This document shows positions 1 through 64,000 of a DNA stretch of 64,000 nt, one piece after another. This DNA is from Auricularia sp. M13. Lineage: Eukaryota > Basidiomycota > Agaricomycetes > Auriculariales > Auriculariaceae. The notes beneath the pieces are model-generated. The model was not told where the DNA came from. It saw only the letters and a list, made by a program, of their open reading frames with translations, and made no database searches. The stretch spans positions 3,596,001 through 3,660,000 of the forward strand of contig CM073198.1 of NCBI GenBank assembly GCA_037042915.1, written 5' to 3'. Both the position numbers and the translations under genes were made by a program. The stretch's first letter is position 1; the number at the start of each line of letters is the position of its first letter.

Positions 1-1815
1 GTCGAGGCACAGCAGCGCGTTCAGCCACTTCTCCACGTTGTCGCCCGCGCTGTACCGGATGGGCGTCTCCAGCTTGATCTCGCGCAGCGCGCGCGTCTTC
101 CCCGCTGCGCCCGCCGCCTTCGCCTTCTTGGACGTCCCCGCGGAGGCGGAGGCGGACGTGTCTGCGGCGGCAGGTGCGTCCTTCGTGAGCGTCGGCCGCG
201 TGGACTCGCGCAGCTGCTGGATGAGCTTCAGCGAGAGCGAGCGGCCGGTGCCCTCGTAGCCGTTGATCGTCGACGCCATGAAGATGAGGTACGGGCCCAT
301 CAGGTTGCGCACGAGCGGCAGCGGGATCGCCGCGGCCTCGTCTATCACGACGAGCTCGGCCTGCCCGAGTACATGCGCGTCTTGCGGTTGGATGTACTGC
401 GCTCTTTACTCAGCCCTGAACATTCTAGATTTGCGGGGAGGGGCAAGCGCACCTGAATGGTCTGCCGGTGGTCCCGGAAGACGTTCACGCGCACGATGGC
501 CTTGTTGAACTCGGGGTTCGTGCTCTGCGCGATGTCGTAGTCGAGGTGCTCCTCGTAACCCAGCGCATCGAGCCCCTTGAAGACGAACTCGAACAGCGTC
601 TTCAAGTTCTCCGGGCTCGGGCTGGTTACGAAAATGTTCGAGTAGCCGTGCGCGAGCGCGGCGGCGATGGCGAGGCCCAGGGCAGCCGATTTGCCGCGCC
701 CGCGCGCGGCGGTCAGGGTCACTGTGGACGACAACGTCTTCTCGGCGATGGCATCGACGAACGTAAGCAGCGCTTGCGCCTGAAGACGGCCAGGGTCAGG
801 CCAACCGAGCGCGAATTGCGTTGTACAAGTTTTGACGTACCTGATCCACCGTTTTGGCGAGCTTGGCGAGCTCGCCGATTGGTTTGGTGTCGGCGAGACT
901 CTCCTTGAGGTCTTTCAGTTGGTCCTCGGCTTTGTCCTTGCCCTTGCCGGTCTCGATGGGCTGAATATCCTTGCCGCGAGATATAGGTAATACGTTTAGC
1001 TCGTCGTCTAGGACAAGGCAGTCGTCGCAGGAGCCGAGAGAAAGGATAAAACGCTCGTTGAACCGTGCAATGACGGAATCATGAGACGAAGTGCGGTAGC
1101 GAGCGTGCACGTCCTGCGTATTGTCAGCATGATACGGTCTCTATGAGCAGCCGTACGCACCATGGTCATCGTGTAAAGCTGTTTCAGCGATGACATAGTT
1201 TTAAGGAGCAAGACGATGAGGCCGCCTCCCTCGACAGTCTCAATCGTCCGCGCGAGCAGGTTGGGCGTTAAAGCTTCGAAGTCTTGCAGAACGCACATTC
1301 CATAGGTGTTGCCCAGAATCTTTTGCGAGTCCTTATAGTATCTGGTGGGAGGCCGTTCATTCGAACGTTGAAACTCACAAGCGACAGTGCACGCACGTGT
1401 ATCGAATATCCGTGACAGTAACGAATATCTCGAAAGGATCCTGCTCGTTGGGTTCGCGGACGCCACGCTTCACATCGCGCTTTATTTTGGCCTCGCGTTT
1501 CTTGCGGTGGCTGAAGCAGCCATGTCAGTGAACCGTTGCGGCATGCACGACGCGTCGCCGCACCTCGTAAAGCCGAGCTCCTTCTTGTAGCACCAAAGCA
1601 CAGAAGGACGGGCTGATACCCTAGCCTGGGATAACAGAAAATGCAGGTTTACTATCTGCAGGTCGGTATACGCGTGAGCAAATGGCTGGTAGGCGAGCGA
1701 CCGTTCGCACCTGGTCTCGCCCCTTGTCGCCGACCAGCACGATGAAGGAGCGGTGGTTGAGCTTGACATTGTTGTTGATGAGCGTAGGTATACGCGGGTC
1801 GAGCTGCTTCCGCAT
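1..1815 (-). CDS. KRE33: RNA cytidine acetyltransferase KRE33/NAT10, 5' part (runs off the window)
   Basis: This enzyme makes N4-acetylcytidine in 18S rRNA and in tRNA (with a THUMP-domain adaptor) and acts in the nucleolus during small-subunit assembly. The start at 1815 gives MRKQLDPRIPTLINNNVKLN, the usual family N-terminus. Exon 1 is 1711-1815, exon 2 begins at 1655, and later exons carry LGNTYGMCVLQDFEALTPN, RTIETVEGGGLIVLLLKTMS and FNERFILSLGS. The helicase-like module follows, with a Walker A-type TAARGRGKSAALG near 720-680, then SNIFVTSPSPENLKTLFEF and, after a further intron, VVIDEAAAIPLP. About 430 residues of a protein usually near 1,050 are present. The GNAT acetyltransferase and tRNA-binding parts lie beyond base 1. 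All introns seen are short GT-AG introns that rejoin conserved text in frame, so the part present looks intact. Confidence 0.95.
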
Positions 1816-4800
1816 TCTTCAGCGTATCGCGCAAAAAGAAAGCAGTCAAAGATTTTCAGCCGGTGGCAGTGTGCCAATCCGGCTTGGACTCTGACTGCGA
1901 CATCGACTGGAGACCGGATGACGACTCCTGGCTTGACTACTGTGCCGGAAAAATCTCTGTGCTAGGAACCTGGGGCTCTAAGATTCGTTTTGCGGACCGT
2001 TGCTTCTTCTCGAGTTCTGGTACCTCCGGTCCTGGAAAAAAAAGGTGCCTTCATCAAAGACATCGCGCACGCGATTCTGCCCGTGGCGCTTGTCATAATC
2101 CGAAGTATCCCAGGTCCGCCGTGGGCTCTGTAACTGGGCTGCTTGACGGGCCGTTCTCCAATTATCTTCGTCCAGGGCAAATTCATCTTGTCGTCCGGGT
2201 CTGCATATTTTCCAAGCGAGCTCCATTCGCTCCTCACGGTGGAGGAGGCTAGCAATTTCTTTCTGGCCTGTCAAACCACGGCGGAGGGTTTGGCGAACTT
2301 GACGGCGGTGATAGCTTTTGCGTACGCGACGGCGGCGCGGCGCGGCATGCAGGCCCCGGAACGACAGCCGTGGCTTGTGGATGATGATCTCGACGTCGAT
2401 GGATTCGCCGGCATATCCTATGACCATACTTTCCACCTCTACGACTCATACATTAAGGGCCCGCGGACGTCAAGAGACCGGTGACCGCCTTCTAATGCGC
2501 TGAGCATGGGCCTCGTCTGCCTTCCATCATCACCGTGGCTGCTTCCCCCGCACCAGCATCAGACATCGCACTCGTATCTCGCCGAGGACGGGACGCCCGG
2601 TGTTGTCCTTCCACGTACGCCTTCTGCTGCGGACACGTCCGCATCCGCTGTAGCACCAAAGAATGCCTATTGCGTAGCCCTCTCTCTTTGCGATCTGGTT
2701 CAACGTTGGTCCCGCCCTCTACAAGTCTTGGCTCATGATGACGCACCGGGGCCTCGCCGCACTGCAGCTACGAATAGATTTACACTCTGCGACACACGTG
2801 AATCTATTTGAGCCGAAATACAGTACTCACCGCAGCCGCTGCGACCGGAGTCACTGTGCCTTGATTCCGTGCTGTATCACGTCGACGGTCGGGCCTCCAC
2901 GTGAAGCCAGCTACTCCGGTAACTTCCCAGCGCACCGGTTCCCCACATTCGAATTACGAACACCTGTGAATTGTTATGGCTTCTACTGTACCGTACGATC
3001 CTCGCGCACGCAATTCCCTCTGCCTGGATCTTCGCTTTCTGACGGCCGATTGGTACGCATCCAAGGGCTGTAAGACCGATGCTGTAATCCTTATCCGTGT
3101 CGCCCCGGTGATGCGTCTTGTGCACGTGGCCGGCGTGTCGAGGGAGCTGAGTGATGAAGGCTAGAACTTGATGCACTACCGGGGCTGCGGGAATCCTTTG
3201 TCCACGAAGGTTTGTGTCCCACAGCGTGCGGCGCTCTTGTGCATCGCGGGACAAAATCCAGTCCCCAACTGGGTAGTAGATTATCAGCAATCAAGACCAC
3301 GAAACAGACAAGTCTGGATATATCCTATGACGACGGGGTCCATGTGGGGCGCAGTCGAAAACAGGAAAGAGATCATAATCTGGAGATCACCGAAAATGAT
3401 CCTATCTGGGTCTTCCTTTTATCTAATCTCCGTATCCGGTTTAATCTAAACAGCCCTCCGGTGCATAAACCCTGAGGACTGTACGTGTAAGGCTTGTCCG
3501 GCTCGCGTAGATATCGCAGGAATGCCGACTTTCAGGTTCTGTTTTGCTGCAGAAAACCGGCCCCCTGTCGCGCATTCCTGGGCCTGGAAACCGTCGTCCG
3601 CATGGATGGATATGCAATATGAGAGGTACACGTTGCGGGGGGCTGGAGTTCGGTTCATGTATCGCCCGGAGATCATTTAGGCCCTCCAGGCAGGTTTCTT
3701 CCCACGATTTACCCCACATACCCTTCCAAGGCATACAGTTGGCGTGAAGTACAGTCTCGCTTATGCAGTCTGAAACTGTGCACAGCCCACCGATCGTTCA
3801 GCCAGTAATCGGCGCAGTCGGCAGCGCGTTGTTGAGTCCGTCAGCCCTGAGCGAGGTCACCGATAGCCTGAGAACTGCCTGAGAGCAAGCAAATGGTCGC
3901 GATGCCGGACCGGGTCGATCTCTGTCTCTCCGTCTCCTTCTGCCCAGAGGGAAGTTTGAAGTTAGAAAGTCTCTGTTTTGGGATCTACAGGGACCCTGTG
4001 GACGGTTGTATGCGCCTGGCCGCGCACAGCTTGCCATCGCATTTCTAATCCTTTTTCAGCATTTCCATTCTCGGGTGTAGGGAGGATCATGGGCGAAAGA
4101 GCGCTAGCTCAGCCGACAAGCGGACGGAGCGCCTATTGATTCCCTCAAGCATCTTCACGCCGGAAATCCGCGGTGTATGGCCCGTGTTTCAGCTCACTCC
4201 AGTGCAGTAAAGATGGCCGCGCGCTCTGCGGAGGTAATGTTGACGTACGTGGATGCATGCGACTCTCACGAGTGGCCGAATGGACCAGTTGCCGGGTCAT
4301 GAAGACTTCTGTGGGAGGACTGAGATTGAGAGAACACGAGCATGGTGTAGGTCCGAACTGATTAAAGGGGTTCTGATTCATCATGTCCGATAAGAACCAC
4401 CTTCTCTCACCGTCAAAACCAATGCTCCCGGCACCGAGACCACACTTCCAAACCGGTGGATCGGGAGACGGCGTGCGCCGCGATCATACCCAGGAGTGTG
4501 AAAGCTTGACAGACACTACAGCGACGGAACCGTGGTCCCCTCGATGGTAACAGTGCGGAGAGACCGCCCGACGCGACACTGGGCAACGAAACAGCGCACC
4601 GCCGCCAATGGGCGTAAGGGGATTGCGACATGTCCACATCCGGTATATCTTGCAGCGATCTGATTGCTTCGCCGAGATCACGGCAGAAGCGCCGTCACAC
4701 CTCACGGATTTGATGACCCAGACATCATGGAACATGCCAAAATTTGTCACGCGGCGCGCTGCACCTAAATAGCGGTCATGCTGCGAGCTCATGAAGACAG

Positions 4801-4818
4801 CACCGCGCCGCCGCTGCC
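1816..4818. other. Gene-poor 3 kb stretch, possibly with gene remnants
   Basis: No gene can be supported here. Short open frames occur in all six frames. On the minus strand, about 2436-1962 and 3300-2877 contain protein-like text that changes frame repeatedly, for example GKYADPDDKMNLPWTKIIGE near 2190 and, in another frame with a stop nearby, LNQIAKREGYAIGILW near 2670. I do not recognise a family. Together with the lack of long frames, this suggests decayed genes or a decayed element rather than functional genes. The right end, about 4400-4818, is the promoter region of the fatty-acid methyltransferase that starts at 4819. Confidence 0.4.
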
Positions 4819-6856
4819 ATGTCCCAAAGGCTCCTCGCTACCGCATCCACGCACTCCGAGTCGCTCCTGTCGTACTTTGACACGGCATGCTCATATGCGC
4901 TCGACACCGTCCTCAGTGCTGGATCGGGCCCGGTTGCCCGCGTCGCTGAGCTGGGCGTCACCAGTTTTCTGAAGAATCTGCGCCACGGGAATCTACGCAT
5001 CGTCACTCCTTCGCATGTGTATACGTTCCCGCTGGCTGGCAACGGCCTCAGCAACTCGTACCCCAAGCTCTGCGTCGAGCTCAAGGTCGTCCACGACTCC
5101 TTTTGGACGCGCATGCTCACCATGAGCGACCTCGGGTTTGCCGAGGCCTACATGTATGGAGAGGTCAGTGACAGCTTCTGGCCCTGCCGATGGCCGCCTG
5201 CTGAACGTGATTTGTCCTTCCAGGTCGTTTGTGACGATCTTCAGGCGCTCTTCAAGGTACGCGACATCGAGATGCGCTCCAGAGATCGTCACCAAATGTT
5301 GCCTAGATCTTCATGGTCAATCGGGAAGAGCTTTCCGGCTTCGAAAGCAGCCGTCTCGCCAAACTCTTCACCGCTGTCCCTCATTACATAACCAACTCTC
5401 GTTTTGCCAACACGCTGAGCACATCGAGGTCGAACATCAGCGCTCACTACGACATCTCCAACCGCATGTTCGAAGGGTGCGTGCGACCTCCCTGTGTGTA
5501 TCATGACAGTGCCTCACCGTGTCGGATTAATGCAGTTTCCTATCCCAGGACATGATGTGCGTAGCGATTCATGCATGAGCTGTGCAAGCTTGACTGACCG
5601 CGGCCACTATAGGTACTCATGTGCTATCTTTGAAGAACTTGATGCCGACCTGCGTCGCGTTCCCATAAAGCATACCCCCGTGATCGACAAGCTCGCAGGA
5701 CTGAAGAACGCGTCCGAGTCCTCCGAATGCTCCTCCACCACCGACGAGGCCGAGCATGACGACCTGCACCAAGCCCAGCTCCGCAAGATTCGCCACATCC
5801 TCGGGAAGGCCAAGATCCAGGATGGCCATCGTGTGCTGGAGATCGGCTCTGGTTGGGGCGAGATGGCCATACACGCTGCAAAGACCGCCCACTGCACCGT
5901 CGACACACTGACGCTGTCGTCCGAGCAGAAGGTGCTCGCTGAGAAGCGTATCGCAGCGGCAGGTCTCTCGGATCGCATCACCGTCCACCTCATGGACTAT
6001 CGCGCGATGCCTCCCGAATGGGAACACTCGTTCGACCGCGTCATCAGCATTGAGATGGTCGAGGCGGTTGGCATCGAGTTCCTCCCAGTTTACTGGGGGT
6101 GCATCGATTGGGCTCTCAAACTGCGCGGCGGCGTAGGCGTGATCCAAGGCATCACCATGCCTGAGACGCGTACGTCGCGCCTCTTACATCTCTGGCTGTG
6201 TTTGACAAACTCTATTACAGGCTTCGACAATTACGTGGGAGAGGTCGACTTCATTCGCAAATGGGTGAGTCTGGCCCTTATCCGGCGCCGCCGACGCGGA
6301 GACCCGCTTATCACCATTCATTACAACTATCTAGATTTTCCCCGGCGGAATTTGCCCTACGGTCTCCGGCCTCATCTCGAGCATGGCCAAGGGCAGCAAC
6401 AACCGGCTCATCGTCGACTCCGTGGACAACATCGGCCCGCACTACGCGCGCACCCTGCGCGAGTGGGCACGGAAATTCGACGACTGCTTCGACAGCGTGA
6501 TCGCGCCGACGCTCAGGGATGAGCACCCTACAGTAATGAACGGCCCGCGCGGCGACGAGGAGCTGCAGATCTTCCGCAGGAAGTGGATGTGTGAGTGAAA
6601 TGCGCCTTAGCCACACGGCGCCCTTACTGACGCTTCTCGCAGACTACTTGTGTGTATAGTTTCGAAAGACCCTCGCTATTGAGACTAACATACCCTGCAG
6701 CTACTACTGCGAAGCTGGCTTCTCTACGCGCACGCTTGGTGACCACATCATCGCATTCACGCGGGAGGTATGCAGCGCCATCGTTTCCCCGAGTAGCCCA
6801 GTGGTTGACACGATCTACAGGCCGACGCCTCCTACGGTTGCAATGTGTATGCATGA
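4819..6856 (+). CDS. Cyclopropane-fatty-acyl-phospholipid synthase-like SAM methyltransferase
   Basis: Members transfer a methylene or methyl group from S-adenosylmethionine to unsaturated acyl chains of phospholipids, or to related lipids. The N-terminal domain (FLKNLRHGNLRIV, then VHDSFWTRMLTMSDLGFAEAY) is followed by SAHYDISNRMFEG and SQDMMYSCAIF. The methyltransferase core has the SAM-binding motif VLEIGSGWGEMAIHA near 5830-5875 and then FDRVISIEMVEAVG. The C-terminal part contains GEVDFIRKW and ends TREADASYGCNVYA. Exon 1 is 4819-5163 and exon 2 is 5224-5256. Introns near 5478-5540 and 5564-5612 restore the FEG-FLSQDMM-YSCAIF junctions exactly. The last exon starts at 6821. All donor and acceptor sites used are GT-AG. 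The frame is intact throughout. Fungal relatives often act on sphingolipids or fatty acids; the substrate here cannot be read from sequence. Confidence 0.9.
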
Positions 6857-7212
6857 GAATGGACGCTGGAGCAACAAAGCGTCCTAATTATTGGTTAAAT
6901 TTATTCTGCCATCTACATGTGCAGTTTGTTCGGTGCGCCGGCCCTGGGTGGAAGGCTTGTCATTTTTGTTGTAGATTACGGGGTGTATCAGGTCCAACCG
7001 CTGCTTTCCCCTGTACACACACTGTCTCTTCCCACTTGTGTTAACAGAGTTGACCATCTCGTGTATCCTTCTGAGATTTGAGGCTCGATCGCAAGTTGTG
7101 AACGTGTTAGCTGACGGCGAGCCTGCGGCGAGCTCAGCCACCGGCACTGCCCGCAGTTGACCGTCGCGCCCGTTCGTTGCACACCGCCGCCCGTTCGTTG
7201 CACACCGCGACG
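6857..7212. promoter_or_regulatory. Intergenic region and 5' leader of the BZZ1-like gene
   Basis: This 356 bp gap holds the 3' end region of the methyltransferase gene and the leader of the downstream F-BAR gene. No open frame is credible. The only notable feature is a 21-bp tandem duplication at 7167-7207, immediately before the ATG at 7213. I saw no clear TATA box. Confidence 0.5.
7167..7207 (+). repeat. 21-bp tandem duplication just upstream of a start codon
   Basis: CGCCCGTTCGTTGCACACCG occurs at 7167-7186 and again at 7188-7207, giving a period of 21 bp. It ends five bases before the ATG at 7213, so it is probably in the 5' untranslated leader. The two copies are identical over 20 bases, which suggests a recent duplication. 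Confidence 0.85.
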
Positions 7213-10189
7213 ATGTCGTTTGGAACTGAGCTGCCAGTACGCCCACCGTGACTGTTACAGCGTGTTGTCTTAGACTGCCTGCCCAGGACCAAGTTGACCT
7301 AATATCTACTATATCGGACAACCATCTGAAACTGCTGAACGATGTGCGCTGCGTCTGGGACACGTTGCTCAGCGCTGATGCTGTGTTACAGGTCAAGGAG
7401 CTTGTCAAGGAGCGCGCCGCACTGGAGCGGGAATACGCGCTGAAGCTGCAGGCTCTGGCGCGACGCGGGCAGGAGAAGCGCTCGAAGCTGATGACGGCGC
7501 TTTTGGTGGGCGACACGCCAACGCGAGCCTGGGGTGACGACGCCGTGAAGAAGAGGTGCGCGCTTGCCGCTTGGGAATGCGGCGCCAGCTCATGGCCGTG
7601 AAGCACGTTCGACCGCGCCTACGACCACCTATTGACGTCGTTTGAGCAGCAGGCAATGGATCACATTGACCTGTCTGAGGCGCTCGGCTCCCAGATTGTG
7701 GACAGCTTCCGCGCGCTCGAGCGAACAACGCAGGAGCGTCAATCAAAGGTGCTGCAGTCAGCAAGCCGATATAGCAGACGTTCTCACGGATGCAGCAAAC
7801 AGCCTTCTATTCCAAGCTCTTGTCTGAGCGCGACAAGCACTACAACGAACACTCAAAGGTCCGGTTCCGTCTCTCGTAGTCACGCGCAGAAATATAACTC
7901 GCTCACACATGCGGTCCAGGCAAAGCAGAAGGTTGATCCGCAGCTGTGTGCTGCCACGCCCGGCCTGACCGCGTTGACAGTACTATGAGGAGTGCAAGGA
8001 GTTTGAGATCTACCGCCAGAAGCAGGTAAGGAATAACATCCATGTTACCTTGCGCGGCACTAACTGTGACACGTCCAGGGCCGTGCTCAAGGTGATCGGC
8101 ATGCTGAGCGCGCGGCCAAACAGTATGAACACCAGAAGGTGGAGATGGTCAACCACAAGAAGTAATAGTCTCCGCTCGGAGGTCTACCGCGCGCTCATCT
8201 CGACACAGCACCTACATCATTGCGACTGCCGTGGCTAATACGGTGAAGCAAAAGTTCTACGAATCCGATTTGCCGCGCCTGGAAGATGTGAGTTTGTCTG
8301 TTGTTTATTGCCTTCGGCGATTGCATGTCGGTCATTGACGCAATGCGCTGTGTCTGTAGCAATACCGTGCGTGGGTGCGGCCCTCACATGCATTGCAACG
8401 CTGAGGCTGTGGCCGTCAGAGCTGCTGCAAGCCAGAGTCATCAACCAATTGGCCTCCATTATTGACCACGCGGAAGCCATACATCTCAACCATCTCGACA
8501 CGCTCCGGGGCCGACATGCCAGCGTGCAAGAATCTTTGAAGACAGTTGATACTGCGGCTGACCAGGCCCTATTCATTGAGTTTAATCGTCGCCCCTTTCA
8601 GATCCCTGCCCCCTGGGAATTCGAAGCGTGTCCGGACTTCTACGACACTGTACGTCGTGATACAGCATCGATTGCTCCTCCATGCGGTGTGATGACCAGC
8701 TTCAGGGCGATATCACGGCCACCGGCGAGTCGAAGGTGTTCCTGCAGAACAAGTTAGCAAGAAGTAGGGGAAAGCTGGACGAGGTCCGACCTGTCATACA
8801 GGCAAAAGGTAACTGACTCTATGAACGGATACATGTGCCCCCATTCAGCTGACTAATACCAGAACACGAAATTGTCAAGTTTAGGGATTTGACTGCTCAA
8901 CTCGACGCAAACCCATCTCTTGGCAAGGCGGACGAGGTCGTCGATGTGGGTTCCCGCTCCATATGTTGCTGTGCCATGCCATACTCAACCTCGCCGATCA
9001 GAATTTGGTTGACGCCCAGCATGCTCTCACGTTCTTGGAGATACTCGAGCGGGCATTTTCCACAGAAGACAACATAATCACCGGGGTACTAGGCGGTTGG
9101 TCTGCTAAAGGATCATTGCGCATCGCTCTAAGCTCTTGGTAGACGATGAAGGGGAGCAACAGCCCCACAACTTCAAGAGCGCATCGTTCTCTCTGCCCTC
9201 GCCGTGCGCATATTGCAAGGTGCAGTGCGAGTAGTCGCCTCTCGTGCACATGCTCACAGCTCTTTTAGACGTCCATTTGGGGCCTTAGCAAGCAGGGCAA
9301 GACATGCAAAGATTGCGGCCTGTCAGTGCATATGAAATGCGAGCTGAAGGTTGGCAGTTGGTCCCACATGGTCCGCTCTACTTACAGCATCTGCAGGTGC
9401 CAGCGAACTGTCCCGGCGGCCACGGCAGGGCGCCGACGTCGCGCATCTCCCACAGTCACAGCGATTCTCGCAGTACGCACCTGCCAGAATAGGCCGCAAC
9501 AGGCAGTGTGTCTGACATCTGTGCAGTATCGACGCCACAACCGACGACTGCATCCGCTTTCGCGATCCCTCCCGTGCACGATGAGATGCGCCGCAATGCG
9601 ATGATTCTGTTCGACTACACGGCGTCTTCGCCGTACGAGCTGAGCGTGACAGGTCCGTGATACAGCGCCTCTCCTGAACATGTTGCTGATGGGACGACGC
9701 AGAGGGCTCGGTTGTGCAGATTCTAGAAGACGACGATGGCTCCGGATGGGTCAAAGTCCAGGACTCTGACGGCGACAAGGGGCTTGTGCCTGCCTCGTAC
9801 GTCGAAGTCAGCAGCGACGGGGCCCCTGCAGCGTCAACCATCCGCGGAGCACCGCCTGCTCCTGCAGCACCACAGCCTACCTACGGTATGTTTGTTCCCT
9901 CCAAAAATGCATACAAGTCCAGTAATACGAAAATGCCATGTTCTAAAGTGCGGGGATTATACGACTACACAGCTCAAGGCGAAGACGAAATATCGATACA
10001 GGCCGGGCAGCTCGTACAATTGACGGACGGCGTCCGGGGCGGCCAGAATTATGGGGATGGCTGGTGGGAGGGGCTCGATGCGCACGGACGCAAGGGCATC
10101 TTCCCGTCCAACTACGTAAGCTTCCTTCATATCTATCCGTGTGGTTCGTGCAGGGCGCTGACGCGCGCGCCCAGGTCGAGCTCGCGTGA
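7213..10189 (+). CDS. BZZ1: BZZ1-type F-BAR, C1 and double-SH3 protein
   Basis: Bzz1 proteins bind curved plasma membrane through an F-BAR domain and recruit WASP/Las17 through SH3 domains, promoting actin assembly at endocytic patches. The start MSFGTELP at 7213 is followed by many small exons. F-BAR text includes VKELVKERAALEREYALKLQ (7393-7452), SFEQQAMDHIDLSEALG, FYSKLLSERDKHYNEHSK, NTVKQKFYESDLPRLED and RPFQIPAPWEFEACPDFYD. A C1-type zinc finger follows: FSLPSPCAYCK, then GKTCKDCGLSVHMKCELK, at 9187-9351. SH3-1 is MILFDYTASSPYELSV to GLVPASYVEV (9601-9810) and SH3-2 is GLYDYTAQGEDEIS to GRKGIFPSNY (9952-10116). The last exon encodes VELA and stops at 10189. Domain order matches yeast Bzz1. 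The many introns make exact exon ends uncertain, but no break was seen. It converges with the C2H2 gene that ends at 10272. Confidence 0.88.
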
Positions 10190-10271
10190 GCCCTTGAGAG
10201 GTGGCTGCCCTGCGCGCGAGGGACTGTAAGCATCGCATGTACATCGTAGGTTCAACTGCAAACAAACGCAC

Positions 10272-11545
10272 TCATAGTACTCTTGGTCGGGCCTTCTCAA
10301 TTGAACGATCTGCGGGCCTTCCTCTGCCCAGGTTGTCAGATGCGGCGAAGGTCATAGAGGATGTATCAAGGCTCACCCTAGGGGTCCTCTGGACTCTTGT
10401 GCCTGTCTTCTTGCAGCTTTGCTCCCGATGCCTGGCGTCGTCAATATGCATGCATGCCACGAAAGGATGAAAGGAAAGCGCGAATCTCACCTTCGCAGTG
10501 CGTCCTTGCGCGAGACGGTGTGGTTGCAATCGGGGCAGGTGTGCTTGGGGCGCGTGGGCCAGTGCGTCAGCTCGTGGCGCGTAAGGTCGACCTGGCGGCC
10601 GTTGCGCTGGACGAAGCCGCAGCCGGGGAAGCTGCACGGCAGTGGCGTCTTGGTCTCAGAGCCGCGCGGCGAGCTGCCCGCGCTTCCGCCGCCAGTCTTG
10701 CGCAGGCGCCCCTTACCGGCGGACGTACTGGGCCCCGCGAAGTCCGAGTCGTCGTCGCCCGACGCGTCGCCGTCCGACATGTCGTAGTCGGAGTCGTCCC
10801 ACCCGTTCGTCTTGCTCGCGCTCGACGTGCGCGTGCGCCGCGTGCGGGGCTCAGGCGGAGGGGGTGGGAAGAACGACCCCGGCGCAGTCTGCGGCTGGGA
10901 CTGCGTCTGCGCGGGTGGAGACGAAGGGAGGGGGAGGTGCGGGAGGTTGAGAGGGCTGAAAATGTCGCGCGGCGCCACGGTGCCGTCTCCGCCGGGCAGC
11001 ATGAGAGGCGGTGGCAACGCATTGGTGATGGCTCTGCTACCGGCCTGCGGGAGCGCCTTGGGCGACGTAGGGGGTGAGAAATCGCGCGCGTTGTCGGGCT
11101 CGTCGAACAAAGAGTCGGGCGAGTTTGCCCCGGAGGGCGGAGGGAGTGAGAAGGGGGGCGGCTCCATCGGGAACGCGAACTGGGCCTGGTGCTGCTGCTG
11201 CTGACCGTCGAGCTGAGGCCACTCGATCTGGTCCTTCGCACCGGGCTGAGGACCTTGAATGGAGTTCATCATTTCCGCCATGTCGGCGTGCGTGAAGAAC
11301 TGCCCTCCCTCGTCTCCGTCCCTGCGGATGTCGAGGCAATGGCCGAGTGTGACGTGCGGGCTGTCGACCGGGCGCCACACGAACTGGTCGTCGCCCAGCA
11401 TTTCGATCCAAGTGAAGACCGAATCTGGCCCGCCAGCCCGGTTAGCCACGCGGTTGGGGACCCTGCAATGCAGGATGTTCTTGTCCGTGCCATCCGCAAT
11501 GTAGTCTCCGAGGAGCTGCTTCACAGGAGTGGGAGTGTACGACAT
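10272..11545 (-). CDS. C2H2/C2HC zinc-finger protein with a long disordered middle
   Basis: This is probably a nuclear DNA-binding protein. Exon 1 is 10491-11545 and starts MSYTPTPVKQLLGDYIADGT. The N-terminal ~110 residues look folded. A Pro/Ser/Gln-rich segment follows with Q and P runs, then an acidic Asp/Ser tract. Two zinc-finger-like units close the exon: CSFPGCGFVQRNGRQVDLTR with HELTH, and CPDCNHTVSRKDALRR. The second exon, 10272-10431, adds HREQSC, which completes the second finger as C2HC, then a basic tail ending ARPRVL. The intron at 10432-10490 has a clean GT-AG. A single-exon reading would lose the last zinc ligands, so the two-exon model is preferred. The target genes are unknown. 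Confidence 0.75.
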
Positions 11546-12125
11546 GGCGTTGAGAACGGTGAGAAACGCGCGAAGCTCGTCGACAGAGGATCAGCAAGAG
11601 GATTTGAAACGTAACACTCGCCCTGGGTGCGCTTCACTGCTACTTGTATGAGCCTGATGAACAATGACGGATGGCGCCCGGCCGCTTCTTCCAGCGGACG
11701 ACCGCGGCGTCTTGCACTCTGTTGAAAGGAATAGCTAGAGATGCATTGTGTGATGACATCGCGAGCATTGTAGAGGGCGCAAGGAGCTCAAACGTGGTTG
11801 CCTCGAGGCAGAGTCTAAATGAACTTACTTTGTCCCGACCACCACCGCTGGATGGGGGAACAACTCAGGAGGCACTGGATTCGGGCTTGTGGCCGATGTC
11901 GCCACGCTTTCCGCTGTGATGTGAAAACTTCAGCCTCGCGAGCGCAACTGGTGCTTTATTTCGCGAGCCATCGATAATCTCTGCGCGAGGACGTGCCGCA
12001 GCTAAGATTTGAGATTGAGCCCGGGGTTAATTCCTTTGTTCTTCGGATATGGTTCCGTTGTTTGGCCGGTACAACGCTTCCGCTTGTCTTCGACTCCCGC
12101 CGACGCGCACGCCGAAGAGTTCAGA
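11546..12125. promoter_or_regulatory. Divergent promoter region between the zinc-finger gene and CAF1
   Basis: These 580 bp separate two divergently transcribed genes, so both promoters must lie here or in the leaders. I saw no coding potential, no repeat and no convincing TATA box. Confidence 0.5.
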
Positions 12126-13298
12126 ATGTCGCGAATACGAGAGGTCTGGGCGGGCAACCTGGAGCAGGAGATGCGCGCCGTCCGCGCCGCTGTCGACCGC
12201 TATCCGTACATAGCGATGGCGCGTGCCGCTCGTCGGGTGGGCCTGACCGTCGCCAGCTGACTGCGCGAGCAGGACACCGAGTTTCCGGGCGTCGTCGCGC
12301 GCCCCGTGGGCAGCTTCCGCTCGCCGTCCGACTACCACTACCAGACCATGCGCTGTAACGTCGACCTGCTCAAGATTATCCAGATCGGCCTCACCCTCGC
12401 CGACGAGGAGGGCAACTATCCCCAGGACGTCTGCACATGGCAATTCAACTTCCGATTTAGCGTGGCGTGCGTCTCCTAATATCCTGGGATAGTATCATAT
12501 GAGCTTATAGTCCGGCAGAGACGACATGTTCGCTCCAGACTCGTTAGAGCTGCTCAAGACCGCCGGACTCGACTTCCAACGACACGACGAGATGGGCATC
12601 GACCCCAACGACTTTGCAGAGCTCATGATCACCTCGGGCCTTGTGCTGACAGACGACACCAAGTGGATATCCTTCCACAGGTGCGTGCGCAACTTCCGCG
12701 CGACCTGCGGCGAGCTTATTGTTCGCAGCGGCTACGACTTCGGCTACCTCGTCAAGCTCCTCACCAACAACAGCTTACCAGAACGCGAAGACGACTTCTT
12801 TGAGCTCTTGCATATCTGGTTCCCCGCTATATATGACATCAAGTACATCATGCGCGCGTGCAAGGTGCTGAAAGGCGGCTTGCAAGACGTTGCCGACGAC
12901 CTTGGAGTACGTTCTTAATGCGCTGCTTCGACGCCTTCTAGCTCCAGGTCTGATTTTGCTTCCAGGTGATGCGAATTGGACCTTCGCACCAAGCAGGGTC
13001 GGACAGCTTATTAACCGCCTCGACGTTCTTCAAGATGCGCGAAATATACTTCAACGACAAGATCGACGACGACACATACTCCGGCATACTGTACGGCCTC
13101 GGTCAGACGTACATGAACGGCATTGACGGCAAGGGCGCAATGACCATGGCCGAACGCGAACCGCGGCATCATCTGGGCCCGCTCCCGACACCGACGCTTG
13201 CGACGTTCGGCAACACGCCCATACCCACGCCTTTTGCGGGTCCTCCGATGAACATATTTGCTACCCGCGGCGGTATGCAAATGGTGTCGGAGCGCTGA
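12126..13298 (+). CDS. POP2: CCR4-NOT deadenylase subunit CAF1/POP2
   Basis: CAF1 is a DEDD-family 3'-5' exonuclease that shortens mRNA poly(A) tails within the CCR4-NOT complex. The start [20 protein letters not shown] matches the family. Catalytic acidic residues are visible: D and E in DTEFPGV (from 12273), D in [12 protein letters not shown] (near 12731-12765) and D in [12 protein letters not shown] (near 12990-13020). Other conserved text includes [41 protein letters not shown] and [16 protein letters not shown]. The C-terminal tail after [10 protein letters not shown] is Pro/Thr-rich. The first intron, 12219-12272 (54 bp), appears to use a GC donor: no GT site rejoins IAM to DTEF in frame. 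The remaining introns are GT-AG. The gene otherwise looks intact. Confidence 0.95.
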
Positions 13299-13565
13299 GC
13301 GTTCGTGTGCGTGAGCTCGTCGTGTACGTTGTCGTAGATCTTTGACTGTTGATGATGGACATTGGTGTACATCCCCCCTCCCTCCATACCTATGTAGCGT
13401 GTGTCTGTCTGCAGCCTCTCGCTTGCTTTCCTCAGCTATATACTGTCAATGTTGTCGATGCCGCTTCGCTAAACGCCGGCTCCCCGGAGCACCGGCTGCT
13501 ATGTTCGCCTGCGGTTCGCGGCTTGCAGCCAATTTCCATTGCCAACTTGGACTGGAACCGCAACG

Positions 13566-14693
13566 ATGACGGGCAAAATCGACACCGAGCAGCCGTATGA
13601 TGCGCCGTGGGGTGTCATCTCGTTCTTTGCGCTATCGTTCGTTGGCGCGATATACCTCATTGCGACGCTCGGCGCGCGTGTCGTGTTGTCGAAAAACGCG
13701 ACGTTCCGCGACAAGTTCACGTTCATATGGCTGGTGAGTCTAGCTTATATTATTTCCACCTATTATAACGCGTTATGCACACAGGCGTTCGATGGCTTGA
13801 TTCATTTTTGCGTCGAGGGCCCGTTCCTGTTCGTATTCGCGTTTGAAGGTGGCTCAGCAGGTTTGACCTGGCCTCTAGGTATCAGTCCATTGGTGGGCGC
13901 ACGATCAACACCTCCACTGGTATCCTGGCCGAGATGTGTACGCGCAGTGCCGTCACTGACATTGGCTGCCACTGACAAGTTACAACTGCTCAGGGCGTGA
14001 CTATGTCGGTCCCACGTGCCAACTTCCTTCCTCTTGTCATCACTGACATGGCGATATTGCAACTAGGCGCGCGCAGATACCCGCTGGGGCACGGCAGACC
14101 CGACGATCGTTTCGCTCGAAGTGCTCACTGTGCGTACCGTAACCTTTCCATCCAGCTTGTGCATGCAGCATGCTCAGTCCGAGGACGAACCAGGTCCTCG
14201 GCGCCGGGCCCATCTGCTTTTACATCCTCTACCTCATGATGCGCCGCGACCCCGCGCGCCACTTCTGGATCATCGTGCTCTCCGTAGCGGAGCTCTATGG
14301 CGGGTCTGTCCTCTGAGTGTCTCTCAATCGAGTGTGATGTTGAGATTGACTCGGTCTTATTGAAGGTGGATGACGTTCTGCCCCGACCTGCTCGCCGGCG
14401 GAAAGAGCCTCGTGCTCGACCCGACGAATATCTTGGACTTCTGGATCTACCTCGTTGTACGTCCTCGCACTCGATTCTCACCCGGCTCTTCACCTAATAT
14501 TCCTCCCTACTCGCAGTTCCTGAACATTCTGTGAGTGACCTACTGCACTGGACACTGCAGACGCTTGGCGACTGACAAGCTGGTTCTCAGCTGGGTGTTC
14601 ATCCCCATCGGGCTCATCGTCGACTCGTATGGCGAGATCACGAAGGCTCTGAAGAGCACCCACGCCGCTGCGGAGGGCAAAAAGAGCCACTGA
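13566..14693 (+). CDS. EXPERA/emopamil-binding-protein-like membrane protein, copy 1
   Basis: EBP-family proteins are four- to five-span ER membrane proteins. The best known catalyse sterol delta8-delta7 isomerisation. The start MTGKIDTEQPYDAPWGVISF is followed by a first membrane helix (FALSFVGAIYLIATLG) and ATFRDKFTFIWL. Further exons carry AFDGLIHFCVEGPFLF (with the family's H and E), GGRTINTSTGILAEM, ADTRWGTADPTIVSLEVLT, VLGAGPICFYILYLMMRRDP with ARHFWIIVLSVAELYGG, CPDLLAGGKSLVLDPTNILD and IPIGLIVDSYGEITKALK. The stop is at 14691-14693. A closely related inverted copy lies at 23116-24042. Whether this protein is a true isomerase or a fungal EBP-like protein of other function cannot be decided here. 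Confidence 0.85.
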
Positions 14694-15121
14694 TGCTGAA
14701 TCGCTAACATGGTGGCAAAGCCGCAAGCTGTTTGTCGATCCCTGGAATCTTCAAGGCCACTTCTCTCTCCTATTTTTTGGATTTTTGGGCCTGTAAACCT
14801 GGCTTTACAGTGCGGCACAGCTTCGGTGGACTATTGTCCTGTGGCATTCACATTTAAAAATAGACAGGAATGGATGGGACTCGGACGTTGAAGTTGAACG
14901 TAATTTCCGCCAGAGCGCATTTATTTGTGCGGCTAGCGAGAATAAATCTAGCAACAGGTTACATTGCTCTGTGTCTTGTCATTTAGTGGTGATGAACTAT
15001 GTACTGTTGTCGAGTGAGAGCTGCTGAGGCTGGATCGGAGCAAGACACGCGTTGTTTGTCCTGTCAACATCGTTGCACATGACTTCATCCCTTTCAGTCG
15101 CAGTCCGTCACCGCGGCGGCC
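14694..15121. promoter_or_regulatory. Intergenic, no gene seen
   Basis: This 428 bp gap runs from the EBP-family stop to the RWD gene start. It is more AT-rich than the flanking genes and is likely a 3' untranslated region plus the next promoter. No repeat or open frame is worth reporting. Confidence 0.5.
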
Positions 15122-16048
15122 ATGGCCACGATTTCAGACGACGCGCTCCAGCGGCAGCGGGACGAGATTGCGCTACTTGAAGCGATGTACCCTGAGGATC
15201 AGTTTGAGTCTGAAGCCAGTGCTGCCGGGCTCAGCGTGCGCATTCGTCTGGGAGCGACGTGAGCACTGCATGCAATCGATTCCCAGAATTCGAGGCCTGA
15301 CATGATATTTTATAGTGCTTTTCCTATTGAATTGGTGATGCACTTGCCCGAAGGCTACCCGGGGACGCATAGGCCAGAGCTCGCCGTGTCGTGTCCCCAC
15401 TCGAGCAGGCAGGTGCAGGAGCATCTGCATGTCGAACTACAGCGCATTCTAGATGGCTTCTCTGGTATGCACCTCTTCATACAGCTCCTTTTCGGTAACA
15501 GGGAGCTAATGTGCCAGCCAGGCCGAGACGACGAGATCCTGGACGAAGTCCTGAGCCAGTTCAAGGCATTTCTCGCAGAGTTTAGACCAGACGACACGGA
15601 CGCAGACTCCACAGCCGCGCATCTTCATCCCGCAGCTCCCAGAGTGTCTGAAGACGACGACGGGACCGCGCTCGTCGTCGTCCTGTGGTTCCACCACCTG
15701 CTCGCCACCTCCAAGCGCGCCGACATCGTCGCGCTTTCCACTACGCACCGTCTCTCGGGCGTCAGCAAGCCGGGCTACCCCGGCTGCCTCATTGTCGAGG
15801 GGCAGCTCGGCGACGTGCGCGCGTACATCGCGGAGCTGCGCTCGTGGCGGTGGCAGGGCTTCCAGGTGCGCGCCGAGCACGTCTTGCCCGATGGCCGCAG
15901 CATGAGCAAGGCCTGGGACGGCCGCGGAGATGGACAGTCTGGGTGGAAAGGCGTCGTGGAGGTCGAGAAGATGGCCGACGTCGTCAAAGCCGTGCAACCG
16001 TTCCATCTTGACGAGCTGTTTTTGCGCGTGATGAAGCTGGGCAGTTAG
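15122..16048 (+). CDS. RWD-domain protein (RWDD2-like, with C-terminal DUF1115-type domain)
   Basis: The N-terminal RWD domain starts MATISDDALQRQRDEIALLE, with AMYPEDQF, then FPIELVMHLPEGYPG after the single intron. The C-terminal half has LVVVLWFHHLLATSKRADIV, GVSKPGYPGCLIVEGQLGDV and SWRWQGFQVRAEH, as in RWDD2-family proteins. Exon 1 ends near 15258 and exon 2 begins near 15316. The junction GA-T-AFPIEL is clean. The total is about 290 residues, typical of the family. The molecular role of RWDD2 proteins is poorly known; RWD domains generally mediate protein contacts. The stop is at 16048, and it converges with the FAD enzyme ending at 16231. Confidence 0.85.
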
Positions 16049-16230
16049 TTTTCTGTGTTTTCATCGCTAGTGAATCGCAACGACCGAAGAAGGTGCTTGC
16101 ACGTCAAGGTGAGCTCTCTGATTTAGAAAATTGGCAGGACTGCTGAAGGCCTAACAATTGTCGCGCCGTAGCTTTATGTTGAGATTGACACTGGCATTGC
16201 AGATGGCTCCAGTCCGTAATTTCTCCATAT

Positions 16231-17646
16231 TCACTGCGTCATAAATCTACGGTTAGCCAGCCCACTCATTCTGGTGGCAAAGGCTTTGTTGACCGCGGGA
16301 ATGGCCATGAGCGCCCAGAGGATATAGTCCCTCGCAAGGGCGGACAGGAAACTCTGCGGGAATTCGATGTGGTCAATCCGCTCTGAAGTTTTGATGACCT
16401 CCATGGCGACGCTCTTCCTTCTTGCAGCGTGCTCTTCGAGGATTGCGTCCGTCGACTTGGTGGCCAGGGCATGGTGCTTCGCGATGGCTACACCGGCACT
16501 GATTCCATCGCATATGCCCAGGTTCATGCCTTGGCCGCCAGCGGGAGAATGCCTGTGTCCTGCGTCGCCGACTAGGAGCACGCGCGCGCCGTGAATGCGC
16601 ACGAAGAACTCATCTGCCAGCGCCGAGTAGACCCGGTGGCGCGACGTCTCGAAGACGGCTTTCACGCGCGGCGGCGCGATGCCGTCTGAGCGATGAGAGC
16701 CGGGTCCGCGCGCGTCGATGATGCGCTGGACGTACTCCACGCCGGGGTTGCGCTCTGGGGGCGGATCGGTGGGCGCGATGTTGGCTCCCAGGCGGTACAG
16801 GAGGCGCGTCGGCTGCGCTGGGTCAGGCGCGGGCAGAAATACCATCGGGCCGGCGGTCGTCAATATGATGGTGCAGTCGTCGCGCGAGATGTTGGGCGGG
16901 AGGGGCTCCTCGAGTTCCAGGTCGGCCAGCATGGCGATGCGGCTGGTCTTCGAGACCACATCCTCGCCGGCGGGCGCTCCCGTGCTTGGATCGCGGAAGG
17001 CTATACCGGACAGGGTGCGAATCTGCGGCTGCGTGAGGATCTCTTATGCGCATGAGATTGAATTAGTGGTGACTTACGGTTGATCGTGCACCGTCTGCAG
17101 CCACGACGTACCGCATCTTGACCGTCTCTCCCGTCTCAATGGCGAGCTCGCACCACCCGTCTACCTCCCGCATTCCAGTCGCCGTCTTGCCGCGGTAGAC
17201 ATGGATGCCAGCCTCCTGCAAGTGGCGGAGCAGCACGGACTCGACCGTGTGTTGTGGAATCAGCAACGTGTACGGGAACTTGGTCGTGTCCTCGAGCGCG
17301 GAGAATCGGACTGTCATGACGTGCTGCTCCTTCTGGTTCTTGAAGGGAAGGTTGTACGACTTGGTGCCTAGCGCGATGAGATCCTCGGAGCAGCCCAGTT
17401 TGTCGAGTTCCTGCGAGCCAAATATCCGGGATCAGTCGCTTCTCGTGCTGGGGCAGGTCAGGGACGTGCCTCCATAGTATGCGCGTGAATGGCAGACGCG
17501 CGAGACGCATTGTGGGCGCCGCTCAGTTTATCGACAACGAGGGGTTTGATGCCGCGCCGAGCGAGGGCGAGTGCACACGCAAGCCCGGCGGGTCCTGCCC
17601 CGACGACGCAAACGTCGACCTGAGAAGGTAGTACTGGTGTAGACAT
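16231..17646 (-). CDS. FAD-dependent aromatic-ring monooxygenase (PHBH-fold)
   Basis: Flavoprotein hydroxylases of this fold use NAD(P)H and O2 to hydroxylate phenolics or related compounds. The ATG at 17646 gives MSTPVLPSQVDVCVVGAGPA, with the dinucleotide-binding GAGPAG. Further motifs are RYVVAADGARST (the DG motif, near 17110-17070) and VLLVGDAGHRHSPAGGQGMN (the GD motif, near 16580-16510). The C-terminus ends SGLANRRFMTQ. Exon 1 ends at 17470. The first intron, 17411-17469 (59 bp), begins GCACGT and ends CAG; no GT donor restores the frame into ELDKLGCSEDLIALG. A GT-AG intron near 17080-17050 joins the second and third coding blocks. The thioredoxin-like C-terminal domain of phenol hydroxylases is absent, so the protein resembles the shorter class. 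The substrate is unknown. Confidence 0.88.
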
Positions 17647-18623
17647 GCTTGCAGAGTATTGATGCACTGGCTTGACGCTGCGCCGTTTGACTTTATACCA
17701 ACTTTATACTGTGCAACTTTTCTTGATGGGATTTAGCATAAGCAGTGACGAAAGCAGGCTGACGATACTGCGCACCAGTAATAGTAATAGTAAGTCCGAG
17801 CCGCAGTATCTTGGGTCTTCAGAGACTTGATTTGAGCTGTCAGCAAGGGCATCGCAGAGGCTGGACTACTCCTGGCGTTTCGGGCGAAACAGACTTGATT
17901 AGAAATATTGTACGTATGTAGCGGTTGGCCATGGCTGTCGTGATGTTCGAGCCGATCTACTGCATGGCACACAGACGTTGTGCGGATACATAGAATACGG
18001 ATCCGGGTCGATCATGCATGCCTCAAAGACGCTTTAGGCATGGCGCATTGTTGGCCTCGAGAGTGCTTTGGGAAGGAAGCGGGGAGTCAGAATGACCGAG
18101 ATGTGCGCAACTCAATTCTCGACACACTGGGACGACTCCATGAAAAGCATAAAGATAAGCGGATGGATTAGAGCTTGATTAGAGCGCAGGTTATGCCTTC
18201 GTAGAAAGTAAGGACGCGTGGTTGGGTGCACCGGAACACACAGAATTCGCGAGAGGGAGCTGTAAGAAGTCTTCATCTCTAAAGCAGAGAGCTGTGCGTT
18301 GTGAGCAATGTCTCTTGATGCCAGGAAACCAAGGACAATGCTTTTTGCCAGCATCGAATGAGCGAGGCCAACGAGGATCGTCGCGGAAAGCAAGCTATGC
18401 TGGTGTTTGAGTCGCGTATGACAGCGGCTACCCCCGCATTTTGCACTCCTTACGCTCGCTACGATTGGGGAATATCGCGAGGATGACCACGGCACGGGCC
18501 CGGGATACTTGAGAGCGTGGTCAGAGCGCAAGACGCGGAATCGGAAGCATATTCCGGTTGGTCTGTTTCGTCTCAAGCCATCGTCAGCGGTTGCTCTGGC
18601 GCCTTGCAGACGCGTCGCCAGCC
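17647..18623. other. Intergenic region between divergent genes
   Basis: About 980 bp lies between the FAD enzyme and the nuclease gene. It contains a short AAT/AGT-rich tract near 17780-17800. The longest frame, on the minus strand at 18112-18576, has no family resemblance and no matching coding bias. I therefore treat the stretch as promoter and spacer DNA. Confidence 0.45.
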
Positions 18624-21600
18624 ATGCCCATTGGGACGCCGAATAATGGCTTTATACCGCCATATCCTATCCGCGTCGATACGTTCTACACGCCGCGCGA
18701 CGCCGTGTTCTCTCCGCCGGCGCTCTATCTCCTCTCGCACACCCACGTCGACCATCTGACTGGCCTCAACGCCAAGTCCTTCGGAGCTCGCGTAATATGC
18801 TCGCCAGATGCAAAGCAAATGCTGCTCAATATGGAGCCTGCTGCGGACAGGATTGCATTCGACGGTGGAGTCCGTGCAGTCCGTAACCGCCCCTACTCTC
18901 ATCTCAAGATCGACCCTGTTACGCGAGAGGACGGAACGGTTGACTACTCCATGTCAAGAGACCTGTTGGTGCGCCATATTCCGTGCGTTTCTGCATGAAT
19001 AGCATGCTCATGCAACCGTCCTAGCTTCCTGTCGCTCTCAATACGCCGCGAATGTTTGAGCTTTCGGACAAGGAGCGCGTTTCTATCACCTTGCTTGATG
19101 CCAACCATTGCCTGGGCGCGGTGATGTCCGTCGTCGCTCAATGCTTGCACGCGTTGTTGCCCTGACACACTCTAGGTTTCTGGTCGAGGGCGACAAAGGC
19201 GCAGTCTTGCATACTGGCGACTTTCGCGCGGAACCTGCGCTTCTGGATTCCTTGAGAATGAACCCCCTCATACAACGCTATCTCGCCCCGAAATTCAGCT
19301 TTGCGACCAAGGAAGACGGTCCCACGCGCACACTGGACGCGATTTACCTCGACACGGCGTGCATGCTACAGATGCACGAAGTCCCCACCAAGGTAGCGGC
19401 TCTCAAAATCTGTCATTTGGATGTGCTAATGCCGCCATAGACAGATGCCACAGACGGCTTGGTGCAGCTCATGGCGCTGTTCCCGCCCGAGGCCCGGTTT
19501 TTCCTCAACTGTTGGACATGGGGCTACGAGGATATCCTCAAAGCCGTAGCGAGTGCCTTCCAAACCAAGGTATGCAACAGCCAGAGTGTCTAGCTTATCC
19601 TTCGCTGACCCCGCGAAAGATTCATGTGGACCGATACAAATATGAGATATTCATGAAGACATCCGATCCGTTTCTGAAGTCCTTGGCCTCGCGCGATGAG
19701 AACATCTCCCGCTTCCACGCCTGCGAACGCCACGATCGCTGCAAGCAGGTCAACTTCCCGCCCAAGACCGAATCCATCGTCTACGTGAACCCTGTGGACA
19801 TGAGCATCGAACGCTGGGCCGCATACCTAGAAGAAACGAGATCCCGTCTGGAGGCTGGCGAACTTCTAACCAACCTTGTACGCATTTCTGTCGCAGTCCC
19901 GTCGCGACCGACTGACGGCTACCTACTTGCAGCTCGTGCCGCTCGCACGACATTCGCCATTACCGGAGCTGCGAGCCTTCGTCAGGCTGTTTCGCCCGCG
20001 ATGCGTGGTGCCCAACACGCTCGACCCTGCGCTGCACGGCATAGACTACGCTGCGATGGCCAACATGTTCGAGGACTGCCTCGCGCCCGGCGGCGCCGCG
20101 ATCATGAAGGACCAGATGCTCAGCGCGCGCATGGGCCCGCCCGAGCGCGCCCCGTCCGAATCCGGGTCCGCAGAATTGCGCAACAGCGTCGCCGTGCAGC
20201 TCGAGAACGTCGTCGGCCTCTCAGGCGTTGCGGAGGACGCCGCGCATTGGGTGGACGTCGACAGCATGGGCAGGGTCGCCGCTGCCCTGCGGCCGCACCT
20301 GCCGCCCGCGCTGTACCCCGCGCTCGAGCGCACGCTGAGCGCGAAGAAGCCTCCGCCGGCGAAGAGGCGGTGTGACGGCTCGGACTACGAGACGACCGAT
20401 GACGAGCAGAGCTATGTCGCCTCGTGGGCCTCGTCGTCGCCGCTGGCGTCCCGCTCGCAGAACGACAAGATGCTCGGCGCATCAGCTTCGCTCAATGACA
20501 TGCCCATTGCGCCCGGGACGCCATTGCGTAGGCAAAGGACCATGCCGGACGTATCGCCTGGTGCTAGTATCACGCGCCGACAAGGTACTGTTTTGAAAAT
20601 TAAATATAGTGTTTTTTCTCATGCAGTCCGCGTAGGTGATTCACGTCGCCAGGAAAAACCGCCCGATGCGCTTGGTCTGATGAAACCAGGTGCGCGATGC
20701 TCGGTTGTTCCAGATGCTCAAGTCGACTGAAGTCCATGATAGAGCGAACACATTCAGAGCCAGAACTGACGGCATTTGGCACGCCGTATTCGTCCCCTGT
20801 CCGGCGTCCCGCTCGGCAAGCACCCAAGCCTGCAGCCGTTATGCCTCGCGATGAAGAGACTAGGACGAGCAAGGCCAAAGCCATGGGGCCGTCCGCCAGG
20901 CCGCTTTCCAAACAGCGAGAACTGCTGGCCCGCTCGAGCGGGTCGGTGCTTTTGGAACGATCTTCTTCTACCGTTGTGTCCGTCGAAGTGCCCACACGCT
21001 CGTTTGCTCAACGTCGCCAATCCTCTTCGTCATCCATGGCGCACAAGTCTGGCATCGATGTCTATAAACAGCCTCAACTGCCAAAGGAGGTTGCGCAGCC
21101 GACCCACACGTCTTTACTTACTACACGTTTACCGTCCCGCAGCTCTTCCGAGCGTGCTCCTGCCACATCGTCGAGCAAGGCGAAGCGTCCGAGTTACGAA
21201 GCGTCCGAAGAAGAGCGGCCCTGCAAGCGGTCCAAGTTGGAGCTGCAACCATCCTCGGACGGCAAGCCTGGAGGCTCCACGCCCGTGCCTCAGATGTCAA
21301 AGGGCTCTGGCCAGCAGGCAACTGCGTCTTCCCTGGCCATGCACGCAGCTACTGCCGTTGGCCACGACGACCGGCTTTCCAGCGATTCTGCTGTTCGCTC
21401 CAAGTCTCTCGATAAATCGCGATCGAGCTCGCGTGTGCGAAGTCGAGATCAGGATGGTGATGCTGCACGACGAGATACCGTGCTCGACGACATGGGCTCC
21501 CAAGACTCAGCTATACTTCGGCGAACGAGTACCACACGTACTATATCTCGTACTGTTACCCACGAATCTGTCATGCTCCCGCCCGCGGACGAGAAGAAGC

Positions 21601-21947
21601 GGAAGATCAAGGAGCAGACTAGGCGGATGACGGAGATGCTTAGGCAAGCCACGCCTGCGCTTGACCATCGGGAGGTCAAACGTACGAAAACGGATGTGCC
21701 GGTGCCATCTGCCAGTCGAACCTCGGAGTCCAGCAGGAGTAGGCGATTATCAGTTCCCACGAAGCCGAAAGGGGACATTACGAGTAGCCGACAGAGTCCC
21801 GAGCCTCCTTCAGCCGCTGAGCGCCGGACGACGTTGCTGACGTTGCATTCTGACGAGCCCTTTGGGCTGGAGGTTACGTTGCCGGGTGTAGGTTTCAGGT
21901 TTCGGGACTCGCAGGGCGAGCCGGGCGACGTGTTCGACGATGTGTAG
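18624..21947 (+). CDS. SNM1/Artemis-like metallo-beta-lactamase DNA repair nuclease with long tail
   Basis: SNM1-family beta-CASP nucleases process DNA ends and crosslinks. The start MPIGTPNNGFIPPYPIRVD leads into LYLLSHTHVDHLTGL, the HxHxDH metal-binding motif (near 18727-18770). Later motifs are LLDANHCLGAVM, VLHTGDFRAEPALLD (near 19206-19250) and DAIYLDTACM. The following exons hold FLNCWTWGYEDILKAVASAF and SFVRLFRPRCVVPNTLDPAL-like beta-CASP text (LRAFVRLFRPRCVVPNTLDP near 19966-20030). From about 20350 onward the protein is disordered: Ser-, Arg- and Lys-rich, with SDYETTDDEQSY and many SSS runs. It stops at 21947 after GEPGDVFDDV. Introns near 20586-20624 and 20692-20740 join the tail. 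Fungal relatives have similar tails. Yeast Pso2 is the closest well-studied family member, but orthology to Pso2 or Artemis is not settled here. Confidence 0.85.
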
Positions 21948-22138
21948 CTACATGCTCGGTCTTCGATGTACATCTATTACTGTAGTTCTATTCTATTCGG
22001 GTATCTGGGATATATCATTAGTCTCTAGAAAATCTGATGTTCGTTATACTGTTCTGATTACTAGTCCTCGGTCAAGATCAATGCGAAGCACTCAAAGAAC
22101 TGAGAAATGGAGCGGGGAGACATCCAAACGAGTCCCAG

Positions 22139-22618
22139 TCAATATTCTGAACGATGAGCCGCCAGGATGATGCGAGCGACCCTGTGTTCATGCACGCGGG
22201 CCTCAAGGTATTGAATGGCTAATGCAAAGCCAGCGCCTTCGGCCTCGACGCCGTTTTCTTGCGGCAGCGTCTCCGGACCAAGCGTCGGCCGTCTAGGTGA
22301 GTCGCTGAGACTCGCGGGGGCTCTATGAGTCCCGCTGTCCGCTGTGTCAGCCTCGGCGCGGTGGCTATAGTTCGGCTTCCAACTCTGAGGCCTGCGCAAC
22401 GGGGGACGTGCGGAGACGCCTCTGCCCAGACTTCGGATCATGGGCGTAGCCTCCAGTGATGAGTGTGTGCTACTGTCAGGGTTGGGAGTGAGCGGAGCGC
22501 TGGCCGCTACAGAGCCCGTGAGCATGAGGATGTAGAGGGCTCCGCTGGCGACTGCCTGAGATACCGCAGCGCGCCGGCGGAAGCTTGTTGTACGTTTGAC
22601 GGTGCTGAGAAACGCCAT
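22139..22618 (-). CDS. Hypothetical single-exon protein with one hydrophobic segment
   Basis: A 159-residue frame starts MAFLSTVKRTTSFRRRAAVS. A basic N-terminus is followed by a hydrophobic stretch (ASGALYILMLTGSVAASAPL), then a Pro/Ser/Arg-rich region ending ILAAHRSEY. This could be a small membrane or mitochondrial protein. I recognise no family, and support rests only on the clean ATG and the frame length, so it may be spurious. Confidence 0.3.
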   Translation of the reverse strand: MAFLSTVKRTTSFRRRAAVSQAVASGALYILMLTGSVAASAPLTPNPDSSTHSSLEATPMIRSLGRGVSARPPLRRPQSWKPNYSHRAEADTADSGTHRAPASLSDSPRRPTLGPETLPQENGVEAEGAGFALAIQYLEARVHEHRVARIILAAHRSEY

Positions 22619-23115
22619 TGGTGAGGGTTACGTTGGGGGATTGGATGTCCGCTACGGCCCGCAGTCGTCGTCGATCTCAAGCACAATATCCGCGGGATAT
22701 CCCGCCGCGGAGTACGCCTTTGATTTCCGAAGATCATTTTCCAGCGCCGGGCGATGCACTGGAAGAAAGCAGCAGCATGAGCGTTTGAGAAGAGGAATCC
22801 AATATTGAAAATCGCAGTACAGAAACCCGAAATGCACGGAGCACTGAATATCGGCGGTGGGCGCAACAACTCCAAGCATTTCGTATCGCACAGTACTGCC
22901 GCAGGGTCACGAGATAGTCAGACGAGCCTAGATAGCAATTGTGCAACGTTATGAACGTAGGCGGAGGCTATGCGTAGCACAGGCCTGGTGCTGTCGAGGC
23001 GGGCAGAGCATCAGCAAGTGTATGTGGTGCACATAATCCTACATGAGATTCCTTCCTATCCTCCTGGAACCATCGAATAGATGTGCAAGTATGTGCAATA
23101 TTTTGTGGGCCTGAA
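22619..23115. other. Intergenic, no gene seen
   Basis: This 497 bp stretch lies between the hypothetical protein start and the 3' end of EBP copy 2. Short frames only; no repeat found. Confidence 0.45.
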
Positions 23116-24042
23116 TCACTTTGTTTTGATCTTCTGTTGGCCGGAAGTTGCACGCAGAGCCTTTGCGATGTCAAAGTAGGACGAAACAAGCAGTCCAAAG
23201 GGCGCGCAGATCCAGCTGAACCGGCACAGTCAGCTCAATATCGGTGCATTGAGGCTCGAAGGGCACATACGGCGCGTTCAAGAGGACGATGTAAATCCAG
23301 AAATCCAGGAGAGCGGTGAAGTCGAGGACGAGGCTCTTGCCCCCTTCAAGAAGATCAGGCGCAAAAGTCATCCAGGTGCCGTACAGCTCAGCCGTGCAGA
23401 GCACCACGATCCAGAAATGGCGCGTGGGGTCGCGGCGGGTCATGAGGTAGAGGATGTAAAAGCAGATGGGTCCAGCGCCGAGGACCGTCAGGAATTCGAG
23501 CGACACGACTGTAGGGTCTGCATTACCCCAACGCGTGTCCGCGCGCGCCTAGAGCACAGGTAAGCATACGAGTAAGACGTTTGAGGAGATGAACTGACAT
23601 AGTCGCGCCCTGGAGGATGTCTTGGTGTGAGCAGTATTTTTCGAAGTTCGGCAGCGCACAGCACGCACACATTTCGGCCAGGATACCAGTGGAAGTGTTG
23701 ATCGTCCTGCCTCCAGTAGAGTGATAGCTTCAGACGCGATACTGTCAGCAATGCTACCAGGTCCACTGTACATCGACGAACAGGAAAGGGCCTTCCACGC
23801 AAAAATGGATGAGGCCATCGAACGCCTATCCAAAGCGTGCATGAGCGGGAGTTCTCAAGCGTCATACGCCACAGATGGCAGCTCACAAGCCAGATGAACG
23901 TGAACTTGTCACGGAACGTCGAGTTCTTGGTGAGGACAACGCGAGAGCCGAGGAACGCAATGGCTGATATCGCGCCGACAAAGCCCAGCGCAAAAAACGA
24001 GATCACACCCCAGGGAGCGTCGTGGGTCACGGCCGCAGACAT
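23116..24042 (-). CDS. EXPERA/emopamil-binding-protein-like membrane protein, copy 2
   Basis: The start MSAAVTHDAPWGVISFFALG parallels copy 1 at 13566, and most exons match it closely: NSTFRDKFTFIWL, AFDGLIHFCVEGPFLF, GGRTINTSTGILAEM, ADTRWGNADPTVVSLEFLT, GAGPICFYILYLMTRRDPTR and ELYGTWMTFAPDLLEGGKSL. Near the C-terminus a long frame reads through an intron. With the GTATGT donor after LLNAP and the GTTCAG acceptor, the last exon becomes WICAPFGLLVSSYFDIAKAL and ends KIKTK at 23116, matching copy 1. The C-terminal tails of the two copies differ. As for copy 1, isomerase activity is possible but unproven. The copy looks intact. Confidence 0.82.
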
Positions 24043-24592
24043 GGTTGGGAGGAAGATTCAGGGAGCAATAGAGTGCCGCACATTTTTGACAATGGCACGA
24101 CGCGGCGACGTGCCATGTGGGGTAAAGCTTCCGAGCGACTCGGCGACGTATGGCGACCGTCCGCGGAGCACCACCAATGTGCGAGGCATGCACACTCTCT
24201 GCTTACATCGAACGTCTCTTCTAGAAATACAAGAAGACATAAAGCAAGTTATAAGAAGCAGTCGTACGGCAGCATGCTACTGTACAGTACCGACGCGCCG
24301 CAGGTCGGCGACTCAGTGTGTGTGTACTTACTGAGGTAAAAGCAGGGTAACGCTCTTTGTATCGCGCTTATCCAGTAAGGCAATGTAGCACGTTGTCGAA
24401 TGAACGGTTGAACACTTGACGATTGCATAGCAAGTGACAGCAGCAGAGTTCGAAAGCAAGATGAGGGAGACCCGCAGAGGCTCACGCATGTGCGCCAAGG
24501 AAGCCAACGGAGGATACGAATTTCGAGTGGGATGGGGAAGCAATTTGCTCAGATCGAGGCGCGTTGTCGGTCTCCTGGTTCGTGTCAGCTAA
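24043..24592. promoter_or_regulatory. Intergenic, upstream of EBP copy 2
   Basis: This 550 bp stretch lies between the EBP copy 2 start and the 3' end of the next minus-strand gene. It must contain the EBP copy 2 promoter. No coding potential or clear motif is visible. Confidence 0.45.
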
Positions 24593-25203
24593 TTAAGCAA
24601 CGGTGGCAATGACAGCCCTCACGAATAGCGCGCCGCGCGTCCTGGCAGCACTGAGAACCCGCTGGACGTCCCCCTCCGCGAAAAGGCCCTCCTTCTCCGC
24701 CTGACGCAGCACCATCTCAATCCAGTCTTGGCAATTCCAGTTGCCGTTCGGCACATAAACGCCCGTCGCTCGGGCGACTGCTTCCAGTTTCCTCCTGTCC
24801 TCGAGCGACAATACAGCGAGGCTGACGAAGGCTATGGGCGCGGGAGGAGTGACGAAGTTGAAGGTCTTGGAGATGGGGCCCCAGTTGGTGTAGTGATTGA
24901 AGCCGACTTCCTGCACGATCTCGAGGTGGCGGAGGACGTGGTGCTTGCCGTCAGCCTTGTCCTCCACCTCCCACACGATGGCCCAGTGTCGGCCGCGCAG
25001 GTCCGTATGGTTGTTGAACACCAAGAGCTTTATTTCTATAGGATGCGGCGGGTCGGGGTAGATGAAGTCGACGTCGACTGGCGGAAGGCGACCTGACAGC
25101 AGCGCGTTAGAATTAGGAGCATGATGCGCGCTGCGTCGGCAAGCGTGCCTTCGGGGCGGCCCATGTTGGCCATAGGCACGAAGTCTGGTGTACCGGTGTT
25201 CAT
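24593..25203 (-). CDS. Small uncharacterised fungal protein (papain/NlpC-like features, possibly DUF6914)
   Basis: The main exon holds FNNHTDLRGRHWAIVWEVED, HHVLRHLEIVQEVGF, TGVYVPNGNWNCQDWIEMVL and RQAEKEGLFAEGDVQRVL. An H near the start of a strand-like RHWAIVW and a later NWNCQDWIE are typical of a family common in agaricomycetes that I associate tentatively with DUF6914. The reading frame extends upstream of the first internal methionine through LPPVDVDFIYPDPPHPIEIK. The only start I can find is ATGAACACCG at 25203-25194, a 10-nt exon joined by a GTACAC...TGTCAG intron, giving MNTGRLPPVDVDF. The tiny first exon is an inference. Function is unknown. Confidence 0.6.
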
Positions 25204-26099
25204 GTTCTCGTGTGCAATGTCCGTTGTCGGCTGAGGTAGGTTGAGGCGAAGAGGAGAGCCTGCGAGCGCGGAATTAATATCGAAGCATCCGCTGGCCGGC
25301 CGTTGAGATGATCGGGTGCGCCGACTTCGTCATTCGGCACGGCCTTTGCTCAGCGCCCAGTGTCCAACTGGAACACTGGAAGGGTTGGGCGGCTGGGTGG
25401 CCGTTGCATCATGCGCTGCTGGTGCCCGGCCTTGTCCCATGGAGATGTCTAACTACGTCCTCACTGGCCCTGATGGGCGTAATAATGCGTCTGTGAAAAG
25501 CGCGCACAAGGTCAGCATACTGGAAGAGTAGGAACTCTGCGCAGTCCATTCAAATCAGAGCGTCAACACGAGGTGGTCATGGGTGTGAAAGAAGAATGTT
25601 TTCAGGCTCCGCGTCATCTCTTTCTCCTGCACTTCATCTTGATGATCCTCTGGAACACTACGGGTCGCCTTTGTCCCCGAAAGAGCCTTCGTCACTCCTA
25701 TTTGAGATGGACTCCGCGACCCAGGACAGCTATAATCCTACGAATACTGCTCGGCTACGCAATGCGACGCGTGTACAGCTGTGTATAGCGTTACCTCTTT
25801 CTGGCCGCTGGATTACGGATGAAGTCGATTCAGACTCTTCATCAGTGGCTAAAACACTGTGACCATACTTCGACCATGCATCGATGTGAATGCATTACAC
25901 TGCCATACTAATACCTGCCACTGCTGCCTGCCCTCCAAGCCCCCGATCTAGCTTTCGCACATCCTGAGCTTTATCACTTGGACAATTTACACAGAACTAC
26001 ACCATGTGATCGATACACAAAGCACGTTGGATACGCGAACCAGAATCACGAAATTTCGAAGGCTATCGTTAAGTCTCCGAGGGGAAGATTACTTCTGCA
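25204..26099. other. Intergenic stretch with a possible small plus-strand gene
   Basis: About 900 bp. On the plus strand, MSNYVLTGPDGRNNASVKSA at 25444-25503 and a frame at 25596-25862 (containing LDDPLEHYGSPLSPKEPSSL) look mildly protein-like and might be two exons of a gene of roughly 110 residues. I could not find a splice pair that joins them in frame, so I do not call a gene. The rest is promoter or spacer. Confidence 0.3.
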
Positions 26100-28406
26100 C
26101 TAGGCCTGCACCCCTCCAGCGGCCTTCGAGAGTTTCCCAACCATGAATTCCCACACAGTCTTGCGAACTTCCTCCCGCTTGCTCGCAGGGGAGGGACTGA
26201 TGCGTTTGCCATTGTACCACCACTGCGAGCCGACCGCGTCAGTGCCGACGCGCTGCACGCCCTCCGGGTTCGCGACGAGGAAGAACGGGATATGCGCGTA
26301 TTCCTCGGGCGTGGTCCCGACGAACACTTCGATCAGCCGCGAGAGCGACTTCCATATGGATGCGATGTTGGCGGAGCCGAGCGCTTGCGTCTTGACCATC
26401 CCTGGGTGGAGATGGAGGAAGCGGACGGACGGCGCGCGTTGAGCGAGTTCCTAAATCCTCAGTGAGCAGCCGCTCGAGAATAGGCGCACCCTAGGCCACC
26501 TCACCTGCCACAGCGAGTCGATCACAGTGCAGTCGCGCACGCCAGCAGCTACATCGGGAAAACGCTCCGTTACTTGGGAGTATCCCGGAGCCTCCCGGAG
26601 TCGTGAAGTGATGGGAGCTCGGTTAGCGCCTGGCGGGGTCACCAAAACTCCGGGAGTCAGCCAGAGCTCCGGGAGTGGCGACCGGCTCGGGCAGCTCTGC
26701 TTTCAATTCTTTTCTTTACTTGCAATACACACGAACAGATTACAAATCAAAACCAAGTTATATTGCAAAAAACTACCAAAGACTCTACACATAGTATCTC
26801 CCGTGCACGTACTCGGGATCATGGCGCGTCGCTCGCGTTAGCGCGTCCGCTCGACAAACTGGAACATGTTCTAAAGCATATATCAGATGAGCACTGCGGC
26901 GATAATGAGAAAAAAAACGTGCCTGACTGTTGACCACTGCTACAGTTGAAGCTTGTACTTGACCGTATGGCACACGAGACGCGGCGAGGGTGCAATACCT
27001 AAGAATCAAATCGTAGTGAGTATAACTTCCATGCAGAGCTCCTAGTTCAGAGCCCAGAGAATCAGTGCAAGTGCAAGCCAAGAATGAGAGCCAGAACCAG
27101 AAACCGCGAGCACCAAGAAGAACCAAATGAGCCCACAGTCAAAGCCCGGAGCATCTAAGCCAGCAGCAGGAAAATCAGAGCAGTACAGCCAGAACGAGCA
27201 TGCGGGGCAATCAGAGTCCAGATGCTGCAGCTGCGACGGGGCGGCTCGCGGCGGTAACCTCGCCGATGAGCGGCGGCGACCTGCGGCGGGGAAGAGGACG
27301 GGGGCATTTTAGACTCCGCCCAGCACAGCGCCAGCATATGTGACCGGCCATGTGGGCGGACTTCTAAAAGGTTCCGGCGCCCACCCCGCCACAAGCTCAA
27401 GCCTCCTAAGTCAGCGATTCTGCTCGAAATTTTATGTTTTTTGAGACTGCGTGAAAAAGCAATATTTCATGGTTATAAGCACATTTATGAGCCATCTTTT
27501 TTTTCGAGTTCTTGACCGTGGCATCTCCGCTCGCAAGTAATGTGATGACTCCGGCAAGAACGTCCTTTTCGACGCCTTTTGCAACGGATAGCACACTTGC
27601 ACTGCCGACACCAACTTGGACACGGGCTTGCACTCGGCTGATGCTGAATTGATGGGCGGCATAATTAAACGTGTGCTCCCAACACTTTGCGGACTCCCGG
27701 AGCTCCCAGAGTTGCTGGGCATCTTGCAACGACTCCCGGAGTAGCTGGAGCGCGGCTTGCTCCGAAGCCGTTTTCCCGATGTATCATCCCGTAGCTTCCG
27801 TTCTTCTTCAGTTTCTCAAGCGTAATGTCCTCCGGATCGAACGACGCCCTCCCCACGCCCGCGCACGCAATCGCCACGACGGCGCGCTTGACCACGGGCT
27901 GGGAGATTGTGAGACGGTAGGCGAGCGCGAAGCGCGAGACGACCTGCACGGCGAAGTGCGTGTCGAAGCCGTCCGCGTTCGGCGCGATGTCTTCGCGGTC
28001 CGCGGGCCCGCCCTGCGTTTCCAGAAGGTAGTCGACTCCGCCTTCGCCCGCGGCCTCTGCGACTTCCTTCGCCACGCGCTCGACATCCGCCAGCGCGCTG
28101 AGGTCGGCCTGGAAGAATCGGAAGTCTGGCTTTGCATCTGACTGCGGAGCGGCGTTCTTGAGCTTGTCGAGCGCTGCTTGACCTGCCGGTGCGAGATTGG
28201 GTGAGACATTGCTACAACATATGTGCATTATTGGAGAGGTGCTTACCAGACACCTTGTTGCGGCCGATGATCCAGACATCCGCACCGGCTTTTGCAAACT
28301 GCAAGGCGATACCGAGACCGATGCCCTGCGTCGCTCCCGACACGACTGCGCGCTGGCCGCGAAGTCTCACTTTGTTGTTTGACTCGATAATTGCAGAGGA
28401 AGGCAT
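26100..28406 (-). pseudogene. Short-chain dehydrogenase/reductase gene split by a DNA transposon
   Basis: SDR enzymes are Rossmann-fold NAD(P)-dependent oxidoreductases. Exon 1 starts MPSSAIIESNNKVRLRGQRA and carries VVSGATQGIGLGIALQ (the TGxxxGxG-type cofactor motif; here SGATQGIG). After an intron (GTAAGC...GGCAG) come LDKLKNAAPQ, FFQADLSALADVERVAKEVA, VDYLLETQGG and LEKLKKNGSYGM. At that point the 1,230 bp element 26552-27781 intervenes. Beyond it, on the same strand, the gene resumes as AAGVRDCTVIDSLWQ, then ELAQRAPSVRFLHLHPGMVK, and ends KLSKAAGGVQA at 26100. Removing the element with one TA copy rejoins GSYGM and IAAGVRD in frame, so the gene was intact before insertion. No other break was seen, which argues for a recent event. 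Unless the element is spliced out of the mRNA, the product is truncated. Confidence 0.85.
26552..27781. mobile_element. Non-autonomous DNA transposon, TA target duplication
   Basis: The element is 1,230 bp. The ends are perfect 13-bp inverted repeats, CATCGGGAAAACG at 26552-26564 and its complement at 27769-27781. It is flanked by TA on both sides (26550-26551 and 27782-27783). Inside each end are several copies of a CTCCGGGAG-type motif (left near 26580-26690, right near 27690-27740), a subterminal repeat pattern that may bind transposase. No transposase-like frame is present; internal frames are short and unrecognised. TA duplication is typical of the Tc1/mariner (including pogo/Fot) superfamily, but assignment is by inference. 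It interrupts the SDR gene within a coding exon. Confidence 0.85.
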
Positions 28407-28550
28407 GGGGGAGAGAGAGAAAGCTGCCCATCCGCGGCGGTGTGAGCTTTATGGCTTTGTACGCGTGGAAACCATGCCGGATTATTCAGCAACTGACGCA
28501 AACGTCGGGCAGGATGGCTAAGCCGAAACTTGTCCTCGCGAATCAACATA

Positions 28551-29463
28551 TGGGGTCCGGCAACGTCAGCCAGCTCAGCGGCCGGCTTATGTAAGCCGAT
28601 TTTGCACCATCCGGTGTAACCGTCCTCCCAGCACGAGGTTCAACATTATGTAGAGCTATTTATCTATTTTAAATACTGCCTAAGCTCAATATGAACCGGT
28701 TTCTGAAGCAACAAGAGGAGAGAGAATGTATGAAGACGGCAATAATGTCGGCAAGCTCCATGTAGTTATCCTCAGGGAGATCTATGAGATCCTGTGCCGT
28801 CTCTCGTTCTGGGACAGCCTCAGAAGTATGGTAGATTATGAGTAAAGCTATTCATGCATTTTTGGGAGCTCTTGGTGTGTCATTACAGGACATATTTGCG
28901 ATGAGAAATGCATGCAGAACTGGACCAGCATGGGAAAAGGTTATGAGTTTTTCAAGCTTTCCCAAAGTGTCAAAACTGCGTCATTACAATTAAGACCAAT
29001 GTAAGACTTGATGAATGTGCTTTAAAGGCGAGGAACTGCTCGGTAGGCAACGAATAACACAAAATCGGACGCAAGTGGCAATTGTTGGCTTACGTAACAC
29101 AGCCAAACGGCGCGGAAACCGCCCGAAACTAGGTCATACACGATGTCTATAACGGCCGCTACGAAAATTCCGTGCCTTAGCATTTGTACGTTTTCAAACC
29201 TTCTCTACAAAACGTTGTGAGCAGAATTTTGATCTCCTGCCCTCAACTTGTAACTCAGGCAGTTTGGCACCCTTCCCGGCCTTTCCAGCATGTGCATCAA
29301 AATTCTGCTCACAACAAGTTGTTGAAAGAGTAATAAAAGCTATTTTATAGCCCCTATATGAGGGGGTCCTAGGAGCGGACGAGGATATCCTGAAATCCGA
29401 CAAAGCGGCCCATACGGAGTTTGCCGTGATGGGATAAGTCCTGACTGACGTTGCCGGACCCCA
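28551..29463. mobile_element. MITE-like DNA element with 23-bp TIRs and 7-bp target duplication
   Basis: Inverted repeats of 23 bp lie at 28551-28573 and 29441-29463. They begin TGGGGTCCGGCAACGTCAG and differ at one position (C versus T at base 20). The flanks repeat CAACATA on the left (28544-28550) and on the right (29464-29470), a 7-bp direct duplication; the next base, T, is shared by chance with the repeat end, so 8 bp cannot be excluded. The interior is AT-rich and has no coding capacity. An internal 20-bp inverted repeat lies at 29214-29233 and 29296-29315. A 7-8 bp duplication fits hAT, P or KDZ-type elements. The near-identical ends suggest recent insertion. Confidence 0.82.
29214..29315. 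repeat. Perfect 20-bp inverted repeat (stem-loop) inside the MITE-like element
   Basis: GTTGTGAGCAGAATTTTGAT at 29214-29233 is matched by its exact reverse complement at 29296-29315, with a 62-base loop. It lies 126 bp inside the right end of the surrounding element. It could be the end pair of a nested ~100 bp element or a structural part of the host element. Confidence 0.85.
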
Positions 29464-29664
29464 CAACATATTCAGCATTACACGGCCAGCCGGGTTGAGA
29501 AAACAAGTCCACGATCATACAGTAAAGCAGCAGTACTACAGCAACAGATTCGACAATTGCACGACGACATATCATAATAGCAAAGACAGCACAAAATCAG
29601 CGAAAGCGAGAACATGGGATAGCAGATCTGATGTGGAACCGCGACGAAAGCCTGAGGGAGCACC

Positions 29665-30873
29665 TCACATCTTTTTGAGAATAAGATCGATTTGCGAGCG
29701 CGCAACGCCCAGCTGCACGAGCTCCGCGCGTTTCGCGCGCTTCAGCAGGCGGCGCTCGCGGCGCGCGCCCTCAGGGGTGCCCTCGAGCAGGCGCGCGTGC
29801 CGCCACTCGCACTCGCGGTAGACGCCCCAGTGGCGCGCGCGCGCGTCGGCGCGGCGGAACGCCTTGCCGCACCCGCCGAGGCACGGGAACGGGCGCTCGC
29901 CCGTGTGCGAGCGCCGGTGCCGCTCGACGTCGTGCTTGCGGATGAAGACCGCGCTGCAGATGTCGCAGGTGTATTCGGGCGGCGGCGGGGCGTCCTGCAG
30001 AGGGGTGAGATGCCATGAATGAAGGGGATGTGATGTGGGAGACGGTAGACTTACTCTGCCAGTGCCCGACTCGGAGCCGACTCGCGAATTGTCTCGCGGT
30101 TGGCTCCGCTGAGGTTTAGAGATACGCGCCGCCGCAGACTCGGGAGACGGAGAGAAAGCATGGCTGGCAGACCGCGCACTGGCAGAATGTGGGCGCTCCT
30201 TCTTGATGGGCGGTGCTGCAGCCTTTGGGGGAGGCACCTCGGAGCTGCACATCGTGACTGACAGGTTACTGCTGCCGGTACTCTCGGGCTCGTAGAAATA
30301 TTCCTCTCCAGCACTGGCTGCAGACGACGCCCGGGGGACGTGCGGCGAGTAGCAAACCGTGTCACTAAACGCCTGATACTCGGCGTTGGCCCACTTGCCA
30401 TGAAGAGCGGGGGTGTATGCCACCGGTCGCAGCGGGGGTGGTGCTGGACCTGGCAGGAGGTCGAGTCGCACAGGCTTGGGCGCCGGTAGGTCCAGGGTGG
30501 GTACCACTCCAGCCTGAGCCTGAGCGAGAGAATATGCCGGTGAGACGTTGTACACGGGCATCGAGGACGGCGCCGGCGCGCAGCATTGCATCGTGCACCG
30601 GTCAGCAGGCTTGTAGATCGCCGGCGAGTGAATCTGGCTCGAGTACGGCCTGGGAAGACTCGGAGCCACCTGGTGAGGCGCCGCGGCAAACCAGGCGTCC
30701 AGTGAGGATGAGGAGGCTGACTCCGAGTCGGACTGGTCGCGCAAGGCTGCGCCAGGCGGGACGAGCTGAGGAGTCTGAGGCTGCATGCCAGTGTTCGGGG
30801 CGGGCACAGTCAGGAAGCTGAGGCCGCCCGCCGCATACGGCATATAGTAGTAGTCGCGATTCAGAAACGCCAT
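29665..30873 (-). CDS. C2H2 zinc-finger transcription factor
   Basis: The ATG at 30873 gives MAFLNRDYYYMPYAAGGLSF. A long Pro/Ser/Ala-rich region follows with acidic and basic patches (DQSDSESASSSSLDAW; IKKERPHSASARSAS). Two adjacent fingers lie near 29980-29800: YTCDICSAVFIRKHDVERHR with RSHTGERPF, then CLGGCGKAFRRADARARHW. The C-terminus is basic and helical, ending SQIDLILKKM. Although the whole gene is one open frame, the stretch 29995-30054 has a perfect GTAAGT donor and CTGCAG acceptor, is 60 bp (a multiple of three) and has no stop. Splicing it joins SGTGR directly to DAPPPPEYTC. I consider it an intron. Target genes are unknown. Confidence 0.85.
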   Translation of the reverse strand: MAFLNRDYYYMPYAAGGLSFLTVPAPNTGMQPQTPQLVPPGAALRDQSDSESASSSSLDAWFAAAPHQVAPSLPRPYSSQIHSPAIYKPADRCTMQCCAPAPSSMPVYNVSPAYSLAQAQAGVVPTLDLPAPKPVRLDLLPGPAPPPLRPVAYTPALHGKWANAEYQAFSDTVCYSPHVPRASSAASAGEEYFYEPESTGSSNLSVTMCSSEVPPPKAAAPPIKKERPHSASARSASHAFSPSPESAAARISKPQRSQPRDNSRVGSESGTGRVSLPSPTSHPLHSWHLTPLQDAPPPPEYTCDICSAVFIRKHDVERHRRSHTGERPFPCLGGCGKAFRRADARARHWGVYRECEWRHARLLEGTPEGARRERRLLKRAKRAELVQLGVARSQIDLILKKM

Positions 30874-31818
30874 GGGGGACAAGGTTGCAAGAGATCAGGG
30901 AATCAGGGAATCAGGGCCGGGCGCGACGTGCGGGCACACCGAATCTTATACGAAACAGTCAGTCCTTCGAAGCGAGTGGGCGGGCGGTCAGTGTTCTCAA
31001 TTCAGACAAATTAGCCGACGCTTCGAGTTCGAAAAATGCAATGCCCCCTGCCACTGGTGGCCAGCGATCCACAGCCGGCGGGAATGTCCCGCCTCGGACG
31101 TTTGGATCGTCTGACGATGCAATTGCAACTGTGTTCTTGCGTTAGGACGACGCATCTCCCCTTTGAGAACGTTGGGATTCGGACGCCGGACGGGACGTTA
31201 CAGTCGAGGTGCCACAGCTCCATAGAAGACACTCCCCATTCACTGGAAGCTGCCCTCGAATGAATCCATACGCGATGACTAGCACACGACTCGGAGGATC
31301 CACGCGTGTATCCTCTCTGCGCAGTGCGTGGCACGCCGGCTCGGAGATAATGCCAATGGGAGGTGCCTGCGCAGGCACGATTGTCCCTGCCCCACGACTC
31401 GGATGAGATGTGATTTTGCGATCGTGGATTGTGTCGAGATTTCATTTTGCCCATCGATCGCATGAGATAGATAGTCTGAGCGAGATTAGCGCGCACGATT
31501 GGTGGGAGTTGCCATACGACTCGGAGAAACGTTGCCACCTCCTGGGACTCGTCTCGCAAATCTGCAACGTGGGACTCGACTAATTTCGGCGCCGGCTCGT
31601 CCAGTGCGGTGACACCAACTGGGAGTTCTCAGACACGGGGGAAGGGAAATAAGTCTGCCAGCGAATGGTAAAGGGCGGGTCCCGGAGGACCTTACGGAAC
31701 TCCGGAGTCTGGAGTCGCCTCGGTGGGACGCGAAGAGTCTGCAGGCAGTGAAATGTTCAAGAAAACAAGACAGTATAGCGGAAAGATACAATACATCAAG
31801 ACACCACAAGGCCTCAGC
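30874..31818. promoter_or_regulatory. Upstream region of the C2H2 factor, with three identical 10-mers
   Basis: This 945 bp gap has no credible gene. ACGACTCGGA occurs three times on the plus strand, at 31286-31295, 31394-31403 and 31516-31525, spaced 108 and 122 bp. Such recurrence upstream of a regulator could mark binding sites. The right part is likely the 3' untranslated region of MPDU1. Confidence 0.45.
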
Positions 31819-32933
31819 CTAGTCCACTTTGCGCGCCCAGCGGCGCCCCGAGGGCGCAGGACTGCCCGTCGAGCGCTGGCGCTCATGTTGCGCGGCGGCG
31901 GCAGCGGCAGTAGGATGTATACTCGGTGCAGGCGCGGCGGTCTCAACGTGCGTCTGCGCGCCGCTGGCCCATCCGAACTCCTTCGCGGCGAGCTTCTCCT
32001 TGACGGGCGCGTCCTCGGGCACCTGCAGCTTGCCATCGGCGTCGCGGCCCCAGTACATCCACATCTGCAGCGCGAGCACGATGTTGAGCGCGAGCGCCAT
32101 GACGAAGCCTGCCTGGAGGAGCGGGTCGCCGACCTCGGTGGCGGTGGTGAAGATGCGCGCGGCGCAGCCGAGCACCTGCGCGCCGACGGCGAACGCGGAG
32201 AGCTGGCCCGTCGACTTGGCGCGGTGGTTCTGCGCGATCTGCGGCAGCTTGGAGAAGAGGCCGAGCGGGAGCGTGAGCATCTGCAGCAGCGCGAGGTTCT
32301 GCGGGCTCAGCACTGTCAGCGCATACGCCGTCACCGCGCTCAGCACGAGGCTCAGCGCGACGCCTGTGGGGTTCCCTGACTTCGCGGGCTTGGCTGCGGG
32401 CGCGGTGAGCGAGACGTGTTGCGCGGCGGCCGAGGGCTGGTGGTGGACGATGAGGACGGTGATGAGGACGTTCTGGAGCGTGAGGAACAGGTTCTCGCCG
32501 TATGTCGAGAACGGGAAGCTATTGCGGTACGAGTATGCCAGGCTAATCGCGTAGGAGAGCGTCTCGAGTATGTAGGCCGTCAGCGAGAGCCCGCGTGCGC
32601 TGTTCGCGCTTATAACTGTGCAAAAACGCGTGTTTGAGTCGTGCACGCGTACAGCAACTTAGACTCACTGAGCAAGACCTGGGGTACTTTTACAATGGAC
32701 CCGCCGACAACGATGCCCAGGCCGAGAGCTTTGGAGAACGCGTACTTGAGGCAGTCCGAGTCTCCGAGGTCGAGGCGCTCAACGAGGGAATGGTAACACG
32801 TCTGCAAAACGTATTTTAGAATTGGAAATAAATCGGTAAAAAATGCGAGCTCGACGCGTACCTCGCCGACGAGGGCGACTGCAGGGTCCTTGACGAACCA
32901 GGGCAGATTTTTGGTGACGGCGAGCAGGGACAT
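31819..32933 (-). CDS. MPDU1: MPDU1-like PQ-loop protein (mannose-P-dolichol utilisation)
   Basis: MPDU1 proteins are ER membrane proteins needed for use of dolichol-phosphate-mannose and -glucose in N-glycan and GPI-anchor synthesis. Exon 1 starts MSLLAVTKNLPWFVKDPAVA. Exon 2 carries DCLKYAFSKALGLGIVVGGS with IVKVPQVLL, the first PQ loop (near 32690). After an intron (GTGAGT...GCACAG) comes ISANSARGLSLTAYILETLS, then membrane segments, and LPLGLFSKLPQIAQNHRAKS, the second PQ loop (near 32250). The C-terminal tail is Ala/Pro/Ser-rich. The length, near 310 residues, is slightly long because of the tail. It shares a 75 bp promoter region with eIF3e. Confidence 0.92.
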
Positions 32934-33008
32934 GGTGGGCGTGCGGCGGCCAACTCGAAACTTTGTTCAACTTCCGACGGGCACTCTTCCCTCGCCCCCG
33001 CCGCCGCC
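32934..33008. promoter_or_regulatory. 75-bp bidirectional promoter between MPDU1 and eIF3e
   Basis: Only 75 bp separate the two divergent start codons, so the promoter elements and both leaders must share this interval or extend into coding DNA. The stretch is GC-rich, especially toward the eIF3e ATG (CCCCCGCCGCCGCC), and has no TATA box. Confidence 0.6.
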
Positions 33009-34505
33009 ATGGCCACGCAGCAGTACGACCTGACGCAAACGATCATCCCGTTCCTCGACCGCCATCTGGCGCTGCCGTTGCTGGCCCACCTGGTCGAGAC
33101 GGGCGTCTTCCCGGCGGAGCAGGTCCGCCAGGCCCAGTATGAGGTCGCAAAGGGCACCAACATGGTCGACTACGCCGTCAGCCTATTTCAGCAGTTGCAT
33201 CCAGACGAGGAGCCCCCGGCAGGTGTGTACAATGTCAATTATTAGGATTATGCTTACCGTAGCTGCCGCGCAGAATTCTCCGAAAAGCGCGACAAGGCTC
33301 TGCAGACGAACGAACGGTTACAACAGGAAGCGCAGGCCGTGCTGGACGTTATTGAGAACCCGGAGGTCGCTCAGGCATTGCGGCAAGACAAGGCCCAAAA
33401 TCTGCAATACCTGAAAGAGCACTTTAATGTGCGCCTGCCGCGGCTCAGACATTGAGCGCGATGCTGACTCTGGCGCAGGTAACACTGGACCAGATCGAGG
33501 CGCTGTACAACTTTGGCCAGTTCCAATACACATACGGCAACTACAGCGGCGCGGCGGACTACCTGTACCATTTCCGCGTGCTCTCGACGGACCCGGAGAA
33601 GCTCATGTCGGCGCACTGGGGCAAGCTCGCGTCCGACACGCTCTCGGGCAAGTGGGACATCGCGCTCGAGGAGCTCAACGCGCTGCGCGACGCCATCGAC
33701 GCGCGCGCGGGGATCGACTCCAGCGTCGCGCAGCTGCAGAGCCGCACCTGGCTGCTGCACTGGGCGCTCTTCGTGTACTTCAACCACCCGCAGGGCCGCA
33801 CGCTGCTGCTCGAGACCTTCCTCGCGCCCGTCTACCTCAACACCATCCAGAACTCCGCGCCCTGGATCCTGCGCTACCTCGCCTTCGCCGCCATCGTCTC
33901 GCGCCGCCCCGCGCCCGGCGTCTCCGCGCGCGTCCGCCACGCGCTGCGCGAGATCGTCAAGGTCGTCCAGACCGAGGAGTATCAGTACTCCGACCCGCTC
34001 ACCACGTTCCTCAAGGAGCTCTATGTCGAGTTCGACTTTGAGGGCGCGCAGAGGGCGCTGAAGGACGCCGAGGCGGTCGTCGAGAACGATTTCTTTTTGA
34101 ACGAGTTCAAGGACGACTTCCTGGAGAACGCGCGCTACCTCATCTCCGAGGCGTACTGCCGCATCCACCAAAAGATCGACATTGCGTGCGTCCCCCATCC
34201 TGTCCGCTTTCTCCTCTGACGCACAGTCTCCCAAATCAATCAGCGACCTGTCAGAGCGCCTGAACCTCTCGCGCGACGAGGGCGAGAAGTGGATCGTGAA
34301 CCTGATCCGCGAGACGCGCATGGGCGCGGACGCGAAGATCGACCTCGAGAAGAACGTCATCATCATCTCGCGCCCGCCGCAGCCCATCTACCAGTCCGTC
34401 ATCGAGAAGACGCGCGGCATGGCGTTCCGCACGTCCGCCATCGGCGCAGCCATCGCGCGCGCTGCGGCGCCCGCGCCCGTGCAGCAGGCTGTCGAGGCGC
34501 AGTAG
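33009..34505 (+). CDS. INT6: Translation initiation factor eIF3 subunit E (INT6)
   Basis: eIF3e is a PCI-domain subunit of the eIF3 complex, which binds the 40S ribosome and recruits mRNA. The start [20 protein letters not shown] is canonical. Exons follow with [20 protein letters not shown], then [39 protein letters not shown] and [20 protein letters not shown]. The PCI region includes [34 protein letters not shown] and, after a last intron near 34184-34230, [20 protein letters not shown] with [15 protein letters not shown]. It ends [10 protein letters not shown] at 34505. The length, near 440 residues, is normal. The frame is intact. Confidence 0.95.
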
Positions 34506-34901
34506 GTGCGGCTCGTGTGGATGTGGCGCTGGCTCAAAAGTAGGCGACGGAGATCTAGTATTGGTACTTAGAGGATCTCGGGATGTACTCACGATGTGCA
34601 CGACAGTATTCTACGAACACGACGATGCACAGTGTAGCCGTGTTGAGGGCAGTTGCAGGAGGGCCCTCGTACCCTTCGCAGGTCCTCAAATTATGCAGAG
34701 TGACCGCGCTGCAGAAACGGAGTGCCTGGATCATCATACCCCTTGAGGAACCGGGGCAGGATAAAGGCCGCGGACTCCGCGGACCTTCTTCCTGCGTCCA
34801 GAAAACCACTCAGTGGATAGTAATAGAGAACGGGGCATAAAAGTACACTGTCCATGAGGCGAGACCAGCAGCCACATTGTAACGTACTTCACGACATCGT
34901 C
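34506..34901. other. Convergent intergenic region
   Basis: This 396 bp lies between two convergent genes and presumably holds both 3' untranslated regions. No repeat or gene is seen. Confidence 0.5.
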
Positions 34902-35504
34902 CTATTCGACTGCTCGCCGCTTCCGCTCGTGCAAAGGAATGATGCACTCGTACCCTGGAACGTATTCCGAGGCGGTGATGTCCAGGGAGTATAAGACGTC
35001 GAGCGCATCGAGCAGCTGGACATCCTGTTCGAGCAAAGGGACGACGTCCGAGTCGCGGTTTGTTCGCTGTGACTCGGAGTCCGAGTCTCGCTCGAGCTGG
35101 TCCACGAGTAACTGCCACCGTGTTATCACCACTTGGAGTTCAGCTGCACAGGCCAGGGCTTGAGCCTGAAGACCCCTGCCATCGTGTGCATGCTCACGTA
35201 CCGCGAACCAGTATCAACTGTCGAGGCGAATTCAGTCGCGGTGAGTAAGTAGCTGGCGAGTCCCGTCACACACCTGCATGAGAGCCTTCTCCTGCCGCAA
35301 AGGCAGCGCCAACGGGTCCATCCAGTTCAGCACCAGAATATACGCATCCAAGCTCTGCATTGACTGCAGCTGCAGCTCGACCTCGCCGAGGGAGAGCCGC
35401 GCGTCCATATACAGAAGCGTCCGGCCGTCGCGCGTGCGCTGATACCGCGCAGCGACGTCGTCGAAGCTGAAATCGCGCTCGATCACCGTGCGGTCGCTCT
35501 TCAT
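34902..35504 (-). CDS. Small uncharacterised fungal protein
   Basis: Exon 1 starts MKSDRTVIERDFSFDDVAAR and reads YQRTRDGRTLLYMDARLSLG, VELQLQSMQSLDAYILVLNW, and MDPLALPLRQEKALMQ. A GTGTGT...TTCAG intron joins it to AQALACAAELQVVITRWQLL, then VDQLERDSDSESQRTNRDSD and an acidic, helical end (LLEQDVQLLDALDVLYSL) closing with LHERKRRAVE. The spliced product is about 155 residues and mostly helical. The smooth join and lack of internal stops support a real gene. I do not recognise the family. Confidence 0.6.
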
Positions 35505-35796
35505 TCGGGTGGGATGAAGGGGAGCACTGCTGACGAGGGAGACGCGTCATGCGGACGATAAGAGCTAATAGTGGTCACTGCGAGCTAGTGGCTCTGATTT
35601 CGAGGCCCTCATCATCTTCGATCGCGCTTAGGGCGCCAGGCTGTCCCACGAGGCCCCGACAATCTCGCAGTTGAGGAATATGAGTTGAAATGGATCTAGA
35701 AGCTGCACACTGATACCAGCACAGACAACCAATTAGAATACAAGTCATGGCATGAGATAGAAAGCAAGCAGAAAGCACGACACACTGCCACGGGTT

Positions 35797-39101
<3,305 letters not shown>

Positions 39102-41931
39102 CGCGATGGGAAGGGGGGCGAGCGGAGGAAACGCGTGAAAAGCGGAGATCGAAGTCGCATTCTCCGCTCCCATATTGGCGCGCCTCGTCGGCAACATGAC
39201 AGAATTGGGAAACTTGACTCATCCCCGGGAATCTGGATCAAATATTCATAAAGCAGCTAATTATTGCCAGCGAAGGTGCGCTGACTTGTTGGCCGAAATG
39301 ACGCAGCACAAAAATCTACAGTAAATGCCCGCGCCGCTTTTCAGTTCCTCATGCTACTTGACTCCCGCGATATCGACGCTGGCTGCATTGAATTTCATGC
39401 AATGAAGACATACGACTATCGCAGCCCGCGTACAGTAAACCATGTACAGTATGAGTTGGCCAGGCACTCTCCAAGTCGTTGTCCCATGCACACAGACTCG
39501 AATCTCGCTCATCCGGGCGAATAGTGGTTACGTGGGAATATCTACCTTATGTGAACCACAGGGAGCAGGTCATGCTCATGGCAAAGGCCACACAGCCAGT
39601 AAGTATTCGGATTTCAAGTTGGTTGCCAAGAGTGCGCCGCATTTACCCGGTTGCAACTTGGCTCTGCCCACCTTCCAAGTCCCGAACCTAATTCTGGCCT
39701 GTTCTTCCTCCGTCTTACAGGTTCACGCTCTGGCTTTCTGCCTATTCTATGACCAGGTCGCTAGATCTGCTTCTGGCGACAATAGCGCCCGTTCGCACGA
39801 TTGCATTTGCTCTTTCCCGCAGTGCACCCGCCCGGTCTGACCCCCCTCGAATCCGCCGCGCTGTGTCTCTGCACTAGGAAGATGACAAGGCATCGGTATA
39901 TTGGGTTCTGCTCACGGCGTCGGCGACGGCAACCATCTCCAGTCTGTCTTGAATACTTGCCAACGTCGACTTGCACAGGCATCTGGCCCTCTGCTAAGCT
40001 ACGATCTCTACCTACACCTGCGATCTTCCGACCTGCCGCCCTGGCCCCTCGACAAGCTCTCCTCAATCCGTCACCATTGACAGCGTCACCCGCGCTCATC
40101 GACCCTCCAAACTGCACCGCCAAGCCGCCCAGCTGCAGCAGCTTCAGAGTCAAATGAATTCCCTACTGCACCGCTACACACGCAGTACCGGCAGCGTAGT
40201 CTCCAACGCCAACGAACTCCAGAAACCAAGCAAGCGCTCCCCACAGTCCAGTCCAGCGCTAAATTCTACTCCTCGATCTGCATCTGCAACTCCTCCACCG
40301 TGACCTTCGTCCTCGTCCTCTTCCTTATTACACCCCACCTCGCCGTCCGAGGCAAAACAATCCGCCGATCAGAATACCAGAAACTGAAACGATCGCCACC
40401 CCGGCCGGTTTCCCTCCCAATTAACCCTGGCCGGTCGCATCAGTGTCACTGTCAGTGTGAGTGTCAGCGCCAAGGCCGACGACCGTCGCCGGGATATATA
40501 ACCCCTCCTGTGTCAGCTCGCTTTCCACTCCTCTTGCCGTTCCCCACTCCTCCTGTTCCCCGTCCACATCTCTTGCTGCCCCCCATTCCCCGCCCAAGTC
40601 CCATTTCCTCGCGCATCAACAACATTGCAAGAGAAAAGGAGCGTCGCCTTTTGGTTTTGTCTGGGCAAGTGTACTGCTGCACGACGGTACGATACGTACA
40701 ACGAGCAGGATCCGGACGCAGGCAGGCAGGCAGGAGATAGAGCAGGGAATCAGGCTGGCTACACAGTGACAGTGAAGGAGTGGGCGAAAGTCCGAGAGCA
40801 GAGTGTGTATGTGTGTATGTGTGTGAGTGTGTGGTATAGCTAAGAGGGTGGGGGGTAACGACCGTGGCGGTGACTGGAAAATCGAACGAAAATGCACAAC
40901 GAGATGACAAGTCCATCCAACCGTGAGAAAGTGTGTGTGTGTGTGCGACTGTCCGCAAAAAACGACAAGGAGGGAGAGAAAGAGAACGAACGCCCAAGCA
41001 CAACGGCCACCGCACTCAACGATAAGTAACAAATATCGAAAGCAACAAGCAACAAATTACGCGCATCAGCGTAGCGTACCCTAAACGTCGAACGGAACAG
41101 CAGGCAAGTAGCAGGTGGCACACATTTTGACGACGATGGGCGTGGGCAAGTAGTCCGAGTCTCTGTAATGTTGGTACAGAGACGGACACGGACACGGACA
41201 CCGAGAGAATACATAGCCAAGAAGCGAGAAAGGAGAAAGGGGTCGGGGAATAAGCGAGCTGCTAGAGCCGGGGGGTAAAGAAATTTCGCCTCAGAGTCCC
41301 AGTCCGCGGGATCCGGAATCGCGCGCCCACACAGTTGCTGCATCCTCCTCCAAAAAGGTTCGACGTCGGTGTCGATGTCGATATTTTTTGTCGGGCGGAC
41401 AACTCGACCAGCGAGTGCGTGTGGGTGGGGGTATCCAGGGCGGGCGGGGGAGGTGGCGAAAGAGGGTTGGGGGTAAAAAAACGAAAGATGAAAAGTGAAA
41501 AGGGAAAAGGGAAAAGGTGTCGGGTATGACAGTGCGAATCTGGCCAGTGGCAATAAATTATGTGGGGTACGGTATGGAAAATGAGCGTGAAGCCCGGACG
41601 CCAGGGGTGAACCGTTAATGTAGGGGGGACGGCGCACGCGCGCGTGTGGAAGGGCAAGGTTTGGGCGTGGGTGTATAAGATAAGTTATAATGAGGGCGTG
41701 TGGCGTGACCGAGGCGTTGGGCGTATGCTTGGATGGTAAAAAGTTGCAAGGGCGTTGGTTGCGTGCGTGGAAAGAAAAAAAAAAGGTTGGTTGGGAAAAA
41801 GGGGTTGGTTTTGGTTTCAGAGTCCCGTTGGTGGTGGTGCGAGTACTAGCGAATAGCCCGAGTGTGGTGAAGTATCTTGACGGAACCCATCCCATTATCG
41901 AAATGCGAGTTTGCTGTGCGGTTGGCGGCGC
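39102..41931. other. 2.8-kb non-coding stretch: MCM6 upstream region and a long low-complexity 3' region
   Basis: No gene is supported. The left part, about 39200-40300, is the MCM6 upstream region. From 40300 to 41900 the DNA is strongly strand-asymmetric, with pyrimidine-rich runs near 40500-40600 and purine-rich or G-rich runs later on the plus strand. Simple repeats include GT-rich tracts at 40803-40834 and 40931-40945 and GGACAC repeats near 41180. A 351-residue minus-strand frame (40840-41895) reads as Ser/Thr/Pro/Phe low complexity and is best explained as the 3' untranslated region of the minus-strand gene ending at 41932. Confidence 0.5.
40803..40834. repeat. GT-rich microsatellite
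   Basis: An imperfect (GT)n tract with TATGTGTG interruptions. A second, purer tract lies at 40931-40945. Both lie in non-coding DNA. Confidence 0.8.
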
Positions 41932-43137
41932 TCAGAAGCCGCCGGGCATGGCGAGCACGGGGTGCTCGACGCCGTGCCTGCGGCCGGGGCGCTCGAGCTC
42001 GGCCGGTGCGGACACGCGGCGGAGGATCTTCTCGAGCATGGCCTTGCCCTTCTCGTTGCGGCTTGCCAGCAGGCTCAGGTTCTCTGCGGTGAGCGAGGAG
42101 CGCGTGCTGACGGTCCTGCTGCGCGGCTGCGGTGCAGGGGCAGGGAGCACGGTAGTCGCGACGTTAAAGCGGGGATGCGGGGCCGGTGGCGGCGTCACCG
42201 TGAAGCGCACGGTCGGCGCCAGCGGGGGCAGCGGGAGCCGCGCGGGCGCTGCCGGCGAGACGAGCGGGGCCACGGGCTCGGCGTCCGTGCGCGGGCGGGC
42301 GTTCAGGAAGGCCGGCAGCGGGATGGGCGCGCGCGCTGCGGGTGCGTGGACGACAGGGCCGCCGATAGGGAGGCGCGTGACGTTCGTCTTGCTGGCCTTG
42401 CGCTGCATGCTGCGCTGGGAGATCTGGTCGAGGCTGGGCAGGGGCGACTTGGGCGGCTGCGGCTGCTGCTGGGCGGCCTTCCTGGACGGCGGCGGGGCGG
42501 CGAAGGCGACGTGCTCGACCCAGCCCTGGGTCTTCTTCTGCGGGCCTTCGACGAGGGCGAGCGTCTCGAAGAGCGAGATGGGCGACTCGAGGCCGGGCGA
42601 CGGCAGCGAGTAGTGCAGCACGGCGGGCGACTCTGGCGGCGTCACGGGCACCGACGTTGCGCTGGGCGACGGCGGCTGCACGATCTTGGACAGGAAGATG
42701 GCGCGGCGGTCGGCTGCGAGCAAGACGTCAGATCGTGTCCTGAGAAATTAATTTATTAATGAGTACTGACCCTGCTTCGAGTTGTGAGCCTTCAGGGCAA
42801 CCTGCTTGCGCAGGTCAAGGCCGGGTGCGCGCTGTGTCGCGCTGCGCAGGAGGCTCTGGAAGCGCTCCTGGTCGAGTCCCTTGCCGCCCTGCTTGGCGCT
42901 GGCGGACGAGCGGCCGAGGGGGCTGGGCACGGTGGGCGACTTGCGCAGCGGCGAGCCCAGGACGGGCAGGCTGAGGCGGGCTGCGCGCGGGCCGTCGTCC
43001 TCCTGCTCGCTGCCGGGGAAGGCAATGGTGTCGAACGGGCTGTACGGCTCCGCGGGCTGCTCCTCGGCCGGCGCCAACGAGATCTCGATGGACGGGATCG
43101 GCGAGGCGGGCATCGGCGGCGGGGCAAGGCAGGACAT
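41932..43137 (-). CDS. Proline/serine-rich uncharacterised fungal protein
   Basis: Exon 1 starts MSCLAPPPMPASPIPSIEIS and contains SPFDTIAFPGSEQEDDGPRA, PVLGSPLRKSPTVPSPLGRS and FQSLLRSATQRAPGLDLRKQ with VALKAHNSKQ. The intron starts GTCAGT and ends GCTCGCAG. Exon 2 opens ADRRAIFLSKIVQPPSPSAT, followed by FETLALVEGPQKKTQGWVEH, and ends ERPGRRHGVEHPVLAMPGGF. Several SP and TP sites and a few short motifs surrounded by disorder suggest a phosphoregulated, largely unstructured protein. The central segment NSKQADRRAIFLSKI may be the conserved core. Function is unknown. The pyrimidine-rich 3' and 5' flanks suggest long untranslated regions. Confidence 0.7.
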
Positions 43138-45464
43138 CGTTGAGCAGGGGGAGGGCGGGGATAACGGGGAATGGGACGGAGGGACGGGGGATGCGACCAG
43201 CACAAAGTATAGTTTGTGGGTGGGTGGCGGTAAACCGAAAGAGGCCGCAAAGACGGTAAGAAGAAAGGCGGGCGGGAGAGGTGAGTCTGGGCGGGGAGGG
43301 CGGGAAAAAGAGGAGAGGAGGGTGGGAACGATGCGAACGGCTCAAACTCAGCTGCTCATCACTCCCGGAACTGTTCCTCTGCACCCCCCTTAGCTCCTTT
43401 TTCTCCCACTTACTGCATTCTGCCACTCTCCTTGTGCACCTCTCCCTTGTCTCTCACAATATTCCCTGCATTATCCGGCCTGCACAACCGCGATTCTCCA
43501 TCAACAACAGCGCACAGCCCCCCGCGCGACCGCGCCCAACACCCCCCGCCGTCTAGCTCACCGATCTAGCCCGCCGCGCCTGGCCTGCTGCTACCTTCCG
43601 TGTCCTAAACGATCGTTGTTAAATTCCTCTCCCTCGGGCCCGGCCCACTCCATCCGACAGCCCGCGTACCGATGCGCGTCTCCAATCCCTTGACGTCCGT
43701 TGCCAATTTCGCGCGCCTTCTGGCAACCGTACACCACACTAGGCACTGCTGCCGTCCGCATCGTCCGCAATGCGCCCCCCGCACTGTCCACACCGCTTTC
43801 CAGTGTCCACACTCTCGATCCCTGATGTTCGTTCGCCAGGATGATGATTGGAATCATCATCCCGATCATGACTATTTCTCGACCCGCAACTCGGCTCTCA
43901 GAACAAGCCTGTGATATATGCGCATGCGCTCTGTTCAACAGCGCGACATGATACCTTTACATACGGAAACACTACTGTGCTTTGCTTGCGGATCTCAGCT
44001 TCACACTGCCTGTGTGCTTCAGCGCGAGAATCCGGCGAGTCGGGCGGGACTCGCCACACCGCTCTGTCCTCATCTCATCTCAGATCTCGTATACAGTAGG
44101 TACAGTACCCTCAGAGTATTGCTCCCCGTCCTCCTCTCAATTATTCCCACAACGGTCAACGGTCGCCAGCGTACGAACGTGATTGTGCGGATGCACAACT
44201 TCAAATGTTACTGTATGGGGATCCTAATTCCAATTCCAATACGATCGGCATACAGTACACAGCACACTCCTCAACGCCATGTGCATGAACGCCGGGAACG
44301 CAGCGCTTGTCGCTGACTCACTATCCGTATCCGTATCTGGACCCTAGCTGGGTTCAACGTTTACGCTGTGGCCGGTGGCGCCTCAGTCTGAACCGCACTG
44401 GCAATTTTCCAGATTTCCACGGTTGCTACGGCTTTGACGCTTGAGGACTCAGCTTGTCGCTTGGCGCAGTCCAACTCGTTCCATATTAGCTCGAGCGCTC
44501 CCAGTCTCCCACGCCTTGCCGGTGTCTTGCGTTTCAGTCGGAATCTGGCTATAGCTACACAACTACACAACGCCAACGCCAAAGAACTCAGATGACTGAT
44601 CGAGCCCCGCTATGCACCTGTCGCGCCGATCTTGGATTCATCGTGTGTCCCTCCTCTTCCGCAGCGCGCGCTGACGACGACCGCCAGTGTCGTTGCAATG
44701 CAATACCGCGCCCGACTCCGGACTCAGGACACGCACTCTATCTTCGCCCTGACCGACAGCGTACCGAGCAGGCAGATCTCTGATAACATGACCGACAACT
44801 GTTGTATGTACAACTTGAAGATGCACTCCGAGTCCGATCTAACTGCCAGTCAACATTCAACTGTCGCTGTCAGCGTCACTTTCTGGATGGCTGATGCTGG
44901 CATGCCTTCTGCTTGCGCGCGCGCGCGCGCGCAAACACAGTCTGACTGGACTGCCAGTGACACTGCTTGTCAGCTGGCCAATCTCGTGACCTTAACTGAT
45001 TGACTGGCTCGGGCGGGTCTGATGCAGAATCATGTCGGTGGCTCTGCCGAGACCCATCGCTGTGTGCGATCCGTGGCCTGGAATTGCGCTTGCCGATCGG
45101 AACTTCGTGTATTTGGAATTGCTCATGCGAGGCCTTGCCAGTGAAATCGGAGGCGGTTGCTCGCAGTGGACCGTGCATCTGCGCCTGGTGATTTGGCTTT
45201 CCGTTACAGTCGCTCCATGCGGTCTCAGCCCTCCCATCCACGAACGCCCAGACAGCTTTCCGCATCATAGTCCTCGTGCGTGCTCGGCTGCGCAAGGCGA
45301 ACAAGAAAACACCGCGATGCTGAGTCGGGTCTTGGAAACAGGAACCAGCGCAGCAAATGATACACTTTGGTCTGCGAACTATAATAGTACAAGGCGGAGA
45401 AACGAAAAATGGGACTCGGGAGGCGCGGGCCCGCGAGAACTGACACCAACAGTTTCTCGCGTGT
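43138..45464. other. 2.3-kb non-coding stretch upstream of the Pro/Ser-rich gene
   Basis: No gene is supported. The left part, 43240-43600, is strand-asymmetric and likely forms the leader of the gene starting at 43137. A (GC)n tract lies at 44914-44932. Frames in this interval lack coding bias; the 267-residue minus-strand frame at 44876-45679 overlaps the next gene in another frame and looks spurious. The region next to 45465 is the 3' side of the next gene. Confidence 0.45.
44914..44932. repeat. (GC)n microsatellite
   Basis: A pure CG/GC dinucleotide run of about 19 bp in non-coding DNA, a sequence type with Z-DNA potential. Confidence 0.85.
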
Positions 45465-46148
45465 TCAATAGTTTCGCTCGGTCTCCCCGAGTCGGTCGGG
45501 CGATACCCACTCCATAGCCATACCCTCCTCCTCCATCGCAGTCGCAGGCGCCTTCGCAGCAGACCCACGCGGGCCAGTGTCCGAGACAAGCGCCGGGTCA
45601 GACGTCGCGCTCGCCGTCTCCGTCTCCTCAGGCAGCTCCAGCTCAACGCTCGACCCTCCCAGTGAATCCAGCGCAGCAAACGTCTGGCGGGCGACAGGGG
45701 CCGGCGACCCGCGCACGCTCTGCGACGACCACATCGAGCCTTCGACGTCCGAGTCCATCTCCGACGAGTCCGCGCAGTCCGCGGCCTTGCGCTCCGCCGC
45801 GCGCAGGTGGCGCATGTACTCCGTCAAGTTGTCGAACCGGTCCGGGTTCAAGTTGGCAGGCTGAGACTGCGACTGCGACGACTTGGTGCGCGCGCGGTTG
45901 AGCTTCGCGTTCGCGTCCGCCACCGTCGGCGTGCGGCCCGCAGAGTCCAAGGGGTCAGCGGCATCGACAGAGGGAGGCGTAGCGGGCGGCGTGTTGTAGG
46001 CAGGCGGAGACGCGGGCACCGGCGGCGTCGCGCTCGACACCATGACGTTCGGCGCGCCGTTAAAGTTGGCACCGGCAGACATCATCGCGCCGCCGTCCAG
46101 CATGGCTCGCCACTCCGCGTCGGGCGCGCGCTGCTCGTCGCGTGACAT
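45465..46148 (-). CDS. Uncharacterised disordered single-exon protein
   Basis: A 227-residue frame starts MSRDEQRAPDAEWRAMLDGG, with a Pro/Ala/Thr-rich section, the short helix-forming FDNLTEYMRHLRAAERKAAD, and an acidic C-terminal half (ELPEETETASATSD) ending WVSPDRLGETERNY. The codon bias matches the neighbours, and the antisense frames are Arg-rich shadows, which supports this strand. I do not recognise the family. Confidence 0.55.
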   Translation of the reverse strand: MSRDEQRAPDAEWRAMLDGGAMMSAGANFNGAPNVMVSSATPPVPASPPAYNTPPATPPSVDAADPLDSAGRTPTVADANAKLNRARTKSSQSQSQPANLNPDRFDNLTEYMRHLRAAERKAADCADSSEMDSDVEGSMWSSQSVRGSPAPVARQTFAALDSLGGSSVELELPEETETASATSDPALVSDTGPRGSAAKAPATAMEEEGMAMEWVSPDRLGETERNY

Positions 46149-46734
46149 TGGCCGCGCAGAAATAGGAGGCTGTAAGGGCTAGAAGGAAGACAACGGCACT
46201 CCGCTAGCCGCGCCAAAACAACGGATATCGCGGGACCAATCTCACCGCGGAGTGGACTGATGGCCATACATGCGCAATGGCGACTTTCATATATAATCCA
46301 TCTTCATTTCCTGCTAGAGTAAGTGTCATGCGTAAACTAACATCGCAGCAAAAACGCGAAGAGCGAAAAGGGGAGGAGGGAGGAAGGGCGACGGCGGCGG
46401 CAAACTAAAAATGCAAGAGGGAGAGAATGAGGTAAGAGAGAGGAATAAAGTACGGTAACGACCACAACAACAAGAAAGCGTTGCAATGTATGTAAGTAGG
46501 GTGATTGGTCTGTATGAGCGTACCAGTTTCCGTCCGTTTTGAGCTATACTGTTGTCCGAGGAGAAGGTGGAGGGGGATGAGGATAAGGAGGGAAGGGAGT
46601 GAGGAGTGTCGAAAGTACAAGCTGGCGGATGGGGCGGCGGATGGGGGGCGTAGCGCGGCGTGACGAATATCGTGAACAAGAGAAGACTACGCGCGGGATC
46701 GCAAGCAACAGACGTCAGACGGCAAGAGCGAGGA
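46149..46734. other. Intergenic, no gene seen
   Basis: This 586 bp stretch is likely the promoter of the gene starting at 46148 together with the purine-rich (plus strand) 3' untranslated region of the gene ending at 46735. Confidence 0.45.
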
Positions 46735-47700
46735 CTATCTGTCCTCGCCGCCGTCCCGCGCGTCGCTGTACACGCTCTCCGCGCTCCGCGCCGACGTCTG
46801 CGTGTCGCGCCGGATGGTGTGGTACTGCGGCGGGAGCTCCGCGGGCATCCGCATCTCGGCCTCCTGCCCGGGGCTGAGGTCGACGAGCGTGCCCACCGCG
46901 TGCCCGTGCGCGGACAGCGAGAGCCCGTGGTGCGACGACGAGCCCGCCTCGTACGCCTTCGCGCTCGGCCCCGCCGTCTCGGGCGTGACGAGCGCCAGCC
47001 GGCTCCCGCGCGCCGACCCGATGCTGCTGAACCGCGGGTGCGGCGCGCCGAGCAGCGGCGCATGCACCGAGCTCGACCCCGTCGCCGAGCTGTTGCGCGC
47101 GTGGCCCGCGCTGAGCGGCGAGTCGTACGCAGGCGACGTCGCGCGCGGCTCGTACTCGTCCGCGAACGGATTCTCCATCGACATCGAATCGCTCCGCCGC
47201 GCAGCCGGTGCGCGCCCACGGCCGACGACCGCGGCGAGCCCATCACGTCGTCGACGATGCCGCCCAGCTCGACCTCGCTCGCGCTCAGCAGCGGGTCCTG
47301 CAGGCGCGACCCGGCGCCGGGCGGCGGCCAGATGCCCGTCTCGTGGAAGATGGACCCCGTGCCCTGCCCGCGCGGCCGCATGAGCATCTGCGGCGGGCCT
47401 GGCGGCGCGTCGAACATCAGCTCGTCGTGGTACGCGTCGTCCTCCGCCCGCCGTCCCGCGCCGCCGCGGGGGCCAACCAGGTCGAAGTCGTCGTCGCGCG
47501 TCGACATCGAAGGCGCGCCCGCCAGTCGTCTGTGCGCCGTCGCCGCGCGCCGTCGCTGGTGCCGCCAGAAGCAGAAGCCCAGGAGCGCAAGCAACAGCAG
47601 TGCCGCAACACCCCCGACAGCGCCGCCGATGATCGTTTTCGCGCGCGCGGAGTTGTCCGTGCTGCGCGCGCTGTCCGGCGCTCAACCTAACGGGCACGCG
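46735..47700 (-). pseudogene. Single-pass membrane protein fragment: membrane helix and cytoplasmic tail with a frame change
   Basis: Text on the minus strand near 47680-47570 reads NSARAKTIIGGAVGG then VAALLLLALLGFCFWRHQRR, a classic membrane helix followed by a basic stop-transfer, and continues DFDLVGPRGGAGRRAEDDAY, SIFHETGIWPPPGAGSRLQD and LSASEVELGGIVDDVM. Near 47240-47190 the coding text moves to another frame: SMSMENPFADEYEPRATSPA, then LVTPETAGPSAKAYEAGSS, SPGQEAEMRMPAELPPQYHT, ending DARDGGEDR at 46735. No intron with GT-AG ends fits this change. No signal peptide or ectodomain, usual in such fungal proteins, fits in the ~200 bp before the divergent F-box gene. It may be a 5'-truncated, frame-shifted relic, or there may be a sequence error plus an undetected upstream exon. 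Confidence 0.6.
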
Positions 47701-47895
47701 CCACTCTTCATCTGACACTTCAAGACCGCAGGGGATTTATTAGCTACGGCGCGCAGGACGGATCGACGGGTGCCTGACATTCAATCCCCGCTCACTGCGG
47801 GCTGCGTCTGACTCGCGCCGTCGTTTCTTCGCCTCCGCGTCTACGCCTGCACGACTCAAGCGTTTGGCGTACTAAGCATCTCGCGCCACCCGCTC

Positions 47896-49254
47896 ATGGG
47901 ATCCTCTATCAATTTTATTCCCGACGAACTGTTATCGCATGTCTTCAACTTTTTCATTTTCGAGGAGCTTGTGCCTCTCATGCCAGTTGCCCGGCGTTGG
48001 AGGAATCTGATCATAGACCATCGCACATACTGGATGGACATCGATTTCTTCGACTTACCAGAAACTCCTGCAATCCTGGCGAGCACTCGGTTGTTCGGCC
48101 TTCGTTTGTCTTGTGCGGCATCCAGGCCCACAATCGTAACCGTGCACTGCAACAATGCATCTGACGCACTGCAGCATATTGCGGCTCATCTGTCGCACAT
48201 AAAACGACTATACTTAACGACCGCCCTGCCGCTCGCGGCGGATGTCTTGGCAGCGCTGTGCAACCCTGCGCCGATGCTAGAATCCGTGGTGATCTATTTC
48301 ACTCCTGGCGCCACCGAGTGCATGCCGGTTCCTCTGCCAATCGATCTATTCGATTTCAATGCGCCGCTCCTGGAGTATGCGTTTCTCTCGAACATGTTCT
48401 TTGTGCATCCGATCCCTCCTGTTCTTCGGCGTCTGACCCAGCTCGGCATCGGTGGGATGGACGTGCACAACCCGGACGTTCGGTTCGACATCCCGGATAT
48501 ATTTTCAGCATGCCCGGACTTGTGCGAGCTACTGCTCTGCGAGGATGTCACACTGCATCCAGTATTTTGGGAGCTGGAGGTGTGGACGAGGATCGAACGC
48601 CTGAGCCTCTCCGGTGGCACCATCGGACGGACGTGGCATCACCTGCAGCTTCCCATCCGCCGAGTTCCCTGGATAAGAGTTGACGGTGGCGAGTTGAGCA
48701 TGCTCCCGATCCTCGCGGGTCATCTGGATGGTCCGCTCACTCTATTCGGCGACGCATTCGCCGCCGACAACCGATTTACTCTCTCGCTGAAATCACACAC
48801 GTCGGCACACGAGCGCTGGCTCTGTGCAGACCTCCCCGGGCCAGAGGACATCCCCCGCGAGACAGCAAACGACGCGATGTGGACGCGGGTCGTGCGCCTC
48901 ATCATCTCGGTTGACCACTGGGATGACTATGTTCCGCTGTTCGGAACGCTGCACGCATTGGAGGATGTCGTGCTTGTGCAACCTTTGCAGTGGATGCCGT
49001 TGCCAGGGTCGCTCACGGCAAAACTCTCGTGCCCCCACCTCAAGCGTCTGACTATCCGCAATCGCTTACTAGATCTCGTCAAGGTTGACATCGGATCTCT
49101 TGAGACTCTCGCTACTGCGACGCTGCACGGAGCGCCGTTCCCATTGGAACTCTATTTGCAGAACATTGATCTTGAAGGCAGCGAGGACAGCGAATACCAC
49201 ATGACTGCGACGTTTCGGACTGTCGTTGTGGATGACAAAGATGCATGGTGTTAG
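47896..49254 (+). CDS. F-box protein, single exon
   Basis: F-box proteins link substrates to the SCF ubiquitin ligase through Skp1. The N-terminal F-box is FIPDELLSHVFNFFIFEELV with PLMPVARRWRNLIIDHRTYW (residues ~7-48). The remainder, to residue 452, has weak leucine-rich repeat character (HIKRLYLTTALPLAADVLAA; LRRLTQLGIGGMDVHNPDV; TRIERLSLSGGTIG), as in the very large agaricomycete F-box family. The frame is intact without introns and stops at 49254. Its substrate is unknown. A related but different F-box gene follows in the same orientation. Confidence 0.85.
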   Translation: MGSSINFIPDELLSHVFNFFIFEELVPLMPVARRWRNLIIDHRTYWMDIDFFDLPETPAILASTRLFGLRLSCAASRPTIVTVHCNNASDALQHIAAHLSHIKRLYLTTALPLAADVLAALCNPAPMLESVVIYFTPGATECMPVPLPIDLFDFNAPLLEYAFLSNMFFVHPIPPVLRRLTQLGIGGMDVHNPDVRFDIPDIFSACPDLCELLLCEDVTLHPVFWELEVWTRIERLSLSGGTIGRTWHHLQLPIRRVPWIRVDGGELSMLPILAGHLDGPLTLFGDAFAADNRFTLSLKSHTSAHERWLCADLPGPEDIPRETANDAMWTRVVRLIISVDHWDDYVPLFGTLHALEDVVLVQPLQWMPLPGSLTAKLSCPHLKRLTIRNRLLDLVKVDIGSLETLATATLHGAPFPLELYLQNIDLEGSEDSEYHMTATFRTVVVDDKDAWC

Positions 49255-49738
49255 CGTATGTTTGGTAGTGACAGCTCTAATAAACGATGTTTAACTGCGT
49301 GCGGGATTGCGCATGCTCATAATACTCTGCACGGTTTCCCGAGCGCCAGAGCACGCCGTGTCTAGGTGGAGTTTGGTTGGAGAAGTCCCCGCAAAGTCCC
49401 CGGAGGCTGTCATGCTGAGACTGATACTTTCTCCGTGCAAAGCAGGGTCATTTTCAAATTATAAAGGTTGCATATTCTTCGAAGCCGCGGAAGGCACTAC
49501 ACACTGACAACGGGCGGTTGTTTTCCGGCTTAGCAGAACAACGTCGGTTGTTTCGAGCGGCGCCTTCCGCCTCTTCCCATCCTCCCACCATCATGGCAAC
49601 GCACAGTTGCCCGCGACGGAGCATTGTTGTCCGGCGCAAAGAAAAACATTGTATTCGGGTCGTCCAGCCATGAACAACTGCCTGGGAGCTCAAAATGCAC
49701 CATCAACGCAACCGGTTTGCTCAACCTTCCCTCCCACC
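49255..49738. promoter_or_regulatory. Intergenic between two F-box genes
   Basis: 484 bp on the same strand between the two F-box genes. It holds a 3' untranslated region and the second gene's promoter. No motif stood out. Confidence 0.45.
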
Positions 49739-51351
49739 ATGGCGCAGCAGCACACTTACCACCAGTATGACACCTGTGCTCCTGCTCTCCCCACGGCCAT
49801 CATGGGGATTCCGCGTCTTCCCGTCGAGCTCTTGACATCGGCCTTGGAATACATGCCCCAGAAGGAGCTCCGGCGTATGTCGTCTGTCTCCCACGCATTC
49901 TATGTTGCAGCGCGCATGGCAGGGCTCGAGCTACAGCTACCATCTATTTTTCTCGCCGATCGCAATCATACGAGGTCGAGCTGGCGACGTCTGCAAACGT
50001 CATCGACCATTTTTCGGCTCAAAAACGGCCTGGAAACCTGGCTCTGCATTTTCATTGCATATGCGATAAAGACGAACGCGAGGCCTTTCCTCCTGGATTC
50101 GAGAATGCTCTGGCTATTGTCACAGAATCGCTGCCACTGCTTGTTAGACTGCGCCTGTTTGTGTCGAACCGGTACTGCAGCGCAGTGTACGCCGCACTGG
50201 CCTTCCCGGCGACGCGCCTGCGTACTCTATTCATTGGTCTTGACCGCAACGAGGAACAGCCACGTTTTAGCGCTTCCGTTCCTTTCGACCTCTTCGGCGG
50301 CGCCGCGCCGGCGTTGCGTGTGGTCTCTCTCGACTTCGAGGCCGCGGACGACATCGCTGGCGGCGTCATCCCAGCTTTTGCGCATGTCGTCCATCTCGAT
50401 GTGTCGTGCCACGCAGCAAACCTTGTGCCTGCCCAATCGTTCCCAGCCCTGTGCTCGCTGGAGATACGCGTCTCGCCATCCACTGACAGTGACTATGTGG
50501 ATGCTCACGAGAAAACGCACGTCGATCTGTCCTGTCTCTCCTTACAGCAGTTGATAATTGACGACCACACCGCCGAAGGGGCGCTCGGGCACGTCCTCCG
50601 GACAGACGCCGCTCGCGCTGAGATCCCGTATATCGCCTACTGCATGTGGGGATCTGGCCTTGACTACCATGAGGCGCTCTGGCCGACCGGCAGGCCCGAG
50701 CTATACGCTCACATCCAACGGCACAAAACAATATGTAGTCACACGAGCCTGGTCGGAAAAATATCTGCCAGGGGCCGAGAATGGTGTATGAGGTTTGACA
50801 ATGGCGTCCTCGATGACGTCGGCATCATGCGCCTCGAGCGCCTGCCGCCCCTGCAGGCTCAGCTGGTCTCCCTCACGCTCGACGAGTATTTCCTGGCGCA
50901 GCTCATCCTCACGCCGCTTTCACTGGATGCCCTGCGCGAGCTCTATCTGGACTTCACCGTGTCGATTGCCGATTGTCTCATTTTTCACCGCATACCCGAG
51001 TCCCTCGCCGAAGCCGCCTGGCTGCCGGCGAGGTTCGACGACGTCGACAACTTGCCGGCGAGAGTGTACAGCTTCGCCTGCCCCGCTGTGGAGCGGGTCA
51101 CGCTGTTCGCGAGGGGGCGGGAGCTGGCGGTCGTGAGGCATGACAAGGTCGCCTGCCTCGCTCACGCGCTGGGGCAGCTGGGGCGTCCCGTAGGTGCTCG
51201 CGCCGCACTCGTTCTCGCCGGCGTCACGCTTGATATTCCTGCGGCGCATGGACGGATAGCGACGGAGCAATTTTACTCTGGTGTCCGCGAAATTGACACT
51301 GCGAAAGGCATAATTCCTGACTATTGTGATTTTGAGCTCAGTCGCAAGTAA
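49739..51351 (+). CDS. Second F-box protein, apparently with a frame change after the F-box
   Basis: From 49739 the frame reads MAQQHTYHQYDTC and the F-box IPRLPVELLTSALEYMPQKE with LRRMSSVSHAFYVAARM (near 49808-49920). Between about 49905 and 49955 the coding text moves to another frame: YFSRRSQSYEVELATSANVI, then CDKDEREAFPPGFENALAIV, LPLLVRLRLFVSNRYCSAVY, and LRR-like text (TRLRTLFIGLDRNEEQPRFS; LVSLTLDEYFLAQLILTPLS) to FELSRK at 51351. No intron explains the shift: the only GT-AG pair is 36 bp and keeps the frame. This is either a one-base error in the sequence or a recently broken gene. The long intact downstream frame favours an error or a recent event. Confidence 0.7.
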
Positions 51352-52231
51352 TGGGTTTCATGCCGTGCATTGCGAGCCTAATGTTCGTAGACAGTCCATC
51401 TTTTTACAGTTTGAACGACGAATGCATACCTAGATGTGGACCATGTGCACCTCCAAGTACCTGCTTGCCGTGTCTTACATGCCTCAGAAAGGTGGTAGTA
51501 GTAGTCCCAATCCCATTCCACAGTTCGTTGTCCACATACCTGGACGATACTACAGCAGAACACAGCACAAGACAACGCAGTGATTTGCCTTTAATTATAG
51601 ATCCCTCAGTATGGAGAGAGAGCACCAGTGAACCAGCGGAAATTGCAAAGTTCAGGACAACAAGCCAATTTGCAAAGCGGAAACTGTTAGTCTGTATCAA
51701 TTCAGCATCCGACAGCGCTGGTCGGCCTTCGCTGCGGCACGTGATCTCAGCACGCTGATTGCCGACGCGTTTGGCAAGCCCTCTTCACTTCCTGGGGCGT
51801 CTATAATGCTTAAACTTGATTATATGACATTATTTCGCCGATTTCGGGTCGAAAAAGGGAGTAGAACGATGTTGCGGAGTCTAGGGTAGACCCAGCTCTT
51901 TGCTACTCTGGGAGTATCCAGATCGGTCTCTTCTTGGGATAATTGCCCCATGTTGCGAGTGGAATGCCCCGGGTTTTGGCCCGAAACACCCCACATCGGA
52001 GAACTATGTACATGACCCAGAAATTACATACAACTAGGATACCCCGAGCAATAGTACCAAGTCCCTGCCCCACAAATCTAATCTAAGTACCGTACCCCAC
52101 AAAATGCGCGCTGGTGACATACCCCACAAACAAAGGTAAGTAAGCTGCCCCCGGAAACAAGTCCGCAAGACGTGCCCCGTAGAGGCAACGAAGTAACTAC
52201 GGTCTAAAACTAACTACACCGCACAAGTCAG
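51352..52231. other. Intergenic stretch holding a periodic CCCC-motif array
   Basis: The left 400 bp is probably the 3' untranslated region of the F-box gene. The right part, 51945-52178, contains a run of ACCCC/GCCCC motifs, described separately, on the 3' side of the KDZ transposase gene. I could not identify a terminal inverted repeat or target duplication that would fix the element's left end. Confidence 0.5.
51945..52178. repeat. Periodic RCCCC array, about 27-bp spacing (likely KDZ subterminal repeats)
   Basis: RCCCCACAAA occurs at 52067-52076, 52094-52103 and 52121-52130, exactly 27 bp apart. Weaker RCCCC copies continue the pattern at 51988, 52041, about 52147 and 52174, and at shorter spacing at 51945 and 51966. 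The bases between motifs are not conserved. This is what arrayed transposase or protein binding sites look like, and the array sits just beyond the transposase stop codon. Confidence 0.7.
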
Positions 52232-55200
52232 TCAGTTCCGGCCGCGCCGGCCGGGCATGACACGGCGAACGCGATTCCAGGCCGCGAGATAAGTATATGC
52301 AAAGACGATGGCGTGTCGTTGCGTCATATAGCTCATCGGACGACGGATTTTGCGCAAGCCGCTGTTGCCGCACTCGGCAGCACTGGAGTTCACAGAGAGC
52401 AGCTCGGGGGAGTTCTTCTTGAACGTGCTGATCTTGCACGCATTCGAGCAGCGGCTGTGCCCCTTCTCGTGAAAGCCGTCGATGAGGAAGCGCGTGTGAG
52501 CGAAGAACTTGGGCTCGCGGAGCATGCAGTAGGGTCCCAGCGCACACGCGAAGTCGTAGATGATGATGTCCGGTGCCTTCTCCCAACGGGTGAATACAGC
52601 TGAGAACACGTCGTTTCGCCCCTCGCCAGTCGGAATAATATGAAAACCGAGGCATACACAATGGGGGCACCATGCGGCCATCAGGCCGCCCGTCTGACCG
52701 CTGAGACCGTAGGTTTCGTAGTACTTCGAGCAGCCGATGCCGCCCGCGCCACTCTGAGTCACGGTCGAGCGGTCGACCTTCTTGTCGCCAGGCAGGTGAG
52801 GGTATTCCGGGCGCAGACGCACGCGAGGGCGCCCATAGAAGGTACCGGTCTACCATATCGATCAGCGACAGCAACGGCGATGCTGATTATGCACTCACCT
52901 CGCGCCAATCGGCGTCGTCGCCGGTCGGGTTTGCAGGCTCAAAGTCATGCTCCCCCAACGAGCTCAGAACGCGCATGGCACGCGCCAGCACGAACGCGAC
53001 GAGGCCCTTCAAGACGCGCGAGTATTGACCGTCTGCTTGTAGCTCCTGACGGGCCACGATCCCAATAGCAGGGACTTCGCGCAGCAGTACATCGGCTGCG
53101 CGCTTGTCGTCCGCACACAAGCGTTTCAGCGCGAGCCAAGTCGAACCCGGGGTAAACATCAGAACTGACTCGTAAGCAAGAACCTGCGGGCTACAATAAG
53201 TGACGGGCCCGAGGTTCAACGTTGCAGCGCTCACATGATTCAATAATTCAAGATAGGGCCGTCTCTGCAGCTCCTTCGCGTCGTAGTCGGTGCGCACCAT
53301 CGCCTCGAACATGGCGCCGAGACTCGGATCAACACCGCTCAGCTCTTTCGCGATACCCGGAAGGCTCGCCCGCATCGCCTCGTCAGCTGCGTCGCGCTTC
53401 GAGACTCGGGCGTCGGTATCGCGGGTTGCCTTTTGTGACTCGGCGTCGGCGTCGGGCACGGCGCGCGTGTTGGACTCGTTATCCTCGGTGCTGATGCCGT
53501 CCAACTTGGACTTATTGGAACTCGTCAACCCGAGGCGCCAGCGCACTGCCCGCTGCGCACGTTGTCGTAACTGACCCCACACTGCGGCGGTACTTTCCGG
53601 CGGACCGCCGACAGACGATCGCGTTGGCGCTCCAGGTAATATCGTCGTTGGGGGCGTGAGCGTTGCTGTTCGGTGCTTGGAGTTGAAACCCGCGGTCACA
53701 CCGTCGAAGATGACGACGGCTGGGTTGGGACCGCATTTCTCGCATTGGAAGCTGTCGCCAAGGTCCTGTATGCGGGAGAACGAGTACCACACGAGGCGGA
53801 AGGTGTCGTCGTTGACGAAGTCGATCGGACTGAGGTTCTCTACGTACGTCCTCTGAATCACACTCTGGTACGCATGGAATGGCAGCTCGTGCGCGCAGTA
53901 CGAGCTGGTGAACTTGTTGATGAGCTCGTGCGTATAGACGCGATGGTTGTTGTAGTTAAAGAGACCGAGCTCGCGCAAGTCGGGCCCAGCGAAGACCCTC
54001 TCTTCCTTTGCGCAAGGCTGGACCTCGATCTGAATCTTTTCCGCACGCGTCGAGCTGTAGACCGTGCACTCCATACGCTGGACTGTGCTGCCTGGTTTCG
54101 GACCGCTGCCGCAGCGGCAGCGGGGCGCTGAGCCGAGTGGCAGCAACGCGGGCAGCGGAGAGACAAGCGGGAACCAAGGAGCCGTGTCGCTCGCCAGACG
54201 GCTCCAGGCAGGCGGGCCGACCCTCTCGTACGACACGCTCTGCTCATCCGCGAGCATCTTGAGGCTGCGTTCGTTGACTACAACAGCTGAGTACCCCGTG
54301 GCGAAGGCAACAACATTCCGACCGACCTTTACGACGCTTCGCCGCCATGGCATCTTCTTCATCAGCAGGATCTTCTCCCGCTTCCTCCTCGTCCGCTTGC
54401 GCGGCTTCCCCCCCCTCGGTCATCTTCAGAGCCTTGCGGGCGCGCGAGATATGGATGCAGCCGCCCGCGCGATCCTTGCTGCATGCCCACGAGCTCGTCT
54501 TGTCGCTCGAACGGCTATGGCATACGAAGACGGGCTTTTCGGAGGGCGACATGCAGACGAACGTATACAGCGCGTCCTCGTCTCCGCACGGGGGGTCGTA
54601 GCCGATGGGCAGGCACTCGGGATTGTCTGAGTTCTCACTTGAGCGCTCCGGCAGCCGTTACTTTGGAATCAGATCTCACCCATTGCAGACAATTCTTTAA
54701 ATTCTCGGCGGTCCGTACTCTCGAGAAGTTGAACATGAACACACGTATCGTATTTTTGGAAATCTGGACATGGTGAGCATGTATGCGTCGCAGGGCCCGC
54801 CAGGTGAACATGCCGCTGGAGGACCGTCCACGCATTTACACCGACGTGCCGTTCGCCTGTAGCGACGTCGTGGAGTTCGGCGACCCAAGTGCGCTCGTCG
54901 AGGCGGAAGACCTGGGCTGCTCGATAGTCGACCAGTTCCCGATATTGAGCATATGCCTGTGTAGGATGAAGCTTCGAAGCCGGGGGTCGCGCTCGCCGCA
55001 GAGACGGTGTGCGTGGTACAGAGATTTTGGACGCTCGTCGCGGGGTCGTCGGAACGCTGACTGTAAACGACATCATGGGACACTCATGCGCGAATGCATC
55101 ACGAACACTTACTCAGTGTCGGTGTCGTCTGTCCTGACGCCTCGACCGCCGTGCTTGATGCTGTTTCAGATACTGCGTCAGTCGCACCGCCTGCCGCGCA

Positions 55201-55340
55201 GACGAGCTGATCTCACCGGTGATAGATGTGCGACCTTTTTTTGATGGCGACGGCGTCCCAGACGACGATGCGGGTCGCTTGAGCTTGTTCTTGCCGCGGC
55301 CTTTGCGAGGTGGTTCATAGGTAGAGGTTGTCGGTGCCAT
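52232..55340 (-). mobile_element. KDZ-superfamily DNA transposase gene (Kyakuja-Dileera-Zisupton type)
   Basis: The C-terminal core is diagnostic: LMAAWCPHCVCLGFHIIPTG with EGRNDVFSAVF (near 52660-52600), IIYDFACALGPYCMLREPKF (near 52560-52500; catalytic D), IDGFHEKGHSRCSNACKIS, and LSVNSSAAECGNSGLRKIRR (near 52400-52340; catalytic E). Upstream, DLRELGLFNYNNHRVYTHEL and YQSVIQRTYVENL (near 53950-53830) and the cysteine clusters RCRCGSGPKPG, and CSPCPDFQKYDTCVH resembling a SWIM-type cluster (near 54780), are typical of KDZ-associated CxC domains. The start may be MAPTTSTYEPPRKGRGKNKL at 55340. An intron near 52888-52820 joins the last two coding blocks. Near 54410, at a run of eight G/C bases, the coding text changes frame, and the first exon ends in a stop just before a GTAAGT donor, so the copy may be inactive or the sequence imperfect. 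Confidence 0.85.
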
Positions 55341-56631
55341 AGTCCTAAGTGAGTGCGGCGACGAGCAGAAATCACAAGAGGATCCCCGGTGACACAGCAG
55401 TCAAAACGGTGGATTCCCTCCTTACTGACGCCTTTGACCGGTCACACGGTAGTGAATGCGGTCGCGGGCGCCAGCGATTGGGTCTGCGGCAACGTTGCCA
55501 GGCAAGTCCTGCAACGGCATGAGTCGCAGGGAGGCATCAAAATAAACGAAACAAAAAAAACTTGCCCGTGCCCGCGGCGTGCGCGAGCTACTGTGAGAGC
55601 CACGCCAGAGGTGACGCGGCTCCGGTCGGGGGTGGGCGCGAGTCGACGGGCGGCGGCCGCCTGAGTGGGTGGTGGGCGAGCGGAAAGAGTCAAAGTCCGT
55701 TTGCAACTCCGCGCGGACACAGATCTCACTCGGATGCTGACGCGACGCGACGCGCTCGAGATCTCCGGCCCGGCGCGCGTCTCGTCACGTGGTCAAGTCC
55801 TTGACTTGGTCAGCATGGTCGCGGTACCGACGGAGCTTTTTGCGGACCGGCGGGCCTTTTGGTCTCCGCTACGAGGGTGGGGCATCTGACTTTCAAATGC
55901 CCCACATTCCTCTCCTGCGTCGGCGTCTTCACTACCGTGTGACCGCCGCCCAGCGACGAAGGGCCAGAGCACCCTCACTACAGTGTGACTGCTCGTTGTG
56001 CCCGTTGCGCGAGTCCGTGCATATCCTTTATTATTGCTTCGCATGTCCGATGTACTCGTCGCCGTTCACTCATCACGTCCCATACTAACGCTGCCTTACC
56101 CACGATACCCGTCGTCGCCTGCTGTATCCGTTGACCATCCGTCCTTTTTGCTGTCCTATTCGCTCGCTCTCCTTCGCAATCCTATTCCTCCCTGTCCTTC
56201 GCTATCCTATCCCCTTGCTCTCCTGCAACGCGCTCTGCTCTGTCGCCACCGCTCCTAACTTCTTTGCTATCACACTCTTCTCGCGTGCTGTTCCCTGCTG
56301 ACCCTCGTAGCTTCTGCTCTATATTCCTCATTGCCATCGCCGTAATCATCGTGTTTGCTCTGTCGTCGGGTCGGTGCATGTATGTACCCCTATCATAGGC
56401 CAGCGGCGCCACAACTGAGGTGATCCGAAGCTGCAGTCACTGTCGATAATCATTCAAGCTGAGCCGGAACAAGGTGCACACGTGCTCAGCCACGGGAATC
56501 CGGCAGGGTCAAATTTGTAAGCACTGTGAGCGGGGGTGATATTGGCAGACGAGACTAGCAGATTGACATAGATTTCATAGACAGGCGAGGCATGCATATT
56601 CGTGTTCTCTCCCCGACAGCAACGACGCTGC
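55341..56631. other. 1.3-kb gap with hairpin, ACTACAGTGT motif and pyrimidine-rich tract
   Basis: No gene is supported. A perfect 9-bp hairpin, GTGGGGCAT at 55877-55885 and ATGCCCCAC at 55897-55905, may belong to the right end of the KDZ element, because its arm resembles the CCCC motifs at 51945-52178. ACTACAGTGTGAC lies at 55977-55989, with a one-mismatch copy at 55931-55943. A pyrimidine-rich tract with recurring CCTATTC/CTATCC words spans 56150-56260. Confidence 0.5.
55877..55905. repeat. Perfect 9-bp inverted repeat with an 11-base loop
   Basis: GTGGGGCAT at 55877-55885 pairs exactly with ATGCCCCAC at 55897-55905. It could form a short stem-loop or be a dimer binding site. No T-tract follows. 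Confidence 0.75.
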
Positions 56632-58020
56632 CTAGGCCTGGACGACCTTCTTCATCGCCTTCTCGAGCTTGAGCGACTTCACCGCCTGGTCCAGCTGTGC
56701 GCGCAGCGACTCAGCTTGCTTCTTCGCGGCGGCGGCTTCCTTCTGCCAGCGCCTCAGCTCCCTGCGACGGGCCTCATCGATCTTGGCGATCTCCGCTAGG
56801 CGCTGGCGGCGGATGGGCTCGAGGGTCTCGAACACGAGCTCGCGAATGGCGCTAGGTAGTGCCGGTACCTCAGCTTGGACCTGGTCCGAGTGCCACGTCC
56901 TCATCTCGCCGCGCCCGTTCTTGGGCACGAACATGCAGAACGCCCAGCCGTCAGCGCGACTGGCCAACACGTCTCCCTGAGATGATATCAGCGCTCGGCT
57001 CGCAGAACGTGCATCGCGTTGCTCACCTTCTGCGCCATGGCCTGGAACAGGCGAGGGATCCTCTTGCTGCGTTCGATCTGCGTACCGTAAGGCAGTTTCT
57101 TGCAGCCGTTGCGCTCGAGCTCTGAACGAATCCCAGATCAGTTTCTGGCGCGATCCACGTTATGAAGCGACGAACCCAACGGACTATCGCCAGCGGGAGT
57201 GGACTTCCACCCGTTCTGCAGCGTCGTGGTCGCCTCGTCGCCGTCACGAGCGGTGGTGGTGGCCCGCGGGGTACCCATGGCGACATCCGCGGTGGTGGTC
57301 GACGGTGGCGCGTCTTCATCGTCCTCGACGACCATCTCGTCCTCACCGAGGTCGGCCGGATCGATGGTACGCTTGGCAATGGCGAGGACAGCAGGGTCGA
57401 TGGTTCCCTGCGCGGTCTCGGGCGTCTCGGACATCATCGGCAGCGCCGCGACGAGCTCTTGCATGGACAACCCGCCACCCGCGACGGCCGCGAGCTCGGG
57501 CGCCAAGGCGCGCACGGCGTCCTCCATGCTTACCTCACCGCCCGCGTCCTCGAGCACCTTGGCGACCTCCTCGTCGATGCGCATCTCGAGCATCTTGGCC
57601 TCGGCCTCGGCAACGCCTTTGGCGAGCGCTTCAGCTCTGTCGGTCAGCGTCTCGAGTTCCTTGGCCTTTGAATATCCGTCCTGAACCCGGTGAGCTCGAC
57701 AGCGATCGCACTGAACTCTGTGACTCACGAGACATTTCTTCCCGTGTCCCGCCCTGGGCTTGCCGCAGTGAGTGCACTTCGGCGCCTTCCTGTTGGAGCC
57801 ATCGCTGGCGACCGCGACGGGAGCTCTGCCGCCGGCGCGAGCGCGAGTTGTCGGCCCTGGGAGCGTGACGCTAGCAACGGCCTTGGCACCCTTCTTGGCC
57901 ACCGCCGTCTTGCCCTTCTTGCCCGTCTTCTTGGGCTTGGGGACTGCGCCAGTGAAAGTCAGTGTGAAGCATGGTTTGGGGGAGTAACGGGTGCGACATA
58001 CGGTTCCTGGTGCGCGGCAT
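56632..58020 (-). CDS. Uncharacterised coiled-coil protein with a Cys/His cluster
   Basis: A TATA box lies ~83 bp upstream. Exon 1 (MPRTRN) joins, by a GTATGT...GGCGCAG intron, to PKPKKTGKKGKTAVAKKGAK, a very basic stretch. A zinc-ribbon-like cluster follows: CTHCGKPRAGHGKKCLVSHR with VQCDRCRAHRV (near 57770-57690). Then comes a long acidic helical region (KAKELETLTDRAEALAKGVA; AEAEAKMLEMRIDEEVAKVL). After a GTTCGT...TTCAG intron, ELERNGCKKLPYGTQIERSK and, after another, DVLASRADGWAFCMFVPKNG, and a C-terminal coiled coil (AKIDEARRRELRRWQKEAAA; LRAQLDQAVKSLKLEKAMKK) ending VVQA. It could bind nucleic acid. I do not recognise the family. It is co-oriented with the KDZ transposase and divergent from the gene at 58980. 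Confidence 0.65.
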
Positions 58021-58101
58021 TTGTCAAGATGAGTGTCGTTTATGAGCGTCGGCGAAGGACTCAAGGTGGGTTAATGAGAGCGATATCCCGGGGCATGTGG
58101 G

Positions 58102-58109
58102 CTTATATA
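58102..58109 (-). promoter_or_regulatory. TATA box of the minus-strand coiled-coil gene
   Basis: TATATAAG on the minus strand, about 83 bp upstream of the ATG at 58020. The position fits a TATA box with a leader of about 50 bases. Confidence 0.6.
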
Positions 58110-58887
58110 CGTCTGCCCCAAGATTCGGCCACAAGTCAAAGTCGCCGCCATGGCATGGCCTCGTACGAGTTGCGACGCTACTAAGTTCATCCGCGTTGGC
58201 ATTCTCACGCGCAGTCTTCGCGATGATCAAGTTGATCAGATATAGTGTGCGTCGGTTTGTCAGCTGTTGAAACATCAGTTAACATTCAAGCTTGCCAGTG
58301 CCAATCAGTGACTAACGAGGTGTACTTCTCACAGATAGACTATTAGCATGTAACATCGACTCGCGCTGCAGCTTGGTGTTCGCCTCATGCGGGTTTTGCT
58401 CGCGCGCTGCTCGTCGCTGTTGCCTGCTGACTGGGTCGTGACCATGCTGTGAAGCTGCCCGCGTGGGTGCAGATCTCGTCGGCAGACCTCATTTACGGGG
58501 AACATTGATTTCCGGGCTCTGTTCGTTCCTAAGGCCGTCGCGCTTGGGTCCAACGATTGCTGCTTGCCCGCGCGCGTCGCCCGTCTGTCTGCGTCTGTGT
58601 GTACCTCGCGCGCAAGCATCTCTTCGAGTTTTCTGCCTCTGCGAAGCTGGAGCGGGAGTCGCGCTGGAGGCACTGTCTTTTTGCTTTCGCGGTCGATAAT
58701 CCTGCATCAACCTCCGTGTTTCACAATACATCTCGTCGTGGCCGCAGTGTGCTTCTAAATCATGCCTTAGTACTTCGGATTGCATATCGTGGAATTCTGT
58801 TGGAATCTCTCGTCATTCTTCTCGTGTCAGGCTTGGACGACCGACTTGTGCGTTTTCTCGCAAAGGCGCAGGTTCTCGTTCAACCTC

Positions 58888-58894
58888 TATAAAA
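58888..58894 (+). promoter_or_regulatory. TATA box of the plus-strand accessory gene
   Basis: TATAAAA ends 85 bp before the ATG at 58980, with a CA-rich likely initiation region in between. TATA boxes are not evident at the housekeeping genes in this window. Confidence 0.65.
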
Positions 58895-58979
58895 GCGCGA
58901 CCCATCCGTCGACTTCACCATCCCACCATCCCCTCGCCGGTCGCTTTCACTGCGCGCGCTCTCGCCTCTTGGTCTCGCC

Positions 58980-60795
58980 ATGCTGCCCTTCGACCGCCCC
59001 AACCCGCTCAAAAGACTCGCGCTCGCCGCCAGTCAAGCAGCCAAGTCCGACGACGGCAAGAAAAACAAGAAGCCCGGCGACCAGCCGCCCGCGTTCCGCG
59101 CCCCGTCTGCAACTCAGTCTCGGCAAGCTCCCGCGCTCGTCAGTCCCGGTGAGCTGCTGGACGTGTACGGACGGGACACGCGCTCCTGCCAGGACGCGTA
59201 TCGCGAATTCAAGAACATCCTGCCCGACGCCGTGCCCGACGGGCACGTGTACATCTGCGGCCCGCACGATCCCAAAGTCCGGCTCACTAACGTTCGACCG
59301 CCGCGGCTGGAGGACATCATGTGTACTACGTGTGGCGCGACCTGGCCCGATCTGTCCACCTTTCGCACGAAGGCATACGAACAACGCATATTCATCAGGG
59401 TTCGTGTTTTTTCTCCGTCGTTCATTCGCCAACTTAGAACGCGCGCAGTGCCTTCTGTGCAAGCCTGACCCTGTCCCGGGCACACCGAAAGGTCGCACCG
59501 GCCCATGCGCTGTATACGACCTGTCGCACGTCGAGTTCGCCGCATTCCCAGCCAAACATCTTCAAGATCGTGCGTCGTTGCAGTGTGCGCGATTCGTTCA
59601 TACACTGATGTCGCTGCTAGTTCTGCGAAAGAAAGTAGCCAAAAACAAACCAGGCAGCGATAACGCGACGGCGTCAACTTCAGCGATTCCCGACACGGTC
59701 TCCGACGCGCACGAAGGCGGCGGCAGAACGCTCGCGGCGCCGGATGCTCCTCCCATAAAATCCGAAGACGCCAACGCCCACGCCAACACCGCTGCCGTCG
59801 TCGCGTCGGGATCGCCCTCGTCGAAATCCGCTGCCGGCAGTGCCGACAGCCCCGTCGATGTGGACGCAGTCGTTGCTAGCGGCGCCCCTGCTGCTAACGC
59901 ACTGGCTGCTGCGTTGCTCGCGAGTGGGGCTCCGGCGAGCAAGGTCCCGTTTACCCAGGCGAACATGAAGATCTTCCTCAAGGCGTATCTGTCTGCAAAA
60001 GCCGAGCACGAGGCCGAGTTCGCGACGACGGGCACGCCCAGCAAGAACGCCGGCGCCACGCCGACTAAGCGCTCGCCGACCGCGCAGCAAGCCAGCGGGT
60101 CCGGGACTTCGCGCAACAACACTTCGTCGCGGGCGCGTGAGGCGTCCGCCGCGCCATCCACCATTTCGGACGCGGACGACGACGACAAGGCAAACGCAAA
60201 CCCGGGGCCCGCGTCTTCTTCGTCCATCAGCACCGCCGCTTCCGACTCGGCACCCCGGGCGGTTGCGCCGTTTCCGCTGAGTCGCGCAGGCCTCAACATC
60301 AGCCGCAACATCACCGTCCGCATTGAGCTGCTTGTGAGTCTGCCTCGCTGCTGTCGTGTTGCGCTCCGCTTACATCGGGTTTAGAACCACAATTTCGAGG
60401 AGCACACCGTCGCCATCGTAAACAACGAGCTCAAGTTTCCTGCGCTCGCGAGCTGCTTCAGCATGCTGGCCGACCCCGGCAAGCTCGTCGCCCTCGAGTT
60501 CTTCGACGCCCTCTTGCGCGAGTGGTCGCGCTACGGCCGATACAGTGAGCTCCGCGTGCATGCCCATCAAAATGTTGTCATCGGCCGCATGGTCAACACG
60601 CCGGCGCTGTCGATCACCCAGGTCATCGAGATTACCTCGAGCGACGAGGAGTCAGAGCCCGCGCCCGACCTCAAGGGCAAAGGCAAGGCAAAGGGCAAGA
60701 AGCGCAGCAGCTCAGGAAAGGACAAGGAGCGTCTGCACAAGAAGCGTCGTGGCGGTGGTGACAGCGGCGACGACGAGCGAGAATGCCGGAAATGA
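58980..60795 (+). CDS. Uncharacterised Cys-cluster protein with a long Ala/Ser-rich linker
   Basis: The start MLPFDRPNPLKRLALAASQA is followed by a folded-looking region: SPGELLDVYGRDTRSCQDAY, GHVYICGPHDPKV, IMCTTCGATWPDLSTFRTKA. After an intron near 59400-59437, RAQCLLCKPDPVPGTPKGRT and DLSHVEFAAFPAKHL follow. The CxxC pairs (CTTC, CLLC) and CGPHD suggest zinc binding. A low-complexity Ala/Ser/Pro/Asp-rich linker spans about 59650-60260, interrupted by the helix TQANMKIFLKAYLSAKAEHE. After a final intron near 60334-60384 come EEHTVAIVNNELKFPALASC and FDALLREWSRYGRYSELRVH, then an acidic patch and a Lys-rich nuclear-localisation-like tail (KGKGKAKGKKRSSSGK). It stops at 60795. I do not recognise the family. 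The exact first donor site is uncertain. Confidence 0.65.
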
Positions 60796-61434
60796 TCCCT
60801 TTGGTTTTTTTGATCCTTAGATAGCGAAGTCTTCCCAGTTGTGATCCATGCTGCCCGCAATATATGATTTGCATTATGCTCAGACTTGCGTGCGCAAATG
60901 TCTGAGACCCGCGATCGGCAGACTCTGGCATTTTGACATCAGCCGAACCAAAGACTTGGCGCTTCCGATGTGGCTGTGCTCAGTTCGAGCGGAGCTTCGG
61001 GGTATATTCGCCCGCATCGGCACGTTCCGCATCTTTACCGTCTTCACCGAGGGACGGCTCTCGCAGGCACCGCGCGCCCAGCACTACAGTGTGCCGCGTG
61101 CGTTGCCCCGAGAGCTTCGCGCAAAGAGTCTAGTACTACAGTGTACCACTCAGAGCGCGGAGGTCGGCAGCCCACGGACAAGCCCACTCACTTCAACGCG
61201 CCGCGGCAGCCAGGTCAGTGACTGCAGCGGTGCGTCGTCGTCGTCGCTACGCCACGTTTTGCGTCGTTGAGCAGCTGCACGCAGTATAGGCAACAAGACC
61301 CTTCCGGCGATCCCACTCGAGGCCGCAAAGGAAGCGTAATCTGCAACGGTGAGTGCAACGCTGGTACTGCGTGTCACAGCGCCCAGCCGTCGTGCGATGC
61401 CAGACGCAGGTAACTGATGCGCAGCGCGCCTCAG
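60796..61434. promoter_or_regulatory. Intergenic with two ACTACAGTGT copies
   Basis: 639 bp between two plus-strand genes. ACTACAGTGT occurs at 61083-61092 and 61135-61144, the same word seen at 55977. Short protein-like frames near 61140-61270 might be an upstream exon of the next gene, but I could not join them. Confidence 0.45.
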
Positions 61435-64000
61435 ATGTTGGGCGATTTTGCGGCCGTCGAGCACGGCGACGATCAGGCTCGCGCTGTCACTCCACCGCTG
61501 GACCCGTAAGTCTGGCCTGCCCAATCTGTCACCTATGGGATTGATGTCTTCCGCAGAGAGGCAGCCGCTGCAATTCCTGCTGAGTTCACAAAGGAAGAGG
61601 AGGAGACGACCGAAACCGCGCTCGCACTCGCCGACTTCGCTGCAATTCGGTATCCAACACGGCGATTGACGGGCGAGGTCGGCAGGTACATCAGCGTCGA
61701 GATGCTCGTATTTCTGCGCTGCATGGAGAACGTGCACGAGATACACGAGCTTCGTCGGCGTCACACGCCCGACGTCGACGCGGCGCTGAATCGACTCATA
61801 CTGCCGTGGCGAGACCCCCCTCCCTTTCCTATCAACGATGAAGCATGGCACCGTTGGCTGCTGCAACCGCCTCCCGAGGGTACGCACCAATACGGCTTCT
61901 TCTCCCTCGGTCCGATGCCTTTGCCAAAGCCGTGGGGGCCGCGCACCAGGCCGTTCAAAGACGAATTTGACCTCGCCGAGTATTTGGAGAAGACTTGGCT
62001 ACCGGACTCAACGGCCTGGCTGGAGAAAGCGAGCGTTGTCGTCAAGAAAGGCGAGGTCAACGCGGAGCAAATGCGAGTTCGGGACCGAGAAGAAAAGCTA
62101 CGGCGCAGCGCCCAAGACCGCATTGCTTTCATGAAGCCGTGCGAGACGCCGCTCAGCAGTGAACATGTCGTACTGTGGCACGTCCTCCCGCGCGAAGCGT
62201 ACCGACGCGATCCGCTCGCACTGCCGAAATTGCGAGATTTCTTCTATAACTCGTATACGCTCTTCCCCGCTCCTGAGCCTAATCAACACAGAAATCTCGT
62301 GTACATTCGCACCAACGTCGACTACATTCCGCCACTGCCGCCTACATCGCTCCCCGTCCGGCGTACGGACGGCCGTTACGGCGCAGGCGAATTGTCGCGA
62401 TATGCGCAATGGCATGAGATCGGCATGTGGTATCGCGCTTTCATTCCCCAGGGGCGCTCAGATGGCCGGCCGCACCGCAACGAGCATCAAGCTCTCGACC
62501 AAGACATCGCGTGGTACGTGCCCGACTTTCCTGGCCATTTCACCTCCTGTGGCCGGAACATGTACATGTGTGGCGAGCAGCTCAGGCGGAAGATGCACAC
62601 GTATTGGAAGATTGACTACGACAAGTTGCTGGACAACATGATTCGCCACCCCCGCCTTGTCGGCCAGCCCTATTCCATCGTCAACAGCGGTCTCCTCGCG
62701 CTCGACCTGCTCACCCACCACCAAGTGACGAAGCGCGAGGCAGTGGAATCGATGGCGAGCTTCCAGCGGGCTCTGCTGGAGATGCGCGGCTGGAATGAAT
62801 ATGTGCGCTGTCGAGTCTGGCTTCGCCAGTTGTCGGACCGCCATCCAGGCGCGCCGATGCTTCCCACCGCGAACGCAATGGATCGACGGACGCGACGTTG
62901 GTCGCGCGGCGTCTTCACTCACGATCATGAGATCGCGGAGCGCTACGGGCAGTACGGCATCCCCGTTTTCATGGTCGAAGTGGTGTCCAGGGATTTTGTG
63001 CCGAATGTGGACCAGTACGCACCCGGCAGCATGGTCTTCATCAACGACCTGCTGCAGCTGCATCACGCGCGATGCGCCTGGAACGACTCGCGCGCTGTGT
63101 CCCACGTCGGAGCGTATCAGGAGGATCAGCATCTGCAATGGGGCCAACCTCCACCGCCTGCGACCGACGAATTCCGGCAAGACGACGATACCATTATGAA
63201 CGACGATGGGCCGGTGCCGCCACCGCCGCCCGCGCTGCCAGTCGCCGCGCTCCAAGTCGCCGCGCTGCCACTCCCCGTGTCGACAGTCCCCGCGCCGCAA
63301 CTCGCCGCGCCACAACTCGCCGTGCCGCCAGTCGCCGCGCTGCCACTCCCCGTGTCGACAGTCCCCGCGCCGCAACTCGCCGCGCCGCCAGTCCCCGCGA
63401 CCCAAGTCGCCGCGCTACAACTCGCCGCGCCACAACTCGCCGTGCCGCCAGTCGCCGCGCCGCAAGTCCCCGCGCCCAAAGTGTTGCCGGCGCCGCCGCC
63501 CGTTCCAGCGACGGTACCGCCAGGGCAACATCCACAAGCTTTGCCGTCGGCACAGACAGGATGGGCTAGCAGTTCGATGCTGACAGGTGCGTACCGGCGT
63601 TCAATTGTGCTACGCAGCAATTGATCTTGACTAAGTAGTTATTCCCTACGACGACGACCCCGGTCTCAACGACGTGCGCGGCGGCGTCGAGGACGCGATG
63701 GAGGTGGATATCCAGCAGGCAGTCCGTGGCCAGAAGCGTAAAGCCAAAGGTATGCTACATAGGACCTTGCGGCGTGAGGGTTAATGAGATGTATCAGGTC
63801 AACCCGGGCAGCAAAAGAAACCCCGCAGGGAAGAGCAGGCGCGTGGTGCGCAGAAGAAACAAGAGCGCGCAGCGAAGGCCGCGGACAAGGTGCGATGGCC
63901 GTACAGCAAGCGTCGTGCCGACAAGCCTCCGTATCCCGCCTGGTGGCCGCAGGACTGGCCCGTGGCAGAAGACGCCGTCGCAAAGACTTTGGGGCGATCC
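61435..64000 (+). CDS. Large uncharacterised fungal protein, 3' end beyond the window
   Basis: Exon 1 from 61435 reads MLGDFAAVEHGDDQARAVTP. A GTAAGT...CCGCAG intron joins AAAIPAEFTKEEEETTETAL and then the long exon (to about 63587): VEMLVFLRCMENVHEIHELR, FFSLGPMPLPKPWGPRTRPF, HVVLWHVLPREAYRRDPLAL, YRAFIPQGRSDGRPHRNEHQ, MASFQRALLEMRGWNEYVRC, AERYGQYGIPVFMVEVVSRD. A Pro/Ala/Val repeat region follows at 63225-63480. Two more introns lead to IPYDDDPGLNDVRGGVEDAM and a basic end (PGQQKKPRREEQARGAQKKQ; PYPAWWPQDWP) still open at 64000. The layout resembles a multi-copy, agaricomycete-limited family, but I cannot name it. The start is the first supportable ATG; upstream exons are possible. Confidence 0.7.
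63256..63480 (+). repeat. In-frame Pro/Ala/Val minisatellite, 75-bp higher-order unit
   Basis: A 75-bp (25-codon) block beginning GTCGCCGCGCTGCCA at 63256 repeats at 63331. Smaller 15-bp variants (GTCGCCGCGC + YGCAA type) fill the rest, and the block CTCGCCGCGCCACAA at 63301 recurs at 63421. The repeats keep the frame open and encode PVAALPLPVSTVPAPQLAAP-like text. Confidence 0.85.

Follow-up and report, generated by a model that had tools for sequence, protein, structure and literature searches.

The window, a 64,000-nt stretch (C6:3596001-3660000) of a 52-Mb genome in 14 contigs, carries a short-chain dehydrogenase (SDR) gene on its minus strand, running from an ATG at 28406 to a stop codon at 26100. 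The presence of spliced genes and of Plavaka transposons suggests that the genome is that of a basidiomycete fungus. Exon 1 (28247..28406, minus) matches the Pfam adh_short domain at E 1.1e-5 and 25.5 bits, slightly below the cut-off of 26.6, and is followed by a 64-bp intron (28183-28246, minus; GTAAGC...CAG). Exon 2 lies in two minus-strand segments, 27784..28182 and 26505..26549 (AAGVRDCTVIDSLWQ), held apart by a long interval. A second intron, of 54 bp (26451-26504, minus; GTGAGG...TAG), leads to exon 3 with the stop codon (26100..26450, minus). The first segment of exon 2 is 60-66% identical to three paralogues, the second ends at the same residue as the exon of paralogue L088, and exon 3 resembles exon 3 of that paralogue. 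Exons 2 and 3 of the interrupted gene, each searched apart, gave no Pfam match. An intact paralogue scores above the adh_short cut-off (E 1.7e-13), and its matches to solved SDR enzymes are weak (best E 2.8e-7).

The interval is bounded by a perfect 15-nt inverted repeat, TACATCGGGAAAACG at 26550-26564 and CGTTTTCCCGATGTA at 27769-27783, each arm of which consists of a 13-nt element end and a TA. The left terminal inverted repeat, CATCGGGAAAACG, occupies 26552..26564 on the plus strand, and the right one, which reads CATCGGGAAAACG on the minus strand, occupies 27769..27781; the two TA copies of the target-site duplication lie at 26550..26551 and 27782..27783. With the TAs excluded, the element spans 26552..27781, without assigned strand, and is 1,230 bp long. 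The arms bear out the length, the perfect 13-bp inverted ends and the coordinates given in an earlier, sequence-only reading of this DNA. A genome-wide search for the Plavaka transposase domain (PF18759) returned no match inside the element.

The minus-strand host frame reads ...EKLKKNGSYGM ahead of the element and AAGVRDCTVIDSLW beyond it. As it stands, the frame continues for 38 residues into the element and then meets a stop, and from this stop we infer that the function of the interrupted gene has probably been lost. A genome search with the first part of exon 2 gave 11 matches, one of them the query, and the three best paralogues (66, 61 and 60% identity) and a fourth, L093, were compared at the junction. 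The three are intact, lie on contig C1 and have the sequences EKLKKKGWYSLLPVAARDCT, ERLKKTGGYSFLPAAARDCT and EKAKKMGKYSMYQAMTRDCT there. In these three the spacing from KK to RDC is 11 residues with no intron at the site, and in L093 the spacing differs. The shared spacing and the lack of an intron indicate that removal of the element together with one TA would restore the frame. This upholds what had been proposed from the sequence, namely that an SDR coding exon is split after GSYGM and that the gene is regained when the element and one TA are lost; three paralogues have exactly the expected number of residues, 11. The isoleucine in the joined protein proposed earlier is encoded by an A of the host and the TA left behind. 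The consequence for the host is probably small, because it still has at least three close paralogues that are intact.

A rival reading takes the interval as an intron, in which case the element would be spliced out and the gene would still work. The TA duplication and the next host base form TAG at the 3' junction (26551-26549, minus), a possible acceptor. However, a scan in the gene sense for donors of the GTRNGH form found none between 27866, within the exon, and 27596, past the first in-frame stop inside the element. The other introns of the gene are 64 and 54 bp long and the three paralogues have no intron at this site, both of which make splicing of 1.2 kb unlikely. Judged from these sequence features, an intron is very improbable, and the earlier suggestion that the element might be spliced from the mRNA is not supported, no GTRNGH donor being found near the 5' junction.

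The genome search for the same 13-bp ends that the sequence-only reading had called for revealed a family. The 52-Mb genome contains 49 copies of the 13-nt end CATCRGGAAAACG, in which position 5 is A or G, and none of its reversed control; 39 of the 49 ends begin CATCA and 10 begin CATCG. Thirty-five ends fall in 18 paired elements, and the other 14 are single. Seventeen of the pairs are exact and use 34 of the 49 ends, while one further end pairs with an end that has one mismatch. A search that allowed one mismatch throughout gave 207 matches versus 80 in the reversed control and serves as a lead only.

An exact 2-bp target duplication flanks 16 of the 18 paired elements (TT and CA four times each, AA and TG three times each, CG and TA once each). 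The pairs at C1:5331998 and C9:3191289 have no matching duplication, and a 3-bp match was found in none of the 18. When the right flanks of 17 pairs were shuffled 100,000 times, the matches averaged 2.9 and never exceeded 11, as against 15 observed. These flanks bear on whether the insertion is a miniature element of Tc1/mariner or another TA-specific type. Tc1/mariner MITEs are short, have short inverted ends and duplicate a TA target. The window element is likewise short, with short inverted ends, and the window copy has TA on either side; TA occurs in that copy alone, however, and the other 15 of the 16 duplications are TT, CA, AA, TG or CG. The non-TA duplications show that the element is not TA-specific, which makes a Tc1/mariner or similar origin exceedingly improbable. 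The TA duplication reported earlier is thus present on both sides of the window copy but is no family trait.

The nearest copies of the window element are at C11:2525583 (91% identity) and C3:2180806 (93-95% identity), with remoter relatives on contigs C1 and C10. The insertion had been called recent, which the open host exons and the intact element ends support only indirectly, and identity to the closest copies stands at 91-95%. A closer pair exists in another subfamily, where the elements at C8:1767051 and C11:2444748 (L020 and L022), which lie in opposite orientation, show complete identity over 1,265 bp but have differing flanks and duplications (AA and CA). Identity of this extent at different sites indicates recent movement of the end family, and this pair is the latest movement observed in it.

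The C3:2180806 copy (L010) aligns in three pieces, divided by two later insertions. One, at element bases 415-791 (C3:2181220-2181596), is a nested element of 377 bp, flanked by a TA duplication; its perfect inverted repeat is 26 bp long and starts AGATAGGCCCGG. The other, at element bases about 1154-3828 (C3:2181959-2184633), is likewise nested and 2.7 kb long. Its ends are CACCCGAGGGTCTAAACACCGG and its duplication, CCCAGCGC, measures 8 bp, as is described for hAT and Zisupton elements (PMC12730594).

Inside the terminal repeats, the window element carries seven copies of a near-palindrome, CTCCSGGAG (one mismatch allowed), in its outer parts and none in its middle. On the left, motifs lie at element positions 31 and 41 (ATCCCGGAG and CTCCCGGAG, 26582..26600) and at 97 and 116 (CTCCGGGAG twice, 26648..26675). 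On the right they lie 41, 71 and 80 bp from the end (CTCCCGGAG, CTCCCAGAG and CTCCCGGAG as read on the plus strand, 27694..27741). The same concentration holds for the family: the ends of 17 elements contain 69 motifs in 6,800 bp, compared with one in 16,966 bp of interior examined in 16 of them. The 64,000 bp of the whole window contain 19, those of the element among them.

The motifs also keep set distances from the ends, with position clusters at 31 (12 times), 41 (19 times) and 79-80 (13 times). Eleven of the 17 elements have a motif at 31 in one end and motifs at 41 and 79-80 in the other; the window element is one of the 11, with an extra 41 on the left. The 31/41/80 array is missing from the elements at C1:1805104, C1:6916492 and C4:2865202, one of which has just one motif, at 130. 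The 18th element, at C11:3181819, also has one motif only, at 51. Motif positions in different copies are not independent, since the copies share ancestry. They are nonetheless common to subfamilies whose interiors do not align. Set distances to the ends are what would be expected of transposase-binding sites, for which the arrays are candidates.

Arrays of this kind invite comparison with CACTA/EnSpm elements, which have CA..TG ends, short duplications and arrays of short repeats within the ends, and whose short non-autonomous derivatives are deleted copies moved in trans. Subterminal repeats are a CACTA/EnSpm trait; the terminal letters of the group are CACTA or CACTG and its duplication is 3 bp. 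The window family shares the CA..TG ends, the short duplications and the subterminal repeat arrays, but its ends are CATCR and its duplications are 2 bp, with no 3-bp match in the 18 pairs. A member of the wider CACTA/EnSpm-Mirage-Chapaev (CMC) group that is not Plavaka but has CA..TG ends and subterminal repeats like these is an unlikely but not negligible reading. The subterminal repeats are there, no element with exact ends encloses a Plavaka match, and the termini and duplications fit the clade, most of which has CA..TG termini and 2-5 bp duplications according to PMC12730594. Against this, CATCA is the published terminus of PlavakaB in the same text (PMC12730594), and the genome holds 87 Plavaka domain matches and one Plavaka-bearing element with similar ends. 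In weighing Plavaka against other CMC transposases, the Plavaka domain was the only one searched.

Several lines of evidence connect the family to Plavaka. PlavakaB families, DNA transposons of Agaricomycotina, are described in PMC12730594 as having 2 or 3 bp duplications and termini CATCA..TGATG, and Plavaka transposases as similar to EnSpm transposases. The terminus agrees at the family level, where 39 of 49 ends are CATCA; both ends of the window element start CATCG, one letter different from the published CATCA. The duplication agrees as well, at 2 bp in 16 of the 18 pairs. The 87 Plavaka domain matches in the genome are exon-level matches with E no higher than 0.001, with five falling under the curated cut-off, and their count is to be taken as a lower bound; the domain was found in none of 14 control genomes. 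The likeness to PlavakaB comprises CATCA..TGATG-type termini, 2-bp duplications and Plavaka domains in the same genome. The differences are that the window element shows no transposase and that the CTCCSGGAG array goes unmentioned in the main text of PMC12730594, from which the word "subterminal" is absent.

A Plavaka-bearing element with related ends lies on contig C3. It starts at C3:1319792 with CATCAGGAAAACC, and 1.6 kb inward is a PF18759 match with E 8.3e-80. A second copy, on C5, is 85% identical, and the alignment of the two ceases exactly at the first letter of CATCAGG, which fixes the left end of the C3 element. Its likely right end, at C3:1327581, is CATCGGGAAAAACC, picked among four candidates by its likeness and its GC flank, which matches that at the left end to give a GC/GC duplication; an element with these chosen ends is 7,790 bp long. 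The left end agrees with CATCAGGAAAACG at 12 of 13 positions and with the end of the window element at 11 of 13. For the C5 copy, no left end was found in the 2.5 kb examined. When 30 Plavaka loci were scanned, none showed paired CATCR ends with a 2-bp duplication; the ends of the C3 and C5 copies emerged only from a wider reading than that scan. A follow-up end pattern gave three matches (0 in the control), the third on contig C4.

A scan of the two ends of the 7.8-kb element, over 169 and 250 bp, found no CTCCSGGAG, and the missing motif makes this element a relative and not the proven partner. No PF18759 match lies between exact pairs of CATCRGGAAAACG ends anywhere in the genome; the nearest inward match to an exact end is 7.6 kb off, past that element's own other end. 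The autonomous partner is therefore missing, diverged or overlooked. Because PF18759 is found neither in the window element nor between exact-end pairs, the element is called only non-autonomous with PlavakaB-type ends. The suggestion that it could be mobile in trans is plausible, as it has no Plavaka match inside and the family includes 1,265-bp identical copies on different contigs, but an exact autonomous partner was not found.

Taken together, the interval is very probably a DNA transposon of the cut-and-paste kind, non-autonomous and bearing PlavakaB-type ends, inserted in exon 2 of a member of the SDR gene family. In the proposed mechanism, a Plavaka-type transposase made elsewhere would bind the CATCRGGAAAACG ends as well as the CTCCSGGAG motifs arrayed next to them, excise the element and insert it at a 2-bp staggered target; insertion in the SDR exon would have duplicated those 2 bp, here TA. 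We infer that the transposase that moves the window element is of Plavaka type. A wider interpretation is put forward tentatively, at somewhat less than even confidence: the family may be a recently active, undescribed set of non-autonomous Plavaka derivatives in which an asymmetric, position-locked subterminal code lets a Plavaka transposase tell one end from the other.

The event itself, a mobile element breaking a gene, is ordinary. The case is a clean one, in which a non-coding element has broken a fungal gene. Through it, at least 18 short elements of a single genome are tied as a family to the Plavaka group. Literature searches found few descriptions of Plavaka ends, no description of a non-autonomous Plavaka derivative set of this kind, and nothing linking Plavaka with MITE; the single Plavaka passage seen in PMC9674265 concerns a deletion. 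Searches on Plavaka subterminal motifs, and on subterminal repeats, CACTA and transposase binding in basidiomycetes, likewise returned nothing. Of the new details, the most useful is the fixed placing of the subterminal motifs. A position-locked motif of this sort is a testable candidate for the transposase binding site and, if the proposal is true, would be the first description of DNA signals read by a Plavaka transposase.

The single ends of the family were also surveyed, the inward 1.5 kb being examined at 9 of the 14 and open frames of 120 codons or more listed. Three of them (L036, L049 and L052) have their first 199 bp in common (98-99.5%) and form another subfamily, one that lacks the CTCCSGGAG array. 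L036 and L049 are alike over about 1.25 kb (96.5%), and L052 departs from the shared 199-bp end into other open frames. Another lone end, L042 (C4:51990-52002), lies about 52 kb from the start of its contig, and inward of it are tandem TTAGG units that form a telomere-like tract.
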